A DNA stretch of 64,000 nucleotides from Vibrio cholerae. Its GTDB lineage: Bacteria; Actinomycetota; Actinomycetes; Actinomycetales; Micrococcaceae. A model generated the notes under the pieces. It ran no database searches. It was not told the origin of the DNA and was given only the letters and a program-made list of their open reading frames with translations. Within the stretch, counting starts at the first letter, position 1, and each line of letters begins with the position of its first letter. Both the position numbers and the translations under genes were made by a program. Where the stretch lies: contig WNZI01000007.1 of the NCBI GenBank assembly GCA_009728235.1, forward strand, positions 1 through 64,000, written 5' to 3'. Below, in pieces: positions 1 through 64,000 of the stretch.

Positions 1-196
1 TGTCATCGCTCCGAAGCAACTTTTCAAGCCTACCCGCACTGCTTCCGATTATCCAAATCGACCGGCCCTGCATCCTCCCCGTTCCGTTTCCGTCCATACG
101 AACAGAAGGTGAACCTGGAGTGTGTGGTTGTCGGCCGACCAGATGACTTCATCAGCGCGGATATAAAGACTAGCACCGGTAGTGCCGGAATGTAAA

Positions 197-236
197 ACAG
201 CAGCGGACCCGCCCGTGGAGGAGGGTCCGCCGCTGT
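197..236 (-). terminator. Rho-independent terminator after the glgE-treS-glgB operon
   Basis: A 14-bp stem with one mismatch (arms 197-210 and 223-236) lies just past the stop codon of the branching-enzyme gene. On the minus strand it is followed by a short U-rich stretch. It would end transcription of the operon. The remaining bases 1-196 hold no gene I can support. Confidence 0.65.
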
Positions 237-252
237 CATCGGTGCCGCTTGC

Positions 253-3200
253 TCAGGTGGTTGCGGGCTTCAGGTAGAGCACCCCGAGAGGTGGCACGCG
301 TACGTCGCCGAACGCGGGTTGCCCGTTGTGCGCACCCTCGTGTGCGGTCACCACTCCGAGGTTGCCCACCCCGGATCCGCCGAACTCCTCCGAATCGGTG
401 TTCAGGACCTCGGTCCAGTCACCGGCCCAGGGCAGTCCTACCCGGAAACCCTCGTGGGGGCCGCCCGCGAAGTTCGCGATGCACACGAGCGGATTGCCCT
501 GGTGGTCCCAACGGATGAAGGACAGCGTGTTGTGCTCGCCGTCGTTCTCGTCGATCCACTGGAAACCGGCCGGCTCGTTGTCCCGCGCGTACAGTGCCGG
601 GGTCTCGCGGTAGATCCTGTTGAGGGAACGGACCAGCTCCTGCACGCCCTTGTGGGACGGCGTCTCGGTCAGCCACCAGTCGAGGCTGTGGTGCTCGGCC
701 CACTCGGCCTCCTGCGCGAACTCCGATCCCATGAAGATCAGCTGCTTGCCGGGGTGTGCCCACTGGAACGCGAGGTAGGCACGGACGTTCGCCAGCTGCT
801 GCCAGCGGTCACCCGGCATCTTACGCAGGAGCGAGCCCTTGCCGTGCACGACCTCGTCGTGGCTGATGGGGAGCATGAAGTTCTCTGTGTAGGCGTACAC
901 CATGGAGAAGGTCGCCTTGCCGTGGTGATGGACCCGATTGATCGGGTCCTGCGAGATGTACTCGAGCGTGTCGTGCATCCAGCCCATGTTCCACTTGATG
1001 CCGAATCCGAGTCCGCCGGCGCTCGTGGGCCTGGTGACGCCGTCGAACGCCGTCGACTCCTCCGCTACCATGACCACGCCCGGTGCCCGCTTGTAGGCCG
1101 TCGCGTTGACCTCCTGCAGGAACGAGATGGCCTCGAGGTTCTCCTGCCCGCCGAACTTGTTCGGCCGCCACTGGCCTTCCTCCCTCGAGTAGTTGAGGTA
1201 CAGCATCGAGGCGACGGCGTCGACACGCAGTCCGTCGATGTGGAACTCCTCGAGCCAGTACAGCGCATTCGCCACGAGGAAGTTCCTGACCTCACGCCGA
1301 CCGAAGTCGAAGATCAGGGTCCCCCAGTCCCGGTGCTCGCCGAGGAAGGGATCTCCGTGCTCGTACAGGGTGCCGCCGTCGAAGTTGGCCAACGCCCAGG
1401 CGTCCTTCGGGAAGTGGGCGGGGACCCAGTCCATGATGACCCCGATCCCGGCCTGGTGGAGCCTGTCCACGAGGTACCGGAAGTCATCGGGCGAACCGAA
1501 GCGGGAGGTCGGCGCGAAGTACGAGGTGACCTGATAGCCCCACGACCCGCCGAAGGGGTGCTCGGCGACCGGCATGAGCTCCACGTGCGTGAAACCCTGC
1601 CACGAGACGTACTCCACGAGCTGTTCGGCGAGTTCGCGGTAGCTGAGGCCCTGGCGCCACGACCCGAGATGCACCTCGTAGACGCTCATCGGGCCGTTGT
1701 GCGGGTCGTTCGCCGCCCGCGCCTGCATCCAGTCGTCATCGCCGAAGGTATAGGTCGACTCGACGACCTTGGATCCCGTGAGCGGAGGGATCTCCGTTCC
1801 CCTCGCCATCGGGTCCGCCTTCTCGCGCCACTGACCGTCGCTGCCGAGGATGTGGAACTTGTAGCAGGTCCCCGCGCCCGCGTCCGGGATGAAGATCTCC
1901 CAGATACCGGAGCTGCCCAGGGCACGCATCGCGTTGACGCTGCCGTCCCAGCCGTTGAAGTCACCCATCACCTGCACTGCGCGCGCGTTCGGCGCCCAGA
2001 CCGCGAACGAGACTCCGTTGATGTCTCCCAGCACGGACGAGTAGTGGCGGACGTGCGCGCCGAGAGCGGTCCACAGTGTCTCGTGCCGCCCCTCGCCGAT
2101 CAGGTGCATGTCGATCTCGCCGAGCGTCGGCAGGAAGCGATAGGGGTCGTCGACGACGACGGGCTCGCCGTCGTAGGTCACCTCGAGGCGGTAGTCGGGA
2201 ACGTGGCCCGGGTTCTCCGCCGGCACGGCGCCGACCCAGATGCCGTTGTGCTCGTGCTGCAGTTCCGTCCGACCGGAGCCGGTGATGACGACGACGGAGC
2301 GGGCCAGGCGGCGCAGCGTGCGGATGGTCACGACGTCGTCGCTGCCGAGGTGCGCACCGAGTACCGCATGGGGCTGGCGATACACGCCCTCGGACACCTC
2401 CTGGAGGATGGAGGCGTCGACGGGGACGGGAACGACGTCAGCCGCAGGCGGGACGTCGGAGGGGACCGACCCGGCGTCCTTCGCCTTCCCTGCCAGCCCG
2501 GCCGTCACGTCCTTCGCCTTCTCGGCGACGGCTTTCGCCGTTCCCGCAACTGCCTGCGCCGCCTTGCCTGCCAGTGTTCCCTCGCCGGCGCCCTTGTCCG
2601 GGCCGGAATTCTTCGCGGTGTTCATCTCAGCTGCTTTCGTATCGTCCGCTCCGGGTTGTGCACCCAGCGCGCGTCGGACATCCCGGACGGGCATCTCGAC
2701 CCAGTCCGGCCTGTTGCGGATCTCGTAGACGACTTCGTACAGCGCCTTGTCCAGCCAGAGCGCCCGGAAGAGCGGCGCAGCGGTATCGACCGGTGTCCCG
2801 GACTCCTCCGCGTAGCCGTCGATGAAGGCGTCGCGCACTGCCTCGGACCACTGCTCGGTCACGGCGGCTTCGGGCGATCCGAGGGGCGCAGCCCCGCGGG
2901 ACGCCGCTGCGTACTCGAGCGACCGGACCATTCCGACGACGTCGCGCACCGGTACGTCGGGCACGCTCCGTTCGGCCGTTGGTCGGAGCGGCTCGCCCTC
3001 GAAGTCGATGACGAGCCAGGCCCCGTCGGGAGCCTGGAGCACCTGGCCCAGGTGGAGGTCTGCGTGGATGCGCTGGAGCGGCGGGATGTCCTCGAGGCTC
3101 TCGATCTGGCGCAGGATGCCGTCGACCTCCGCATCGAGGGGCCCGACGGCGTCGTGCGCCTCCTCCCACGCCCAGCGGATGCGCTGGCTCAGGGCGTGCT

Positions 3201-4046
3201 TGAACTCGCTCTCCTCCGCCGTGGTGGCCGTCCGGCTGCCGAAGGCGCCGTCGAGCTGCCGATGGATGCGCGCGACCGCACGTCCCAGCCCTCGCGCTTC
3301 AGCCGTGAAGTCCGTTCCGTCGGCAGCGGCGGCGGACGCCGTGCGCCAGGCGTCCGTGCTTCCCTCGACGAAGTCGCGCAGCACACTGACGTGGCCCGTC
3401 ACGTGCCGGCCCGGCTCCGCACCGCTCTCCTGCCAGGTACCCGTGACCCAGCCGTAGGTGTCCGGGGTGTCCAGGGAGCCGCCGGCCGTGAGCCGGGCGC
3501 TGATCTGCACGTCGGGGCTCTCCCCCGCCGCGAGCACGCGGAAGAACTTCACGATCATGGAGCCGGGACCGGAGCCGTACACCACCGAGGTGTTCGACTG
3601 CTCGCCCTGCAGCACCTTCACGGGCTGGGAGACACCCTGTTCCTGGTGCTTCGGCGCCTTGATCATGACGCCCGTGAGGCGCCCGTCCGGCGTGCTGCCG
3701 GTCGAGAGGATGAAGTCCACCCACAGCCGCACGAAATCCGCGTCGTGTGTCGCGTCATAGGCCCATCGGCGGCCGAGCTCGGGGTGATCGACCTGCCCGA
3801 TGAGGCCGGGTGCGGCGTCGTCGAGTGGCTCACGCCGGTAGCTGATCGGCACACTGACGACGTCCGTGCGGCTTCCCGACCCGACCGCCAGGAAATGCAC
3901 CTCGAAGCCGGCCCTGCCCGCCGGATCCTCGAGCACGGTACCGCCGACGACCGTCAGGTCCATCGACTCACCCTTCACGGGGAACCACCGCTGTGACGGG
4001 AGCCATTCGGTGAGGATCTCCGGGATGAAGGGGATGTGGGTCGCCA

Positions 4047-4047
<1 letters not shown>
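253..4047 (-). CDS. glgB: Maltokinase-glycogen branching enzyme fusion (Mak-GlgB)
   Basis: A 1264-residue protein that joins two steps of the GlgE pathway. Residues about 1-460 are a maltokinase (ATP + maltose to maltose-1-phosphate): the kinase-type motif HADLHLGQ is near residue 326, followed by VIDFEGEP. Residues about 475-535 are an Ala/Lys-rich linker. The rest is a GH13 1,4-alpha-glucan branching enzyme with its CBM48-type N-terminal module; GLRVDAVAS (nucleophile Asp, near 940), VAEES (acid/base Glu, near 995) and [12 protein letters not shown] are present. The start overlaps the treS stop by one base (TAATG-type coupling). The fusion places maltose-1-phosphate production and branching of the resulting glucan in one polypeptide. 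GlgB alone is about 730 residues, so the extra length is fully explained by the kinase and linker. Family identification is firm. Confidence 0.95.
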
Positions 4048-5812
<1,765 letters not shown>

Positions 5813-5813
<1 letters not shown>

Positions 5814-7852
5814 TAGTGCTGCCTCCTGATTGAAAGAATGTGTGCGGGTTCGACATGCGCGTCGAGCCGGACGTAGTTGTGCTCGCCCCAGCTGAAGGTC
5901 TGTCCGGTGATCAGATCATCCACGAGGAACGTACCGTTCTCGTCCAGATCGGCCGCATCCAGTCCCAGCTGTGCGAGGTCCAGCGACACCGTGCTCTCGC
6001 GCGTACTGTGCGGGTCGACCGTGACGACGACGATGATCGTGTCCTTGCCCTCGGCCGTCTGCTTGTGCTTGGCGAAGACCAGGGTCGCCGGGTCGGTGCT
6101 GGCGTGGATGCTCAGGTTCTCGAGGTCCCCGAGTGCGGGGTGCGATCTCCTGATCGCGTTCAGCCTGGTGATGAACGGGGCCAGGGAGCGGCCCTCGGCC
6201 TCGGCAGCGGCGTAGTCCCGGGGCCGGTACTGGAACTTCTCGTTGTCGATGTACTCCTCCGCCCCCGGACGCGCGACGTGCTCGAACAGCTCGTAGCCGG
6301 AGTAGACGCCCCACAGCGGGCTCGCCATGGAAGCGAGCACTGCCCTGATTTTGAACGCGGCCGGCCCGCCGTACTGCAGGTACTCCGTGAGGATGTCCGG
6401 GGTGTTCACGAAGAAGTTCGGACGGAAGTACGACGGCGAGACCTTGCTGATCTCGGTGAAGTACTCCTCGAGCTCGGTCTTCGTGTTCCTCCAGGTGAAG
6501 TACGAGTAGGACTGCTGGAATCCGGCGCGGCCCAGCGCGTGCATCATCGGGGGACGCGTGAACGCCTCCGCGAGGAAGATGACCTCGGGGTGTTTCCGGT
6601 TCACCCGGCCGATGAGCCATTCCCAGAACTGGACCGGCTTGGTGTGCGGGTTGTCCACCCGGAAGATCTTCACCCCGTGCTGGACCCACATGAGGACGAT
6701 CCGCAGGACCTCCTTCGCCAGACCCGAGGGGTCGTTGTCGAAGTTGATCGGGTAGATGTCCTGGTACTTCTTCGGGGGGTTCTCCGCATAGGCGATGGAC
6801 CCGTCCACACGTGTGGTGAACCACTCCGGGTTCGTCTTCACCCAGGGGTGGTCGGGTGAGGCCTGCAGCGCGAGGTCGAGCGCCACTTCGAGGTCGAGCT
6901 CCCGGGCGCGCGCCACGAAGGCGTCGAAGTCCTCGAACGTGCCGAGGTCCGGGTGGATCGCATCGTGCCCGCCGTCCTCGGAACCGATGGCCCACGGGGA
7001 GCCCGGATCACCGGGTCCCGCGGTGAGCGTGTTGTTCGGGCCCTTACGGTGCGTCCGGCCGATCGGGTGGATGGGAGGCAGATAGACGACGTCGAAGTTC
7101 ATGGCAGCCACCGCGTCGAGGCGCTTCGTGGCCTCGCGGAAGGTACCGGATGTCCACGTCGCAGTCTCGGGGTCGTAGGTGGCCCCCTCCGACCTGGGGA
7201 AGAACTCGTACCAGGCAGCCCTTCCAGCGAGCTCCCGCTCCACGTTGATGGGATAGGCCCGCGATGCGGTAACGAGGGACCGGATGGGCTGCCGGGCTAT
7301 CGCGTCGTGGATCTGAGGGGACAGACCAGCAGCGAGGCGCGCCTCGACACTGAGCGAGGTGTCCGACAGGGCAGCCGCCGTGCGCCGGAAGAGCGCCGCG
7401 TCCCGGGCGGAGCGCTCATCCGCAGCCCGGGTGAACAGCGCCGCGCCCTCCTGGAGCATGAGGTCGACGTCGACACCTGCGGCGATCTTGATCGTCGCGT
7501 CGTGTTCCCAGGTGCCGAAGAGATCCGACCAGCCTTCGATGGTGAAGGTGTGCAGGCCCTTCACGCGGGGCGTGAGCGTGCCCGCCCAGCGGTCGAGGCC
7601 GGAGCCGACGGGCGTCATCCTGACCCGCTGCACCTCCTTGCCCTTGGCATCGTGCAGGACGGCCGAGACGCCGAGCTGGTCGTGGCCTTCCCGGAAGACG
7701 GTCGCGCCGATGGCGATGTCCGAGCCCGGGATCGCCTTGGCAGGGAAGAGTCCGTCCTCGACGACGGGGGTGACCGCCGTGATCGGGATGCGGCCGAAGC
7801 GCAGTCCGTCGGGGTACTGGGAATTTCGGTTCTGCTCGGTAGAGGTCGTCAC
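5813..7852 (-). CDS. glgE: Alpha-1,4-glucan:maltose-1-phosphate maltosyltransferase
   Basis: A 679-residue GH13_3 enzyme that extends alpha-1,4-glucans two glucose units at a time from maltose-1-phosphate. After an N-terminal beta-rich domain come VVYLPPIHPIGRTHRKG, FRVDNPHTKP (nucleophile Asp near residue 397) and IFLAEAFTRPPMM (acid/base Glu), all typical of GlgE. It is the first gene of the operon glgE-treS-mak/glgB and is divergent from glgP across 134 bp, which must hold both promoters. Together with TreS and the kinase-branching fusion it completes the trehalose-to-glycogen route. Confidence 0.96.
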
Positions 7853-7986
7853 CCGTACGACGTTAGCGAGTAATGGGCCGAATTGCTAAGGCGGCTTCGC
7901 GTAACATCGGGCGCCGCGCAGTATTACGCAAGCGATTGCAGAGCGATCCCTCCCCACGGCTGGGCAAGTGCGCTAGCGTAACCGGG

Positions 7987-10598
7987 GTGAAGGCAATCCG
8001 CAGATTTACCGTCCGAACTGTCCTCCCCGAAAGCATTGCACCGCTCGGGAAACTAGCGGGCAACCTGCGCTGGTCGTGGCACCTGCCGACCTCGCGCCTC
8101 TTCGAGGAGATAGACCCCGCAGCGTGGGAGGCGAGCGACCATGACCCTGTCTCGTTCCTGGGCTCCGTCACCCGGGAGAAACTGCAGCAGCTCGCCGCGG
8201 ACGAGAAGCTCGTCCAGCGGATCAACGAACTCGGCGCGGACCTCGACAGCTACCTGACCGAACCCCGCTGGTACCAGGGACTCGGCGAGGACGCCCCCCG
8301 CAGCATCGCCTACTTCTCCCCCGAGTACGGCATCAGCGCCGTTCTGCCCCAGTATTCCGGTGGTCTCGGTATCCTCGCGGGCGACCACCTGAAGTCGGCG
8401 TCGGACCTGGGCGTGCCGCTCATCGGCGTCGGTCTCCTCTACCAGGCCGGCTACTTCAAGCAGTCCCTCTCCCGCGATGCGTGGCAGCAGGAGACCTATC
8501 CCGTCCTGGACCCGGACGGCCTCCCGCTGACCCTGCTGCGGGAGCAGGACGGCTCGGCCGCCAAGGTCGTCCTCCCCCTGCCCAACGGACGGCAGCTGTC
8601 CGCGCACATCTGGCGCGCGACGTCGGACGCGTGCCGCTGCTGCTCCTCGATTCCAATGTCAGCGAGAACGACGAAGCCGCGCGCAATGTCACCGACCGTC
8701 TCTACGGCGGCGGTGGGGACCAGCGCCTCCAGCAGGAGCTGCTGCTCGGTATGGGCGGGGTCAAGGCGCTGCGCATCTTCCAGCGCCTGACCGGTACTCC
8801 TGCCCCCGAGGTGTTCCACACCAACGAGGGCCATGCCGGTTTCCTGGGGATCGAACGTATCCGGGAGCTGATGGACCCGTCGAACGAGTCGCCCATGAGC
8901 TGGGAGGAGGCGCTCACCGCCGGGCGCGCATCCACGGTCTTCACGACCCACACCCCCGTACCCGCAGGGATCGACCGCTTCGACCGGTCGCAGATCGAGC
9001 ACTTCTTCAATGCGGGCCTCGCGCCGTCCGTCCCGACCGACCGCGTGCTGGCCCTGGGAGCCGAGAACTACGCCGACGGTGATCCCGCGAAGTTCAACAT
9101 GGCCGTCATGGGCCTGCGTCTCGCGCAGCGTGCCAACGGCGTGGCGAAACTGCACGGAGAGGTGTCACGCGGCATGTTCTCCGGGCTGTGGCCGGGCTTC
9201 GACACCAACGAGGTCCCGATCTCCTCGGTGACCAACGGAGTCCACGTCCCGAGTTGGGTGGATCCCGAGATCGCGGACTTCGCCCTCGCGAACTTCGGTG
9301 CCGAGTCCATCCTGGATCCCCAGTGGAACAAGGTCTACGACGTCCCGGACAAGGACATCTGGGCGCTGCGCCGCAGCCTGCGCTCCAACCTGGTGGACGA
9401 CGTGCGGCAGCGGCTGCGCTCCTCCTGGAAGAAGCGGGGAGCGGCCGACGCCGAGCTGACGTGGACCGACTCCGTGCTGGACCCGGATGTCCTCACCATC
9501 GGCTTCGCGCGTCGTGTCCCGACCTACAAGCGGCTCACGCTCATGCTCCGCAACCCCGACCGCCTGAAGGCCCTGCTCCTCCATCCGGAGCACCCCATCC
9601 AGCTGGTGATCGCCGGCAAGTCGCATCCCGCGGACGAGCAGGGCAAGCGCATGATCCAGGACCTCGTCCGGTTCACGGACGACCCCGAGGTCCGCCACCG
9701 GATCGTCTTCCTGCCCAACTACGACATCGCCATGGCCCGCACGCTCTTCCCGGGTTGCGATGTCTGGCTGAACAACCCGCTGCGTCCCCTCGAGGCCTGT
9801 GGCACCTCGGGTATGAAGGCGGCGATCAACGGGGGCCTCAACCTGTCCGTCCTGGACGGCTGGTGGGACGAGATGTACGACGGAGACAACGGCTGGGCGA
9901 TCCCGACCGCGAACAACGGCTCCTCCGCGGATGAGCGCGACGACATCGAGGCGGCAGCCCTGTACGACCTCCTCGAGACCCAGGTCGGCCCACGGTTCTA
10001 CTCGATGGTGCCGGCCGACGGAGCCGGGGCCGCGGGCCCCTCGGAGCCGTCGCGCGACGGCGTACCGCACCAGTGGATCGCGATGATCAAGCACACCATG
10101 GCGACGCTCGGCCCCGCGGTGTCCGCGGAGCGCATGCTGCAGGACTACGTGGAGAAGCTGTACCGCCCGGCCTGGCGCGCGGGCCGGGAAGCTGCCGCCG
10201 ACCACTTCTCCCTCGCGAGGAGGACCGCGGCCTGGCGCTCGCGCGTGCAGGGCAGTTGGCCCGCCGTGCAGGTCGAGCACGTCGACTCGTCCGGTGTCTC
10301 CGAGGACCCGCAGATCGGCGACTCGCTCACCGTCAGCGCCTATGTGTCGCTGGGCGGGCTCGATCCAGACGACGTCTCCGTCGAGGTGGCCTACGGGCGC
10401 GCCTCCGACAGTGACGAACTGAGCAATGTGACGGTCGAGGACCTCGACGTCGCGGAGAACCTCGGCAGCGGCCGCTACCTGTTCACGGGAGGCGTCCGGA
10501 TAGACCACTCCGGTTCGTTCGGCTACACGGTGCGGGTCCTGCCGAAACACTCGACGCTCGTCACGAAGGCCGAACTGGGACTCGTCGCGAACGCCTGA
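7987..10598 (+). CDS. glgP: Alpha-glucan phosphorylase, apparent frameshift near 8620
   Basis: Glycogen phosphorylase of the actinobacterial alpha-glucan phosphorylase family, releasing glucose-1-phosphate. The start is GTG at 7987 (VKAIRRFTVRTVLPE, as in relatives). The PLP-lysine region EACGTSGMKAAINGG is intact in the downstream part. Residues up to HIWRA are in one frame; from VGRVPLLLLDSNV onward the protein continues in the next frame. One missing base at about 8618-8621 (for example GG read as G before ACGTCGG) restores a protein of about 870 residues, the normal length. As written, the gene is broken. I think a sequence error is more likely than a true pseudogene because both halves are otherwise perfectly conserved. 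It ends in a shared terminator facing glgX. Confidence 0.9.
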
Positions 10599-10630
10599 CG
10601 GACCCAGCCGCCGCTCCCGTCGGAGCTGCA

Positions 10631-10663
10631 GACGACGAAGCCCGGGACCGAGTCCCGGGCTTC
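10631..10663. terminator. Bidirectional terminator between glgP and glgX
   Basis: A perfect 15-bp inverted repeat (arms 10631-10645 and 10649-10663) with a 3-base loop sits between the convergent glgP and glgX genes. It can serve both strands. Confidence 0.8.
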
Positions 10664-10700
10664 GTCGTGACCCGGCCTGTTCCTGCGGGCCGCGGAGGAG

Positions 10701-12800
10701 TCAGCAGCGATAGATCCGGACCGAATCGGCCAGGATCGTGTCCCCCTCGCCGGAGCGCAGCCGCCGGGAATCCGGAACCGGGCCGCGGGCTGCGGAGTCG
10801 AACGTCAGGCCGAACCAGCGGGGCTGCTCCCCCTCGATGCCCTGTCCCTGCAGGATCCAGGCCGAGGGCAAGTGGATCCGGGTGTCCTGGAGCGAACCGT
10901 TGATGACGACGAGCCCGTTCATCGTTCCGCCCCTGGACCCGAGGAGCAACTGCACGCTCCGGGTCTGCGGGTCGTTCCACTCGTGAGCCGTCATCGGCAG
11001 CCCGGCGGCGTTGAACCAGAGGAGCGTCGACTGGTCCCCACGCGAGGGGAAGCTGGCGGGCTGTCCCGCCAGGAAGTCCTTCCGGATACTCAGCAGCGTC
11101 CGCGTGGCGTCGAGCATGCGCCGCGACGCGGCGTCGTCGGACCAGTGCAGCCACGCGAGCTCGTTGTCCTGGCAATAGGCGTTGTTGTTGCCGCCCTGCG
11201 AGCGGCCGAACTCGTCCCCGGCGGTGATCATCGGCACGCCGAGCGAGATGAGCAGCGACGCCATGATGTTCCGGGCACTGCGTTCCCTCGCAGCGATGAT
11301 TCCCTCGTCCTCGGTCCGTCCCTCGGCCCCGTGGTTGTAGCTGCGGTTGTCGTTGTGTCCGTCCCGGTTGCCCTCGCCGTTGGCCTCATTGTGCTTTCGC
11401 TCGTAGGCGGTGAGGTCGGCGAGCGTGAAGCCGTCATGGGCCGTGACGAGATTGACCGAGGCGAGCGCGCTGCGCCCCGACGCCGCGAACGTCTCCGCCG
11501 AGCCGGACAGGCAGCCGGAGAGCCGCGCGGGAGAGGAACCCTCGCCGCCCGCCCTGATCGCGGCGATGTCGCCGAGCCAGAAGTCCCTCACGGTGTCGCG
11601 GAAACCGTCGTTCCAGTCGGCCCAGCCCACCGGGAACTGACCGGTCCGCCAGCCGTCGGGACCGAGGTCCCACGGCTCGGCGATGAGTTTCGTCCCTCGC
11701 AGCGCTTTCGAGGCACCAGCCGCAACCAGGAAGGGATGCCTCGGAGTGAAGGTGTTCCGCTCGTCGCGCGCGAGGGTCACGGCGAGGTCGAAACGGAAGC
11801 CGTCGATGTGGCATTCCTCGACCCAGTAGCGCAGGGAGTCGAGTGCGAACTCCACGACGCGGGCTTGGGAGAAGTCCAGGCTGTTCCCGCAGCCGGTCGT
11901 GTCCACGTAGCGGCTGTCGTGGTGCCGGTAGTAGTCGAGGTCACCCAGTCCGCGCCAGCACAGCGCGGGCCGGTGCTGATCGCCCTCCGCGGTGTGGTTG
12001 TAGACGACGTCGAGGAGGACTTCGAGCCCGGCCTCGTGGAGGGCGCGGACCATGGACTTGAACTCGTCCAGCACGGCCCCCGGTCCTGCCGCGCGTGCCG
12101 CTACCGTGGCGTAATCGGTGTGCGCGGAGAAGAAACCGAGCGTGTTGTAACCCCAGTAGTTGCTCAGGCCGAGGGGCTCGAGGTGCGGTTCGTCGATGTG
12201 GAAGTGGATGGGCAGCAGTTCGACGGCGGTGACTCCGAGGTTCCGGAGATGCGCGATCATCGCCGGGTGGGCGAGCCCCGCATAGGTGCCCCGCAGGTCC
12301 TCGGGAACGTCGGGGTGCAGCTTGGTGAGGCCCTTGACGTGGGCTTCGTAGATGACGGTGTCCCGCCACGGAGTCCGCGGGTGCTCGCTCGTCCCCCAGT
12401 CGAACGAGTGCTCGAGGAACACCGAGTAGTACGTGCGGACCGGCGGTTCGTCCGTTCCGGACCGGGTGTCGACGGTCTCGACCGCCCGCGCGTAGGGATC
12501 GAGGAGCAGCTGCGCCTGGCCAGGACTCCCCGGCAGCTCCTGGGCGGTGGGCCAGAAAGCGTAGAGCGCGCCAGGACCCACCGGGCCGACGACGCCGTGG
12601 TGCACCCCGCCGTCGAGCCCTACGAGCGTCTCGGAGGTCCACGTCCCGTCGACACGCTGCCAGTGGACATCCATCGAAGGGATGGCAGGCGCCCAGACCG
12701 CCGCATTGGCATGGTCGTCCCTGCCCCACGCCCCGGTGATGGCATGAAGACCGAGGGGGAACTCACGGGAGGCCCGCGGCAGCGGGGACGGGTTCACCAT
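10701..12800 (-). CDS. glgX: Glycogen debranching enzyme (isoamylase type, GlgX)
   Basis: A 699-residue GH13_11 protein with an N-terminal CBM48-type module. It hydrolyses alpha-1,6 branches left after phosphorolysis. Motifs seen are LDVVYNHTAEG, DGFRFDLAVTL (nucleophile Asp near residue 337), LIAEPWDLGPDGW (acid/base Glu), VTAHDGFTLADL and ITAGDEFGRSQGGNNNAYCQDN. It faces glgP, its metabolic partner, tail to tail. The rlmB stop is only a few bases upstream of its start, so read-through from rlmB is possible. Confidence 0.95.
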   Translation of the reverse strand: MVNPSPLPRASREFPLGLHAITGAWGRDDHANAAVWAPAIPSMDVHWQRVDGTWTSETLVGLDGGVHHGVVGPVGPGALYAFWPTAQELPGSPGQAQLLLDPYARAVETVDTRSGTDEPPVRTYYSVFLEHSFDWGTSEHPRTPWRDTVIYEAHVKGLTKLHPDVPEDLRGTYAGLAHPAMIAHLRNLGVTAVELLPIHFHIDEPHLEPLGLSNYWGYNTLGFFSAHTDYATVAARAAGPGAVLDEFKSMVRALHEAGLEVLLDVVYNHTAEGDQHRPALCWRGLGDLDYYRHHDSRYVDTTGCGNSLDFSQARVVEFALDSLRYWVEECHIDGFRFDLAVTLARDERNTFTPRHPFLVAAGASKALRGTKLIAEPWDLGPDGWRTGQFPVGWADWNDGFRDTVRDFWLGDIAAIRAGGEGSSPARLSGCLSGSAETFAASGRSALASVNLVTAHDGFTLADLTAYERKHNEANGEGNRDGHNDNRSYNHGAEGRTEDEGIIAARERSARNIMASLLISLGVPMITAGDEFGRSQGGNNNAYCQDNELAWLHWSDDAASRRMLDATRTLLSIRKDFLAGQPASFPSRGDQSTLLWFNAAGLPMTAHEWNDPQTRSVQLLLGSRGGTMNGLVVINGSLQDTRIHLPSAWILQGQGIEGEQPRWFGLTFDSAARGPVPDSRRLRSGEGDTILADSVRIYRC

Positions 12801-12808
12801 GCCGGAGA

Positions 12809-13792
12809 TCAGACCGCGCGCTGGCGGGAGATCTCATACAGGGTGATTCCCACCGCCATCGAAGCGTTCAGCGACTCCATGGCGGAATCGATGGGGATGG
12901 AGACGATCTGGTCGCAGTTCTCGCGGACGAGCCGGGACAGCCCCTTGCCCTCGGAACCGACGACGATGCAGATGGGGTCCCGTCCGAGGGTCAGCTCAGG
13001 CAGCGAGACATCGCCGTCCCCGTCCAGACCGAGGACGAAGATGCCCTTCTGCTTGAACGACTTCAGCGCCGAGTTGAGGTTGCCGACGCGGGCGACGGGC
13101 ACCCGGACTGCAGCACCGGCGCTGGTCTTCCACGCGGACGCCGTGACGCCGACCGAGCGCCGCTCCGGCACGATGACGCCATGACTGCTGAAGGCCGAGG
13201 CGGAGCGGATGATCGCTCCGAGGTTGCGGGGGTCGGTAATGCCGTCGAGGGCCACGAAGAGCGGCGCGTTGCCGATGTGTCCGCGGCGGTACTTCTCGAT
13301 CGTCTCGTCGACGAGGTCGAGGGCGTCGGCGTACTCGTAGGGAGGGATCTGCAGCATGAGGCCCTGGTGGACGGAGCCGTCCGTCATGCGGTCGAGCTCG
13401 GGCTTGCCCGTCTCCATCACCGGGATGCCGCGCTCGGCCGCCATCTTCAGGGACTCCCGGACGCGGTCGTCCATCTCGATGCGGATGGCGACGTGCAGGG
13501 CCTTGGCGGGGATACCGGCGCGGAGGGCCTCGACCACGGAGTTGCGGCCCGTGACGACCTCTTCAGCAGCCTTGCCCTTGGTGCGGCCGGTACCGGCGTT
13601 CCGGCCACCTGCACGCTTGGCCTCGGAACGCTCGGCCAACTCCTTGCTCTTGAACGCCTTGTGGTAGGGGCGGTCCTCCGCCTTCGGAGTGGGGCCCTTG
13701 CCCTCGAGCGACTTGCGTCCGTGTCCGCCGGTGCCGATGGTGGGGCCCTTTTTCGTTTTGCGAACCGCGCCTGGACGTCCGTGACTGACCAT
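12809..13792 (-). CDS. rlmB: 23S rRNA (guanosine-2251-2'-O)-methyltransferase RlmB
   Basis: A SpoU-family (SPOUT) RNA methyltransferase. The basic, Gly/Lys-rich N-terminal tail of about 90 residues is usual in actinobacterial members. Then follow the substrate-binding domain (VTGRNSVVEALRAG) and the SPOUT signature blocks VALDGITDPRNLGAIIRSA, IVVGSEGKGLS and SIPIDSAMESLNASMAVGI. I chose ATG 13792, which has AAGGG about 8 bases upstream; an in-frame GTG nine bases earlier also exists. A TATATA -10-like box lies just upstream, so rlmB may have its own promoter in addition to read-through from cysS. Confidence 0.93.
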   Translation of the reverse strand: MVSHGRPGAVRKTKKGPTIGTGGHGRKSLEGKGPTPKAEDRPYHKAFKSKELAERSEAKRAGGRNAGTGRTKGKAAEEVVTGRNSVVEALRAGIPAKALHVAIRIEMDDRVRESLKMAAERGIPVMETGKPELDRMTDGSVHQGLMLQIPPYEYADALDLVDETIEKYRRGHIGNAPLFVALDGITDPRNLGAIIRSASAFSSHGVIVPERRSVGVTASAWKTSAGAAVRVPVARVGNLNSALKSFKQKGIFVLGLDGDGDVSLPELTLGRDPICIVVGSEGKGLSRLVRENCDQIVSIPIDSAMESLNASMAVGITLYEISRQRAV

Positions 13793-13902
13793 GGAAAACA
13801 CCCTTATATAGAAGAAGAATCCGTTCCAGTTTACGCGGAGCCGGTGCGGTGTCCCGGCACTGCCCCCGGACGGCGCGCACCGGCCCCTGGAAGGGGGCCC
13901 CG

Positions 13903-15363
13903 CTAGTCGCCGGCGAGGGACCAGTCCACGCCGTCGGCGGAGTCCTCCAGTGCGATCCCCGCCCCAGCCAGTGCGTCGCGGATCTGGTCGGCCCGGGCCC
14001 AGTCGCGAGCGCTGCGGGCAGCACTGCGCTCGGCGATGCGATCACGGACGAGGGCGTCCAGGGCGGCGCTCGCCGGAGCATCGGCAGCTCGGCCGGCGTC
14101 ACCTGCGTCGTCCAGGCCCAGCACTGCTGTCATCCCGACGACGGCGGCCAGCGCCGCCCGAACGGCGTCGTCGTCCCCGGCCGCGAGTGCGACGTTTCCA
14201 CTCCGCACCGTGGTGTGGAGGACGGCGAGCGCCTGGGGCACGTTGAGATCGTCGTCCATGGCGTCGGCGAACGCTGGCGGAAGATCCTCCGCGCGACCGG
14301 ATGCAGGGTTCGGGGCGCCCACCCTGACGGATGCCTTGGTGATGAAGCCGTCGATGCGCGCTACCGCAGCCGCGGCCTCCTGCAGCGAGGTCTCCCGATA
14401 GTCGAGGACGGAGCGATAGTGCGCCTGCCCGAGGTAGTACCGGACCACGCGTGGCCCTGCGGCGTCGATCATCTCCTGGGGACCCACCGTGTTCCCGATC
14501 GACTTCGACATCTTCTCGCCGCCGTAGGTCACCATGCCGTTGTGCATCCAGAAACGGGCGAACGCGTGGCCGGCGGCCTGCGACTGGGCCATCTCGTTCT
14601 CGTGGTGGGGGAAACGGAGGTCCAGTCCCCCGCCGTGGATGTCGAACTCCGTGCCGAGGTACTTGGTGACCATGCTCGAGCACTCGAGGTGCCAGCCCGG
14701 CCGCCCGGTTCCCCACGGACTTGACCACGCCGCCGAGGCCGGATCGGTGTCCTTCGAGCCCTTCCACAGCGCAAAGTCGCGCGGATCCTTCTTGCCCCTC
14801 GGGTCGGCGTCCGGAGCAGCCTGCATGTCGTCGATGTCCTGCCGCGTCAGGCTGCCGTAGGCGGGCCAGGACCGGACGTCGAAGTAGACGTCTCCCGAGC
14901 CGTCCGGCGCCGGGTAGGCATGCCCGCGGTCGATCAGGAGCTGGATGAGCGCGTGCATCTCCGGGATGTGTCCCGTGGCTCGCGGCTCGTACGTGGGCGG
15001 GCGGACCCCGAGCGCCGCGTAGGCGCGATGGAACTCCTGCTCGAAGCGATAGGCGAGGGCCCACCACGGTTCCTCCGGGACGACGCCGGCGTCCTGCGCT
15101 CCGTCCCGCACCTGGAACGAGGCCTCGGACTTGGCGAGGATCTTGTCATCGATGTCGGTGACGTTCCGGACGACGGTGACGCGCAGGCCCCGCGCTTCCA
15201 GCCAGCGCGTCAGCTGGTCGAACGCGATGGCGGACCGCACATGACCGACGTGGGGCATGCCCTGGACGGTGGCACCGCAGTAGTAGAGGCCCGCCCGACC
15301 CGGCTCGAGGGGTTCGAAGGGCCGCACCTCGGCGCGGGCGGTGTCATAGAATCGCAGGCTCAC
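13903..15363 (-). CDS. cysS: Cysteinyl-tRNA synthetase
   Basis: A 486-residue class I aminoacyl-tRNA synthetase that charges tRNA-Cys. Evidence: the N-terminal zinc-ligand cysteine in YYCGATVQGMPHVGH (HIGH-type motif HVGH), VRNVTDIDDKI, GWHLECSSM, HGGGLDLRFPHHENEMAQSQ and KMSKSIGN. All expected blocks are in order and the length is normal. It is part of the conserved block carD-ispD-ispF-cysS-rlmB, also known from Mycobacterium tuberculosis. Confidence 0.97.
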   Translation of the reverse strand: MSLRFYDTARAEVRPFEPLEPGRAGLYYCGATVQGMPHVGHVRSAIAFDQLTRWLEARGLRVTVVRNVTDIDDKILAKSEASFQVRDGAQDAGVVPEEPWWALAYRFEQEFHRAYAALGVRPPTYEPRATGHIPEMHALIQLLIDRGHAYPAPDGSGDVYFDVRSWPAYGSLTRQDIDDMQAAPDADPRGKKDPRDFALWKGSKDTDPASAAWSSPWGTGRPGWHLECSSMVTKYLGTEFDIHGGGLDLRFPHHENEMAQSQAAGHAFARFWMHNGMVTYGGEKMSKSIGNTVGPQEMIDAAGPRVVRYYLGQAHYRSVLDYRETSLQEAAAAVARIDGFITKASVRVGAPNPASGRAEDLPPAFADAMDDDLNVPQALAVLHTTVRSGNVALAAGDDDAVRAALAAVVGMTAVLGLDDAGDAGRAADAPASAALDALVRDRIAERSAARSARDWARADQIRDALAGAGIALEDSADGVDWSLAGD

Positions 15364-15389
15364 CGGTCCAGATTACCCGGCTCCGCCCG

Positions 15390-15923
15390 TCAGGCCGTCG
15401 GTCCCGCAGGCGCGGAGCCGGGTGCCGACCGCACGACGACGGCCGTTGCGATGGCGGCGACGCCCTCACCCCTGCCCGTGAGCCCGAGCCCGTCCGTGGT
15501 CGTGGCGGAGACGCTCACGGGCGCCTGCGCGGCATCGGACAGCACGGCCTCTGCCTCCGCGCGCCGCGGGGCGAACTTTGGCCGGTTGCCGATGAGCTGC
15601 ACCGCGATGTTGCCGATCTCGTAACCGGCCTCGCGGACGATGGCTGCGGCGGCCGAGAGCAGTCGGTGACCGGAGGCTCCCGCGTACTCGGGACGGTCCG
15701 TGCCGAAGTGCGTTCCGAGGTCGCCGACCCCGGCTGCGGAGAACAGCGCGTCGGCTGCTGCGTGCGCGACCACGTCACCGTCGGAATGGCCGGACAGGCC
15801 CCGCTCCCCCTCCCACAGGAGGCCCGCCAGCCACAGCGGTGCCGGGTCGCCCACGGGCGCGTAGGCATGGACGTCCGTTCCCACCCCGGCGCGGGGAAGG
15901 CGGAGGTGGTCACTGAGGTACAC
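15390..15923 (-). CDS. ispF: 2-C-methyl-D-erythritol 2,4-cyclodiphosphate synthase
   Basis: Catalyses the fifth step of the MEP isoprenoid pathway. Motifs: GVGTDVHAY (metal-binding Asp/His), [27 protein letters not shown] and [19 protein letters not shown] chose the GTG at 15923, preceded by an AGGAG site with normal spacing; this gives 177 residues. An upstream in-frame extension has no ribosome binding site and no family similarity. The gene follows ispD after about 70 bp, the usual pairing of the two MEP-pathway genes. Confidence 0.93.
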
Positions 15924-15993
15924 GGCGGCTCCTGCATAGTCTGGACGGGATGGGTAGGGATCGGGACGGATAAGTGATAACAGCCCGGGGAAC

Positions 15994-16731
15994 CTACGCC
16001 GGCGGGCCGGCGGGCCGCCCGGCGAGGACGGCCTCGGCGAAGACGAGGTCCAGGGGCGTGGTGACCTTGAAGGCGAGAGCGTCACCGTCGACCACGCCGA
16101 CCGTCGCTCCGCGTGCTTCCATCAGCATGGCGTCGTCCGTGATCCGCGGGTCCTGCGCGGCTGCACTCGCATGGGCTGCGCGCAGGGCGCCGGCGGCGAA
16201 CCCCTGGGGCGTCTGCACGGCGCGCAGGCTCGAGCGGTCCGGGGTCGCCGTGACCACACCGTCCTCGACGACCTTGACGGTGTCCACCACGGCGAGCACC
16301 GGCACGACGGCGACACCGCCCGCCGCGACGGCCGAGGCAACGCGTCGGAAGACGTCCACGGGGGTGAGGGCACGGGCCGCATCGTGCACGAGGACGACGT
16401 CGACCGACGACGGCAGTCCGTCGAGGCCTGCGCGCACGGAGTCGGTGCGCGTGGACCCGCCGGTCACACCGATGACCGGGACGCTCGTCCTGCGGGCGGC
16501 GTGCTCCACGACGGAGGAGAGGAGGTCGTCGTCGGCCGGCAGCACGACGACGATGAAGGCCGCGACACCGGACTCGAGAACGGCGTCCAGGGAGTGCTCC
16601 AGGAGCGTCCGTCCCCCGCACAGCACGCGTGCCTTCGGGATTCCCCGACCCAGCCGGCGGCCGGACCCGGCGGCGACCAGGACGACGCCCACGTGGGCCG
16701 ACGCGGCGGTGGAGTTACTGGTCGCGGACAC
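15994..16731 (-). CDS. ispD: 2-C-methyl-D-erythritol 4-phosphate cytidylyltransferase
   Basis: Third step of the MEP pathway: CTP + MEP to CDP-ME. The nucleotide-binding block [19 protein letters not shown] is near the N-terminus, followed by [30 protein letters not shown] and [10 protein letters not shown]. The length of 245 residues is slightly above average because of a 10-residue N-terminal tail. It is followed by ispF and preceded by carD. Confidence 0.94.
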
Positions 16732-16758
16732 CCCGTCACACTACGGCAGGCCCACGAA

Positions 16759-16784
16759 AAAGAGGGACCCGAGGGTCCCTCTTT
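16759..16784 (-). terminator. Terminator after carD
   Basis: A perfect 11-12-bp hairpin (loop about 3 bases) followed on the minus strand by a run of U. It lies between the carD stop and the ispD start, so it should limit carD read-through into ispD. Confidence 0.8.
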
Positions 16785-16801
16785 CTCACTGCTTCGATCT
16801 T

Positions 16802-17284
16802 CTAGGAGGCCAGGACCTCGTCGAGGACCGTCGCCGCCTTCTCTTCGTCGGTCTTCTCCGCGAGAGCGAGCTCGGAGATCAGGATCTGCCGCGCTTTCGC
16901 GAGCATCCGCTTCTCTCCGGCGGACAACCCGCGATCATGGTCGCGACGCCAGAGGTCGCGAACGACCTCTGCGACCTTGATGACGTCACCCGACGCGAGC
17001 TTCTCGAGGTTCGCCTTGTAGCGGCGGGACCAGTTGGTGGGCTCTTCCGTAAATTCGGCCCGAAGGACGTCGAACACATGCTCGAGGCCCTCCTTGCCCA
17101 CCACGTCGCGAACCCCTACGAGGTCAACGTTCTCTGCTGGTACTTCTATTGTCAGATCACCCTGTGCCACCTTGAGCTTGAGATACATCTTCTCTTCGCC
17201 CTTGATGACGCGCATCTTGATCTCTTCGATCTTCGCTGCGCCGTGGTGAGGGTAAACAACTGTTTCGCCGACCTCAAAAACCAT
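16802..17284 (-). CDS. carD: CarD-type RNA polymerase-binding transcription regulator
   Basis: A 160-residue regulator of rRNA and housekeeping promoters that binds the RNA polymerase beta subunit and stabilises the open complex. The N-terminal CarD/TRCF-like domain starts [15 protein letters not shown]. The helical C-terminal domain includes [13 protein letters not shown] and the conserved [18 protein letters not shown] stretch. Length and sequence are very close to mycobacterial CarD. It has its own terminator, so it is probably monocistronic or only loosely coupled to ispD. Confidence 0.97.
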
Positions 17285-17539
17285 GTGGACTTTCCCCTTT
17301 CCCGCGAGTCAGTTTATCACGGCAACGACACGCCGACCGCGCGTTTTCGCAGGTCAGAAGGGCCGAACGAGCTGAATTGGCTATCATTCGCCTCTTGACG
17401 GAAAGCGCTTTAGGTGATTCAGGCGCACGACGGGTGGCTGAACCGACACCACGATTCCTCGGCGTAGCCGATAGTCTGTGGGATAGATCCGCACCGGATG
17501 ACCGATCTGTCCCACCTGATGAACCCAGGAGTTTCTGCT

Positions 17540-18070
17540 GTGAATTGTGCACCGAAGAACGTAGTGCAGCCGGCCGTCGCTGCAGGCGCCGTGCTGGTCA
17601 TGCTGGCCGTCTCCGGCTGCAGCTTCACCACGGAGCAGTCGACGACGACTCAGTACGCACCGTCGGACGGCATCGTGAAGGATCTCGGCCCGGTGCTGCT
17701 GCGCAACATCCTGATCGTCGGCCGTGACGACGACGCCGAAGGCCGACTCGTCGGCACCGTGTACAACACCAGTGACGAGGCCGTCGACCTGACGATCAGG
17801 ACCGGCAGCGCATCGACGGACATCACGATCGACGGGCAGGGCGAGTTCCGCTTCGAGGACGAGACCACCGACGACGGCACCCTCCAGGGACTCGACGACA
17901 TCCCGGGCTCCCTGATCGATGTCGACTTCGTGGTCGAAGGGGAGGATGCGACCTTCCAGGTGCCCGTACTCGACGGGACCCTGGAGGAGTACCGCGAGTT
18001 CGTCCCCGGCGGCTACACACCGCGTCCGAGCGAGCCCGCCGCGACCGAGGAAGCACACGAGGGCGAGTAG
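17540..18070 (+). CDS. LpqE-like lipoprotein
   Basis: A secreted lipoprotein of about 176 residues: hydrophobic signal segment VVQPAVAAGAVLVMLAV followed by the lipobox LAVSGC. The mature part contains LRNILIVGRDDDAEGRLVGTVYNTSDEAVDL, a beta-sandwich-like pattern. It is divergent from carD. In M. tuberculosis, lpqE (Rv3584) lies beside carD (Rv3583c), so position and architecture point to the same family; its exact role is unknown. I chose GTG 17540, which has AGGAG at normal spacing; upstream in-frame starts at 17498 and 17519 are possible. The tail is acidic and proline-rich. Confidence 0.8.
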   Translation: MNCAPKNVVQPAVAAGAVLVMLAVSGCSFTTEQSTTTQYAPSDGIVKDLGPVLLRNILIVGRDDDAEGRLVGTVYNTSDEAVDLTIRTGSASTDITIDGQGEFRFEDETTDDGTLQGLDDIPGSLIDVDFVVEGEDATFQVPVLDGTLEEYREFVPGGYTPRPSEPAATEEAHEGE

Positions 18071-18082
18071 CGCCCGACCACG

Positions 18083-18120
18083 TGGAAATGCCCGCCCCGA
18101 TCTCGGGGCGGGCATTTCCA
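18083..18120. terminator. Bidirectional terminator between the lipoprotein gene and regX3
   Basis: A long, near-perfect inverted repeat (GC-rich core flanked by TGGAAATG/CATTTCCA) separates two convergent genes. It can act on both strands. Confidence 0.8.
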
Positions 18121-18183
18121 TCTGCGGAATCCGGCGCCCGCAGTCACGGCGCCTGCGGCGCCGCGGTGACCAGGAGGCGGCGG

Positions 18184-18864
18184 CTAGGGCTCGTACTTGT
18201 ACCCGAGTCCCCGGACCGTGATGAGGTACCGCGGGTTCGACGGATCAGGCTCCACCTTGCCGCGCAGCCGCTTGACGTGGACGTCGAGGGTCTTGGTGTC
18301 ACCCACGTAGTCCGAACCCCAGACGCGGTCTATCAGCTGGCCGCGGGTCAGCACCCTGCCGGAGTTCCTCAGGAGCATCTCCAGCAACTCGAACTCCTTC
18401 AGCGGCAGTGCGACCTGCTCGCCGTCGACGCTCACCACGTGGCGCTCGATGTCCATGCGGACCGGACCGGCCTGGATGGTGTTCGAGATCAGCTCCTCGG
18501 GCTCGCCCTGGCGCCTGAGCACCGCACGGACCCGGGCCACCAGCTCCCGCGACGAGTACGGCTTGGTGACGTAGTCGTCTGCGCCGAGTTCCAGGCCCAC
18601 CACCTTGTCGATCTCGGCGTCCTTGGCGGTCAGCATGATGACCGGGACGCTGGAGCGCTGGCGCAGCTGGCGGCAGACCTCCGTACCGGAGAGACCGGGC
18701 AACTGCAGGTCCAGCAGCACCAGATCGGCGCCCGTGCGGTCGAACTCGGTGACGGCGTCGAGGCCGTTGTCCACCACGGACACCTCGAAGCCTTCCTTGC
18801 CGAGCAGATAGGACAGAGGGTCGCTGAAGGACTCCTCGTCCTCGACGATCAGAATTCGGCTCAA
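18184..18864 (-). CDS. regX3: RegX3-type phosphate response regulator
   Basis: A 226-residue OmpR/PhoB-family regulator. The receiver domain has the acidic pocket VEDEES, the phospho-accepting Asp in LVLLDLQLPG and the KPYSSREL lysine. The winged-helix C-terminal half includes LPLKEFELLEMLLRNSGRVLTR and HVKRLRGKVEPDP. It overlaps the senX3 stop by 4 bases, so the pair is translationally coupled. The downstream partner of SenX3 in actinobacteria controls phosphate starvation genes. A PHO-box-like repeat lies upstream of the operon. Confidence 0.95.
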   Translation of the reverse strand: MSRILIVEDEESFSDPLSYLLGKEGFEVSVVDNGLDAVTEFDRTGADLVLLDLQLPGLSGTEVCRQLRQRSSVPVIMLTAKDAEIDKVVGLELGADDYVTKPYSSRELVARVRAVLRRQGEPEELISNTIQAGPVRMDIERHVVSVDGEQVALPLKEFELLEMLLRNSGRVLTRGQLIDRVWGSDYVGDTKTLDVHVKRLRGKVEPDPSNPRYLITVRGLGYKYEP

Positions 18865-20108
18865 GCCTTGACTCCCTGCTCATGGGCAGCAGTGCTGCCC
18901 TTCTTCGATGACTTCCTGTCGGCGCTCTGGCGCGCCGTAGCACCCCCGCCTGCTTGCTGATCGGACGCGCCGTCGTCGTCCGCGCTCCGCTCCATCTCCG
19001 GCAGCCGGACCGTGAAAGTGCTGCCCTGGCCGGCCTGCGACCACACCGTCACCTCGCCGCCGTGGTTGGCCACCACGTGCTTGACGATGCTGAGCCCGAG
19101 CCCTGTGCCGCCGGTCTGTCGGGAACGCGCGGCGTCGATGCGGTAGAACCGCTCGAAGATCCGCTCCTGCTCCTCGGGCGTGATGCCGGCGCCCTGGTCC
19201 GTGACGGAGATCTGGACGAGACCTTCGCGTGAGCGTACCCCGACTCCCACGCGCGTCCCCTCGGGCGAGTAGCGGATCGCGTTGTCGATGAGGTTGCGGA
19301 AGGCGGTCATCAACAGGTCCCGGTCGCCGTACACCGGGGTGGTGGCCGAGCCGCCGACGACGATCTCGATCCGCTTGCTCTCCGCGGGCAGCTTGTTGCG
19401 GTCGACGGCCTCCGAGATGACCGAGTTGATGTCGACCGCCTTGCCCCGGCGGACGACGTCGGCCCCCTGGAGCCGGGAGAGTTCGATGATGTCCTGCACG
19501 AGCGCGGAGAGGCGGCCGGACTCCTTGTGCATGCGCTGGGCGAAGCGTCGCACGGCGACCTCGTCCTCCGCGGCGTCGTCGATGGCCTCGGCGAGCAGGG
19601 AGATCGCACCGACCGGTGTCTTCAGTTCGTGCGAGACGTTGGCCACGAAGTCGTTACGGATCTCCTCACTCCGGGTGATCTCCGTGCGGTCGTCAGCGAG
19701 GATCAGGATGTACTCGGCACCCAGCGCCGCGACACGCACCTGGACCACGATGGTGCCCTGGCCGAGGGGTCCGCGCGGAAGCTCGAGCTGCTGCTGTTCG
19801 ATCACGCCGTCGCGCCGGACGCGCGCCGTGAGGTCGAGCAGCTCGGAGTGGACGACGGTGTGTCCGCGGACGAGGCCGAAGGCGTACGCGGCGGGACTGG
19901 CCCGGACGACGCCGTCGATCGCGTCCACGATGACGTAGGCGCGGCCGATGATCGACAGGACCTCGGCGGCACCGTCGGGAAGCGACGGCTCGTCCTCGTA
20001 GAGGAGCCGGAGGCGCTGCGCCTCGCTCGCACGGAACGCCGCCATGCCGCTCACGCCGAGGGCCAGGCCTACCAGCCCGGCCACGAGCGTCAGGAGAAGG
20101 GGGTCCAC
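18861..20108 (-). CDS. senX3: SenX3-type phosphate sensor histidine kinase
   Basis: A 415-residue membrane kinase. One N-terminal membrane segment (LLTLVAGLVGLALGVSGMAAF) is followed by a PAS-like region, then the H-box SHELKTPVGAISLL with its phospho-accepting His, the N-box NLIDNAIRYSPEGTRV, DQGAGI, and GTGLGLSIVKHVV. It phosphorylates RegX3. The C-terminal tail is Lys/Ala-rich and low in complexity. It is divergent from phoU, the usual modulator of this system. Confidence 0.95.
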   Translation of the reverse strand: MDPLLLTLVAGLVGLALGVSGMAAFRASEAQRLRLLYEDEPSLPDGAAEVLSIIGRAYVIVDAIDGVVRASPAAYAFGLVRGHTVVHSELLDLTARVRRDGVIEQQQLELPRGPLGQGTIVVQVRVAALGAEYILILADDRTEITRSEEIRNDFVANVSHELKTPVGAISLLAEAIDDAAEDEVAVRRFAQRMHKESGRLSALVQDIIELSRLQGADVVRRGKAVDINSVISEAVDRNKLPAESKRIEIVVGGSATTPVYGDRDLLMTAFRNLIDNAIRYSPEGTRVGVGVRSREGLVQISVTDQGAGITPEEQERIFERFYRIDAARSRQTGGTGLGLSIVKHVVANHGGEVTVWSQAGQGSTFTVRLPEMERSADDDGASDQQAGGGATARQSADRKSSKKGSTAAHEQGVKA

Positions 20109-20167
20109 GGACCTAGCTTATGCTCTGGACTTTCCGCCCCGTCCTATCCGGTGGCAATAGGTAAGGG

Positions 20168-20211
20168 GTTCAACTAACGTTCACACAAAGCGGGGAAACA
20201 GTTCACCGCTG
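20168..20211. promoter_or_regulatory. PHO-box-like 11-bp direct repeats between senX3 and phoU
   Basis: GTTCA(A/C) occurs at 20168, 20179 and 20201, spaced by exactly 11 or 22 bp, so four consecutive 11-bp units are present with the third (20190-20200) degenerate. PhoB/PhoP-type regulators of actinobacteria bind 11-bp direct-repeat units starting GTTCA. The location between senX3-regX3 and phoU fits autoregulation plus control of phoU. Binding is inferred, not shown. Confidence 0.7.
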
Positions 20212-20277
20212 GCTGGAAGTGTCGTCGGCAGAACTGTGACAACGGTTGATTCGAAACTTCCAGGGAAGGACGCCCAC

Positions 20278-20937
20278 GTGCGCAAGGTTTTTCAGGCCGA
20301 GCTACACCAGATCGGTGAGGAGCTCATCGAGATCTCGCAGCTGGTGTCCGAGGCCATCCAGAAGGCCAACAGCGCTTTCCAGGGTGCGGACACAGAACTG
20401 GCCCAGGAGGTCATCGCGGCCGATGCGCGCATCGACTTCCTGCAGAACGACCTCGACGAGAGGGCCATCGACATCCTCGCGCTCCAGGGGCCGGTGGCAT
20501 CCGACCTGCGGATGATCGTCGGGGCGCTGCGCATGAGCGCGTCGCTCGAGCGCATGGGCGACCTCGCCCGCCACGTGGCTCAGCTCGCTCGCCTTCGGTT
20601 CCCGGCGAACGTGATCCCGGAGCGGATCCGCCCGACCTTCGACGAACTGGCCCTGCTCGACGTCCAGATCGCGGCGAAGGTCACCGAGCTCCTCGAGACC
20701 CGGAACCTCGACCTCAGCAACGAGATCAGTGCCGCCAATGCCCGGGTCAACGAGTTGCACGCCGGGGTGTTCCGGGCGATCGCCGCCGAGGACTGGAACG
20801 AGAGCGCGCCGACGACGGTCGACGTCACGCTCGCCAGCCGCTACTACGAGCGATTCGCCGACCACGGCGTCTCGGTGGCCCGCAAGGTCACCTACCTCGT
20901 GACCGGGGAATGGCAGCCCAGCGCTCCGCTGAGCTGA
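20278..20937 (+). CDS. phoU: PhoU phosphate signalling protein
   Basis: A cytoplasmic three-helix-bundle protein that modulates phosphate signalling and transport. Motifs: RKVFQAELHQIGEELIEI at the start, then repeated PhoU signatures around IDFLQNDLDERAIDILALQGPVASDLR and SLERMGDLARHVAQLARLR, and ASRYYERFADHGVSVARK near the end. I chose GTG 20278 (219 residues), preceded by AAGGA; an in-frame GTG at 20236 would add a tail without family similarity. It is transcribed away from senX3-regX3 across the PHO-box-like repeats. Confidence 0.94.
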   Translation: MRKVFQAELHQIGEELIEISQLVSEAIQKANSAFQGADTELAQEVIAADARIDFLQNDLDERAIDILALQGPVASDLRMIVGALRMSASLERMGDLARHVAQLARLRFPANVIPERIRPTFDELALLDVQIAAKVTELLETRNLDLSNEISAANARVNELHAGVFRAIAAEDWNESAPTTVDVTLASRYYERFADHGVSVARKVTYLVTGEWQPSAPLS

Positions 20938-20982
20938 CGGCGGGGCCGCAGTCCGGCCCTCGACCACGACCCGACGAACGAC

Positions 20983-21021
20983 GGAAGCGACGGCGGCCCC
21001 TGAGGGACCGCCGTCGCTTCC
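20983..21021. terminator. Bidirectional terminator between phoU and gpmA
   Basis: A long inverted repeat with arms GGAAGCGACGGCGG and its complement and a short loop lies between the convergent phoU and gpmA genes. Confidence 0.8.
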
Positions 21022-21040
21022 TTCGTGAGGGGTGCTGGGC

Positions 21041-21786
21041 CTAGTGCTTGCCCTGGTTCGCGACGGCCTCGATGGCTGCGGCCGCCGCATCCGCGTCGAG
21101 GTAGGTGCCACCGGCCTTCACCGGCTTGAGGTCCTCGTCGAGCTCGTACACCAGCGGGATCCCGGTCGGGATGTTCAGCGACGCGATGTCCCTGTCGCTG
21201 ATGCCGTCGAGGTGCTTCACGAGTGCACGGAGCGAATTGCCGTGGGCGGCGATGAGGACGGTCTTCCCTGCCCTGATGTCCGCGGTGATGTCCGACTCCC
21301 AGTAGGGCAGGAAGCGGTCGAGGACGTCCTTCAGGCATTCCGTCCGGGGGACGGCGTCCCCGAGGTCCGCGTACCGGGGGTCGCCGGCCTGCGAGAACTC
21401 GCTGTCGTCGGGCAGCGGCGGCGGCGGGGTGTCGTAGGACCTCCGCCATTCCATGAACTGCTCCTCGCCGAACTCCGCGAGCGTCTGGGCCTTGTCCTTG
21501 CCCTGCAGGCGCCGTAGTGGCGCTCGTTGAGGCGCCAGTCACGCTTGACGTCGATCCAGCTGCGGTCCGCGGCCTCGAGTGCGAGGTTGGCGGTGATGAT
21601 CGCGCGCTTCTGCCGGGACGTGTAGACGACGTCCGGAAGGATGCCTGCCTCTGTCAGCAGGTGACCGCCCCGGGTTGCTTCCTCACGGCCCTTCGCCGTG
21701 AGGGCGACGTCCACCCAGCCGGTGAAGAGGTTCTTCTCGTTCCATTCGCTCTGCCCGTGGCGTAGCAGGATCAGTGTGTAGGTCAT
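21041..21786 (-). CDS. gpmA: 2,3-bisphosphoglycerate-dependent phosphoglycerate mutase, apparent frameshift
   Basis: A glycolytic enzyme. The first part shows [20 protein letters not shown] (catalytic His) and NERHYGA. The downstream part, in the next frame, shows [27 protein letters not shown] and [16 protein letters not shown] (second catalytic His). One missing C after NERHYGA (GCC CTG read as GCCTG, near 21510) rejoins them into a 248-residue protein of normal size. Since phosphoglycerate mutase is normally indispensable and both parts are intact, a base-calling error is the most likely explanation. Confidence 0.9.
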
Positions 21787-21910
21787 GATTCCTAGTCTGC
21801 CGCATCAGGGGTTCGACGGTCATGCCGGGAGCGCCTGTTCCGCCAGTGTTAAGGCCGCCCGCGGTGAGGTTGAGGCCGCCTGCGGTGAGCAGGTGCCCTA
21901 GCCTTGACGG

Positions 21911-22709
21911 GTGCCTCCGAGACAGCGTCCCCCGAAGCCCCTCGGGACCATCACGCGCGGGACCACGAATCCGAACCGCCTTCGTCGGGTCGACCGCTGG
22001 CTGGCAGGTCCGCAGGGGAACCGCCTCCGCCGGGCAGCCGATCCGCTCGTCGTGGACCTGGGCTATGGCGCGGCTCCCGTCACGCCGTCGAGTTGTTCGA
22101 ACGCCTCCGGGCAGTGCGCGACGACGTCGAAGTGGTCGGCATCGAGATCGACCCGCGCGGGTGTCGGCCGCGGAACCTCTCGCACGGCCCGGACTGAGCT
22201 TCCGCCAGGGGGGTTTCGAACTGCCGCTCGACGGCCGGAAGCCCGTGGTGGTGCGTGCGTTCAACGTGCTGCGCCAGTACGGGGAGGACGAGTACGCGGC
22301 GTACTGGGACGAGGTCCGTGCGCGGCTGGCGCCGGGCGGCCTGTTCGTGGATGGAACGTGCGACGAGATCGGGAGGCGCTCCACCTGGGTGGCCCTCGGC
22401 ACGGAAGGACCGGTCTCGCTGAGCATCTCGCTGCGGTTCGGTGCCTTCACGCTCCCCTCCGACGTCGCGGAGAGGCTGCCCAAGGCCCTGATCCACCGCA
22501 ATGTGGAGGGCGAACGCATTCGCACCTATCTGCAGGCCATGGACCGAGCCTGGCTAGACGCCGCGGCACTGGCGTCCTTCGGAACCCAGCAGCGCTGGTC
22601 GGGAATGTGCTCGGCGCTCAGGGCGGACGGCTGGCCCGTCGCGGACGGACCGTCGCGGTGGCGCCTCGGGGAGATCACCGTGGGGTGGGACGCGGTCCGG
22701 CCGGGCTGA
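21911..22709 (+). CDS. SAM-dependent methyltransferase-like protein, two apparent frameshifts
   Basis: Reads as a class I methyltransferase in three frames: DPLVVDLGYGAAPVT (SAM-binding glycine motif), then VELFERLRAVRDDVEVVGIEIDP, then AAEPLARPGLSFRQGGFELP, VRAFNVLRQY and LAPGGLFVDGTCDEIGRRSTWVAL. Restoring one base near 22083 (CC read as C) and one near 22155 (GG read as G) gives a single protein of about 266 residues. The start is GTG 21911 (VPPRQRPPKPLGTITRGTTNPNRL). The substrate cannot be told from sequence. Two frameshifts in one non-essential-looking gene could also mean decay, but the same error type occurs in essential genes here. Confidence 0.75.
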
Positions 22710-22729
22710 GTACTACCAGGGGCTGATCG

Positions 22730-23059
22730 CTACCAGGGGCCGTAGGGTCCGTAGTTGCCGCCGCGGCCCGAGGTCTGGCTGACCGCCGGCTTGACGTCCG
22801 CGAGGTAGACGCAGGCCGCGATGATGGCCACGAGCTGGAACAGGTTGAATCCGCCCCTGCCGGCCAGCGCGGAGAGGAGCCCGACGACGACGGCTCCGCC
22901 GGTCAGGGCGAGCCAGAAGCCCTTGGTCCGCTTGAAGGCACCTTCGAAGGCCGTACCCGGTCGCCGCACGCAGTCGGAGAACGCCCACAGCTCGATACCC
23001 AGGGCCACGAAACCGAGCGCCAGGTACAGGAAAAACTGGATGTTGAGAACGAGTTCCAC
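22730..23059 (-). CDS. DUF2516 family membrane protein
   Basis: A small protein of 109 residues with about three membrane segments (NIQFFLYLALGFVALGIELWAF; FWLALTGGAVVVGLLSALA; LFQLVAIIAACVYLADV). It fits the actinobacterial DUF2516 family by length and pattern. Function unknown. It ends in a Gly/Tyr-rich tail. It faces the methyltransferase gene tail to tail. Confidence 0.75.
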   Translation of the reverse strand: MELVLNIQFFLYLALGFVALGIELWAFSDCVRRPGTAFEGAFKRTKGFWLALTGGAVVVGLLSALAGRGGFNLFQLVAIIAACVYLADVKPAVSQTSGRGGNYGPYGPW

Positions 23060-23131
23060 AGCTTCAGCTTAGCTGGCCGATCCCGGATGCCGCAGACCAC
23101 GTCCACCCGTGACGCGGGCCGCTCCGCCCGG

Positions 23132-24325
23132 TCAGAGGTCGGCGTTCCTGCCGCTCCCGGCCTCGCGCAGAGCCTGGTCGAGGTCGGCCCAGAGATCCCC
23201 TGGGTTCTCGATGCCGACGGAGAGTCTCACGAGCGCCTCGGGGACGGTGGCGGGCTCGGCCGGCTGGCGACGTCGTCGTTCGATGAGCGACTCGACCCCA
23301 CCGAGGGAGGTGGCCGGCAACCAGAGCCGTACGGCGTGGACGAGGGCATCGGCGGTGGCGACGTCGTCGAGCTCGATGCTCACGATGCCGCCGAAGCCGT
23401 TGAACTGCGCTGCCGCTCGCGCGTGCCCCGGGTCCGACACGAGGCCAGGGTAGCGGACACGGCGTACGGCGGGATGGTCCGCGAGGCGCTGGGCGAGGAA
23501 GGCGGCATTCGCCTGGCTGCGCTCCATCCGCAGTGCCAGTGTTCGGAGCCCGCGCAGTGCTAGCCACACCTCGAACGGTCCGGCGATGGCCCCGTGCAGG
23601 GTCCGGTGCGCGAGGAGTCGCTCACGCAGGGCCGGCTCGGACGTGATCAGTGCCCCCAGCACGACGTCCGAGTGCCCGGCGAGCCACTTGGTCACGGAGT
23701 GGAGGACCAGATCGACGCCCGTCCCGAGCGGCCGGTGGACGATCGGCGTGTTGAAGGTGTTGTCGGCGACGACGACGGCCCCGATGGAATGCGCGGCCTC
23801 GGTCAGCACCGACAGCTCGGCGACCTCGAGCATGGGATTGGTCGGGCTCTCGAGCCAGAGCATCACCTGACCGGTGTCGAAGCGTGCGGCGAGGGCGTCG
23901 AGTTCCGACAGCACGACAGCCGTGTCGGCGATGTCGACCGTGCGCAGCTCGAAGCGGCCGTTCCGAGCGAGGTCCGCGGCGAGGCTGATCGAGCCGGCGT
24001 AGGCGTGCCGGGGCATCACGACGGCTCCTCCGGTGGGAACGAGCGACAGCGCCGCGGCCGCCGCGCCGAGCCCCGAACCGAACACGAGTGCCGGCAGCTC
24101 CGCGCCCTCGAGCGCGCCCAGCGCTTCCTCGAACGGGTCCCACGTCGGGTTGGAACCCCGCGCGTAGATGCGGTCCCCGGCCTCCGGGGCGCGGGTCTCG
24201 TGATAGGTCGTCGAGAGCGTGATCGGGACGTTGACGGGCGCATCGTGTTCACGGGGAGGACGTCCTGCCGCAACGGTCAGGGTGTCGGCAGCAAGGCGGG
24301 AGTTCGGTGCATGCGGGACGGTCAT
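23132..24325 (-). CDS. Trans-sulfuration PLP enzyme (cystathionine gamma-synthase/lyase family)
   Basis: A Cys/Met-metabolism PLP-dependent enzyme. Evidence: YARGSNPTWDPFEEALGALEGA near the N-terminus, LWLESPTNPMLEV, VVADNTFNTP and SVTKWLAGHSDVVLGAL with the PLP lysine, then SLGGVESLIERR and RLSVGIENPGDLWADL. Sequence alone does not separate gamma-synthase from gamma-lyase. I chose ATG 24325 (397 residues); a GTG nine bases earlier is an alternative. It is divergent from tmk. Confidence 0.88.
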   Translation of the reverse strand: MTVPHAPNSRLAADTLTVAAGRPPREHDAPVNVPITLSTTYHETRAPEAGDRIYARGSNPTWDPFEEALGALEGAELPALVFGSGLGAAAAALSLVPTGGAVVMPRHAYAGSISLAADLARNGRFELRTVDIADTAVVLSELDALAARFDTGQVMLWLESPTNPMLEVAELSVLTEAAHSIGAVVVADNTFNTPIVHRPLGTGVDLVLHSVTKWLAGHSDVVLGALITSEPALRERLLAHRTLHGAIAGPFEVWLALRGLRTLALRMERSQANAAFLAQRLADHPAVRRVRYPGLVSDPGHARAAAQFNGFGGIVSIELDDVATADALVHAVRLWLPATSLGGVESLIERRRRQPAEPATVPEALVRLSVGIENPGDLWADLDQALREAGSGRNADL

Positions 24326-24429
24326 GGGGAACACAGTAGTTGTCCCGGTATGCCACCATTCACTCCATGACGCGCCCTATCCGGCTTGGTCCGGGCAGAG
24401 ATGTCGCTGTTCCTCGGTAGTCTTGGCGC

Positions 24430-25077
24430 GTGACCTATCCCTTCCCGCACGGGCTTCCCGGGCTCTTCATCGCCCTCGAAGGCGGCGATGGCGCCGGTAA
24501 ATCCACGCAGGCGGCGCTCCTCTCCCGGGCCCTCGAGGACAGCGGCCGAACCGTCGTCCGCACGCGGGAGCCCGGCGGCACCCCGATCGGGGAGGAACTG
24601 CGCGCACTCGTCCTGGACCACGGACACGGCGACATCGATGCGCGGACCGAGGCACTCATGTTCGCCGCCTCCCGGGCGGCCCATGTGCTGCAGGTGATCG
24701 TGCCCGCACTGGAACGCGGCGACGTCGTGGTCTGCGACCGGTACGTCGACTCCTCCGTCGCCTACCAGGGTGCCGGCCGCGGGCTCGGGGCGCAGGCGGT
24801 TCTCGAGGTGAACCTCTGGGCCACCGATGCCCTCAAGCCGGACCTCACCGTGCTGCTCGACGTCGATCCGGCGGAGGGCCGCAGCCGCCGCACCGCCGGA
24901 CCAGCTGCCGAGGACCGCCTCGAGTCCGAGCCCGACGACTTCCATGCCCGCATCCGTTCGGCGTTCCTGGAACTCGCGGATCACGAGCCCGGGCGGTACC
25001 TCGTCCTGGCGTCCTCCGGCACCCCGGACGCCCTGCACCGCGCGATCCTCGACGCCCTGCCGCGGGCCCGGCCATGA
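24430..25077 (+). CDS. tmk: Thymidylate kinase
   Basis: A 215-residue kinase: dTMP + ATP to dTDP. P-loop IALEGGDGAGKSTQAALLSR, the REPGGTPIGEELR block, VVCDRYVDSSVAYQG (DRY motif) and RLESEPDDFHARI in the LID/C-terminal region. The start is GTG. The stop overlaps the holB start by 4 bases; tmk-holB pairing is common in bacteria. Confidence 0.95.
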   Translation: MTYPFPHGLPGLFIALEGGDGAGKSTQAALLSRALEDSGRTVVRTREPGGTPIGEELRALVLDHGHGDIDARTEALMFAASRAAHVLQVIVPALERGDVVVCDRYVDSSVAYQGAGRGLGAQAVLEVNLWATDALKPDLTVLLDVDPAEGRSRRTAGPAAEDRLESEPDDFHARIRSAFLELADHEPGRYLVLASSGTPDALHRAILDALPRARP

Positions 25078-26266
25078 GCGCCCTCACGCACGACCTGCCG
25101 GTCACGGGCGTCTGGGCGGAACTGCGCGGGCAGGAGCAGGTGGTCGAGCAGCTGCGCCGCGCGGCCCGTTCAGGCACGCCCACGCACGCCTGGCTGTTCA
25201 CCGGCCCACCGGGTTCAGGGCGGTCCAACGCCGCCCGGGCCTTCGCCGCGGCACTCCTCTGCGAGCGCGAGTCGCCGAGCGAACGCGGTTGTGGCACCTG
25301 CAAGGCCTGCCGGACGGTGCTCTCCGGTGCCCACGCGGACCTCACCAACGTCACCACCGAGAAGGTGACCATCAGCATCGACGAGGCCCGGGAACTCGTT
25401 CGGAAGGCGCAGGACAAGCCGTCCACCGGCCGCTGGCGCATCATCATCGTCGAGGACGCGGACCGCATGCTGGAGCGAAGCACGAACGTCCTCCTCAAGG
25501 CCATCGAGGAGCCGCCTCCGCGCACCATCTGGCTGCTCTGCGCGCCCAGCCCGGGCGATGTCCTGGTCACGATCCGCTCACGCTGCCGGTCCGTGGGGCT
25601 GAGGCTCCCTCCCGTACAGGACGTAGCCGAGTTGCTCGTCACCCGCGACGGCATCGATCCGGCGACGGCGGAGGCGGCAGCACGGGCGGCGCAGAGCCAC
25701 ATCGGCGTAGCCAAGCGCCTGGCCACCGACGACGGCGCCCGGGAGCGCCGGAACCAGATCGTGCGGCTGCCCTGACACTGCGCTCCGTCTCCGGAGCGAT
25801 GCGTGCCGCTGCGGACCTCGTGAAACTGGCCGAGGCGGAAGCACAGAGTTCCTTCGAACAGCGTGATGCCGAGGAGCGGACAGCCCTCCTCTCGACCCTC
25901 GGAGCCCCGGAGACGGGAACCCTGCCTCCATCGATGCGGGCCCAGATCAGACGGCTCGAGGAGGACCAGACGCGGAGGGCGAAGCGGTCCCGGAACGACT
26001 ACTTCGACCGCGCGCTCACGGACCTGATCTCGTTCTACCGCGATGTGCTCATGCTGCAGGTGTCCAGCGGTCAGCCGCTCGTCAACGAGCCTCTCCGGCC
26101 CGAGCTCGAGGAGTTCGCCCGCCGTGAGACCGCCGAGGAGACGCTTCTGCGCCTCGAAACGATCAACGAAGTACGCATGCGGCTCGTCAGTACGAACGTC
26201 TCGCCCCTCCTCGCGATCGAAGCGATGGCGGTAAGCCTCCTGTCCCGGAAGGACCTCGACCGATGA
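25074..26266 (+). CDS. holB: DNA polymerase III delta' subunit, apparent frameshift
   Basis: Clamp-loader subunit. The N-terminal AAA+ part has LRGQEQVVEQLRRAARSG, WLFTGPPGSGRSNAARAFAAAL (degenerate P-loop), the zinc-binding cysteines in CERESPSERGCGTCKACRTV, and IIIVEDADRMLERSTNVLLKAIEEPP. This frame stops after QIVRLP at 25775. The C-terminal domain (LTLRSVSGAMRAAADLVKLAEAEA onward) continues in the next frame to 26266. Adding one C at about 25770 (CCCC read as CCC) gives a normal 397-residue protein. The gene is essential, so a sequencing error is likely. The stop overlaps the next gene by 4 bases. Confidence 0.9.
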
Positions 26267-27855
26267 GCGCTGGAACACCCCCGAATCCCCGGTCCCCACG
26301 GCTCAGGGCGGGCTGCCGGGGGCTGTCCGTCCTCGCCGGCACTGCCGCCGTCGTGCTCGGACTGTCGGGCTGCACACTGTTCGCGCCCGATGGTCAGGCA
26401 GAGGACACGGCCACCGGGGTGGAGACGGCCGACCCTGCGGCCGTCGGAGAGGTGCCCGAGGACCTCGCCGCGTTCTACACCCAGGAGGTCACGTGGGAGA
26501 CCTGCGAGGGTGCCTTCTCCTGTGCATCGATCGAGGTGCCCCTGGACTACGACGATCCGGGCCGCAGCAGCATCGAGATCGCGGCCATCCGTTCCGACGC
26601 GACGGGTGAGGCCCAGGGCACCATCCTGGTGAATCCCGGAGGTCCCGGCGGCTCAGGGGTCAACATCGTCAAGGACTCCCTGGACTTCGTGACGAGCGAG
26701 CGACTGCGCGAGAGCTACGACATCCTCGGGTTCGATCCACGCGGGGTCGGTGCGTCCAGCGCGGTGCGCTGCTACACGGACGAGGAGCAGGACGAGGCCC
26801 GGCAGGAGGCCTACCCGGTGGACGCCTCCGAGGACGAGCTGCTCGCCCTCCTTCAGGCGGACGCCCAGGAGTACGCCGACCTGTGCGCAGAACGGACCGG
26901 TGAGCTGCTCGGCTTCGTGGACACGGAGTCGGCCGCCCGGGACATGGACATCCTGCGCGCGCTCGTCAGCGACAAGCAGCTCAACTACCTCGGATTCTCC
27001 TACGGGACGCAGCTCGGGGCCACCTACGCGGAGCTCTTCCCCGAGCGCGCCGGACGGCTGGTGCTCGACGGCGCCATCAATCCGTCGCTGAGCAACGAGG
27101 AGATCACGCTGGGACAGGCGGCCGGTTTCGAGAAGGCCGTGAGGGCCTACGTCGCCGACTGCCAGCAGTCCGCCGAGTGCCCCTACCCGGGAACGGTCGA
27201 CGACGGCGTCCGCCAGATCCAGGAGCTGTTCGCCGACGTGGAGCGCGAGCCGATGACCGCCCGCGACGGCCGGCTGGTTCCTGTCTCGACCTTCGTCCAG
27301 GGCTTCATCCTGCCGCTCTACGACAACGGGAACTGGCCCACCCTGACCCAGGCCGTCACCGCGGCGCTGGGCGGCGATCCCTCCAGCATCCTGTACCTCG
27401 CCGACCTGTCCGCGGAGCGCCGGCCCGATGGCGTCTATGCCGGCAATTCGACCGCGGCGTTCCTCGCGGTGAACTGCCTCGACTACCCGATGACGAGCGA
27501 CCCGGGCCAGATGCGCGCCGACGAGCAGGAACTGATCGCGACCTCGCCGACGTTCGGCCGGTTCCTCGCCCTCGGTGGCGTCACCTGCGCCCCATGGACG
27601 TATCCGCCCGTGCTCGAACCGGGCCCGTTGCAGGCGGCCGGCGCCGGACCGATCGTCGTGATCGGCACCACCGGCGACCCCGCGACGCCGTACGAATGGT
27701 CGACGGCGCTCGCCGAGCAGCTGGAGTCCGGGGTGCATGTCACCTGGGAGGGCGAAGGCCACACAGCCTACGGTCGGTCCAACGACTGCGTCCTGGACCT
27801 CGTGGACGACTACTTCATCGACGGATCGGTTCCGGCAGACGGGACCCGCTGCTGA
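26263..27855 (+). CDS. Secreted alpha/beta hydrolase lipoprotein (tripeptidyl aminopeptidase-like)
   Basis: A 530-residue exported hydrolase of the TAP-like group known from Streptomyces. Signal segment with lipobox LGLSGC, then VPLDYDDPG, NPGGPGGSGVNIV (oxyanion region), GFDPRGVGASS, GFSYGTQLGATYAELFP (nucleophile Ser), VIGTTGDPATPYEW (acid Asp) and GEGHTAYGRSNDCV (catalytic His). It probably trims peptides outside the cell. It follows holB with a 4-base overlap. Its last about 40 bases overlap the convergent HAD gene. Confidence 0.87.
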   Translation: MSAGTPPNPRSPRLRAGCRGLSVLAGTAAVVLGLSGCTLFAPDGQAEDTATGVETADPAAVGEVPEDLAAFYTQEVTWETCEGAFSCASIEVPLDYDDPGRSSIEIAAIRSDATGEAQGTILVNPGGPGGSGVNIVKDSLDFVTSERLRESYDILGFDPRGVGASSAVRCYTDEEQDEARQEAYPVDASEDELLALLQADAQEYADLCAERTGELLGFVDTESAARDMDILRALVSDKQLNYLGFSYGTQLGATYAELFPERAGRLVLDGAINPSLSNEEITLGQAAGFEKAVRAYVADCQQSAECPYPGTVDDGVRQIQELFADVEREPMTARDGRLVPVSTFVQGFILPLYDNGNWPTLTQAVTAALGGDPSSILYLADLSAERRPDGVYAGNSTAAFLAVNCLDYPMTSDPGQMRADEQELIATSPTFGRFLALGGVTCAPWTYPPVLEPGPLQAAGAGPIVVIGTTGDPATPYEWSTALAEQLESGVHVTWEGEGHTAYGRSNDCVLDLVDDYFIDGSVPADGTRC

Positions 27856-28543
27856 TCCCTTCCGGAGCCAACCACTGCGGAAGGGCGCACATGGACGGAA
27901 GAACGGCGTCGGCCCCGGCCGAGCGCAGCTCCGCCTCGGCGTGCGCTCCCGTCAGGACGCCCACGACCGCTCCCGCTCCCGCTCGCTGCCCGGCGATCAT
28001 GTCCGAGGTCGTGTCCCCCGCCACGAGGACGGAGCGCACGTCCTCGATGTCCAGGGCGAGCACGGCCGTGAGGATGATGTCCGGGTAGGGGCGTCCGCGT
28101 CCGGCGTCGGAGGGGCAGAGGCTCAGATCGGCCAGTCCCATCCACCCGAGCGATTCCAGGATCATGTTCTGCGTATGGCGTCCGAACCCCGTGGCCAGGC
28201 AGATCTTCAGCCCGGCGGCCCGCAGGGCGAGGATGGCCTCCTCCGCGCCCGGGATGGGCTCGACGCCGTACCTGGCCAGCAGGTTGTCGTACGACGTCTC
28301 GAAGGTGTGGTTGACGGCGACCGCCGTGGCGGGATCCTCGAACAGGTGGCGGAAGACGAGCTCCTTCGAGGTGCCCATGGTCCGGCGCGCGTAGACCGTC
28401 ATTGCGTCGAAGGCACTGGTCCCCTCGAGCACCCCGTGGGACGCGAGCGCACGGGCGAACGCCTCCTCCTGGAGAGCGCCCTCCTCGACGGTGGTTCCCG
28501 CCATGTCGATGACTGCGAGCGAGTATGAGCGATCGTGCGTCAT
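27815..28543 (-). CDS. Phosphonatase-like HAD hydrolase
   Basis: A 242-residue HAD-superfamily protein. Motif I is VIDMAGTTV, the variant seen in phosphonoacetaldehyde-hydrolase-like enzymes; LATGFGRHTQNMI (motif II Thr) and GRGRPYPDIILTAV with VAGDTTSDMIAGQRAGAG (motifs III and IV) follow. No other phosphonate genes are nearby, so the substrate is uncertain. The 3' end overlaps the convergent hydrolase gene. Confidence 0.85.
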   Translation of the reverse strand: MTHDRSYSLAVIDMAGTTVEEGALQEEAFARALASHGVLEGTSAFDAMTVYARRTMGTSKELVFRHLFEDPATAVAVNHTFETSYDNLLARYGVEPIPGAEEAILALRAAGLKICLATGFGRHTQNMILESLGWMGLADLSLCPSDAGRGRPYPDIILTAVLALDIEDVRSVLVAGDTTSDMIAGQRAGAGAVVGVLTGAHAEAELRSAGADAVLPSMCALPQWLAPEGISSGSRLPEPIRR

Positions 28544-28682
28544 GCGGCGTCCCCTTTGCCGGCCGTCACCGTCCCGGTCGCGGATACGGCTGGTGTCAGG
28601 CTTGCCGGTCCTGTCTGCCGTCCGGCATCCGTGAGGCGAGCACCGAGTGAACGGAACCCGAACGTCCGGCCCAGGCGCCCTT

Positions 28683-28710
28683 TTGACCCCGGGACGGAAC
28701 CTCCTATAAA
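28683..28710 (+). promoter_or_regulatory. Sigma-70-type promoter of tRNA-Thr
   Basis: TTGACC at 28683-28688 and TATAAA at 28705-28710 are separated by 16 bp, about 48 bases upstream of the mature tRNA. This is one of the clearest housekeeping promoters in the window. The stretch 28544-28758 otherwise holds no gene I can support. Confidence 0.7.
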
Positions 28711-28758
28711 GTTGTCGCTTGTGGATCGGACCGGGTGACGCCCGGTTCAGGAAGCATT

Positions 28759-28831
28759 GCCTCCTTAGCTCAGTCGGTAGAGCGTCTCACTCGTAATGAG
28801 AAGGTCGCCAGTTCGACTCTGGCAGGAGGCT
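28759..28831 (+). tRNA. tRNA-Thr (anticodon CGT)
   Basis: A full cloverleaf can be folded: 7-bp acceptor stem GCCTCCT/AGGAGGC, D-arm with AGCTCAGTCGGTAGAGC, anticodon stem TCTCA/TGAGA with loop CTCGTAA (anticodon CGT at 28792-28794), and T-arm GTTCGACTC. The discriminator T is at 28831 and a CCA follows directly at 28832-28834, so the 3' end appears to be encoded. A terminator follows. Confidence 0.97.
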
Positions 28832-28836
28832 CCACC

Positions 28837-28869
28837 AAAAGCCCCGGACGGTCGCCCGCCGGGGCTTTT
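28837..28869 (+). terminator. Terminator after tRNA-Thr
   Basis: AAAAGCCCCGG pairs with CCGGGGCTTTT across a loop of about 11 bases, immediately after the tRNA, ending in T residues. Confidence 0.85.
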
Positions 28870-28950
28870 CCATGCGTTGATGCACCCGGGCAGCGCAACG
28901 GCGGGCTCCCGGAGGAACCCGCCGCAGGGTCATGATCGCGTCGGTCGGAA

Positions 28951-29193
28951 TCAGCTCAACGCAGGACCGGACTCCGAGGATGCGGTCAGTTCGCCGAGGA
29001 ACGCGTGGCACTTCGCAGCACGTTCCGAATCCTGGGCCATGACCTGCTCGAAGAAGTCGGCGATGTCGTCGCGGCCCGCATTACGGGCGTCACGAACGTA
29101 CTGGCCGTAGTCATGACCCGCCTTGAGCGAGTGGTACTGCAGCGAGATGAGGTCGAACGAGACGTCGTCGAACCCGGTTTCTCCAGTTGCCAT
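28951..29193 (-). CDS. Small conserved-looking hypothetical protein
   Basis: An 80-residue soluble protein (SFDLISLQYHSLKAGHDYGQYVRDARNAGRDDIADFF...), predicted largely helical. It has a good AGG-rich ribosome binding site upstream and codon usage like its neighbours. No motif lets me assign a function. It lies 112 bp downstream of csrA on the same strand and could be read with the flagellar operon or independently. Confidence 0.65.
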   Translation of the reverse strand: MATGETGFDDVSFDLISLQYHSLKAGHDYGQYVRDARNAGRDDIADFFEQVMAQDSERAAKCHAFLGELTASSESGPALS

Positions 29194-29305
29194 GAGGCAC
29201 CTCCATACGTGGTGTGGGTAGGTGCAGTCAGGCTAGGGCGCGCTCTCCTCGGGCGGCAACGGGAATCGAATCAGCCGCAACGCTCGCGCCGCCGCGCGGA
29301 CTCTG

Positions 29306-29587
29306 TTAGGCGCCGTCAGCCGCGCGTTCCGCCGTCTCCGCTCCGTCGACGACCACCGCACCCGACTGCAGCAGTGCCTTCAGGGCGTCGGCCCCCTCGG
29401 AAACCGCTGCCGCGGCCGCCAGGTTCGCCTCCGTGACAGCACGGAGGACCTCCTCACGCTGGATCTTCACCCCTCGCGGTGCATCGATACCGATGCGGAT
29501 GCCATCACCCCGGGAATCCAGCACCGTGATGACGATGTCGTCGCCGATGAGGATCTGCTCGCCGATCTTTCGCGTTAGAACAAGCAC
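29306..29587 (-). CDS. csrA: CsrA translational regulator
   Basis: A 93-residue RNA-binding protein. The canonical CsrA core MLVLTRKIGEQILIGDDIVITVLDSRGDGIRIGIDAPRGVKIQREEV is complete and includes the RNA-contacting N-terminal strand and the C-terminal RGVKIQREEV strand. An Ala-rich extension of about 35 residues follows, longer than in most CsrA. As the last gene of the flagellar operon, with fliW at the other end of the locus and GGA sites in the fliC leader, its likely target is flagellin mRNA. Confidence 0.93.
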   Translation of the reverse strand: MLVLTRKIGEQILIGDDIVITVLDSRGDGIRIGIDAPRGVKIQREEVLRAVTEANLAAAAAVSEGADALKALLQSGAVVVDGAETAERAADGA

Positions 29588-29596
29588 GGCTTCACC

Positions 29597-30667
29597 CTAT
29601 CCCCCCTGACCGGCTCGGCGTCGACCGGAAGGGCCGCGGCGCCGTTCGGAGGCGGTATCCCGGGCTCCGGGTGGTCGGCCCTCCTGCCAACCGACGGGCA
29701 GACCCAGCGACTCGACGGTCTCCGGTGTCGCCGTCGTCGACGAGCCCACGACGGCGAGGCCCGCCGGCGTCAGCCCGACTCGTTCCATGCTCCGGGTCAG
29801 GGCCCCCACCCACGCAGCCGTATCCGCTTCCTTGCGACCGGCGTCCACGGCGAGCCACACCTGGTCAGGGCTCAGTGCAAGCAGCAGCCGGGCATCCGCC
29901 ACTGCATCCTCGGTGTACAGCGCGAGGAAGACGGGGTGTCCGCCGTCCACCCCGGAGGCTCGGGCCGCATTGGCATCCAGGCGATCCTCGATCCTGATGG
30001 CATCCGGGGACACCCCGCTCGGCGGTCCCGACACCGCGACGGCTGCCGTCGCTCCCCCGCCAAGAACAGCCACCATCGACTGGACCACCTCCCAGACGAC
30101 TGCTGGTGCACCGACGACGATCACGAGGTCCCCTGGTGAGCGAAGGACGACAGGGGCCTGCGTCCGCTCCGGTGCTTCCACCACCCTGCCGGCGAGTCGT
30201 GGAACCGCCCCTGGGTCCGCCGGCCCCGAGGACGGCTCCGTAGCGAACGTCAGGTCGTCCATGAGTGCGGCGAAGAGCCCTGAATCGGTGGAGACGGCAA
30301 CCGCCGACCGATCCCCCGCCCGCCGTCCCTGCCCACCGCTCCCGGTCCCGGTCCCGGTCCCGGTGGTGGCCTGGCTCTCGGTGAGACGCACTTCGTCCAA
30401 CTCGGCCTGCTGCACCAGGGCGTCGATACCCGATGAAGGCGGAGAAACGCTGCGCCGCCCCCGTGGGCGGGCACCGGTGGGGTCATCGTCGTACTCGGGG
30501 ACCTCGACCACGATCTCGTAGTGTTTCCGCGCGAAGACGCCGCGTACTCCGCCCACCGTCACGAGTTCGGCGGACACGATGAGGGCACGCGAACCGTACA
30601 GCGCCGCGGCCTGCGCCTTCAGGTCCTCGAGGGAGGGGCCCTCAAGATGAAACAGCTGCGCTGGCAC
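29597..30667 (-). CDS. FlhF-like protein lacking a recognisable GTPase P-loop
   Basis: A 356-residue protein in the place flhF holds after flhA. The N-terminus (LEDLKAQAAALYGSRALIVSAELVTVGGVRGVFARKHYEIVVEVP) resembles the FlhF B domain. Where the SRP-type G1 loop is expected the sequence reads DLVIVVGAPAVVWEVVQSMV, without a GxxxxGK(T/S). The end (WVGALTRSMERVGLTPAGLAVVGSSTTATPETVESLGLPVGW) mimics the end of an NG domain. I infer a degenerate FlhF homologue that probably does not hydrolyse GTP; a distinct actinobacterial family is possible. It overlaps flhA by 26 bases. Confidence 0.6.
   Translation of the reverse strand: MPAQLFHLEGPSLEDLKAQAAALYGSRALIVSAELVTVGGVRGVFARKHYEIVVEVPEYDDDPTGARPRGRRSVSPPSSGIDALVQQAELDEVRLTESQATTGTGTGTGSGGQGRRAGDRSAVAVSTDSGLFAALMDDLTFATEPSSGPADPGAVPRLAGRVVEAPERTQAPVVLRSPGDLVIVVGAPAVVWEVVQSMVAVLGGGATAAVAVSGPPSGVSPDAIRIEDRLDANAARASGVDGGHPVFLALYTEDAVADARLLLALSPDQVWLAVDAGRKEADTAAWVGALTRSMERVGLTPAGLAVVGSSTTATPETVESLGLPVGWQEGRPPGARDTASERRRGPSGRRRAGQGG
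30341..30364. repeat. Hexanucleotide tandem repeat (CCCGGT)x4
   Basis: Four perfect copies inside the FlhF-like gene, encoding alternating Thr-Gly in a linker. Changes in copy number would stay in frame. Confidence 0.8.
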
Positions 30668-32690
30668 GCACGACTCCTACGGTCTCGATGGCGACGTCGG
30701 CACTGGTGACCTCCTGGTAGGACAGCACCGGCAGGCCTGCCGACTGGGGCCCGACGAGACGCCTCAGTGCGGGGCGCAGCGCCGGGGCGCAGACGAGCAC
30801 CGCGTTGTGTCCTGCGGCCTCGGCGTCCGCGGCGGAGGCCCTGACCGAAGCCAGGACCGCCTCGGTCCGGGCCGGGTCGAGGAGTATCTGGGTGCCCTGA
30901 TCGGATGGGCGCAGCCCCTCGAGCATCGACTGCTCCAGCAGCGGGTCGATCATGATGACGCGCAGCAGTGCGCCGTCGAGGTACTGCTGCGTGACGGCGG
31001 GGCCGAGCGCGAGCCTCGCCGCCTCGACGAGCCCCTCAGGTTCCGACGACGCCTTCGCCTTCAGCGTCAGCGCCTCGAAGATGCGGGCGAGGTCATTGAT
31101 CGGCACCTGCTCGGACAGCAGGCCCTGCAGCACGCGCTGCACCTCCGCGAGGGACAGCAACCCGGGAACGAGCTCCTCGACGGCCGACGGGTTGACCTGG
31201 CGGACGCCGTCGGTCAGCACCCGGACGTCCTCGCGGGAAAGCAGCCGGGCGGCGTTCGCCGTGATGACCGAGGACAGGTGGGTCACGAGCACCGATACCC
31301 GGTCGATGACCGTCGCACCGGCCAGTTCCGCGTTGTGCCGCAGTTCCGAGGGGACCCATTTGCCCGCGAGGCCGAAGACGGGCTCGACGACGGCGGTGCC
31401 GGGCAGGTGCGCGAGGTTCTCCCCCAGCGCGAGGACCTTGCCGCGGGGAGCCTCACCCCTACCCGCCTCGACGCCGGCGATCTTGATGACGTAGGTGGCG
31501 GGCGGCAGGTCGATGCTGTCCCTGGTCCTCACGGGCGGGACGACGACGCCCAGTTCGAGGGCGATCTTCCGACGCAGTGCCCTGACCCTCCCGAGGAGAT
31601 CATCGGGAGCACCGGTGACGACGTCCACGAGGTCCGGGGCGAGCAGCACCTCCAGGGCGTGGACGCGCATCTGTTCCAGCAGGTCGTCCGTGCTGTCCGT
31701 CGAGGGTGCGGCCGCCTCCGCTTCCAGGACGGCGGCCGCGTCGCGTGCATCGTCGTCGGACTTCTTCAACCTCTGCGCGATGACGATGAGACCGGCGCCG
31801 ACCACGATGAACGGCAGTTTCGGCATCCCCGGGATGAGCGCCATCACGATCGCCGCGGCTCCTGCGATCCGCAGGGCGTTCTGCGACTGGCCGAGCTGCG
31901 CCGCCGCCGTCGAACCCATGTCCGCCTCGGCATTGGAGCGGGTGACGATCATGCCGGTGGACACCGCCATGAGAAGTGCCGGGATCTGGGTCACGAGCCC
32001 GTCGCCGATCGTCAGGAGCCCGTAGGTGCTGAGGGCCTCCGCGACGGGCAGGCCGTCCTGCACCATGCCGATCGCGATGCCGCCGACGAGGTTGATGATG
32101 ATGATGATGATGCCCGCGATGGCGTCGCCCTTCACGAACTTCGATGCACCGTCCATGGCGCCGTAGAAGTCCGCTTCCGCGGAGACCTCAGCGCGACGTT
32201 CGCGGGCCTGCGTATCCGTCACCAGCCCGGCGTTCAGGTCGGCGTCGATCGCCATCTGCTTGCCGGGCATGGCGTCGAGGGTGAAGCGTGCGCCCACTTC
32301 GGCCACACGCTCCGCGCCCTTGGTGACCACGACGAACTGGATCACCACGAGGATCAGGAAGACGACGGCACCGATGATGATCGAGCCGCCGACGGCGACA
32401 TGGCCGAAAGCCGCGATGACCTCCCCCGCGTACCCGTCCCCGAGGACGAGGCGGGTCGAGGCGACGTTGAGTCCCAGGCGGAACAGCGTCGCGACGAGCA
32501 GCAGCGACGGGAACACCGAGAAGTCCAGCGGCTTCCGGATGAACATGGTGTTCAGCAGGATCACGAGCGCCAGCAGGATGTTCACGATGATCAGCACATC
32601 CAGCAGCACCGACGACACCGGGACCACGAGGAGCAGGATGATGCCCACGACACCGACGGGCACGAGGAACTTGGGGAGGGATGAGCGCAT
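30642..32690 (-). CDS. flhA: Flagellar export gate protein FlhA
   Basis: A 682-residue inner part of the flagellar type III export gate. The N-terminal half has about eight membrane segments (VPVGVVGIILLLVVPVSSVL; LDVLIIVNILLALVILLN) and the conserved FHIPEP-type loop LDFSVFPSLLLVATLFRLGLNVASTR plus FTLDAMPGKQMAID. The C-terminal half is the cytosolic substrate-docking domain. A run of ATG/ATC triplets near 32100 encodes an Ile stretch in a membrane segment. The start lies 3 bp after flhB. Confidence 0.97.
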   Translation of the reverse strand: MRSSLPKFLVPVGVVGIILLLVVPVSSVLLDVLIIVNILLALVILLNTMFIRKPLDFSVFPSLLLVATLFRLGLNVASTRLVLGDGYAGEVIAAFGHVAVGGSIIIGAVVFLILVVIQFVVVTKGAERVAEVGARFTLDAMPGKQMAIDADLNAGLVTDTQARERRAEVSAEADFYGAMDGASKFVKGDAIAGIIIIIINLVGGIAIGMVQDGLPVAEALSTYGLLTIGDGLVTQIPALLMAVSTGMIVTRSNAEADMGSTAAAQLGQSQNALRIAGAAAIVMALIPGMPKLPFIVVGAGLIVIAQRLKKSDDDARDAAAVLEAEAAAPSTDSTDDLLEQMRVHALEVLLAPDLVDVVTGAPDDLLGRVRALRRKIALELGVVVPPVRTRDSIDLPPATYVIKIAGVEAGRGEAPRGKVLALGENLAHLPGTAVVEPVFGLAGKWVPSELRHNAELAGATVIDRVSVLVTHLSSVITANAARLLSREDVRVLTDGVRQVNPSAVEELVPGLLSLAEVQRVLQGLLSEQVPINDLARIFEALTLKAKASSEPEGLVEAARLALGPAVTQQYLDGALLRVIMIDPLLEQSMLEGLRPSDQGTQILLDPARTEAVLASVRASAADAEAAGHNAVLVCAPALRPALRRLVGPQSAGLPVLSYQEVTSADVAIETVGVVRASAAVSS

Positions 32691-32693
32691 GGT

Positions 32694-33794
32694 CTAGAAG
32701 CCTCCGGCGGCTGCGGGTCGGACGGGCAGGGTGTGGAGGCCGCGCGCGGCTCCCCTGGTCCTGAGGGACATGACGAACGCCAGGATGCGGGCCACCTGGT
32801 CGTAGTTCTCGAACGGGATCTCATCACCGAGCTCGCACGCTGCGTGCAGCGCACGGGCGAGCGGAACGTCGGAGACCATCGGCACGTGCTTCTTCTCCGC
32901 TTCCTCGCGGATCCTCGCGGCGATCGTGCCGGCACCCTTCGCCACGACCCGCGGCGCGGAACGCCCCGGTTCGTACTTCAGCGCGACGGCGACATGCGTC
33001 GGGTTGACGAGGACGACGTCGGACCCGCTGACCGCGGCGATCATGCGGTTGCGGCTCATCGCGAGCTGGCGGGAGCGTCGCTGGGACTTGATGAGGGGGT
33101 CGCCGTCGGAGTTCTTGTTCTCGTCCTTGACCTCCTTCTTGGTCATGCGGGTCTTCTTGCGGTTGCGACGCATGACCACGAGGACGTCCAGGGCCGCCAG
33201 GGCGAGACCGGCGGCGACGGCGGCCTGCAGGAGCGCGGCCGTGCCGGTACCGGCGGTGTTCAGGAGCGACGCCACGGAGAGGCCGCCGGCCGCCATCAGC
33301 ACGGGCATGAGGTTCTGCACCACGACGACGAGCACCACCGCGACGACGCCGGTCTTCAGGAGGGCCTTCACCCCCTGCCACAGGGCCTGCGTACCGAGGA
33401 TCCGCTTGATCCCGTTGAGGACGTTGAACTGCTCGAACTTGCCGGTGAACTTCTTCACGTGGATGCCGCCCTGCAGCGCAGCCGTGCCGAGCACGGCCAC
33501 GAGCAGCACGCCGAGGAAGGGCCCGAGGATCCCGGCGAGTGAGGCTCCCCCGTCCGCGAGGGCATCCAGTGCGTTCGCCGGGTCCGGATCCGAGATGGTG
33601 TCGGCCGCCCGCACGAGTTGCCCGGTGGTGGCGTCGGCGGCACGGGAGATGAGGGACGGCAGCATGACCGCCGCGGTACCCACGCCGATCCACGCCGTGA
33701 AGTCCTCGGACTTGGCGAGCTGGCCCTTGGAGCGGACGTCCTTCATCCGCTTGTCGGTGGCCTGCTCGGTCTTCTCGCCGGAGTCCTCCGCCAT
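32694..33794 (-). CDS. flhB: Flagellar export switch protein FlhB
   Basis: A 366-residue switch for export specificity. N-terminal EKTEQATDKRMKDVRSKGQLAKS, four membrane segments, then MTKKEVKDENKNSDGDPLIKSQRR. The self-cleavage site NPTH is present in VLVNPTHVAVALKYEPG. It starts 1 bp after the fliR stop. Confidence 0.97.
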   Translation of the reverse strand: MAEDSGEKTEQATDKRMKDVRSKGQLAKSEDFTAWIGVGTAAVMLPSLISRAADATTGQLVRAADTISDPDPANALDALADGGASLAGILGPFLGVLLVAVLGTAALQGGIHVKKFTGKFEQFNVLNGIKRILGTQALWQGVKALLKTGVVAVVLVVVVQNLMPVLMAAGGLSVASLLNTAGTGTAALLQAAVAAGLALAALDVLVVMRRNRKKTRMTKKEVKDENKNSDGDPLIKSQRRSRQLAMSRNRMIAAVSGSDVVLVNPTHVAVALKYEPGRSAPRVVAKGAGTIAARIREEAEKKHVPMVSDVPLARALHAACELGDEIPFENYDQVARILAFVMSLRTRGAARGLHTLPVRPAAAGGF

Positions 33795-33795
33795 G

Positions 33796-34554
33796 TCAGC
33801 CCACCCCCATCAGGAGGCCGGCGGCCCTGTCCGCGAGGGTCGAGACCACGCGCGGCAGTGCCACGAACACCACGCCGCCGAGGCTGAGCGTGATGAAGAT
33901 CTTGAGGGGGAAGCCGAGCGCGAAGGCGTTGAGTGCGGGTGCCACGCGCGTCAGGAGCCCGAGCCCGACGTCGGCCAGGAACAGCACGACGATGAGCGGC
34001 CCGGCGATCTGGACCGAGGCGAGGAAGAGCCCGGTGACGGCCGCGGTCAGCGCCTCCGCGGGCTCGGCCAGATCCAGCCCGCCACCGAGGGGCAGGGCGC
34101 TGAACGTACGGACCAGGCCGCCGATGATGAGCTGGTAGCCGTCCGAGGTGAAGAGCAGCGTCAACGCGGTCAGCTGGAACAACCGCGCGAACTGGGCGCC
34201 GTTCACCATGGACTGCGGATCGAAACCCTGCGCGAGGGAGAACCCGCCGAACAGGTCGATCAGGCTTCCTGCGGACTGGACGGCGGAGAAGACGACGAGC
34301 ACGAGGAAGCCCAGTGCGGCCCCGACCACGAGTTCGAGGACCAGGGCTCCGACGTACTGGCCGGTGCCTCCCGTCACGTAGCCGTCCGCGACCTCGGGGG
34401 ACACCGCGAGGGCCAGCCCGATGGCGAGCATCGCCTTCACCCGGGCGGGGATGCCCTTGTAGGAGAACGGAGGAGCGATCACGAGGAACGCGACGATCCG
34501 CACGCCGGCGAGCATGACGGCCTCGATCCGGGCCTGGTCGAGAACGATCTCCAT
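33796..34554 (-). CDS. fliR: Flagellar export protein FliR
   Basis: A 252-residue membrane protein with about six hydrophobic segments and typical FliR blocks (RIVAFLVIAPPFSYKGIPARVKAMLAIGLAL; LIDLFGGFSLAQGFDPQS). Part of the FliPQR export gate. Tightly packed between fliQ and flhB. Confidence 0.95.
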   Translation of the reverse strand: MEIVLDQARIEAVMLAGVRIVAFLVIAPPFSYKGIPARVKAMLAIGLALAVSPEVADGYVTGGTGQYVGALVLELVVGAALGFLVLVVFSAVQSAGSLIDLFGGFSLAQGFDPQSMVNGAQFARLFQLTALTLLFTSDGYQLIIGGLVRTFSALPLGGGLDLAEPAEALTAAVTGLFLASVQIAGPLIVVLFLADVGLGLLTRVAPALNAFALGFPLKIFITLSLGGVVFVALPRVVSTLADRAAGLLMGVG

Positions 34555-34555
34555 C

Positions 34556-34831
34556 TCAGCCGCCCCCGAGCAGTCCGGGGAGCCGCCCGAACATCTCGTG
34601 CGTGAACGAGATCATCTCGGCGATCATCCAGTGCCCGCAGATCAGCAGGGCCAGGCACACGGCGGCGGCCTTCGGGACGAAGGAGAGGGTGACCTCCTGG
34701 ATCTGGGTGATGGACTGCAGCAGCGAGATCGCGAAGCCGACCACGAGGGCGGTCAGCAGGATGGGAGCGGACAGCTTGGCCGCTGCCCAGATTCCCGCGA
34801 GGCCGATGTCGAGGACGGCGCTGGTATCCAC
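34556..34831 (-). CDS. fliQ: Flagellar export protein FliQ
   Basis: A 91-residue protein with two membrane helices (APILLTALVVGFAISLLQSI; AAAVCLALLICGHWMIAEMI) joined by the charged turn QIQEVTLSFVPK, as in all FliQ. One base separates it from each neighbour. Confidence 0.95.
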   Translation of the reverse strand: MDTSAVLDIGLAGIWAAAKLSAPILLTALVVGFAISLLQSITQIQEVTLSFVPKAAAVCLALLICGHWMIAEMISFTHEMFGRLPGLLGGG

Positions 34832-34832
34832 G

Positions 34833-35756
34833 TCAACCGCCCTGGTAGCTGTTGATGAGGGCCGTGATGATGAGCCCCCAACCGTCCACGAGGACGAACA
34901 GCAGGATCTTGAAGGGCAGCGAGATCATGACCGGTGGGAGCATCATCATGCCCATGGACATCAGTGCGGCGGACACGACGAGGTCGATCACGAGGAACGG
35001 CACGAAGATCACGAAGCCGATGATGAAGGCGGCCCGCAGCTCGGAGATCATGAACGCGGGGATGAGCGTGGTCAGCGGCACGCCTGCGGCGTCCTCCGGA
35101 TTCGGCTGGCCGGCCGCGCGGGTCATGAGGGCGAGGTCCTCCTCGCGGGTGTGCGCCAGCATGAAGGTCTGCAGCGGCGCGGCGCCGTCCTCCAGGGCCT
35201 GCGTGAACGTCGTCGCGCCCTCGAGGTAGGGCTGGACGCCGAGATCGTTGATCTGGGTCAGGACCGGCGCCATGATGAACAGCGACAGGAACAGGGCCAG
35301 GCCGGCGAGCACCTGGTTGGGTGGGATGGACGGCAGGGACAGGGCGTTCCGTGTCATCGCCAGCACCACGAAGATCTTCGTGAAGGAGGTCATCATCAGC
35401 AGCAGGGCCGGTGCCACGGACAGCAGCGTGATGCCGATGAGGGTCAGGACGGCCGAACTCGGCTCGCCGTTGACGCCGTTGATCTCGATCGACAGGCCGT
35501 CGTCGCTGCCAGGAGGCACGGGTGCCGTGGGGTCCGCGGGCGCCGACGGCTGGACCGGCGCGGGGATGGTGGGGTCCAGCTCGCCCGCATGAGCGGAGGT
35601 GACTCCGAGGAGGAGGACGACGACGACGAGCATGACGGCGGCCGCTACGGCGAACGCCCTGGACACGAGGGGGTGCGCAGGGGAAGCCGGTCCCGCGGTG
35701 CGGGTCGTCAGGGTGGGGCGTGCCGCGGCCGATGACGGCAGGACGGCCGTTGTCAC
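34833..35756 (-). CDS. fliP: Flagellar export protein FliP
   Basis: About 307 residues. I chose the GTG at 35756, which overlaps the fliO stop (GTGA). An N-terminal leader with the hydrophobic stretch FAVAAAVMLVVVVLLLGV ends AHA, a signal-peptide-like cleavage site as in other FliP. Core blocks: TLIGITLLSVAPALLLMMTSFTKI, RNALSLPSIPPNQVLAGLALFLSLFIM, and IPAFMISELRAAFIIGFVIFVPFLVIDLVV. The proline-rich spacer after the leader is longer than usual. Confidence 0.94.
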   Translation of the reverse strand: MTTAVLPSSAAARPTLTTRTAGPASPAHPLVSRAFAVAAAVMLVVVVLLLGVTSAHAGELDPTIPAPVQPSAPADPTAPVPPGSDDGLSIEINGVNGEPSSAVLTLIGITLLSVAPALLLMMTSFTKIFVVLAMTRNALSLPSIPPNQVLAGLALFLSLFIMAPVLTQINDLGVQPYLEGATTFTQALEDGAAPLQTFMLAHTREEDLALMTRAAGQPNPEDAAGVPLTTLIPAFMISELRAAFIIGFVIFVPFLVIDLVVSAALMSMGMMMLPPVMISLPFKILLFVLVDGWGLIITALINSYQGG

Positions 35757-36322
35757 CCGGCCCGTCCCTGGCGCAGGAATGCTGCGGTCTGCCTCCAGGT
35801 GGCGGGCGAGAGGATGGACCCCTGAAGGGGTGCGGCGTGCGGCGTCGGTGCTGCTGATCGGGCCGCACGTGCTGCACGGCGCGTCACTAGTTCGACCTCG
35901 CCCTGCGGTGCGGCCGTTGCCAGCCGCAGGGACGTGGCGAACCGGGTGTCCGCTGGTTCCTCCGTGTGGAGTGACGCTGGAACCGCGTGCGGGACCGCCT
36001 GCGCGACAGCGCGCACGGGTGCCGGTGCACCGACGCCGTCGGATTCGGACCCGCTGACCGCCTGCAGCGCGCGAGGTGCCGCCGTCGAGTGGAGGACCGA
36101 CACCGACTGCTCGGTCACACCGAGGTAGAAGCGGGTGCCCTCGGCGTCGACCACCACCATCGACGCCTTGGCACCGATACCCTGACGCGCCACGACGGAC
36201 ACGAGCCCTGCTCCGGCACGATTCCCGTTGATCTTCGAGACCTTCCGGTGCAGCACGAAGAGCAGCGCGAGCACCACGCCGAGCGACAGCAGCACCCTCA
36301 GCGCGAGGACCACCACGTCCAC
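35753..36322 (-). CDS. fliO: Flagellar export accessory protein FliO
   Basis: About 189 residues. The start is GTG 36322, which shares its first base with the fliN TAG stop. One N-terminal membrane helix (VVVLALRVLLSLGVVLALLFVLHR) is followed by a short beta domain with VVARQGIGAKASMVVVDAEGTRFYLGVTEQSVSVL, the usual FliO pattern. The C-terminal tail is Ala-rich and disordered. The assignment rests on this pattern and the slot between fliN and fliP. Confidence 0.85.
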   Translation of the reverse strand: MDVVVLALRVLLSLGVVLALLFVLHRKVSKINGNRAGAGLVSVVARQGIGAKASMVVVDAEGTRFYLGVTEQSVSVLHSTAAPRALQAVSGSESDGVGAPAPVRAVAQAVPHAVPASLHTEEPADTRFATSLRLATAAPQGEVELVTRRAARAARSAAPTPHAAPLQGSILSPATWRQTAAFLRQGRAG

Positions 36323-37026
36323 TAGGGGGCGCCGTCGGTGACGTCGAGGATCTGCGTGATGCGCACGGCGTAGTCCTGGTCGACCACGACCACTTCGCCG
36401 TGTGCCACGAGCCGCCCGTTGAGCAGCACGTCCGCAGGAGCACCGGCGGAACGGTCGAGCTCGATCACGGCGCCGGGTTCGAGGTCCAGCACGTCGCGCA
36501 CCGACATGCGCGTGCGGCCGATCTCGACGGTCATCGCCATCTCCACATTGCTGATGCGGCCGAGGTTGAGGGCGCCGGTGAGTGCCGAGGACCGGCGGGG
36601 AGCCGCCCCGGGACGGGCGCCGCGCAGACGGACGGCGAACCAGCCCACGGCTCCGGAAGGACCGCTGAGCCGGAAGACGGAAGTCTCGGTGTCGGTGAAG
36701 AGCGGCAGAGCGTCCTGGATGGCTGGGGCGCCGAGCACACCATCTCCGAGGGAGGACGACGCCGCGTCCAGCGCCGATGCCATGACGTCCGCCGGGGAGA
36801 CCATCGGCGACATCGTCCCGGCAGCCGCGATCAGCGGCTTCGTGTCGAGCAGGACGACGGCGAGGTCCGCGGAAGCGGCACCCACGAAGGAGGCGACGAC
36901 GGCGGTCGAGGCACTCGCGGGAGGCACTTCGGTTGCCGCACACAGATCGGCCCTGAGGGGACCGGGCAGGGGAAGTCGGGCGGCGAGGGATGCAGCGGCC
37001 TCGTGCTCGGCGGTGGTGGTGTTCAT
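36322..37026 (-). CDS. fliN: Flagellar motor switch protein FliN with CheC-like N-terminal extension
   Basis: About 234 residues. The start overlaps the fliM stop (ATGA). The C-terminal SpoA domain (LGRISNVEMAMTVEIGRTRMSVRDVLDLEPGAVIELDR...VLLNGRLVAHGEVVVVDQDYAVRITQI) is classical FliN. The first about 140 residues form a separate domain, like the N-terminal part of FliY proteins of Gram-positive bacteria. It belongs to the C-ring with FliG and FliM. Confidence 0.92.
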   Translation of the reverse strand: MNTTTAEHEAAASLAARLPLPGPLRADLCAATEVPPASASTAVVASFVGAASADLAVVLLDTKPLIAAAGTMSPMVSPADVMASALDAASSSLGDGVLGAPAIQDALPLFTDTETSVFRLSGPSGAVGWFAVRLRGARPGAAPRRSSALTGALNLGRISNVEMAMTVEIGRTRMSVRDVLDLEPGAVIELDRSAGAPADVLLNGRLVAHGEVVVVDQDYAVRITQILDVTDGAP

Positions 37027-37934
37027 GGTGCGGTGTTCTCCTCGGTGGTCACTACTACACAGGCAAGGCGGGAGCCGTTCGCGCCCAGGGCGGCCTCGCC
37101 GAGCCGCCTGCCGTTGACGGCGAGCTCGAACGGACGGTGCTGGGAATGAGCCAGTTTCAGGACATCCCCGACGGCGAGGTCGAGGATGCGGGATGGCAGG
37201 ACCGGCAGCGGGGCGAACTGGACGGATACTTCCACCGGCACGCACGCCACCTGCTGCTCGATCAGCTCGCGCGCGTCCTCGCCGGTGGCCGTGGGGTTCG
37301 CTGCCCCCAGTTGCGTGAGCAGGAGCTGTGCGGGGATGGCGACGGTCGCCGGGCAGGAGCGTTCTCCGACACGGATGTCGAACGTCCCGACGATCATCAG
37401 CTCGGTGGTCGACGCCGCCTGCGCGAACTGCGAGTTGTACTGGATGGAGTCGATACCGAGCTGGTGGTCCAGCAGGGACCCCAACGAGTAGTGCAGCCCC
37501 TCGAGGGCATCGTCCATGAGGCGCCGGATGAGTGCCTGCTCGATCTGGGTGAACTTCCGCTCCCCGGGCGGAACGGTTCCGTGGCCGCCGAGCATCGAGT
37601 CCACCCAGTGGAGGCCCGCGGAGGCGGGGAACTGGATCACGGCCTTGCTCGGGTGGTCGGGGATGGCGCACAGGACCATCGCCGTGGTGGGTGGCAGGGA
37701 CGCGGCGTACTCGTTGTACGTCTGCATCAGGACCTGCTCGCTGGTGACCTGCGAGATCACCCTCACCTTCGCGGTGAGCTGGGTGCCCCATTGGCGGGCG
37801 AACGTCTCGAACGCGAGTTCGAGCACGCGCGAATGTTCACGCGCGAGCGTGGTGGGCCGGCGGAAGTCATAGACATCCACCGCCCTGGCGGGCGCAGAGG
37901 GCACGCCAAAAGTAAGTTGTTCCTGGACCGTCAC
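37023..37934 (-). CDS. fliM: Flagellar motor switch protein FliM
   Basis: A 303-residue C-ring protein that couples chemotaxis input to rotation. Blocks: YDFRRPTTLAREHSRVLELAFETFARQWGTQLTAK, DSMLGGHGTVPPGERKFTQIEQALIRRLM, and the C-terminal SpoA domain LPSRILDLAVGDVLKLAHSQHRPFELAVNGRRLGEA. It lacks the extended N-terminal EN-motif peptide that binds CheY-P, starting instead MTVQEQLTFGVPSAP. The start is GTG 37934 with no Shine-Dalgarno sequence; a sigma-28-like promoter ends only a few bases upstream, so the mRNA from it may be leaderless. Confidence 0.95.
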   Translation of the reverse strand: MTVQEQLTFGVPSAPARAVDVYDFRRPTTLAREHSRVLELAFETFARQWGTQLTAKVRVISQVTSEQVLMQTYNEYAASLPPTTAMVLCAIPDHPSKAVIQFPASAGLHWVDSMLGGHGTVPPGERKFTQIEQALIRRLMDDALEGLHYSLGSLLDHQLGIDSIQYNSQFAQAASTTELMIVGTFDIRVGERSCPATVAIPAQLLLTQLGAANPTATGEDARELIEQQVACVPVEVSVQFAPLPVLPSRILDLAVGDVLKLAHSQHRPFELAVNGRRLGEAALGANGSRLACVVVTTEENTAP

Positions 37935-37942
37935 GCCAGCGA

Positions 37943-37969
37943 CTATCGGACGACGGCGTCGGAACGTTA
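37943..37969 (-). promoter_or_regulatory. Sigma-28-like promoter upstream of fliM
   Basis: Read on the minus strand: TAACGTTC (37962-37969), an 11-base spacer, TCCGATAG (37943-37950). This matches the FliA/SigD consensus TAAAGTTT-N11-GCCGATAA in spacing and at most positions. The expected start point falls 2-3 bases before the fliM GTG. Confidence 0.65.
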
Positions 37970-37980
37970 GCGAATGCGGG

Positions 37981-38906
37981 TCAGCTCCCGGCAGCGACGC
38001 CCGGGATCAGGGCGCGCACGCTCTCGGGCTCGTCGGAGTGCACCACGATGTCCACGCGCCGATTCAACTCGAGCTCCGCCTCGCTGGTACCGGGTGCCAG
38101 CGGCCGCGATTCACCGAACCCGATGGCCGAAAGCCGCGGCGCAGGTACACCTCCGGTATCGATCAGGTTCCTCACCACGTTGACGGCACGATCGGTGGAG
38201 AGCTCCCAGTCGAGCGGCCGGGGGACGGTGTCGGGCAGGCGGGCGGTGTGCCCCTCGATGCCTACCTCGTTCGGCACGGACGCCAGGACCGGCCCCACGC
38301 TCTCGAGCACGCGCAGCGTCTGTTCGGTGAGTTGCGAGCTGTCGGGCAGGAAGAAGGTCTCGGAACCGACCAGTCGGATGGTCAGGCCCCGCTCGTCGAT
38401 CACGTAGCGGACGCCTCCGCGAGGTCACGCTCGCGGAGGCCGGCGTCGATGCGCTCCTGCAGTGCCCGGAGGTTCTGGACCTCCGCGACAGCCCGCTCGC
38501 GGTCCGTCGTCGGCTCGGCGGCATCCCCTCCTGCAGACGGTGAGGGCGACGGCGTCGGTGCCGTGACCGCCGCTGCGCCCGACAGGTCCTCCTGGGTCTG
38601 GGGATCCGCATCCGCGACCGCCGCGCCCCCTGCGAAGGACTCGCCCTCGTCGTTGGCATGCTCTGCCGGGACCACGGTGCCCTCGGCCGTGTCCACCGTG
38701 GCCGTTTCCACCGAGCCGAACCCGGTCGCGAGCGATGCCCGCAGCTGCTCGAACTTCTGCTGGTCCACGGACGACATCGCGTACAGGACGATGAACATGC
38801 ACATGAGCACGGTGACCATGTCCATGTAGGACGCCATCCAGCGCTCGTCGGGGTGTTCCTCGCCGTGCTCCTCGCCGCGCCGCTTGCGGTGCGGGCGCCT
38901 GCTCAC
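37981..38906 (-). CDS. motB: Motor stator protein MotB, apparent frameshift near 38405
   Basis: Stator subunit that anchors to peptidoglycan. The N-terminal part has the single membrane helix with the proton-accepting Asp (SYMDMVTVLMCMFIVLYAMSS), then a long acidic, Pro/Thr-rich periplasmic-type linker. The OmpA-like domain (SSQLTEQTLRVLESVGPVLA...GHTARLPDTVPRPLDWELSTDRAVNVVRNLI...RLSAIGFGESRPL...LNRRVDIVV) is in the next frame. One missing base at about 38405 (GCC TAC read as GCTAC) joins them into about 308 residues. The start overlaps the motA stop. Confidence 0.92.
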
Positions 38907-39739
38907 GCCGCGGCCTTGCCCTGCACTGCGGTGGCTTCGGTGTCGCCCTTGGCTCCCTTGCCCTTCGCCGTGTCCTTCGCGCCCTTGCCCTGGTCGTGCT
39001 GGGGGACCATTGCCTTCAGCCGCTCGCCCAGCAGCCGGGGCTGGCTGCCCGCCTGCACTGCGAGCACACCCTCCATCAGGAGCGTCATCCGGGCGGTCTC
39101 CAGTTCACCGAGGCGCTTGATGCGCGTGCCGATGGGAAGCCACAGGAAGTTCGCAGAGAGCAGCCCCCAGAGCGTGGCGACGAAGGCCGCGGCGATCATC
39201 GGCCCCAGCTTGTCGGGACTGCTGAGGTTCTCCAGTACGTGGGTGAGGGACACGACGGTCCCGATGATCCCCACCGTGGGCGCGTAACCGCCGAGGCCGG
39301 CGAAGAACTTCGAGGCGGTGCGGTTCGTCTGGGACGCCGAATCGATCTCGTCCTCGAGCATCTCGCGCAGCTCGTCGCCGTCGGTGCCGTCCGCGATGTT
39401 CTGCAGGGCACCACGCAGGAACGGGTCCTGGGCGCTGTTGGCCTCCTCCTCGAGGGACAGCAGGCCCTCGCTCCTCGCCTTCTCCGCGAGGACCACCACG
39501 CTGTCGATCGTGTCCTGCGGGGGCGTGCTCCTGCCCATCATCGCGGCGGGGACGGCCTTCACCGCGACGAGGAAGTCCTTGAGGGTGCCACCGGCGATGC
39601 CGATGGCGATCGTCGCACCGAACACCAGGATCATGGGTGCCGGCAGCAGGAGTGCCTCGACGCTCGCATGCTCCAACGTGATCATCGCGTACAGGGCGCC
39701 GAAGGCGATGAGTATGCCGACGATTGTTGCGGGATCCAT
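38903..39739 (-). CDS. motA: Motor stator protein MotA
   Basis: A 278-residue proton-channel subunit with four membrane segments: two near the N-terminus (TIVGILIAFGALYAMITL; LLPAPMILVFGATIAIGI) and two after the cytoplasmic loop (GYAPTVGIIGTVVSLTHVLE; GPMIAAAFVATLWGLLSANFLWLPI). The C-terminal tail is Lys/Gly/Ala-rich and unusually long. It begins at the flbD stop. Confidence 0.95.
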   Translation of the reverse strand: MDPATIVGILIAFGALYAMITLEHASVEALLLPAPMILVFGATIAIGIAGGTLKDFLVAVKAVPAAMMGRSTPPQDTIDSVVVLAEKARSEGLLSLEEEANSAQDPFLRGALQNIADGTDGDELREMLEDEIDSASQTNRTASKFFAGLGGYAPTVGIIGTVVSLTHVLENLSSPDKLGPMIAAAFVATLWGLLSANFLWLPIGTRIKRLGELETARMTLLMEGVLAVQAGSQPRLLGERLKAMVPQHDQGKGAKDTAKGKGAKGDTEATAVQGKAAA

Positions 39740-40078
39740 TTACGTGTTCCTTGGTCGGAGCTGGACTGGCGTGCCGGGATCGTCGGGGTCGGCAGGCGGA
39801 CCGGACCCTGCACCGGTCCCGGGTCGTACGTCCCGGACGAGGCCGAGCGGACGCTGGACGGCGGGATCCCCCGGATCGACGGGGACGAACCGGGCCAGGG
39901 AGATGATGCGCGCCCGATAGGCGGTGATCAACTCGATCACCTCGGCGAGGGATTCGGTCACGATGTACTTCGCGCCGTCCACCATCACGAGGGTGGTGTC
40001 GGGGTTCTCGTGGATACGCTCGACGAGATCGGGGTTCACCGCGAACTGGCTCTCGTTGAGCCGCGTCACCACGATCAT
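39740..40078 (-). CDS. flbD: FlbD family flagellar protein
   Basis: The small conserved N-terminal domain MIVVTRLNESQFAVNPDLVERIHENPDTTLVMVDGAKYIVTESLAEVIELITAYR is diagnostic for the short FlbD protein found between flgE and motA or fliL. A proline-rich tail extends it to 112 residues, longer than the usual 60-80. I chose ATG 40078, where family similarity begins. Function is unknown; the location is conserved in Bacillus and other flagellar operons. Confidence 0.88.
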   Translation of the reverse strand: MIVVTRLNESQFAVNPDLVERIHENPDTTLVMVDGAKYIVTESLAEVIELITAYRARIISLARFVPVDPGDPAVQRPLGLVRDVRPGTGAGSGPPADPDDPGTPVQLRPRNT

Positions 40079-40124
40079 CGGCCATCCTGGGGTCGGGACG
40101 CCCCGACGGGGCCTCTTCCCACCA

Positions 40125-40151
40125 CTGTCGGCAGGCACGGCGGATCCGTAA
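40125..40151 (-). promoter_or_regulatory. Weak sigma-28-like site upstream of flbD-motA-motB
   Basis: On the minus strand TTACGGAT (40144-40151), 11 bases, GCCGACAG (40125-40132). The spacing equals that of the stronger sites in this locus, but -10 differs at one position. It lies in the only sizeable gap (169 bp) of the long operon. Confidence 0.4.
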
Positions 40152-40247
40152 GAGGGGGCGGTCCGCACCCATGCCCCGCCGACCCTTCCATGCGCCCATC
40201 TCCGCCGGGCACCATGCCCTGCTCGGCCACGATGCCCGGCAGGAGAC

Positions 40248-41420
40248 CTAGCGCTTGAGGTTCGCCAGTTCCTGGAGTACCTCGTCCGACGTCGTGATGA
40301 TGCGGGCGTTCGCCTGGAACCCGCGCTGGGCGACGATCAGGTTGGTGAACTCCTGCGAGAGGTCGACGTTCGACATCTCGAGGGTGCCCGCGTCCATGGA
40401 CCCGAGGCCGTTGGTCCCGGCTGCACCGATCTGAGCCGCTCCCGAGTTCGCCGTCGCGCGGTAGGACGAACCACCCGCCTTCTCGAGACCTGTGGGGTTC
40501 ACGAACCCAGCGAGCGCGACACGGCCCAGAGGCTGGCGGCTGCCGTTGCTGAACGCACCCACGAGGGTGCCGTCCGCGGCGACGCTGAAGGACTCCAGCG
40601 TGCCCGCCGTCCGGCCGTTGCGCTCGGAGATGGAGGCGGTCCTGAGCTGAGCCGCTCCCGACACGGCCGAGAGGTCCACGGCGATGCCTCCCACCGTGAC
40701 GGACGAACCGGCCGCGGCCTGGCCGTTCGGGAGCAGGAGTTCCGTGGTGCCCGCGGCTCCGTTCGCGTCCCGGCCTGCCACGTTCCAGCCTGCCGTGGAG
40801 CGGGTGAAGGTCAGCGAGAGGTTGCGTGCCGCGCCGTCGGCCCCGTACACCTCGACCTCCTGCAGGATCTGGGTTCCCACCGCGGCATCCCCGGGCAGGT
40901 TGCCCGTGACGCGCGCCGTCGTCGTGGGCTGCGCTCCCGAGAGCTCGCCCTTGGGCATCCGGAGGTCGCCGACCGCCCCGCCCTGCTGGACGACGCCGTT
41001 GACGGCGGGCCAGCCCTGGACGAGGGAACCGTCGGGTGTGACGAGCCGCCCCTCGGCGTCGGGTGTGAAGGCACCGGCGCGCGTGTAGAGGGTCTCGCCG
41101 CCCAGGCGCGTGATGAAGAAGCCGTCACCGTTGATCATCATGTCCGTGGCGCGTCCGGTGGCCTGGGCGGAGCCCTGGGAGAAGTTGGTGACGATACCGG
41201 CCACCTGCACACCGAGGCCCACCTGGGCGGGGTTGGTCCCACCGAGTGCTTCCTGTGGTGCTCCTGCGCCCTGGGTCATCTGCGAGAGCGTGTCCTGGAA
41301 CTGGGTGGCGGAGGCCTTGAAACCGGTCGTGTTGACGTTGGCGATGTTGTTGCCGGTGACGTCGAGCATGGTCTGGTGGGAGCGGAGCCCCGAGATGCCG
41401 GAGTAGAGGGAGCGAAGCAT
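40248..41420 (-). CDS. flgE: Flagellar hook protein FlgE
   Basis: A 390-residue hook subunit. The N-terminal rod/hook motif MLRSLYSGISGLRSHQTMLDVTGNNIANVNTTGFK and the C-terminal SNVDLSQEFTNLIVAQRGFQANARIITTSDEVLQELANLKR are both present. No separate flgF or flgG is present in the window, so this may be the only FlgE/F/G-type protein encoded here. Confidence 0.94.
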   Translation of the reverse strand: MLRSLYSGISGLRSHQTMLDVTGNNIANVNTTGFKASATQFQDTLSQMTQGAGAPQEALGGTNPAQVGLGVQVAGIVTNFSQGSAQATGRATDMMINGDGFFITRLGGETLYTRAGAFTPDAEGRLVTPDGSLVQGWPAVNGVVQQGGAVGDLRMPKGELSGAQPTTTARVTGNLPGDAAVGTQILQEVEVYGADGAARNLSLTFTRSTAGWNVAGRDANGAAGTTELLLPNGQAAAGSSVTVGGIAVDLSAVSGAAQLRTASISERNGRTAGTLESFSVAADGTLVGAFSNGSRQPLGRVALAGFVNPTGLEKAGGSSYRATANSGAAQIGAAGTNGLGSMDAGTLEMSNVDLSQEFTNLIVAQRGFQANARIITTSDEVLQELANLKR

Positions 41421-41468
41421 GGTGGTGCCTTTCGGTGCGGAGGGCTGATCAGGATGTCTGGTGCGCGG

Positions 41469-41903
41469 TCATGAAGCTGGTTCGGCGGCCGGTACTGTTC
41501 CCACCCCGGACACGAGGTCGAGGGCGATGCTCCTGCCGCCGATGGTGACGGTGGGTACGGGCCCGCTGTAGGAGACGGCGGTGGCGAGGCCACGCGTCAC
41601 GACACCGTCAGTACCCGTGTAGGAGACCTCGGTGCCGAGCAGGGCGGCAGCGGAGGAACGCATCTGGAGGTGGAAGTTCTCCTCGTTGATGCCGGTCATC
41701 TGCGTGATCTTCTCCATCATCGCCAGCTGCGTGGTCTGCGAGATCATCTGGTTGGTATCCATGGGAGCGCTCGGGTCCTGGTTGCGCAGTTGGCTCACGA
41801 GCAGCGACATGAAGACCTCGGAGTCCATCGCCTGCTTGCGGGACCCTGCGGCAGGTGTCTCAGTGGGGGCGAAGGTCGCGGGGGCGACCGGATCTATGGG
41901 CAT
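41469..41903 (-). CDS. flgD: Flagellar hook assembly scaffold FlgD
   Basis: A 144-residue hook cap. The core MDSEVFMSLLVSQLRNQDPSAPMDTNQMISQTTQLAMMEKITQM is the FlgD signature. It is short: the C-terminal Tudor/Fn3 part seen in larger FlgD proteins is reduced to about 40 residues. It follows fliK by 15 bp. Confidence 0.92.
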   Translation of the reverse strand: MPIDPVAPATFAPTETPAAGSRKQAMDSEVFMSLLVSQLRNQDPSAPMDTNQMISQTTQLAMMEKITQMTGINEENFHLQMRSSAAALLGTEVSYTGTDGVVTRGLATAVSYSGPVPTVTIGGRSIALDLVSGVGTVPAAEPAS

Positions 41904-41918
41904 GGCAGTCCTTCCGGA

Positions 41919-43273
41919 TCAGGCGAACAGGTCGAGGGTGACGGACCCGGGGGCAGGGCGGCCCGCCCAGGGTGTCCGGGAGGCAGCGGGCCGCTGCTCC
42001 GGAGGTGCGGGCAGTGGACTGTCCGTGCGCGCCGTCGGCCGGTCGTCGTCCGGAGTGCCGGTGCCGAGATCGAGCGACGCGGACAGGCCCGACGACGACG
42101 CCTCACGGCGCAGGTCCGGGAGCGCCTGCTTCAGAGCTTCGCGTCCTGTATCCGTGGCCGAGAAGAATTCGAGTCTCGTGCCGTCCGGGGAGAAGCTCGC
42201 GCGGATGCTGATGGGGCCGAGGTCCTCCGGCGCGACGGTGACCGTGATGGTGCTCGTTCCGACGGACGCATCGGCAGCGGTCTGCACGAGCGCGAACGCG
42301 GGTGCGCCCAGCTGCTGGGGCAGCGGCACGGGTGGGCGGACAGCCGGGTGTATGCCGGAGGAGCTCCCGGTGATGCCGGTCACCGGTGTCTGCTGCACGG
42401 GCAGGGATCCCTCGGCCGCGCGGTGGCCGGGAGCTGGGCCGCGTCCGCGCGCTCCTCCGACGGCGGGGGAACGGGCGCGGCTCCAGCCGCTGAGCCATCC
42501 GGTGCTCGAGGGGCAGGGCGGGAATCGGTGCCAGCAGGAGTCCCCTGCCCGGTGGGCGTCGTCGTCGCTGTGCTCGTGCGGTCCGATGATGCCGCGGCCG
42601 GCGTCGCCGGCGCGGGGGGCACGGGCAGCCCGGGATCCGCTCCGTCAGGAGGATCGGCGAGGGTCGTCCCGGAGCCGATGTTCGCGGGCGCGAGGGGACT
42701 GGCCGGTGCCGCTGCCGCTGCCGCAGGAAGCGTCGCAGTCGGGGCCGTGCCGGGAGCCGGACCTTGCGTGTCCTCGGGCTGCACCCCGGCCGATGGTCGT
42801 CCGGTGGCCGGGGCACTCGCCGTGTCCGCTGCCGTGGTGCTGCGCGCTGCAGGAGGTGGCTGGGAGCCGGGCAGCGCAGGATCGGGCATGGTGTTTCCCA
42901 CGGCCGCGCCCCTGTCGCCTTGGACGGCAGCGGTGTCTGCTGCCGCGGAAGCCGGATCGGCGGACGATTCCGCGGACCCATCGGCAACCGCACCAGCTGC
43001 CCCCGTCGGCGGACGGATCGATGTGCCGGTACCGGATCCGACGTCGGCCGGACCGGAGGAGGCGGAGGCCGACGAAGCGGTTTCGTGGACGATCCCAATG
43101 GCCCCGGCCGCGGGATCAGCCGCTGAGGTGCCCGGGCGCCGTGCAGAGTGCCTGACATACAGATCGTCGAAGGAGGTCACGGGGGCTTCGTCCCGGATGC
43201 CGGCAGGCGGACGGGACGCGCGCACGGCATCACGGGCAGGAGCCGCGGCGGGGGGAACCAGGAGCGGACTCAT
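41919..43273 (-). CDS. fliK: Flagellar hook-length control protein FliK, apparent frameshift near 42415
   Basis: A Pro/Ala/Thr-rich protein of low complexity for about 290 residues, then the conserved C-terminal domain with VTVAPEDLGPISIRASFSPDGTRLEFFSATDTGREALKQALPDLRR, typical of the FliK switch domain (LxPxxLGxxxV pattern). The two parts lie in adjacent frames; adding one base near 42415 (for example CC read as C) gives about 451 residues. The start ATG 43273 overlaps the stop of the upstream gene (ATGA). It measures hook length together with FlhB. Confidence 0.85.
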
Positions 43274-44037
43274 CGTGCCATGCTCGCGAGGAATGCAGCC
43301 TGGGCCGCGTACGCGTCGGGCACTCCGGAAGCACCGGACACCGCCGCGGGAGTCCGGGAGAAACGGAAGCCGCTCCAGCGGGTGCCTCGGGCAGGATGCG
43401 GCGGATGGTGGTGAGGTTGGCGTCGGTCTCCCACATGTCTCGGACGGCCACGGTCTGGCCCGGCTGCGGAGCATCGATCGCCTTGCCTCCGCCCAGATAC
43501 ATGGACACGTGTCGCCGTCGTGGCTGAACAGCAGGTCGCCGGGCTGGGCCTCTGCCAGGGACGCACGTGCGTGCCGGCGTTCATCTGATCCCAGGTCACG
43601 CGTGGCAGCTGGATGCCGATGTCCGAGTAGGCGCGCTGCACGAACCCGGAGCAGTCCAGGCCCGTTGCCGGGTCGGTGCCGCCCCAGACGTAGGGCACGC
43701 CCTCGTACGCCCGGGCGGCTTCGAAGAGCCGCGCGGCGTCACTCGATGACGGGACGGGCACCGGCTGTAGACCGGGGACTTCCGCCACACCGGCGGAAGG
43801 AGGGACGGAAGCAGGGACGGAAGCGGGCGCGGAAGCCGGGACGGCAGCGGGCATCCCGGCGTCCGCGAGCGCGTCGGCGAAGCGGTCTGCGGTCGCAGCC
43901 TGGGCGGGCGCTGGCACCGAGGAACCGGCCGTCGTCATGACCGGCGGTTTGGCCTGCACCCTCGCCGACGGGGCGACGAGCATGGTCAGTGTGGACTGGA
44001 TCTGCTGGATCCGGCCTACCGCGTCCGTGAGTGTCAT
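43270..44037 (-). CDS. NlpC/P60 peptidoglycan hydrolase in the flagellar operon, three apparent frameshifts
   Basis: N-terminal coiled/low-complexity region (TDAVGRIQQIQSTLTML, then Ala/Pro/Ser-rich repeats), followed by an NlpC/P60 domain: YVWGGTDPATGLDCSGFVQRAY carries the catalytic Cys; the His region reads in other frames as LLFSHDGDHVSMYLGGGKAIDAPQPG. Single bases are missing near 43562, 43515 and 43400; three restorations return to the original frame and give about 256 residues. It probably opens the thick cell wall for the rod, replacing FlgJ. It sits where Bacillus has ylxF, between fliJ and fliK. Confidence 0.85.
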   Translation of the reverse strand: MTLTDAVGRIQQIQSTLTMLVAPSARVQAKPPVMTTAGSSVPAPAQAATADRFADALADAGMPAAVPASAPASVPASVPPSAGVAEVPGLQPVPVPSSSDAARLFEAARAYEGVPYVWGGTDPATGLDCSGFVQRAYSDIGIQLPRVTWDQMNAGTHVRPWQRPSPATCCSATTATRVHVSGRRQGDRCSAAGPDRGRPRHVGDRRQPHHHPPHPARGTRWSGFRFSRTPAAVSGASGVPDAYAAQAAFLASMAR

Positions 44038-44468
44038 GTCCTGTCCTTGCCGCTGCGCCTGGCCCAGCTGGTCGATGCGAGTTCGTCGAGTACGCGCTGC
44101 TCGACGCCGATCAGCGCCGTCGCCTCCGTGTCGCGGTGACGCTCCGCGAGCTTCTCGAGGCCGACGGTCGCCGCCCGTGCGGCGCGGTACTGGTCCTGCG
44201 CCGCGTCCTGCTGGTGCTGCAGCTGCGCCTCGAGCGCGTTCAGGTCGGCGAGCATGCTGCGCGCCGATGAGCGTGCTGCGGCGACGGCGTACAGCGACGC
44301 CGAGCCGGCAGGGCTGATGTCCGTGCCGTCCAGGGCCTCGCTGACGCTGCCCACGCGGCTTCGGGAGGCCCGGAGGCGCTCGTTTGCTGCCGCGAGGGAC
44401 CCCGCGGCCTCGTCCTCGCGCAACTGCCGTAGCCGAAGCAGTCCTGCCAGGGGAAAGTGTCGTGCCAT
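44034..44468 (-). CDS. fliJ: Flagellar export chaperone FliJ
   Basis: A 144-residue helical coiled-coil protein (FPLAGLLRLRQLREDEAAGSLAAANERL...) with the heptad pattern, charge and length of FliJ, directly after fliI. Sequence conservation in this family is low, so position is part of the evidence. Four-base overlap with the next gene. Confidence 0.87.
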   Translation of the reverse strand: MARHFPLAGLLRLRQLREDEAAGSLAAANERLRASRSRVGSVSEALDGTDISPAGSASLYAVAAARSSARSMLADLNALEAQLQHQQDAAQDQYRAARAATVGLEKLAERHRDTEATALIGVEQRVLDELASTSWARRSGKDRT

Positions 44469-45784
44469 CAGGCGAGTCCCATCGATCCGGTGAGGTGGGC
44501 GAGGCGGTTCCAGGCCTCGTCGTAGGGTGTCTGCTCGTCCATGCGCTGCTGCAGGAAGTCGTTCACGGCGCCTTCGTTGTCCATGGCGGCATCGACCAGC
44601 GGGTTGGACCCGCGGGAATACGCCCCGACATCGATGAGGTCCTGTGCCGCTTTCCGCGCCGCGAGTGCCCTGCGGAGTAATGCCGCGGAGGTGGCCTGCT
44701 CCCGCGTGGTGACACGGGAAGCCACACGCGAGATCGAGGCCAGCGGATCGATCGACGGGAAGTGGCCGGCGACGGCCAGCTTGCGGTCGAGCACCACGTG
44801 ACCGTCGAGGATGGAACGGGCGGCGTCCGCCACGGGCTCGTTGTGGTCGTCGCCGTCCACCAGCACGGTGTACATGCCGGTCACGGATCCCGTGGCTCCG
44901 GTGCCGGCGCGTTCGAGGAGTTGCGCGAGCAGGGAGAAGGTCGACGGCGGATAGCCCCGGGTGGCGGGGGGTTCCCCGACGCTGAGGCCGATCTCGCGCT
45001 GCGCCATGGCCACGCGTGTCAGCGAATCCATCATGAGCATGACGTCGGCGCCCCCGTCGCGGAACGACTCGGCGATCCGGGTGGCCACGAAGGCTGCGCG
45101 CAGGCGCAGGAGCGCGGGTTCATCGGACGTCGAGACCACCACGATCGACCGGGCAAGGCCTTCCGGCCCGAGATCGTCCTCGAGGAAGTCGCGGACTTCA
45201 CGGCCGCGCTCCCCCACGAGGGCGATCACGGAGACGGCCGCGTCCGTGCCGCGGGCGATCATCGACAGCAAGGAGGACTTGCCGACGCCGGAACCGGCGA
45301 AGAGCCCCATGCGCTGGCCTCGACCCACCGTGGTGAGCGTGTCCATGACCCTGACGCCGAGCTGCAGCGGCTCGGTGATGCGGCTGCGATCGAGCGCCGC
45401 CGGTGGTGTGTTGTCCAGGGACATCCAGGCGACGTCGGTGAGCGGACCCCGTCCGTCGATGGGCCGGCCGACACCGTCGAGCACGCGGCCGAGCAGCCCG
45501 GGACCGGCGGGTACCAGCAGCGGGGTCCCCTGGGCTCGGACGGGTGCTCCCGCCTGGATGCCGGAGAGGTGGGCGTAGGGCATGCAACGCAGTCCGGTCA
45601 GGGAGGCTGCGACCACTTCCGCGTCCACGGGCGAGGCATCGCCGATCGTCACGAGGTCCCCGATGGCGCAGTCCAGGCCCACGACGTCGACCCCGAGACC
45701 GACGACGGACGCGACACGGCCCACGCGCTGGGGTGCGGCCGCGGTGCGGGCGCGCCGGACCACCTCATCGATGACCAGTGTCAT
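44468..45784 (-). CDS. fliI: Flagellar export ATPase FliI
   Basis: A 438-residue F1-beta-like ATPase that powers export. Walker A GLFAGSGVGKSSLLSMIARG, Walker B DVMLMMDSLTRVAMAQREIGLSVGEPPATRGYPPS, and the C-terminal LIDVGAYSRGSNPLVDAA. Length and motifs are standard. Coupled to fliH upstream (4-base overlap) and fliJ downstream (1 base). Confidence 0.97.
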   Translation of the reverse strand: MTLVIDEVVRRARTAAAPQRVGRVASVVGLGVDVVGLDCAIGDLVTIGDASPVDAEVVAASLTGLRCMPYAHLSGIQAGAPVRAQGTPLLVPAGPGLLGRVLDGVGRPIDGRGPLTDVAWMSLDNTPPAALDRSRITEPLQLGVRVMDTLTTVGRGQRMGLFAGSGVGKSSLLSMIARGTDAAVSVIALVGERGREVRDFLEDDLGPEGLARSIVVVSTSDEPALLRLRAAFVATRIAESFRDGGADVMLMMDSLTRVAMAQREIGLSVGEPPATRGYPPSTFSLLAQLLERAGTGATGSVTGMYTVLVDGDDHNEPVADAARSILDGHVVLDRKLAVAGHFPSIDPLASISRVASRVTTREQATSAALLRRALAARKAAQDLIDVGAYSRGSNPLVDAAMDNEGAVNDFLQQRMDEQTPYDEAWNRLAHLTGSMGLA

Positions 45785-46404
45785 GATGCACCGCTCCCTG
45801 CCACACCGGAATCACGGAGTACGGCACGTACCCGGCCGAGAGCCGTACTGAGCCGCGCGTCGATGGAGCCCTGGGGAAGATCGGTGACGGCATCACCCCG
45901 TTCGAGGGAGGTGTCCGCGACGAGGACGAGCCCAGGGCGGTCCACGTCATCCGCCTGCAGCAGTGCGAGGTCCGCGGGATGGAGCCGCACTGCCCGTACC
46001 TCCTCGCCCGCCGTCCCCTGGAGGGCGCGGGCGACGGCTGCCCGGGCGGACGCCTGGCCATCCTTCAGCGTGTGACCGATGAGTTCCTCGGCGGTGCTGA
46101 ACGCGATGTCGAGGATCTGGCCCCTGGCTTCGGCGAGCACCGGCGCCGTGCGGGCCTCGAGCGCCCGTGTCGCGGCATCGAGGGCGCGCAGACGCCGGGT
46201 CGCGACGGCTTCCGCCCGTACCCGGGCCTCCTCCGCCTCGGCATCGGCCGCCACCTTGCGCTCCGCGAGTTCGACGCGGGCGAGGGACAGGCCGTACGCG
46301 TAGCCGGCTGCGTGCCCGCGCGCGAACGCGACGTCGTCGATATCCTGCCCGGAGGTCGGCCCGAGGCGGGGGAACGTGACGGGTACGAGAGCGTCAGTTG
46401 ACAT
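45781..46404 (-). CDS. fliH: Flagellar export stator protein FliH
   Basis: A 207-residue protein: coiled coil rich in Ala/Glu/Arg (VELAERKVAADAEAEEARVRAEAVATRR) followed by the FliH/V-ATPase-E-like C-terminal domain (IAFSTAEELIGHTLKDG...VRLHPADLALL...DTSLERGDAVTDLPQGSIDARLSTALGRVRAVL). It regulates FliI. It starts inside the last bases of fliG. Confidence 0.9.
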   Translation of the reverse strand: MSTDALVPVTFPRLGPTSGQDIDDVAFARGHAAGYAYGLSLARVELAERKVAADAEAEEARVRAEAVATRRLRALDAATRALEARTAPVLAEARGQILDIAFSTAEELIGHTLKDGQASARAAVARALQGTAGEEVRAVRLHPADLALLQADDVDRPGLVLVADTSLERGDAVTDLPQGSIDARLSTALGRVRAVLRDSGVAGSGAS

Positions 46405-47416
46405 ACTCGTCCTCGTCCCCGCGTTGGATGGTGATGACCCCCTGGGCCTCGAGGTCGCGGATGGCGCGCACCACCTCTGCCCGCGCCTCCTCGACCTGCG
46501 ACACCCGGACCGGCCCGACGGCGCGGATCTCGTCGTCGAGGATCTCCCGGTTCCGCTCGGAGACGTTCCCGCGGATCACGGAGACGACGGCGTCGGCCGC
46601 GCCCTTCATCGCGAGCGCGAGCACTGCGGAGTCGATGCCTCGCAGCACCTGCTGGACGTCGCGGCGCTCGAGGTTGACGATGTCCGCGAAGGTCAGCATG
46701 CGCGCGCGCACTTCCTCGGCGAGCACCGGGTCGCGGTCCTGCAGGCCTTCGAGCAGTTCGCGCTCGGTGCTGAGGTCCGCCCTGTTGATGATGTCGACGA
46801 GGGGCTGGATCCCGCCGATCATCGATCCTCCCTGATGCGGAGCCGCAACGGCGCCGGCCCTGACCTTGATGGATTCCGCAACCACGGAGACGGCTTCGGG
46901 TGTCGCCGATCCCATGGTCGCGATGCACTGGGCGACGTCGGTACGGCCTGCAGGAGCGAGGCCGGCCAGGACGGTCGACGCGTGCTCGGGCTTCAGGTGC
47001 GCGAGGACCAGCGCAATGGTCTGGGGTAGTTCACCCTCCAGGACGGCCTGGATCTGGCCGGCGTCCACGGAGTCGAGGAACTCGAAGGACTGCCCGGCGG
47101 CGGTCGAAGCCAGGCGCCCCACCACCCCGGCTGCCCGTTCGGCTCCGAAGGAGGACTCGAGCAGGCCGATGGCGACGTCCATGCCTCCTCGCGTGCGGCG
47201 CCTGCCACTGGTCGCCAGCTCGTGGAACTCCGTCAGTGCCTCCTCGGCGAGCGTCGGCTCGACGCGCTGCAGCCGCACGATCTCGGCGACGATCTCCTCG
47301 GCCTCCGCCTCCGACATCTGCTTGAGGACCGAGGCGGCGTGCTGCTGCTCCAGCTGCATCAGCACCATGGCTGCCTTCTGCGTACCTGTGGGATTCACGA
47401 TCGCCATGGCGTTCAT
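46394..47416 (-). CDS. fliG: Flagellar motor switch protein FliG
   Basis: A 340-residue rotor protein. N-terminal TGTQKAAMVLMQLEQQHAASVLKQM (FliF-binding), middle SFEFLDSVDAGQIQAVLEGELPQTIALVLAHLKPEHA (EHPQ-like region), and the C-terminal torque domain with DIVNLERRDVQQVLRGIDSAVLALAMKGA...SERNREILDDEIRAVGPVRVSQVEEARAEVVRAIRDLEAQG. All three domains are present. Confidence 0.96.
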   Translation of the reverse strand: MNAMAIVNPTGTQKAAMVLMQLEQQHAASVLKQMSEAEAEEIVAEIVRLQRVEPTLAEEALTEFHELATSGRRRTRGGMDVAIGLLESSFGAERAAGVVGRLASTAAGQSFEFLDSVDAGQIQAVLEGELPQTIALVLAHLKPEHASTVLAGLAPAGRTDVAQCIATMGSATPEAVSVVAESIKVRAGAVAAPHQGGSMIGGIQPLVDIINRADLSTERELLEGLQDRDPVLAEEVRARMLTFADIVNLERRDVQQVLRGIDSAVLALAMKGAADAVVSVIRGNVSERNREILDDEIRAVGPVRVSQVEEARAEVVRAIRDLEAQGVITIQRGDEDEYVN

Positions 47417-49053
47417 ACGCTCTGCCTGTCATCCATCATGCTGCGCAGGAACTCGGCCGTCTTCGCCGGGTCCTGCGAGGCGAGGGCATCGACGTCCGAG
47501 CGCATCCGCTCCAGCTCGGACTCCGCCGACGCCGCCTGGAGGGCGTTCTGTACGGCGGCGACGTCGATCGTGGTGGTGCTCGGGGCGGGCTCGACGGCGC
47601 TGAGGAGGCCGACGGCGGGATCGAGGGCCGGCGCACCGGGGCCGGGGATGGCGGGGTAGATGCCCTGGAGCTCCCCGAGATCCAGGGGTTCACGCCGCTG
47701 CCGCCGGGACCGGCGGGCGTACACGATGAGCGCGACGATGGCCACGAAGAGGATGCCCGCCACGATGGACAGCGTGCGGATCAGGTCCGCGCGTTGCTGG
47801 GCGGCCTGGGCCGCCTCGGCTTCTGCCAGGGCGTCCGCCGCTTCGTTCGCTCCGGTGTTGCTGAACGGCAGTTCCTCGACCGTGACCACGTCCCCGCGGT
47901 CCGCGTTGACGCCGGCCGCGCTGGAGACGAGCGCCGTCAGCGCTGCGACATCCATGTTGGCCGTGGCGCCCCGGTTCACCGCCACGGAGATGGTCTGGCG
48001 GTTGATGCCGCCGGCGGGAACCATGGTGGACTCGGTGGTCTTGTTCACGGCGTTGTTCCGCGTGCTCGACTCCGAGTTGAACGTGCCGTCGCCGTCTGCG
48101 CCGCCCTCCGGTACGGCGATGTTGTCCGGGCCGAGGACTCCCGCGTTCCCGCCGCCGGTGCCCTCGTAGGCTTCGGTGGTGGTCGATTCGTTGAGCGCAG
48201 GAGCATTCTCCGGCGTCGTGAAGGTCTCCTCGACCCGCTCGGCGGTCTCGAGGTTCATGTCCGCGGCCACCGCGACGGTGGCGTTGCCTGCACCGACCAC
48301 GCGATCGAGCATCGCCTGCACCGACGCGCCGACGCGCTTCTCGTAGTCGGAGGCCTGCTGGTCCGTGCCGCCCGTCGCGCCGACTCCGACTGCCGAGAGC
48401 ACGCGGCCGTCGGCGTCGATCACAGCGACGTCGGCTGCATCCATACGATCGATCGATGCCGACGTCAGGTGGGTGATCGCCTGCACCTGATCGCTGGAGA
48501 GCGTGGTGCCGGGGGTGGTCTCGACGAACACGGACGCCGTCGGCTTGCCCTGCTCCGCCACGAAGACGGTGTCCTCCGGGATCGCGAGGCGGACGGTCGC
48601 CGTCTTGACGCCGTTGATGGCGGACACCGTCGCTGCGAGTTCACCCTCGAGCGCCCGCTTGTAGGTGGTCGACTGCTGGAACTCCGACGAGGTGACGCCC
48701 ATGTCGTCGAGGAGCGAGTATCCGCCGGTGGAGGACGACGGCAGGCCCGCGGAGGCGGCCTTGATCCGCTGGTCGTACACGGAACCCTCCGGAACGAGGA
48801 TGGTCCCCCCGCCGTTCGTCAGCTCGTACGGCACACCGTCGGTCTGGAGCTGGTCGACGATGGTGCTGGCGTCCTCGCCGCTGAGCCCGGAGAACAGCGG
48901 CGTGTAGGAGGGCTTGGACAGCCAGGATGTGAGGGCGATCCCGCCGAGCACCAGGACGGCGACGCCGATGATGGCGATGGTGCGCTGGGCGATGGTGAAG
49001 CTCTTCACGGCATCCCCGAGACGGGTCGCGGCGGAGGACAGGGGGGTGGGCAT
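47413..49053 (-). CDS. fliF: Flagellar MS-ring protein FliF
   Basis: A 546-residue MS-ring protein. Two membrane segments frame it (TIAIIGVAVLVLGGIALTSWL near residue 30; LSIVAGILFVAIVALIVYARRSRR near 445). Between them are the ring-building motifs YTPLFSGLSGEDASTIVDQLQTDGVPYEL and GNATVAVAADMNLETAERVEETF. The C-terminal acidic tail binds FliG. Coupled to fliE and fliG. Confidence 0.96.
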   Translation of the reverse strand: MPTPLSSAATRLGDAVKSFTIAQRTIAIIGVAVLVLGGIALTSWLSKPSYTPLFSGLSGEDASTIVDQLQTDGVPYELTNGGGTILVPEGSVYDQRIKAASAGLPSSSTGGYSLLDDMGVTSSEFQQSTTYKRALEGELAATVSAINGVKTATVRLAIPEDTVFVAEQGKPTASVFVETTPGTTLSSDQVQAITHLTSASIDRMDAADVAVIDADGRVLSAVGVGATGGTDQQASDYEKRVGASVQAMLDRVVGAGNATVAVAADMNLETAERVEETFTTPENAPALNESTTTEAYEGTGGGNAGVLGPDNIAVPEGGADGDGTFNSESSTRNNAVNKTTESTMVPAGGINRQTISVAVNRGATANMDVAALTALVSSAAGVNADRGDVVTVEELPFSNTGANEAADALAEAEAAQAAQQRADLIRTLSIVAGILFVAIVALIVYARRSRRQRREPLDLGELQGIYPAIPGPGAPALDPAVGLLSAVEPAPSTTTIDVAAVQNALQAASAESELERMRSDVDALASQDPAKTAEFLRSMMDDRQSV

Positions 49054-49364
49054 CAGGCCTGCATCCTCATGATCTCGTTGAAGGCGTCGACGCCCTTGTT
49101 ACGGACGGCGGCGACGAGCTCGAGCGTCACCTGCGCACGCGTCGAAGCGAGCGTCGCGTTGTGGATATCGGTGAGGTCGCCGGTGACGGCCTGCACTGCG
49201 AGCCCGTTCGACGTCGACTGCAGGGACTGCAGATTGTCGACGGCGGACGTGAGCGAGGTCGCGAAGCCTTCGCCGCCGGCGCTCGACACGGCACCTGCAG
49301 AGGGAAGGTACGACGTCGCGACAGGTTGGACCGCCCCGATGGCGGGGATCGCGGGCATGGGCAT
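49053..49364 (-). CDS. fliE: Flagellar hook-basal body protein FliE
   Basis: A 103-residue protein that joins the MS-ring to the rod. The C-terminal half DIHNATLASTRAQVTLELVAAVRNKGVDAFNEIMRMQA is the FliE signature. One-base overlaps with both neighbours. Confidence 0.93.
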   Translation of the reverse strand: MPMPAIPAIGAVQPVATSYLPSAGAVSSAGGEGFATSLTSAVDNLQSLQSTSNGLAVQAVTGDLTDIHNATLASTRAQVTLELVAAVRNKGVDAFNEIMRMQA

Positions 49365-49756
49365 CAGTTGCGTCCTATCTGGAGGGCGGCCTCGTAGGTG
49401 GCTTTCGCACGGTCGACGACGGCGGCATTCGCCTGGTAGCCCCGCTGCGCCATGATGAGCTGACCCATCTGGGCGCTCATGTCGATGTCGGGATAGCGGA
49501 CGTACCCGTCCTCGTCCGCGAGGGGGTGGTTCGGCTCGTGGACCACCCGCCCTTCGGCGTCACCGAACTCGGCACCGGCCACGGACACGCCCTGACCGGT
49601 CTCGTCGGCGCGTGCCGTGATGTAGCGCTGCTGGAACGCCGCACCGTCGGTGGAGGTGACCGTGTTGGCGTTGGCCATGTTGTCCGCCACGGCGTCGAGC
49701 CACTTGCGGTGCAGGGTGAGCCCTGTGCTGGAGATCCCGATGGCGTCGAAGGTCAT
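49364..49756 (-). CDS. flgC: Flagellar proximal rod protein FlgC
   Basis: A 130-residue rod protein. N-terminal GISSTGLTLHRKWLDAVADNMANANTV and C-terminal YPDIDMSAQMGQLIMAQRGYQANAAVVDRAKATYEAALQIGRN match FlgC. It is coupled to flgB and fliE. Confidence 0.95.
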   Translation of the reverse strand: MTFDAIGISSTGLTLHRKWLDAVADNMANANTVTSTDGAAFQQRYITARADETGQGVSVAGAEFGDAEGRVVHEPNHPLADEDGYVRYPDIDMSAQMGQLIMAQRGYQANAAVVDRAKATYEAALQIGRN

Positions 49757-50097
49757 CAGGAAGTCCTCAGGGCCGTGCGGATACTGGTGAAGGGACCCTC
49801 GACGGCGCGTGCGGCGAACTGGAAGCGCAGCACGGTGTCGATGTTGGAGAGGGTCTCGGTGTCCAGGTTGACGTTGCTGCCGTTGAGCCGGGTCGGCTCG
49901 AGGGAGGACTCCGTGGTGGCCTGGACGCTACCGCCGCCCATGGATACCGAGCGGGCCAGGGCATCCTCGAAGCTCACGCGCTGGGCCTGGTAGCCGGGCG
50001 TATTGACGTTGGCGATGTTGTTCGCGGTGACGCGCTGGCGCAGGGCCAACCCATCGAGGGCGCTGCGCAGGGCGAGCGAGGACACGGAATCGAGCAC
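49756..50097 (-). CDS. flgB: Flagellar proximal rod protein FlgB
   Basis: About 113 residues from the GTG at 50097 (LDSVSSLALRSALDGLALRQRVTANNIANVNTPGYQAQRVSFEDAL). AGAGG lies about 10 bases upstream; an in-frame ATG at 50139 would add 14 residues without family similarity. The C-terminus ends FAARAVEGPFTSIRTALRTS, as in other FlgB. It is the first gene of the long operon that ends with csrA. Confidence 0.92.
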   Translation of the reverse strand: MLDSVSSLALRSALDGLALRQRVTANNIANVNTPGYQAQRVSFEDALARSVSMGGGSVQATTESSLEPTRLNGSNVNLDTETLSNIDTVLRFQFAARAVEGPFTSIRTALRTS

Positions 50098-50174
50098 GAC
50101 GGCGAAACCTCTTCTTACAAGGTTGAGCGGCCGATCCATGGCCAGGAGTGTGAGCGATCCATGCTCACGGGCAA

Positions 50175-50202
50175 CTATCGGGCGCGCCTGGTCGTGTCGT
50201 TA
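50175..50202 (-). promoter_or_regulatory. Sigma-28-like site upstream of flgB (12-base spacer)
   Basis: On the minus strand TAACGACA (50195-50202), 12 bases, CCCGATAG (50175-50182). The -10 agrees with the other sites here, but the spacer is one base longer. It lies about 78 bases upstream of the chosen flgB start, which fits a promoter for the long flagellar operon. Confidence 0.45.
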
Positions 50203-50222
50203 GGTTCTTCGTGCAGGAATTT

Positions 50223-50654
50223 TCAGCCGGTCACGTCGACGTAGACGGAGGAACGCTGCGCAGCCGTTGCTGCTCGGACCGAGCCGAGGGCCGAGCGGTG
50301 CCGCCGCAGTGTTCCGAGTTCTGCCGTCAGGCGCGTGAGCGCCGCGTGCTGGCGCTCGTTGATGCGACGGGCGCGCGCCACGAGAATGTCGGGAATGGGC
50401 CCGCCCACGCGCGGTGGCGTCCAGCTGCTGAGGGCTGCCGCCTGGTGCAGGAGCGTGGCGGGAGGCAGGTCGCCTGCCTCTGCCTCGTCGACGGCAGCCT
50501 CGAGGGTGTCGAGGACAGCCGTCCAGGCGGAGACCGCGGTTGCCGTCGCACTTTGATGATCGACCGATGGGTCGAGAGTGGGCCCGAACTCGCCCAGGGC
50601 ATCGGTCGTGACGCCCGGGTACGTCCGAACGGCCACGGTGAGGTCAGCCGACAC
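50223..50654 (-). CDS. Unknown protein downstream of fliS
   Basis: A 143-residue protein from GTG 50654, overlapping the fliS stop by 11 bases (VSADLTVAVRTYPGVTTDALGEFGP...). It is helical, rich in Ala/Thr/Arg, with PPRVGGPIPDILVARARRINERQHAALTRLTAELGTLRRHRSAL in the second half. I do not recognise a family. Last place in the fliC-fliD-fliS unit suggests a flagellar export chaperone or cofactor, by position only (FliT often holds this slot in other bacteria). Confidence 0.65.
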   Translation of the reverse strand: MSADLTVAVRTYPGVTTDALGEFGPTLDPSVDHQSATATAVSAWTAVLDTLEAAVDEAEAGDLPPATLLHQAAALSSWTPPRVGGPIPDILVARARRINERQHAALTRLTAELGTLRRHRSALGSVRAATAAQRSSVYVDVTG

Positions 50655-51096
50655 CGAGTACCCCCAGAGACTGTGGTGCGTCCTGGTCCTGCCGGAGGAC
50701 CGGCGATGATGGCTGACCGGTCCGTGCTGCCTCGTGCCAGGCCTGGCGCAGCGGCTCCAGGATCTCGGCACACTCGGCCGTCCTGCCCCGGTTCCGCGTG
50801 GTGTTGGCTTCGACGAGCGTCTGCCGGACGTACGTGTACACCGACATGAGCCCGGCAGCACCGTCCCAGACGTCCGTGCGCAGCGAGGACATGAGCTCTC
50901 CGATGATGTCCTGGGCGTGCAGCAGGTTCTCCGACGCGACGGCCCACTCCCCCGATTCCTGGGCGGCACCTGCGCGCGCGAGGTCCAGTAGGAGCCGGTC
51001 GTAGAGCATGGTGAGCAGCCCGGCCGGGGTGGCCGAGAGGACGGAGTCCTGGACGTACTGTGAGCGCTTGGCCTGGTAGCCGTTCATCTGCAGCAT
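50644..51096 (-). CDS. fliS: Flagellin export chaperone FliS
   Basis: About 150 residues from ATG 51096, which overlaps the fliD TGA stop and has AGGAG 8 bases upstream. MNGYQAKRSQYVQDSVLSATPAGLLTMLYDRLLLDLARA and IIGELMSSLRTDVWDGAAGLMSVYTYVRQTLVEAN are typical FliS. It holds flagellin unfolded before export. Confidence 0.94.
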   Translation of the reverse strand: MLQMNGYQAKRSQYVQDSVLSATPAGLLTMLYDRLLLDLARAGAAQESGEWAVASENLLHAQDIIGELMSSLRTDVWDGAAGLMSVYTYVRQTLVEANTTRNRGRTAECAEILEPLRQAWHEAARTGQPSSPVLRQDQDAPQSLGVLGVG

Positions 51097-52469
51097 CAAT
51101 TACTCCTGGTGGTGGGGAGTCCGGCCAACTGGGACGACAGCCAGTCCCCCTGGGACTGCATCTTCGACAGCTGCACCTCCAGCGCGGCATAGGTGCGCTC
51201 GAGTGTCGTCCGCCGCTTCTCGAGCCGGGTGTCCCAGCCGGACACCTGGTCGTTGAGGCTGCGAACCGTCGATTCCTGGCTCTGGATCCGGCGCGTGAGT
51301 TCGCCGTCGTACTTGTCCGAGGCGGCCTTGCCGGCCTCCGCGACACGTCCCGCGAGCTGCGTGAGCGCGTCCTTCACGGCGGCCGGATCCTTCGCGAGCG
51401 CGGCCGCGAACTTCTCGGCGTCGAACTCGACGGATCCGGAGCGGGTGAGCGTGATGCCGAGCTCCGCCGTCGACTTGCCGTTGATGGGCGCTGTCGCGGC
51501 TGTGAGGATCGACTGTGCGACGCCCCGGACGGCGCTGTCGCCCGTGAACCGGCCCGACGTCGGAGCGGCACTGGCCGTCGCGCCCGGCGTGACCTTGGTA
51601 TTGGTCTCCACGAAGGAGAAGACGCCCCGCAGCGCGTCCACGAGTTCCTTCGCCTTTGCCGAGGTGGCGTCGGAGTCACGCGAGACGGTGACCGACACCG
51701 GCTCGGTGGTGGTCTTGCTGACGGTGACGGAGACGCCGGGGAGGATGTCGGCGAACGTGTTCGACGACGACGTGATTGTCTGCTCGGCTGCCGTGCCTCC
51801 CCACAGGACCACCTCGGCGTTCCGGGCAGTGCGGACGGTGGCAGCGCCGCTCTCGGCGAAGAGGTCGGGCGCGGTACCGGCATCGACATCGGCTGCGGTT
51901 CCCCGGAACACCGCGAAGCCGTGCTCGGCGCCGGGTTCCTGCGCGGTGAACTGGAGCCGGTACTGCTGCACGCCGTCGACGGTCCCGGCGCCGACATTCG
52001 TGGCCGTGATGCCCACCCCGGCCTTGTTCACGGAGGCGACGACGTCGTCGAGCGTGCCGGTGGTGGCGATCTCGGTGGTGGTGCCGTCCTTGGCCCGCAC
52101 GGTGAGCGTGGAGGCCGCGGTCGAAAAGGACGTCATGGAGCCCGTGACGGAGGACTGTGAGGAGGCGAGCTGCCGAACGGTGAAGTCGAGCGTGCCGGCG
52201 CCGGCGGACGACGTCGCGGTGGCCGTGGCGGCGTCGGAGCTGCTGGCGACCTTGTAGAGGTCCAGCGCCAGGGGCTTGGCGGTCTTGGTTGCGAGCTCCG
52301 TCAGGGAGCTCAAGCGGGTGTTCAGCTGCTGCAGGGCGGTGACGAAGCCCTGCGTCGAGGTGGCCTTCGCTTTGAGGATCGACTGCGGGCGGGCTTCCAG
52401 CTGCATGAGCTGGTTGATCATGTTCGTGGTGTCCAGCCCGCTCGCGATGCCGTCGATGGAGAACGCCAT
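51096..52469 (-). CDS. fliD: Flagellar filament cap protein FliD
   Basis: A 457-residue filament cap. N-terminal FSIDGIASGLDTTNMINQLMQLEARPQSILKAK, central FliD domains, and the C-terminal coiled coil RIQSQESTVRSLNDQVSGWDTRLEKRRTTLERTYAALEVQLSKMQSQGDWLSSQL. It has a GAGAGG ribosome binding site. Expressed from the fliC side; no separate promoter is evident in the 143-bp gap. Confidence 0.95.
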   Translation of the reverse strand: MAFSIDGIASGLDTTNMINQLMQLEARPQSILKAKATSTQGFVTALQQLNTRLSSLTELATKTAKPLALDLYKVASSSDAATATATSSAGAGTLDFTVRQLASSQSSVTGSMTSFSTAASTLTVRAKDGTTTEIATTGTLDDVVASVNKAGVGITATNVGAGTVDGVQQYRLQFTAQEPGAEHGFAVFRGTAADVDAGTAPDLFAESGAATVRTARNAEVVLWGGTAAEQTITSSSNTFADILPGVSVTVSKTTTEPVSVTVSRDSDATSAKAKELVDALRGVFSFVETNTKVTPGATASAAPTSGRFTGDSAVRGVAQSILTAATAPINGKSTAELGITLTRSGSVEFDAEKFAAALAKDPAAVKDALTQLAGRVAEAGKAASDKYDGELTRRIQSQESTVRSLNDQVSGWDTRLEKRRTTLERTYAALEVQLSKMQSQGDWLSSQLAGLPTTRSN

Positions 52470-52544
52470 GGGTCTACCTCTCGGGGGCTGGAACGGTGCG
52501 TGGTTCTACGGGGTCTTGCTGTCAGCGTTCAGAAGGCGAATGCG

Positions 52545-52585
52545 CGGTGACGGGACCTCTCGGTCCAGGATCAGTCCCGCCACCG
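52545..52585 (-). terminator. Partial terminator/attenuator between fliC and fliD
   Basis: A 12-bp stem with one mismatch (arms 52545-52556 and 52574-52585) and a 17-base loop, without a clear U-tract. It could stabilise the fliC transcript or lower read-through into fliD, giving an excess of flagellin over cap protein. Confidence 0.4.
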
Positions 52586-52612
52586 TGCACCTTTCGCCTA
52601 CATACTCACCGC

Positions 52613-53434
52613 TTAGCGGAGGAGCTGAAGGACACCCTGGTTCATCTGGTTGGCCTGCGCGAGCATCGCGGTACCGGCCTGCGAGAGGATGTTCGAACGG
52701 GTGAAGTCCGCCATCTCCTTCGCCATGTCGGTGTCGGTGATGCGAGACTTGGCCGCCGAGAGGTTCTCCTGCGAGACGTTGATGCTGTTGATCGCGGACT
52801 CGAAGCGGTTCCGCACGGCACCGAGGGCGGAACGTGCCGTGGACACGTCCTTGATCTCAGCATCGATAGCAACAATGGTCGTCAATGCAGCAGCGGACGA
52901 ATCGAAGCTCAAGGCTTTGATATCCGCGCCAAGCGAGGCGATATCAGTCGCTGCAACGGTGATCTGATCCTCTGCCGCAACGCCTCCCGCGCCCACCTGG
53001 AAGTTCATTGCAGTGCCCTTGAGGAGCTTCTCGCCGTTGAAATTGGTTGACTCAGCAATGCGGGTCAGTTCATCGCCAAGCGCGTTGACCTCGGTCTTGA
53101 TGGCCGCACGTGCCTCGACATTGTTCGAGTCATTACCCGCCTGAACCGCGAGGTCGCGGACGCGCTGCAGGATGCTGTGGACCTCGGTCAGCGCACCTTC
53201 AGCGGTCTGGACCACGCTGATGCCGTCCTGGGCGTTGCGGGCTGCAACTCCCAGGCCGCCGATCTGCGAGCGCAGGCCCTCGGAGATCGCCAGGCCCGCG
53301 GCGTCGTCAGCCGCACGGTTGATGCGGAGACCGCTGGAGAGCTTCTCCAGCGACTTGGACATGTCGCCCTGCGTGCTGGAGAGGTTGCGGTATGCGGTGT
53401 TGGCCGCGGTGTTGGTGTTGATCTGGAAACCCAT
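52613..53434 (-). CDS. fliC: Flagellin
   Basis: A 273-residue flagellin, ATG 53434 with GGAGG eight bases upstream. The N-terminal D0/D1 motif GFQINTNTAANTAYRNLSSTQ...LEKLSSGLRINRAADDAAGLAISEGLRSQ and the C-terminal SRITDTDMAKEMADFTRSNILSQAGTAMLAQANQMNQGVLQLLR are both full. The central part is only about 70 residues, so surface domains D2/D3 are essentially absent; this is a minimal flagellin like Bacillus Hag. The leader carries two CsrA-type sites and a sigma-28-like promoter. Confidence 0.97.
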   Translation of the reverse strand: MGFQINTNTAANTAYRNLSSTQGDMSKSLEKLSSGLRINRAADDAAGLAISEGLRSQIGGLGVAARNAQDGISVVQTAEGALTEVHSILQRVRDLAVQAGNDSNNVEARAAIKTEVNALGDELTRIAESTNFNGEKLLKGTAMNFQVGAGGVAAEDQITVAATDIASLGADIKALSFDSSAAALTTIVAIDAEIKDVSTARSALGAVRNRFESAINSINVSQENLSAAKSRITDTDMAKEMADFTRSNILSQAGTAMLAQANQMNQGVLQLLR

Positions 53435-53442
53435 GATGTATT

Positions 53443-53486
53443 CCTCCGTGAAAGGGCTGCGTACGCCGGCCCATCCATGGGCCGGC
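53443..53486 (-). promoter_or_regulatory. Two CsrA-type binding sites in the fliC 5' leader
   Basis: On the mRNA, GCCGGCCC and GGGCCGGC (within 53465-53486) form a perfect 8-bp stem with hexaloop AUGGAU, which fits the CsrA core ANGGAN. Nineteen bases further the sequence UCACGGAGGA (ending at the Shine-Dalgarno GGAGG, 53443-53447) fits the RNA consensus (A/U)CANGGANG(U/A) at every position. One hairpin site plus one site on the ribosome binding site is the arrangement known for Bacillus subtilis hag. Binding itself is inferred. Confidence 0.75.
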
Positions 53487-53494
53487 AACCATAG

Positions 53495-53521
53495 CTATCG
53501 GAGCGCCGGCGGATGATGTTA
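53495..53521 (-). promoter_or_regulatory. Sigma-28-like promoter of fliC
   Basis: On the minus strand TAACATCA (53514-53521), 11-base spacer, TCCGATAG (53495-53502). Spacing is exactly that of FliA/SigD promoters and the -10 matches at CCGATA. The predicted start is about 54 bases upstream of the fliC ATG, leaving both CsrA sites in the transcript. Confidence 0.75.
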
Positions 53522-53701
53522 GGGAACGTCCGAAGTTTTTTCCTCGCCCTTACAGGGGACCCAGCTAGACGCAACGTAGCCCAAGTTTTCGCCGTGGGTT
53601 TGGGGTGCCGGCGGGGCGGATCCGGGTCTGCACGTACACGAGCGCCCTATGCTCATGCTTCCGTGGTCAGGTTCCTGATCCTGACGAGAAGGAAGTGCAT
53701 G

Positions 53702-55963
53702 ATGGATTCTGTCGCCCGAAGGGCTGATACGGACAGTGCCTTGCGGGCGAGGGTCTCCCGTGGTCTCGTCCTCACGCTGATCGTCGCCGTACTGATCTAT
53801 GTGGTGGGGCTCCTGCTCGGCGACATGGCTCGGTTCGACCTGTCGGGCGCGTGGCTCGGCATCATCACGGAGCTCGCCGCTGTTGCGGTATGCGTCGCCG
53901 CCGTTCTCCGTCAGCGCAGATTCCAGGTGCAGGTGCTGCTGGGCGCCGCGGCCGTCACCCTCTACACCGCGGGCGACATCTACTATCTCTGGGCCCTGGA
54001 CGGGCAGGAGGCCCTCAGTGATGTCTCAGCAGCGGACATCGCATATCTCGCCTTCTACCCGCTGATGCTCGGAGCGCTCGCGGTGACGGTGTGGAAGCTC
54101 AAGGGCGTGGCGTGGCCGTTGCTGCTGGACAGCCTGGTGGGAGCCCTGGCTGCCGCCTCCATCATGGCGTTCATCCTCGCACCTGTCCTGAGCTCCGGCG
54201 CCAGCGGCGGTACGACGTTCGAGGTGGTCGTAGCGGTCATCTACCCCCTCCTCGACCTGCTGCTGATCACCGTGGTCGGAGGCCTGTTCGCCTCCCGTGG
54301 GCTCGACCTCGGGCCCAGGTGGCCGCTGCTCGTCGCCGGCCTGATCCTCTTCTCGGCCGCCGACGTCGCCTACGCGGTGGGCATGGACGCCTACGTCGTC
54401 GGTTCGGTCATCGACGCCGGGTGGATCCTCGGGATCGTCGGTGTCGCCCTCTGGATCGATGGCATCGCGAAACCCGCTCCGGCTGCACGCCGTCAGGACC
54501 ACGGCCTCCCTGCTTTCACTACCGCGATGGTGTCCACGACCTCCGCCGTCGCCGTCCTGCTCATCGGCTGCCAGGTGGACATCCCCCTGCTCGCCCAGAT
54601 CCTCGCCGGCCTCACACTCCTCCTGGCAGCAGTGCCCCTCGTCTTCCGGAACCGCATGCTGGGAATCCTCGCGACCACCGATGAACTGACGGGGCTCCCC
54701 AACCGCCGTGGCCTGACCGGTGATCTTCCGGGACGCCTGCGCGGCGGTCGCTCCGGCGCCCTGCTCTTCCTGGATCTCGACCGCTTCAAGGACGTCAACG
54801 ATGCCCTGGGGCACAACGTCGGGGACGCTCTCCTGGTCCAGGTCAGCGAGCGCTTCGCCCGGCGGTTGAGCTCCGGCGATCTCCTCGCACGCCTGGGCGG
54901 GGACGAGTTCGCCGTCTTCATCGACGGCGCAACGAGGGAGGAAGCGGTCGCTGTGGCGAGGCGGCTGGAGGCTGGACTCGCAGAGCCGATCGAGATCGGC
55001 ACCGCCTCCCTGAAGGTCAGTGTCAGCATCGGCATCGCGCTCACCCCGGACAACGGCACCGACATCACCCTGCTGATGCGCAAGGCAGACATCGCCATGT
55101 TCCGTGCCAAGGCCGATCGCAGCGGGCACCATCTCTACAGTTCGATGGACGACGACGGCGGCGCGCGCAAACTGCGGACCCTGCAGGAGTTGCGGGCGGG
55201 GCTGGCCGAGGATCATTTCGAACTGCACTACCAGCCCAAGGTGCACCTGGCAGACGACACGGTGACCGGCGTCGAGGCTCTGATCCGCTGGAACCACCCC
55301 CTCCTCGGACAACTCCCGCCGACGTCGTTCCTGCCCCTGGCGGAGGAGGCAGGGCTGATGCCGGAGATCTCCGCGCTCGTGCTGAAGCGCGCGGTAGCGC
55401 AGGTTGCGAAGTGGCACGCTGCGGGGTTGACCATCTCGGTCGCGGTGAACCTGTCCGGCTCCTGCATCCAGGACGGTCTTCCCGGGCAGATCCGCGATCT
55501 CCTCCGCGAGCACGACATGCCACCGGAGTGCCTCATGCTCGAGATCACCGAGGACATGCTCATGGCCAACCCGACCTATGCCGCGAAGATCCTCGCACGG
55601 CTTCGTGCCCGGGGCATCCGGATCTCGATCGACGACTTCGGAACGGGGTACAGCTCACTCGCGTATTTGCGCGACCTGCCCGCGGACGAACTCAAACTCG
55701 ACCGCTCCTTCATCACCGCCCTGCGCACCGACCGCCGCGCCAAGGGACTCGTACGTTCGATCATCGAACTGGCGCACAGTCTTGATCTTCGCGTGGTGGC
55801 CGAAGGAGTGGACAACGAGGAGACGCGGGTCGAGCTGCGCGAGCTCGGGTGCGATCTCGCCCAGGGCTTCCATCTCGCCCGGCCGCTACCGGAGGCGGAG
55901 GTCCTGCCCTGGATCACCTCGAATTCCGCGGCCGGGCTGGGCACGAACTCCGTCGTCGCCTGA
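53702..55963 (+). CDS. Membrane GGDEF-EAL cyclic di-GMP protein
   Basis: About 753 residues. I chose the second of two adjacent ATGs, six bases after GGAAG. Residues about 20-320 hold roughly nine membrane segments with no recognised sensory domain. Then a GGDEF domain (TDELTGLPNRRGL, LARLGGDEFAVF; active-site GGDEF intact) and an EAL domain (VTGVEALIRWNHPLLG, VNLSGSCIQD, LEITEDMLM, IDDFGTGYSSLAYLRDLPADELKLDRSFI, VAEGVDNEE) with the usual metal ligands. Both synthesis and breakdown of c-di-GMP are possible. Placed between fliC and flgN, it may tune motility. No sigma-28-like site was found upstream. Confidence 0.92.
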   Translation: MDSVARRADTDSALRARVSRGLVLTLIVAVLIYVVGLLLGDMARFDLSGAWLGIITELAAVAVCVAAVLRQRRFQVQVLLGAAAVTLYTAGDIYYLWALDGQEALSDVSAADIAYLAFYPLMLGALAVTVWKLKGVAWPLLLDSLVGALAAASIMAFILAPVLSSGASGGTTFEVVVAVIYPLLDLLLITVVGGLFASRGLDLGPRWPLLVAGLILFSAADVAYAVGMDAYVVGSVIDAGWILGIVGVALWIDGIAKPAPAARRQDHGLPAFTTAMVSTTSAVAVLLIGCQVDIPLLAQILAGLTLLLAAVPLVFRNRMLGILATTDELTGLPNRRGLTGDLPGRLRGGRSGALLFLDLDRFKDVNDALGHNVGDALLVQVSERFARRLSSGDLLARLGGDEFAVFIDGATREEAVAVARRLEAGLAEPIEIGTASLKVSVSIGIALTPDNGTDITLLMRKADIAMFRAKADRSGHHLYSSMDDDGGARKLRTLQELRAGLAEDHFELHYQPKVHLADDTVTGVEALIRWNHPLLGQLPPTSFLPLAEEAGLMPEISALVLKRAVAQVAKWHAAGLTISVAVNLSGSCIQDGLPGQIRDLLREHDMPPECLMLEITEDMLMANPTYAAKILARLRARGIRISIDDFGTGYSSLAYLRDLPADELKLDRSFITALRTDRRAKGLVRSIIELAHSLDLRVVAEGVDNEETRVELRELGCDLAQGFHLARPLPEAEVLPWITSNSAAGLGTNSVVA

Positions 55964-56170
55964 GCGCTCGAGCAGCCGCGCCCTGAGCGGTCACTTGCCT
56001 CGAACCGAAGCGGGGAACAGCCCTTGCAGGAGCGCGGACGCGGTCATGGACGGCTGGTAGATTGTGGGCAACGCATCGCGGTCTGAGTTGCGGCATCGAA
56101 CCCAGGACGGATCCCTGCAGGCGACGGTCGGCGGGCGCAGCGCGGGGCGGTATCGAGGTCAACCGCCCGC

Positions 56171-56197
56171 TTACATCACGGCATCCCATGCCGATAG
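56171..56197 (+). promoter_or_regulatory. Sigma-28-like promoter of flgN-flgK-flgL-fliW
   Basis: TTACATCA (56171-56178), 11 bases, GCCGATAG (56190-56197). It shares six of eight -35 bases and seven of eight -10 bases with the fliC site or consensus. The predicted start lies about 40 bases before the flgN GTG. Confidence 0.75.
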
Positions 56198-56243
56198 TTC
56201 TTCCGGCGCCACCCCTGAGTGGTTTCGGGAAGGAGGTGGCACC

Positions 56244-56729
56244 GTGAGTGCCCAGGATCTCTCCGCCCTGCTCTGGCAGGAGCGTGAACTCCTCGAACTC
56301 CTCGTGTTCAAACTCGAGGAGGAACAACTCCTGCTCACATCCGGCAAGACCCGCTGGCTCCACCATGCCACCCGCGAGGTCGAGCAGGTTCTCGAGAGGC
56401 TCCGCGACGCCGGTCTGGCCCGCGCTGTCCATGCTTCCGCCGTCGCCACCGAGTGGGGCATCGGCGACGGCGCGACATTGCGGGAGCTCGCGGAGGCTGC
56501 ACCCGACGGGCCATGGCAGGAACTGCTCTCGGCACACCTCCAAGCCATGACCGCGCTCGTGTCCCAGATCGCCGCGCTCCGCGACAGCAACCAGCAGTTC
56601 CTCAGGGCTGCGAGTCGTTCGACGCAGGAGACGCTCGCCGGCATCGGGACCGGCACGGGAACGTATGCACCCGACGGAGCCACGACGTACGGCGCCGACC
56701 GACCAACCCTCCTCGACAAGGACCTGTAG
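56244..56729 (+). CDS. flgN: FlgN-type flagellar export chaperone
   Basis: About 161 residues from GTG 56244, which has AGGAGG just upstream. The all-helical sequence LSALLWQERELLELLVFKLEEEQLLLTSGKTRWLHHATREVEQVLERL, length, and position before flgK and flgL identify a FlgN-like chaperone for the hook-filament junction proteins. The Shine-Dalgarno region (AAGGAGGTGGC) can pair with an upstream GCCACC and contains an AAGGA motif, so some RNA-level control is conceivable. Confidence 0.85.
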   Translation: MSAQDLSALLWQERELLELLVFKLEEEQLLLTSGKTRWLHHATREVEQVLERLRDAGLARAVHASAVATEWGIGDGATLRELAEAAPDGPWQELLSAHLQAMTALVSQIAALRDSNQQFLRAASRSTQETLAGIGTGTGTYAPDGATTYGADRPTLLDKDL

Positions 56730-56736
56730 CGCCACG

Positions 56737-58121
56737 ATGAGTACTTTCAGCGGACTGAACACCGCCTACTCCGGCCTCGCCGCAGCACGCGCCGGCCTGG
56801 ACGTGACCGGTCAGAACATCGCCAATGCCACCACGCAGGGCTACACGCGGCAGCGTCTCGAGACCACCGCCGCCGCCCCCGTCAGGAACACCCTCTTCAG
56901 CACCGGCACGCGACCCGGTGAAGGTGTCCTGGCCCAGGGCGTCGCCCGCCTGGGTGACGCACATCTCGAGGCCCGGGTCCGCATCACGGCCGGCACCGCC
57001 GGCTACACCGCCGTCCGGGCGCAGGCCTACTCCGCGCTCGAGAACGGGCTGCAGGAGCCGGGGACCAACGGCGTCTCCGACACGCTGCAGAAATTCTGGG
57101 CGGGCTGGCAGGAACTCTCCAACCACCCCGAGAAGGACGCGCCCGCCTCCGCGCTTCTCTCCATTGCCGGCCAGCTCACCTCCCGCATCGCCGCCGGTTA
57201 CCGCGAGGTCGAAGCTCAGTGGGCCTCCCTGCGGTCCTCCGCTGCAGGGCTGGTCGCGGAGGTCAATGACGCCGCCACGCAGGTCGCCGACCTCAACCGA
57301 CAGATCCGGTCCGCCGTCGCCTCCGGCTCGTCCGCCAACGAGCTCGTGAACCGGCGCACCGTCCTCACGGTGAACCTCGCCGGGCTCTCCGGCGCCACCG
57401 TGCGCGACAACCCGGACGGTACGGTGGACGTGCTCCTCGCGGGCAATCCTCTGGTCTCGGGCACCGCCGCCCGGGCGCTGCAGGTGACCGGCTCGTCAAC
57501 GCTCGGCGGCGCCGAGCCCGTCCAGGTCGCGTGGACCCACCGCCCCGACGTTCCCGCCGGGGTGGAGAGCGGAGAGCTCGCGGCAACGCTGTCCCTCCTT
57601 GCGCCTGCCCATGCCGGCGGCCCCCTCGCCCAAGCCGCCGCCGGGTACGACTCCTTCGCGGCGACGCTCGCCGCACAGGTGAACGACCTGCACACAGCGC
57701 CGGCAAGGGCCCCTTCTTCGCCTTCCAGCCGGACCGCGCTGCGGCGTCGCTCACGGTCCTGCCGACCCGCCGCGAGGACCTCGCCGCCGGCGCCCCAGGT
57801 GCCGGCGCCCTCGACGGTTCCGTCGCCGACGCGCTGTCCGGCATCGGGACGGGCAAGAACTCCCCCGACGCCGCCTGGTCGGCGTTCGTCTCCGGTCTCG
57901 GCTCAGCCACCCGGGCCGAACTGCAGGGCAACGCCCTCGCCGAGGTCTCGGCCACCGCGGCGCTGCAGCAGCAGCTGGGGGCCACCTCGGTCAGCATGGA
58001 CGAGGAGCAGGTCAACCTGCTGCAGTACCAGCACGCCTACCAGGGCGCCGCGCGTGTGATGACGGCCGTCGACGAGATGCTCGACGTCCTCATCAACCGC
58101 ATGGGCATCGTCGGACGCTAG
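56737..58121 (+). CDS. flgK: Hook-filament junction protein FlgK, apparent frameshift near 57700
   Basis: N-terminal STFSGLNTAYSGLAAARAGLDVTGQNIANATTQGYTRQRLE is classical FlgK. The frame runs through AAQVNDLH; the remaining part (AGKGPFFAF, then EEQVNLLQYQHAYQGAARVMTAVDEMLDVLINRMGIVGR) is in the next frame. One missing base near 57700 (ACC AGC read as ACAGC) gives about 461 residues with both conserved ends. Both termini needed for filament assembly are present. Confidence 0.92.
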
Positions 58122-58132
58122 GAGAGAGCACA

Positions 58133-59008
58133 ATGATCACGCGCGTCACGAACCAGACCATGATGCAGGGTGCCCAGCGCTCCCTGCAGACCAACCTTGC
58201 GAGGCTTGCCGACCTCCAGGAGAAGGCGTCCAGCCAGAAGGCGATCACCCGACCTTCTGACGACCCGGCCGCCGCTGCCGAGTCCCTCCGCGTCCGTGCC
58301 GAGATCCGCGCCACCGAGCAGTACGGACGGAACATCTCGAACGGCGAGGGCTGGCTGGGACAGCTGGAGAACGCGATGGCGACGTCCAAGCGCGCGCTCG
58401 ACCGCGCGAACGACGCCACCCTGCAGGGCTCGAACTCGGCTCTGCCACCGGCAGCGCGGGAGGCACTCGCCCTGGACATCGAGTCCCTCCGCGCCGAGCT
58501 CGTGACCCAGGCGAACTCGACCTACGCAGGTCGATTCCTCTTCGCCGGCAACGCCGATGCCCCCGCCGCGCTCAGGCCCGACCTGACGTTCGAGGCGGGA
58601 GGAACGGTGGAGCGCCGCGTGGGCCCGGACCGGACGATCCGCGTGGACGCCGACGGCGGGGCCGTCTTCGGTACCGGCGACAGGTCGGCCTTCGCCCTCC
58701 TGGACACCATCGCCGCTGATCTGCGTGCCGGCAAGGACGTGTCCGTGCACCTGGCGCCACTCCAGCAGCGCATCCAGGACCTCACCGCCCACCACAGCGA
58801 GATCGGTACGCGCCATGCGCTGCTGCTCGGCGCGAAGGACGCCGTCGCCGACGCCTCGCTGGCCCTCGAAGGAGAACGCGCCGCCGTGGAAGACATCGAT
58901 CTCGCGTCGATCATCCTGGATCTCAAGCTGCAGGAGACCGCCTATCAGAGTGCCCTCGCAGTGTCCGCCCGGGTGCTTCAGCCCTCGCTGATGGACTTCC
59001 TGCGATGA
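58133..59008 (+). CDS. flgL: Hook-filament junction protein FlgL
   Basis: A 291-residue protein with ITRVTNQTMMQGAQRSLQTNLARLADLQEKASSQKAITRPSDDPAAAAESLRVRAEI at the start and LEGERAAVEDIDLASIILDLKLQETAYQSALAVSARVLQPSLMDFLR at the end, as in FlgL. An AGGAGAG site precedes the ATG. The stop overlaps the fliW start by 4 bases. Confidence 0.95.
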   Translation: MITRVTNQTMMQGAQRSLQTNLARLADLQEKASSQKAITRPSDDPAAAAESLRVRAEIRATEQYGRNISNGEGWLGQLENAMATSKRALDRANDATLQGSNSALPPAAREALALDIESLRAELVTQANSTYAGRFLFAGNADAPAALRPDLTFEAGGTVERRVGPDRTIRVDADGGAVFGTGDRSAFALLDTIAADLRAGKDVSVHLAPLQQRIQDLTAHHSEIGTRHALLLGAKDAVADASLALEGERAAVEDIDLASIILDLKLQETAYQSALAVSARVLQPSLMDFLR

Positions 59009-59376
59009 GGGCACAATTCGTCAATCCTCCCCCGGGCTTCGCGCCACTCACCGATTTCGACCTCGAGCAGGTGCAGGGTGCCGCCGGTCTCTTCACGCTC
59101 ACCGCGACTGCCGAACCGGACGTACGCCTGTTCCTCCTCGACGCCGCGACCTACGTGCCGGACTACAGCCCGCGATTCACCGACGCACAGCGCAACGCGC
59201 TCGGGGCGGATGTACCGGAAGCCGATCTGTTCGTCGTCGCCAACCCGGGACCAGGCGGCACCACCGTCAACCTGGCCGCGCCGATCGTCCGCGACCCGTC
59301 GACCGGACGCTGCGCGCAACTGATCCTCGAGGGGACGGACTATCCGCTCCGGGCAGCGCTGGCTCAGGCCGCCTGA
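59005..59376 (+). CDS. fliW: FliW, flagellin/CsrA-binding assembly factor
   Basis: A 123-residue protein with the FliW pattern: PGFAPLTDFDLEQVQGAAGLFTLTATAEPDVRLFLLDAATYVPDYSPRF and LFVVANPGPGGTTVNLAAPIVRDPSTGRCAQLIL. In Bacillus, FliW binds either flagellin or CsrA, which links flagellin export to translation. csrA is at the end of the main operon in this window. A strong terminator follows. Confidence 0.92.
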   Translation: MRAQFVNPPPGFAPLTDFDLEQVQGAAGLFTLTATAEPDVRLFLLDAATYVPDYSPRFTDAQRNALGADVPEADLFVVANPGPGGTTVNLAAPIVRDPSTGRCAQLILEGTDYPLRAALAQAA

Positions 59377-59387
59377 CAGTTCCCGGA

Positions 59388-59430
59388 CAGACGAAGAGCC
59401 GCCCGGCTGTGCCGGGCGGCTCTTCGTCTG
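59388..59430. terminator. Bidirectional terminator between fliW and the aldo/keto reductase gene
   Basis: A perfect 20-bp inverted repeat with a 3-base loop (arms beginning CAGACGAAGAGCC and ending in its complement) between convergent genes. It marks the end of the flagellar locus. Confidence 0.9.
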
Positions 59431-59460
59431 GTGCGGCAGGGTGTACCTGCGGTCGGTTCT

Positions 59461-60300
59461 CTAGGCGAAGTCGGACGTCGCCGGGTCTGCGCCGATACGA
59501 CCCGCCGGGCCCTTGTCGAGACCGTTGATGGCGTCGATGTCCTCGTCCTCGAGCTTCACGTCGAGGGAGGTCCAGTTCTCGACGATGCGCGACTCCGTGA
59601 CGGACTTCGGGATCACGACGTTGCCGAGTGCCAGGTGCCAGGCCAGGACGACCTGCGCGGGCGTCGCGTTGCGCTTCTGCGCGATGTCCTGGAGCACGGC
59701 GTCGTCGAGCAGTCCCTTACCCGAACCGAGCGGTGACCACGACTCGTGCAGGATGCCCTTCTGGGCTTCGAACGCGCGGAGCTCGGACTGGTTCAGGTAG
59801 GGGTGTGTCTCGACCTGGTTGATGACGGGCACGACTCCCGTGGCGTCGATGATCTCGTTCAGCGCCTCGATGGTGAAGTTCGAGACACCGATGCTCTTCA
59901 CTCGACCCTGCTTCTGCAGTTCGACGAAAGCCTTCCAGGTGTCGACGTACTTGCCCTGCTTGGGCTGCAGCCAGTGGATGAGGTAGAGGTCCAGCGTCTC
60001 CAGGCCGAGGCGGTCCATGGACTCGTCGAACGCCGTCAGGGTGCTGTCATAGCCCTGGTCCGCGTTCCACAGCTTGGTGGTGATGAACATGTCGTCGTGG
60101 CTGAGGCCCGAGGCCGCGATGGCCCGTCCGACGCCGGCTTCGTTCCCGTAGATCTTGGCGGTGTCGATGTGGCGGTAGCCGGCCTTGAAGGCCTTGCCGA
60201 CGACGTCCTCGGCAACGGCGTCCTCGACCTGCCACACGCCGTACCCGAGTTGGGGGATGGTGTGGCCGTCGTGGAACGTAAGGTGTGGTGATGTAGTCAT
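59461..60300 (-). CDS. Aldo/keto reductase
   Basis: A 279-residue NADPH-dependent oxidoreductase of the AKR5-like group. The catalytic tetrad is visible in YRHIDTAKIYGNEAGVG (Asp, Tyr), FITTKLWN (Lys) and YLIHWLQP (His). The coenzyme-binding segment is VVIPKSVTESRIVENW. Relatives reduce 2,5-diketo-gluconate or other carbonyls; the substrate is not predictable here. Confidence 0.93.
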   Translation of the reverse strand: MTTSPHLTFHDGHTIPQLGYGVWQVEDAVAEDVVGKAFKAGYRHIDTAKIYGNEAGVGRAIAASGLSHDDMFITTKLWNADQGYDSTLTAFDESMDRLGLETLDLYLIHWLQPKQGKYVDTWKAFVELQKQGRVKSIGVSNFTIEALNEIIDATGVVPVINQVETHPYLNQSELRAFEAQKGILHESWSPLGSGKGLLDDAVLQDIAQKRNATPAQVVLAWHLALGNVVIPKSVTESRIVENWTSLDVKLEDEDIDAINGLDKGPAGRIGADPATSDFA

Positions 60301-60422
60301 ACAGGCGGGAACCCTGAACCGTGCTCATTTATTTCTGTTTCCCCTGACAACCATCAGCCTGCGCGGTATCGACGCCACCACCCGGAACCGGGTGCAGCAG
60401 ATGCCGACGATCGACGACGGGG

Positions 60423-61970
60423 GTGCGCGTGCGCCCGAGCGAGCACGATGTGCAGGACTCCCTGCACGACGACGCGTTCCGCTACGCGTTCCGGCGGTCG
60501 CTGTCCGTGCAGCTGTCCTCGGCGGCCGCTCTCGAAGCGGTCGAAGCCGTGCAGGCGTCCGGGACGGCCCCTCCTCCGAAGGAGCACGCGTCGGTCCTGG
60601 TCGCTGCCCGGTCGGCGCTCGAGCGCTATCTCCCGCCGGCCCTTCCTCCGCGCGTCGAGGACTCCCCCGCCCTCCGGTCCGCCCTCTCGTTCCTCGGCCC
60701 CGAGGATCGCGAGCTGCTGCTCCTGCATCACTGGGACGGCCTTTCGCGGGAGGATGCGGTGAGCCTGTCCGGGACGGACCCCCATCGGCTCGAGCAGGTG
60801 GAAGCGACATGTGCGCGTGCCCTGCCGGCCGAACACACCGGCCGGCTCACGCAGCTCCTCTCGGTAGCCGACCCCGCCCGCGCGATCACGGAGGATCACC
60901 TCGCGGCCAGCCGCAGGAAGCTCCCCCGGGCGGCTTCGGACAGCAGGCGGGGTGACACGGACGCCCGGGCGCTCCTGCTCGGGTCGGAGGAGCGCTCCGA
61001 GCATGGAGACTCGCGCGGCGGTCCGGGTGGTCGCAGGGTGTCACGGGGACGGCGGGGTCAGGCCATCGTGGGCACAGCCTGCCTGCTCGCCGTCGTCCTC
61101 GCCCTCGTGCTCGCCCTGGTCCCTCGACCCGCACCGGGTCCCGCCGAGGAGAGCGCCCGCCTGTTCGACCTCGCCGACGTCGTCGCCGTCGTGGTCGCCG
61201 GCGCCATCGAACCCACACTGGTGGACGGCGAGGTCCGCATCCTGCGGCAGGTGGCGGTCGTGCAGATCCTCAAGGGCGGCCCCGAGGAGGATCCCTTGGC
61301 CGTCGACGTCACCGGCCGAAGTACCCTGGAGCGGCCCTACAGCCGGAACTTCTTCCCTCCCGACCAGCTCATGTTCCTCGTGCGCAACGAGCACGGTTTC
61401 CTCGGACCGATCGAGGGCGACGGCTCGGTGCTGAACCTCGTGGACAGGAGGTCGCCTGCAGCGACGACGATTGCGGGCGACCCGGCGCCGCTGCCGGACG
61501 AGGTGCGCAACTCCCTCGACGCACTCCCTGACGGGGAATTGACGCTGGACACGACGGACGACGACGCCGGCTCACTCGATCCCGAGTCGATCGTCGGTAT
61601 CCGCCCCGAGGAGGGCCGCGACGCACAGAACCTGCCGAAGAACCTGCTCGGCGCGTTCCACACCGCGGTCGAGGGTACAGCCGCGTGCGTCTGGTTCGAC
61701 TTTCGCGGGCGCTCCGTCCTCCTCCGCTGGCCGAAGGGCTTCTCCGCCTATCAGCGTGAGTCCGGCCCTGCCTACGCCGACGGAGATCCCGGCATGGATG
61801 ACCGAATCCTCACCGTACTCAACGAGCGCGGCTACCCCTATGTCGACGAGAACCGCCCGGCACCTTTCATCAGTGGGGCGCCGACCGGCGAGACAGGTGT
61901 CTGTGGCGGCCGGGAACTCGAGATCTGGGACATCGCCGTCGAACCCGGAAGCACGCTCCTGTTCTACTGA
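60423..61970 (+). CDS. Single-pass membrane protein with sigma-region-4-like N-terminus
   Basis: A 515-residue protein that I cannot place in a named family. Residues about 90-145 (LSFLGPEDRELLLLHHWDGLSREDAVSLSGTDPHRLEQV) resemble the helix-turn-helix of ECF sigma region 4. Next comes a linker with ADPARAITEDHLAASRRKL, a phrase typical of anti-sigma-like proteins, then one membrane helix near residues 203-225 (AIVGTACLLAVVLALVLALV). The last about 290 residues would be outside the cell and contain two cysteines. No helix for -10 recognition (region 2) is seen. The start is uncertain (GTG 60423 or nearby). Confidence 0.7.
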   Translation: MRVRPSEHDVQDSLHDDAFRYAFRRSLSVQLSSAAALEAVEAVQASGTAPPPKEHASVLVAARSALERYLPPALPPRVEDSPALRSALSFLGPEDRELLLLHHWDGLSREDAVSLSGTDPHRLEQVEATCARALPAEHTGRLTQLLSVADPARAITEDHLAASRRKLPRAASDSRRGDTDARALLLGSEERSEHGDSRGGPGGRRVSRGRRGQAIVGTACLLAVVLALVLALVPRPAPGPAEESARLFDLADVVAVVVAGAIEPTLVDGEVRILRQVAVVQILKGGPEEDPLAVDVTGRSTLERPYSRNFFPPDQLMFLVRNEHGFLGPIEGDGSVLNLVDRRSPAATTIAGDPAPLPDEVRNSLDALPDGELTLDTTDDDAGSLDPESIVGIRPEEGRDAQNLPKNLLGAFHTAVEGTAACVWFDFRGRSVLLRWPKGFSAYQRESGPAYADGDPGMDDRILTVLNERGYPYVDENRPAPFISGAPTGETGVCGGRELEIWDIAVEPGSTLLFY

Positions 61971-61979
61971 CGGGTCGCC

Positions 61980-62435
61980 CTACGGTCTCCCCGGCATCGC
62001 CCGCTCGGCCTCCTCGACGTCCTCCGTCACCAGTTGGGCTCGGCGACGCACGTTGTCCAGCCCCGAGGACGCGATACCCCACCGCTCGCCGTCGAGCCTG
62101 GTCATCGCGGCGGCCTCGGCCGTCGTCGCAAGGGTGTTCCCTGCGCGGGACAGTGCCCGGTGGACCTGCAGCAGCGCACCGGGGATGTCCAGCCCCGTGC
62201 TCGGGGAGGAGGCCTGCGCACTCACGCAGATGGCACGCACGCGCGGCAGCATCGCCCCGAGCTGGTCGGCGACCACCACCAGCTCGTTGTAGACGTCGTC
62301 GTCCTCGATGCCCTCGAGGATCTGGTGGTAGCGGTCGAGGCCGCGGCGGAATCGGTCGTGCGCGCGCCGCCACACTCCCGTACCCAGCTCGGCGTCGTCC
62401 TTCCGTCCCTGCCGCGCCGCCGCGAAGAATGCCAC
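61980..62435 (-). CDS. Conserved-looking hypothetical protein
   Basis: A 151-residue soluble, mostly helical protein (FFAAARQGRKDDAELGTGVWRRAHDRFRRGLDRYHQILEGIEDDDVYNELVVVADQLGAMLPRV...). No membrane segment or catalytic motif. It follows bpa on the same strand by about 7 bp, so the two are probably co-transcribed. Function unknown. Confidence 0.7.
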   Translation of the reverse strand: MAFFAAARQGRKDDAELGTGVWRRAHDRFRRGLDRYHQILEGIEDDDVYNELVVVADQLGAMLPRVRAICVSAQASSPSTGLDIPGALLQVHRALSRAGNTLATTAEAAAMTRLDGERWGIASSGLDNVRRRAQLVTEDVEEAERAMPGRP

Positions 62436-62442
62436 CTACGCG

Positions 62443-63051
62443 TTACAGGTACTGGCCGGGCCCGTGGGTGTCCGCCGGGGACGCCTCGGCCCGTGGCGCT
62501 GCGGGGGTGCGCCTTGGTTCGCCGTCCTCGCCCACGACGACGCCGGGGGCGATCACCGTGCCGGGAGGCAGCTGGCGGAGCTGGAGACGGGCGGCCAACT
62601 GCTGGTTGGCCATCTGCTGCGCCGCGAGCGCTGTCTGGATACCGTGGAACAGCCCCTCCAGCCACCCGACGAGCTGCGCCTGCGCCACCCGGAGTTCCGC
62701 GTCCGTGGGCACCGAGCCGTCATCGAACGGCAGGTTGATCCGGTGCAGCTCCTCGACCAGTTCCGGTGCGAGACCGTCCTCCAGCTCCCTGACGGAGCGC
62801 TCATGGATGGAGGCGAGCCGGGTGCGGCCTGCGTCGTCGAGAGGGGCCGAACGGACCTCCTCCAGCAGCTGCTTCAGCATGGTTCCGATCCGCATGACCT
62901 TCGCCGGCTCGTCCACGAGTTCGGCGAGTGTCGCAGGGCGTCCGTCATCCCCCCTGGGGGCTGCGACGGGATGCGCGGGGAGGACCTGCGGACTGCCTGG
63001 CTCGCTGCGCGGGGCAGGATCGAAGGGACTGGCCGGCTGCTGTTCAGTCAT
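62443..63051 (-). CDS. bpa: Bacterial proteasome activator (Bpa/PafE family)
   Basis: A 202-residue ATP-independent ring activator of the actinobacterial 20S proteasome. The helical core (TLAELVDEPAKVMRIGTMLKQLLEEVRSAPLDDAGRTRLASIHERSVRELEDGLAPELVEEL...VAQAQLVGWLEGLFHGIQTALAAQQMA) is the DUF2587 signature. The protein ends exactly in GQYL, the motif that docks into and opens the proteasome gate in mycobacteria. I chose ATG 63051 (MTEQQPAS). The proteasome genes are not in the window. Confidence 0.92.
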   Translation of the reverse strand: MTEQQPASPFDPAPRSEPGSPQVLPAHPVAAPRGDDGRPATLAELVDEPAKVMRIGTMLKQLLEEVRSAPLDDAGRTRLASIHERSVRELEDGLAPELVEELHRINLPFDDGSVPTDAELRVAQAQLVGWLEGLFHGIQTALAAQQMANQQLAARLQLRQLPPGTVIAPGVVVGEDGEPRRTPAAPRAEASPADTHGPGQYL

Positions 63052-63088
63052 GACGCTATGCTCCCACAACCGCCCGGAGCCGGGCACG

Positions 63089-63691
63089 TCAGATCCAGCC
63101 TTGCTCCCACGCGATGGCGGCGGCTTCATGGCGCGAGGGGGCGTTGAGTTTCGCCATCGCGGAGGAGACGTAGTTCCGCACCGTGCCCGGCGCCAGATGC
63201 AGTTCGCGGGCGATGGTCTGGAGGCTTGCTCCCTGCCGGCCGTGCCGGAGGACATCGAGTTCGCGCGCAGTCAGCGGGCAGGACTCACCGGTGAGGGCAC
63301 TTGCGGCGATGTCCGGATCGACATAGCGGCGCCCCGCGGCGACATCGCGGATCACGTCCGCCAGCTTGTCGGCCGGAGTCGATTTCGGCACGAACCCGGA
63401 GACCCTGCTGGCCAGGGCACGCCGCAGAACGCCGGGCCGGGCGTGGCGCGTGACGATCACGACGCGCGTCGCAACCGACCGGAGGATCTCCTCGGCCGCA
63501 TAGATACCGTCGGTGGGAGGCATCTCGAGATCGAGTACGCACACATCCGGTGCGTGTTCCCGAGCGAGCCGCACTGCGTCCGTCCCGTTGTCCGCGCTCG
63601 CTACGATCTCGAGGTCCGGTTCGAGCCCCAGCAGAGCCACCAGGGCACCACGGATCAGGTGCTCGTCATCGGCGAGGACCAGCCGGATCAT
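63089..63691 (-). CDS. LuxR-type response regulator (DesR-like)
   Basis: A 200-residue regulator. Receiver domain with ADDEH, phospho-accepting Asp in VCVLDLEMPPTDG and the PKSTPADKL lysine. C-terminal helix-turn-helix LTARELDVLRHGRQGASLQTIARELHLAPGTVRNYVSSAM. It overlaps the kinase gene by 4 bases; the pair resembles DesK-DesR lipid/stress sensors. Confidence 0.93.
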   Translation of the reverse strand: MIRLVLADDEHLIRGALVALLGLEPDLEIVASADNGTDAVRLAREHAPDVCVLDLEMPPTDGIYAAEEILRSVATRVVIVTRHARPGVLRRALASRVSGFVPKSTPADKLADVIRDVAAGRRYVDPDIAASALTGESCPLTARELDVLRHGRQGASLQTIARELHLAPGTVRNYVSSAMAKLNAPSRHEAAAIAWEQGWI

Positions 63692-64000
63692 GCCCGGCCC
63701 CCGTGTGCGCGGGACACGGTGTCGAGGGCTGCGCCGATGCCCGGGGCCGGGGCCGCCTCGGTGACAGGACCGGCGTCGGGCGTGGTGACGGCGGCCTGTT
63801 TCGGCACCACGGCGGTGAGCACGAAGGTACCCCCCTTCACCTGTGCCTCGATGCGTCCACCGACCGCCTCGAACCGATGCCGGAGTCCGTCGATGCCCGA
63901 GCCTCCGGTGGACGCTCCTGCACTGTCGCAGATGCCGTCGTTCGTCATGGTGAGGACGGCCTCCGGTCCCCTGCGATCGAGGCGGAGCGACACGGTGGTT
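63688..64000 (-). CDS. Sensor histidine kinase, 3' part (cut by window edge)
   Basis: Only the C-terminal end is in the window: LRLDRRGPEAVLTMTNDGIC...GGSGIDGLRHRFEAVGGRIEAQVKGGTFVLTAVVP is the ATP-binding end of a DesK-type (HisKA_3) kinase. The frame remains open to base 64000, so the gene continues beyond. Partner of the LuxR-type regulator. Confidence 0.88.
   Translation of the reverse strand, partial: TTVSLRLDRRGPEAVLTMTNDGICDSAGASTGGSGIDGLRHRFEAVGGRIEAQVKGGTFVLTAVVPKQAAVTTPDAGPVTEAAPAPGIGAALDTVSRAHGGRA

Follow-up and report, generated by a model that had tools for sequence, protein, structure and literature searches.

The window, by which we mean the whole 64,000-nucleotide stretch of DNA analysed here, carries on its minus strand the gene fliC (52613..53434), which codes for a 273-aa flagellin (Pfam PF00669 and PF00700) and has its ATG at 53434-53432. 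Read from 5′ to 3′, the fliC leader comprises a sigma-28-like promoter, TAAC-N15-TCCGATAG (53495..53521, minus strand), that has no mismatch to the pattern TAAC-N16-CCGATA, then an 8-bp hairpin, P1 (53465..53486, minus strand), in which the arms GCCGGCCC (53486-53479) and GGGCCGGC (53472-53465) enclose the loop AUGGAU (53473..53478), a match to ANGGAN, and finally the decamer UCACGGAGGA (53442..53451, minus strand), which covers the Shine-Dalgarno (SD) sequence and ends 7 bases before the ATG. The Rsm consensus reads A/U-CANGGAN-G-U/A, and UCACGGAGGA agrees with it at every position. Both the stem with its AUGGAU hexaloop and the decamer with its full consensus fit had been claimed in a preliminary description of this DNA, and both are present as claimed. 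P1 is the predicted first CsrA site, on the grounds of sequence, fold and covariation, and UCACGGAGGA is the predicted second, from its sequence and from comparative counts.

Across both strands of the window, P1 is the sole ANGGAN hexaloop closed by at least 6 perfect Watson-Crick pairs. Since shuffled windows also yielded 0.1-0.2 such hairpins on average (maximum 1-2, 20 shuffles), a single hairpin of this kind would be only slightly unexpected; it is the location before fliC and the conservation described below that exclude chance. The 76-nt leader folds at −31.8 kcal/mol (z = −2.38), a value equalled by 3 of 200 shuffles. At the gathering score, a search against Rfam returned a tRNA as its only match in the window and none in the leader, all leader matches (up to E 5) lying far below that score.

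The window also codes for a predicted CsrA and a predicted FliW. The csrA gene (29306..29587, minus strand; GTG start) codes for a 93-aa protein matching PF02599 (82.7 bits, cut-off 27), and fliW (59005..59376, plus strand) for a 123-aa protein matching PF02623 (65.7 bits, cut-off 25). With the more stringent NCBIfam equivalog models, CsrA falls just below two cut-offs (72 versus 73 and 68.4 versus 70.1 bits) and FliW far below its own (65.6 versus 165 bits). As previously described, fliW closes the flgN run: it follows flgN (PF05130), flgK and flgL and overlaps the end of the latter by 4 bases. The placement of csrA at the end of the main flagellar run needs a correction, as csrA does come after flhA (PF00771) but not directly behind it. 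A 356-aa open frame (29597-30667, minus strand) intervenes, for which no Pfam match was found at E 0.001 and whose N-terminus we take to resemble FlhF. The window CsrA carries R44, V51 and N55, and R44, V/I51 and N55 were present in all 20 CsrA proteins that we retrieved, six of them with I51 (residues of two of the 20 were read by eye after a one-residue shift). V51 and N55 have been reported to take part in FliW binding and R44 to be critical for RNA binding (PMC7829508; this and the other papers cited below are quoted from excerpts). The best-scoring solved chain for the window CsrA is 5dmb_D, and 5DMB is described as CsrA with a C-terminal extension (PMC7829508).

Conservation and covariation of the fliC leader

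We gathered leaders from named loci (best 80 of 555 candidates, csrA presence not being checked locus by locus), which judging by record titles we take to be mostly Micrococcales with a few others such as Nocardioides and Aeromicrobium, and from a family set in which 98 of 99 flagellin-positive genomes, out of 295 searched, provided a leader (G029 was left out). Of 182 leaders assembled, we excluded 2 from genomes lacking csrA as well as 15 duplicates and worked with the 165 distinct leaders that remained. A diversity filter retained 85, and 84 of them were aligned; L067 was omitted because an extra hairpin lengthens its leader.

An ANGGAN loop lies between pairing arms in 165/165 distinct leaders, a count to be read knowing that leader detection searched for ANGGAN as such. 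Of the first 7 arm positions, 4-7 are paired in every leader and 6 or 7 in 149 of them, and the closing pairs are CC/GG in 164/165. Across the 84 aligned leaders, the 8 P1 pairs are formed in 84.8% of the cells compared to 66.8±1.2% after shuffling, and the covariation score of P1 reaches 0.415 compared to 0.135±0.015 (0/500 shuffles as high), falling to 0.111 or less when the partner is slid. Of the five measures taken, two were less decisive: 6 pairs changed on both sides (5.1 in shuffles, 54/500) and 24 pair types (21.1 in shuffles, 24/500). The covariation shuffles ignore relatedness, and the structure tested was derived from the window leader; RNAalifold, run without a supplied structure, predicts 7 of the P1 pairs. 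At the third pair from the loop, the aligned leaders have C-G (57), U-A (10), G-C (6), A-U (2) or no pair (9). Thus the arms co-vary while the loop and closing pairs are fixed, which is what the preliminary description had proposed an alignment of related leaders might reveal.

The SD site is likewise conserved, reading TCACGGAGGA in 128/165 leaders, TCATGGAGGA in 17, CCACGGAGGA in 10 and otherwise in 10. Within the best 80 of the 555 candidate loci, CAN precedes GGAGG in 60/61 fliC genes detected by script versus 11/94 other open frames with GGAGG. The two GGA sites are separated by 28-35 nt in 155/165 leaders.

The leader omitted from the alignment belongs to a Microbacterium fliC (L067, 6879-6957). 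Downstream of P1 and upstream of the SD site it has a second GGA hairpin, with the pentaloop AGGAC, which may be a third CsrA site. The P1 hairpin and the SD site also occur in the leaders of additional or tandem flagellin genes (L117, L123, L160 and L161).

Beyond these relatives, a phylum set contained 54 fliC-positive genomes, 49 of which besides that of the window gave a leader (G313, G353, G422 and G482 were not included). One of them, L210, was dropped because there is no start codon at the match, so that 48 remained. A GGA-loop hairpin of at least 4 pairs was detected in 33/48 versus 17.8 expected from dinucleotide shuffles, 14 of them with P≤0.05, and several deep lineages have a short hairpin of the type GGC-AAGGAU-GCC together with CAAGGAGG or CAAGGAAG on the SD. 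The same detector found no GGA-loop hairpin in the other 15 of these 48 leaders, five of which belong to MRIN-type flagellins; in several of these genomes, e.g. G371, G341 and G387, csrA lies directly beside fliC.

Position of the hairpin relative to the promoter

A box of the form T[TA]AC-N14-16 with at least 6/8 matches to GCCGATAG was found in 149/165 leaders, and in all 149 the end of the −10 box lies 15-17 nt upstream of the loop, a coupling of promoter and hairpin that is newly seen here. The loop-to-ATG distance varies more, from 38 to 62 nt. The 16 leaders without a matching box include 8 from Microbacteriaceae, where the box looks different; the other 8 come from Demequina, Cellulomonas, Xylanimonas, Nocardioides, Aeromicrobium and uncultured Cellulomonadaceae. 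In P1, pairing stays above the independent expectation through roughly the eighth pair and is down to background at pair 9-10. Transcription from sigma-28 promoters starts 6-8 nt after the −10 box, and the transcript would therefore begin at the base of the stem. Because the −10 box sits at a fixed distance upstream, the fliC mRNA probably begins with the hairpin itself, with the start position deduced from the promoter.

Such a location would also suit a hairpin acting mainly as an mRNA-stability cap, on which CsrA stabilises or merely decorates the fliC mRNA and affects its translation little. This explanation draws on the fixed distance to the −10 box and on the fading of the pairing near the predicted transcript start. 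However, mere capping would explain neither why the loop keeps its GGA nor why a matching CA(N)GGA recurs on the SD sequence at near-constant spacing; we consider this reading unlikely, although it is the strongest of the alternatives.

Within the window, mismatch-free copies of TAAC-N16-CCGATA occur at two sites, before fliC and before fliM, and a copy with one mismatch precedes flgN; of these promoter copies, only that of fliC precedes an ANGGAN hairpin of at least 6 pairs. With up to 2 mismatches the pattern is not enriched in the window (15 versus 13.0 expected), and weight is given only to the mismatch-free matches and to the conserved position. The −10 of the fliM box (37944-37969, minus strand) ends some 8 nt upstream of the fliM GTG (37934), which suggests a leaderless fliM transcript. 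The flgN box lies at 56171-56196 (plus strand), with no ANGGAN hairpin of at least 6 pairs downstream. As for the cognate sigma factor, the best FliA/WhiG-like candidate of the genome (G000:C45:9626-10255, L002) scored 127.7 bits versus a cut-off of 189.6 and was rejected as a dedicated FliA; the flagellar sigma factor may be divergent.

A tentative helix at the start codon

In many leaders, a CCC just before the SD site can pair with AUGGG, i.e. the start codon and codon 2. In the window, the 5′ arm of this tentative helix, P2, would be AGCCC (53454..53458, minus strand) and its partner GGGUU (53432-53428). The CCC is present in 133/149 leaders whose codon 2 is GGN compared to 7/16 others (P = 5.9×10−5, Fisher's exact test, uncorrected for relatedness). 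In two leaders with a changed codon 2, strong new helices were found by the shuffle test (L065, AUG AGU, P = 0.013; L082, AUG GCU, P = 0.030); the helices of L092, L141 and L136 were weak (P = 0.15, 0.16 and 0.21, respectively). The same test revealed no significant helix in L131 (P = 0.97), in L018 and L132, or in ten further leaders with an alanine codon 2 (P = 0.26 to 0.98), nine of which are from genus g7 and one from g20. For the 149 GGN leaders taken together, the shuffle test gave a median P of 0.11, with P≤0.05 in 15%. P2 is absent from the minimum free energy fold of the window leader, and RNAalifold does not recover it from the aligned leaders. Because the swap and shuffle tests gave mixed results, P2 is kept only as a tentative, partially supported third element of the leader.

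We find it improbable, more so than a stability cap, that the primary switch is P2, acting for instance as a thermosensor or a ribosome gate, with CsrA in a secondary role. The association between CCC and codon 2 and the compensated helices of L065 and L082 speak for such a switch; the shuffle statistics, the leaders devoid of a significant helix and the two structure predictions speak against it.

The Microbacterium leaders L018, L019, L021, L027 and L043 have no CCC before the SD; in the L018 type, ACCC-UUAU-GGGU lies directly at the start codon in its place.

Co-occurrence of csrA, fliW and fliC

Among the 295 genomes of the family, 99 have fliC, 97 CsrA and 97 FliW, and 96 have all three. 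Only three have fliC without csrA: G029, which is 82% complete and contains fliC fragments and FliW, and G102 and G133, which belong to one genus and lack both csrA and fliW. A csrA remnant interrupted by a stop and scoring below the cut-off (23.8 bits) was found in G022, which has no fliC. In the order (149 genomes), fliC is present in 54 and csrA in 53, with both in 52, fliC only in 2 and csrA only in 1. In the phylum (396 genomes), csrA is present in 73 and fliC, at a threshold of E 1e-20, in 54, of which 53 also carry csrA; 20 genomes have csrA but no flagellin at that threshold. The co-occurrence of csrA and fliC suggests that csrA in Micrococcaceae may serve mainly fliC.

The CC-ANGGAN-GG form is gone from both csrA-less Micrococcaceae leaders (L115 and L116, of one genus). 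L115 is without any GGA hairpin, and L116 can form a CAGGAA hairpin with G-U pairs and has an SD reading CAAGGAGA. As a control for the loss of csrA, these two genomes of a single genus are only suggestive, and they are only partly useful because L116 keeps a GGA hairpin. G490 (leader L215) was given little weight as such a control, its flagellin being divergent and encoded on a contig of 4 kb.

A search for further copies was made in the genome of the window. With R1, a covariance model of the leader, fliC scored 80.7 bits and the best match elsewhere 20.2 bits (150 of 1726 candidates scored); three weak matches inspected by sequence gave no convincing leader. A whole-genome search for the pattern CC-ANGGAN-GG followed after 12-30 nt by CANGGAGG matched fliC and one other place, which was rejected as a leader since only 3/7 positions pair and it lies within a long open frame. 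Thus, neither the R1 model nor the full pattern search revealed a convincing second copy in this genome. The pattern alone is not specific, as its matches in 14 of 18 genomes include places away from fliC. That fliC may be the one CsrA target is a guess, because both searches would miss CsrA sites of other shapes.

Discussion

We interpret the fliC leader as a two-site CsrA operator, the actinobacterial member of the known CsrA-FliW-flagellin switch, and give this reading a probability of roughly 0.85. The preliminary description had proposed that the same homeostatic switch works in this actinobacterium, and the proposal gains support from the alignment of related leaders, the co-occurrence of csrA, fliW and fliC, the residues of CsrA, the lack of a second copy in the two genome searches and the fixed distance between promoter and hairpin. 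From the sequence we infer CsrA binding and repression, relief by FliW and the transcription start, in a sequence of events as follows. The sigma-28-type promoter would start the transcript at or just before the hairpin, whose ANGGAN loop would be a high-affinity CsrA site, with UCACGGAGGA, overlapping the SD sequence about 30 nt downstream, as the second. A CsrA dimer on both sites would block ribosome loading as long as cytoplasmic flagellin holds FliW. Once flagellin is exported, free FliW would bind CsrA near V51/N55, and CsrA so bound would let go, allowing fliC to be translated. It is hardly credible that the inverted repeat instead serves a transcription factor as a DNA operator or acts as an attenuator: the palindrome does lie immediately downstream of a promoter, but its outer arms change with compensation around a fixed loop, the opposite of what an operator would show, and P1 is not directly followed by a U run in the window, so that both the operator and the terminator readings were rejected.

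The switch has been worked out in Bacillus, Clostridioides and Campylobacter, and the nearest experimentally tested counterparts of the leader are those of B. subtilis hag (PMC6529632, PMC8523840) and C. jejuni flaA (PMC4894983). The hag leader has two CsrA sites, the second of which is on the SD sequence, and FliW relieves the repression by CsrA (PMC6529632, PMC8523840, PMC2587704); the sites are A51-A55 and C75-G82 (PMC8523840). Read from sequence, the DNA studied here has csrA, fliW and both kinds of site in common with B. subtilis; it differs from hag in that the hairpin is probably 5′-terminal and in that csrA and fliW belong to two separate gene runs. The 45-nt flaA leader forms a 5′ stem-loop, SL1, and a ribosome-site stem-loop, SL2, both with ANGGA, and its structure is supported by compensatory changes, with FliW acting as an antagonist (PMC4894983). 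SL2 was confirmed by probing, whereas its counterpart here, P2, is only partly supported, and the first stem here, unlike that of flaA, closes with CC/GG almost without exception. The probable 5′-terminal placement of the hairpin is the distinctive feature of the actinobacterial branch.

The preliminary description knew of no detailed account of such a switch in actinobacteria. This holds for the hairpin, as none of the open-licence papers listed in our searches was found to describe such a CsrA site in the flagellin leader of an actinobacterium, but not for the control itself: the 2008 genome paper of Kineococcus radiotolerans proposed CsrA control of flagellin via a BS2-like site overlapping the SD (9/12 bases), with csrA in a motility island (PMC2587704). 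The leader studied here shares with K. radiotolerans an actinobacterial csrA and an SD-overlapping site, and the excerpted proposal comes without a hairpin site, FliW or a comparison of leaders. Actinobacteria have also been listed among the phyla in which CsrA may be controlled through FliW (PMC4682653), and the excerpts of a survey of actinobacterial flagella name CsrA and FliW once, among the query proteins (PMC10746217).

A broader reading, which we put forward as possible but doubtful, is that in flagellated Actinomycetota the CsrA operator is fused to the flagellin promoter. Since the transcript would start with the CsrA hairpin, CsrA could bind as the RNA emerges; it would then govern both 5′-end stability and translation as a flagellin-dedicated rather than global regulator, with the start-codon helix as a third layer in many lineages.

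The two-site operator reading would extend the CsrA-FliW-flagellin switch to another phylum, in which we found no earlier test of it, and the leader offers a defined RNA element, open to searches and to mutation. Should csrA in Micrococcaceae mainly serve fliC, these bacteria would provide a clean system for studying the function of CsrA where it is not a global regulator.
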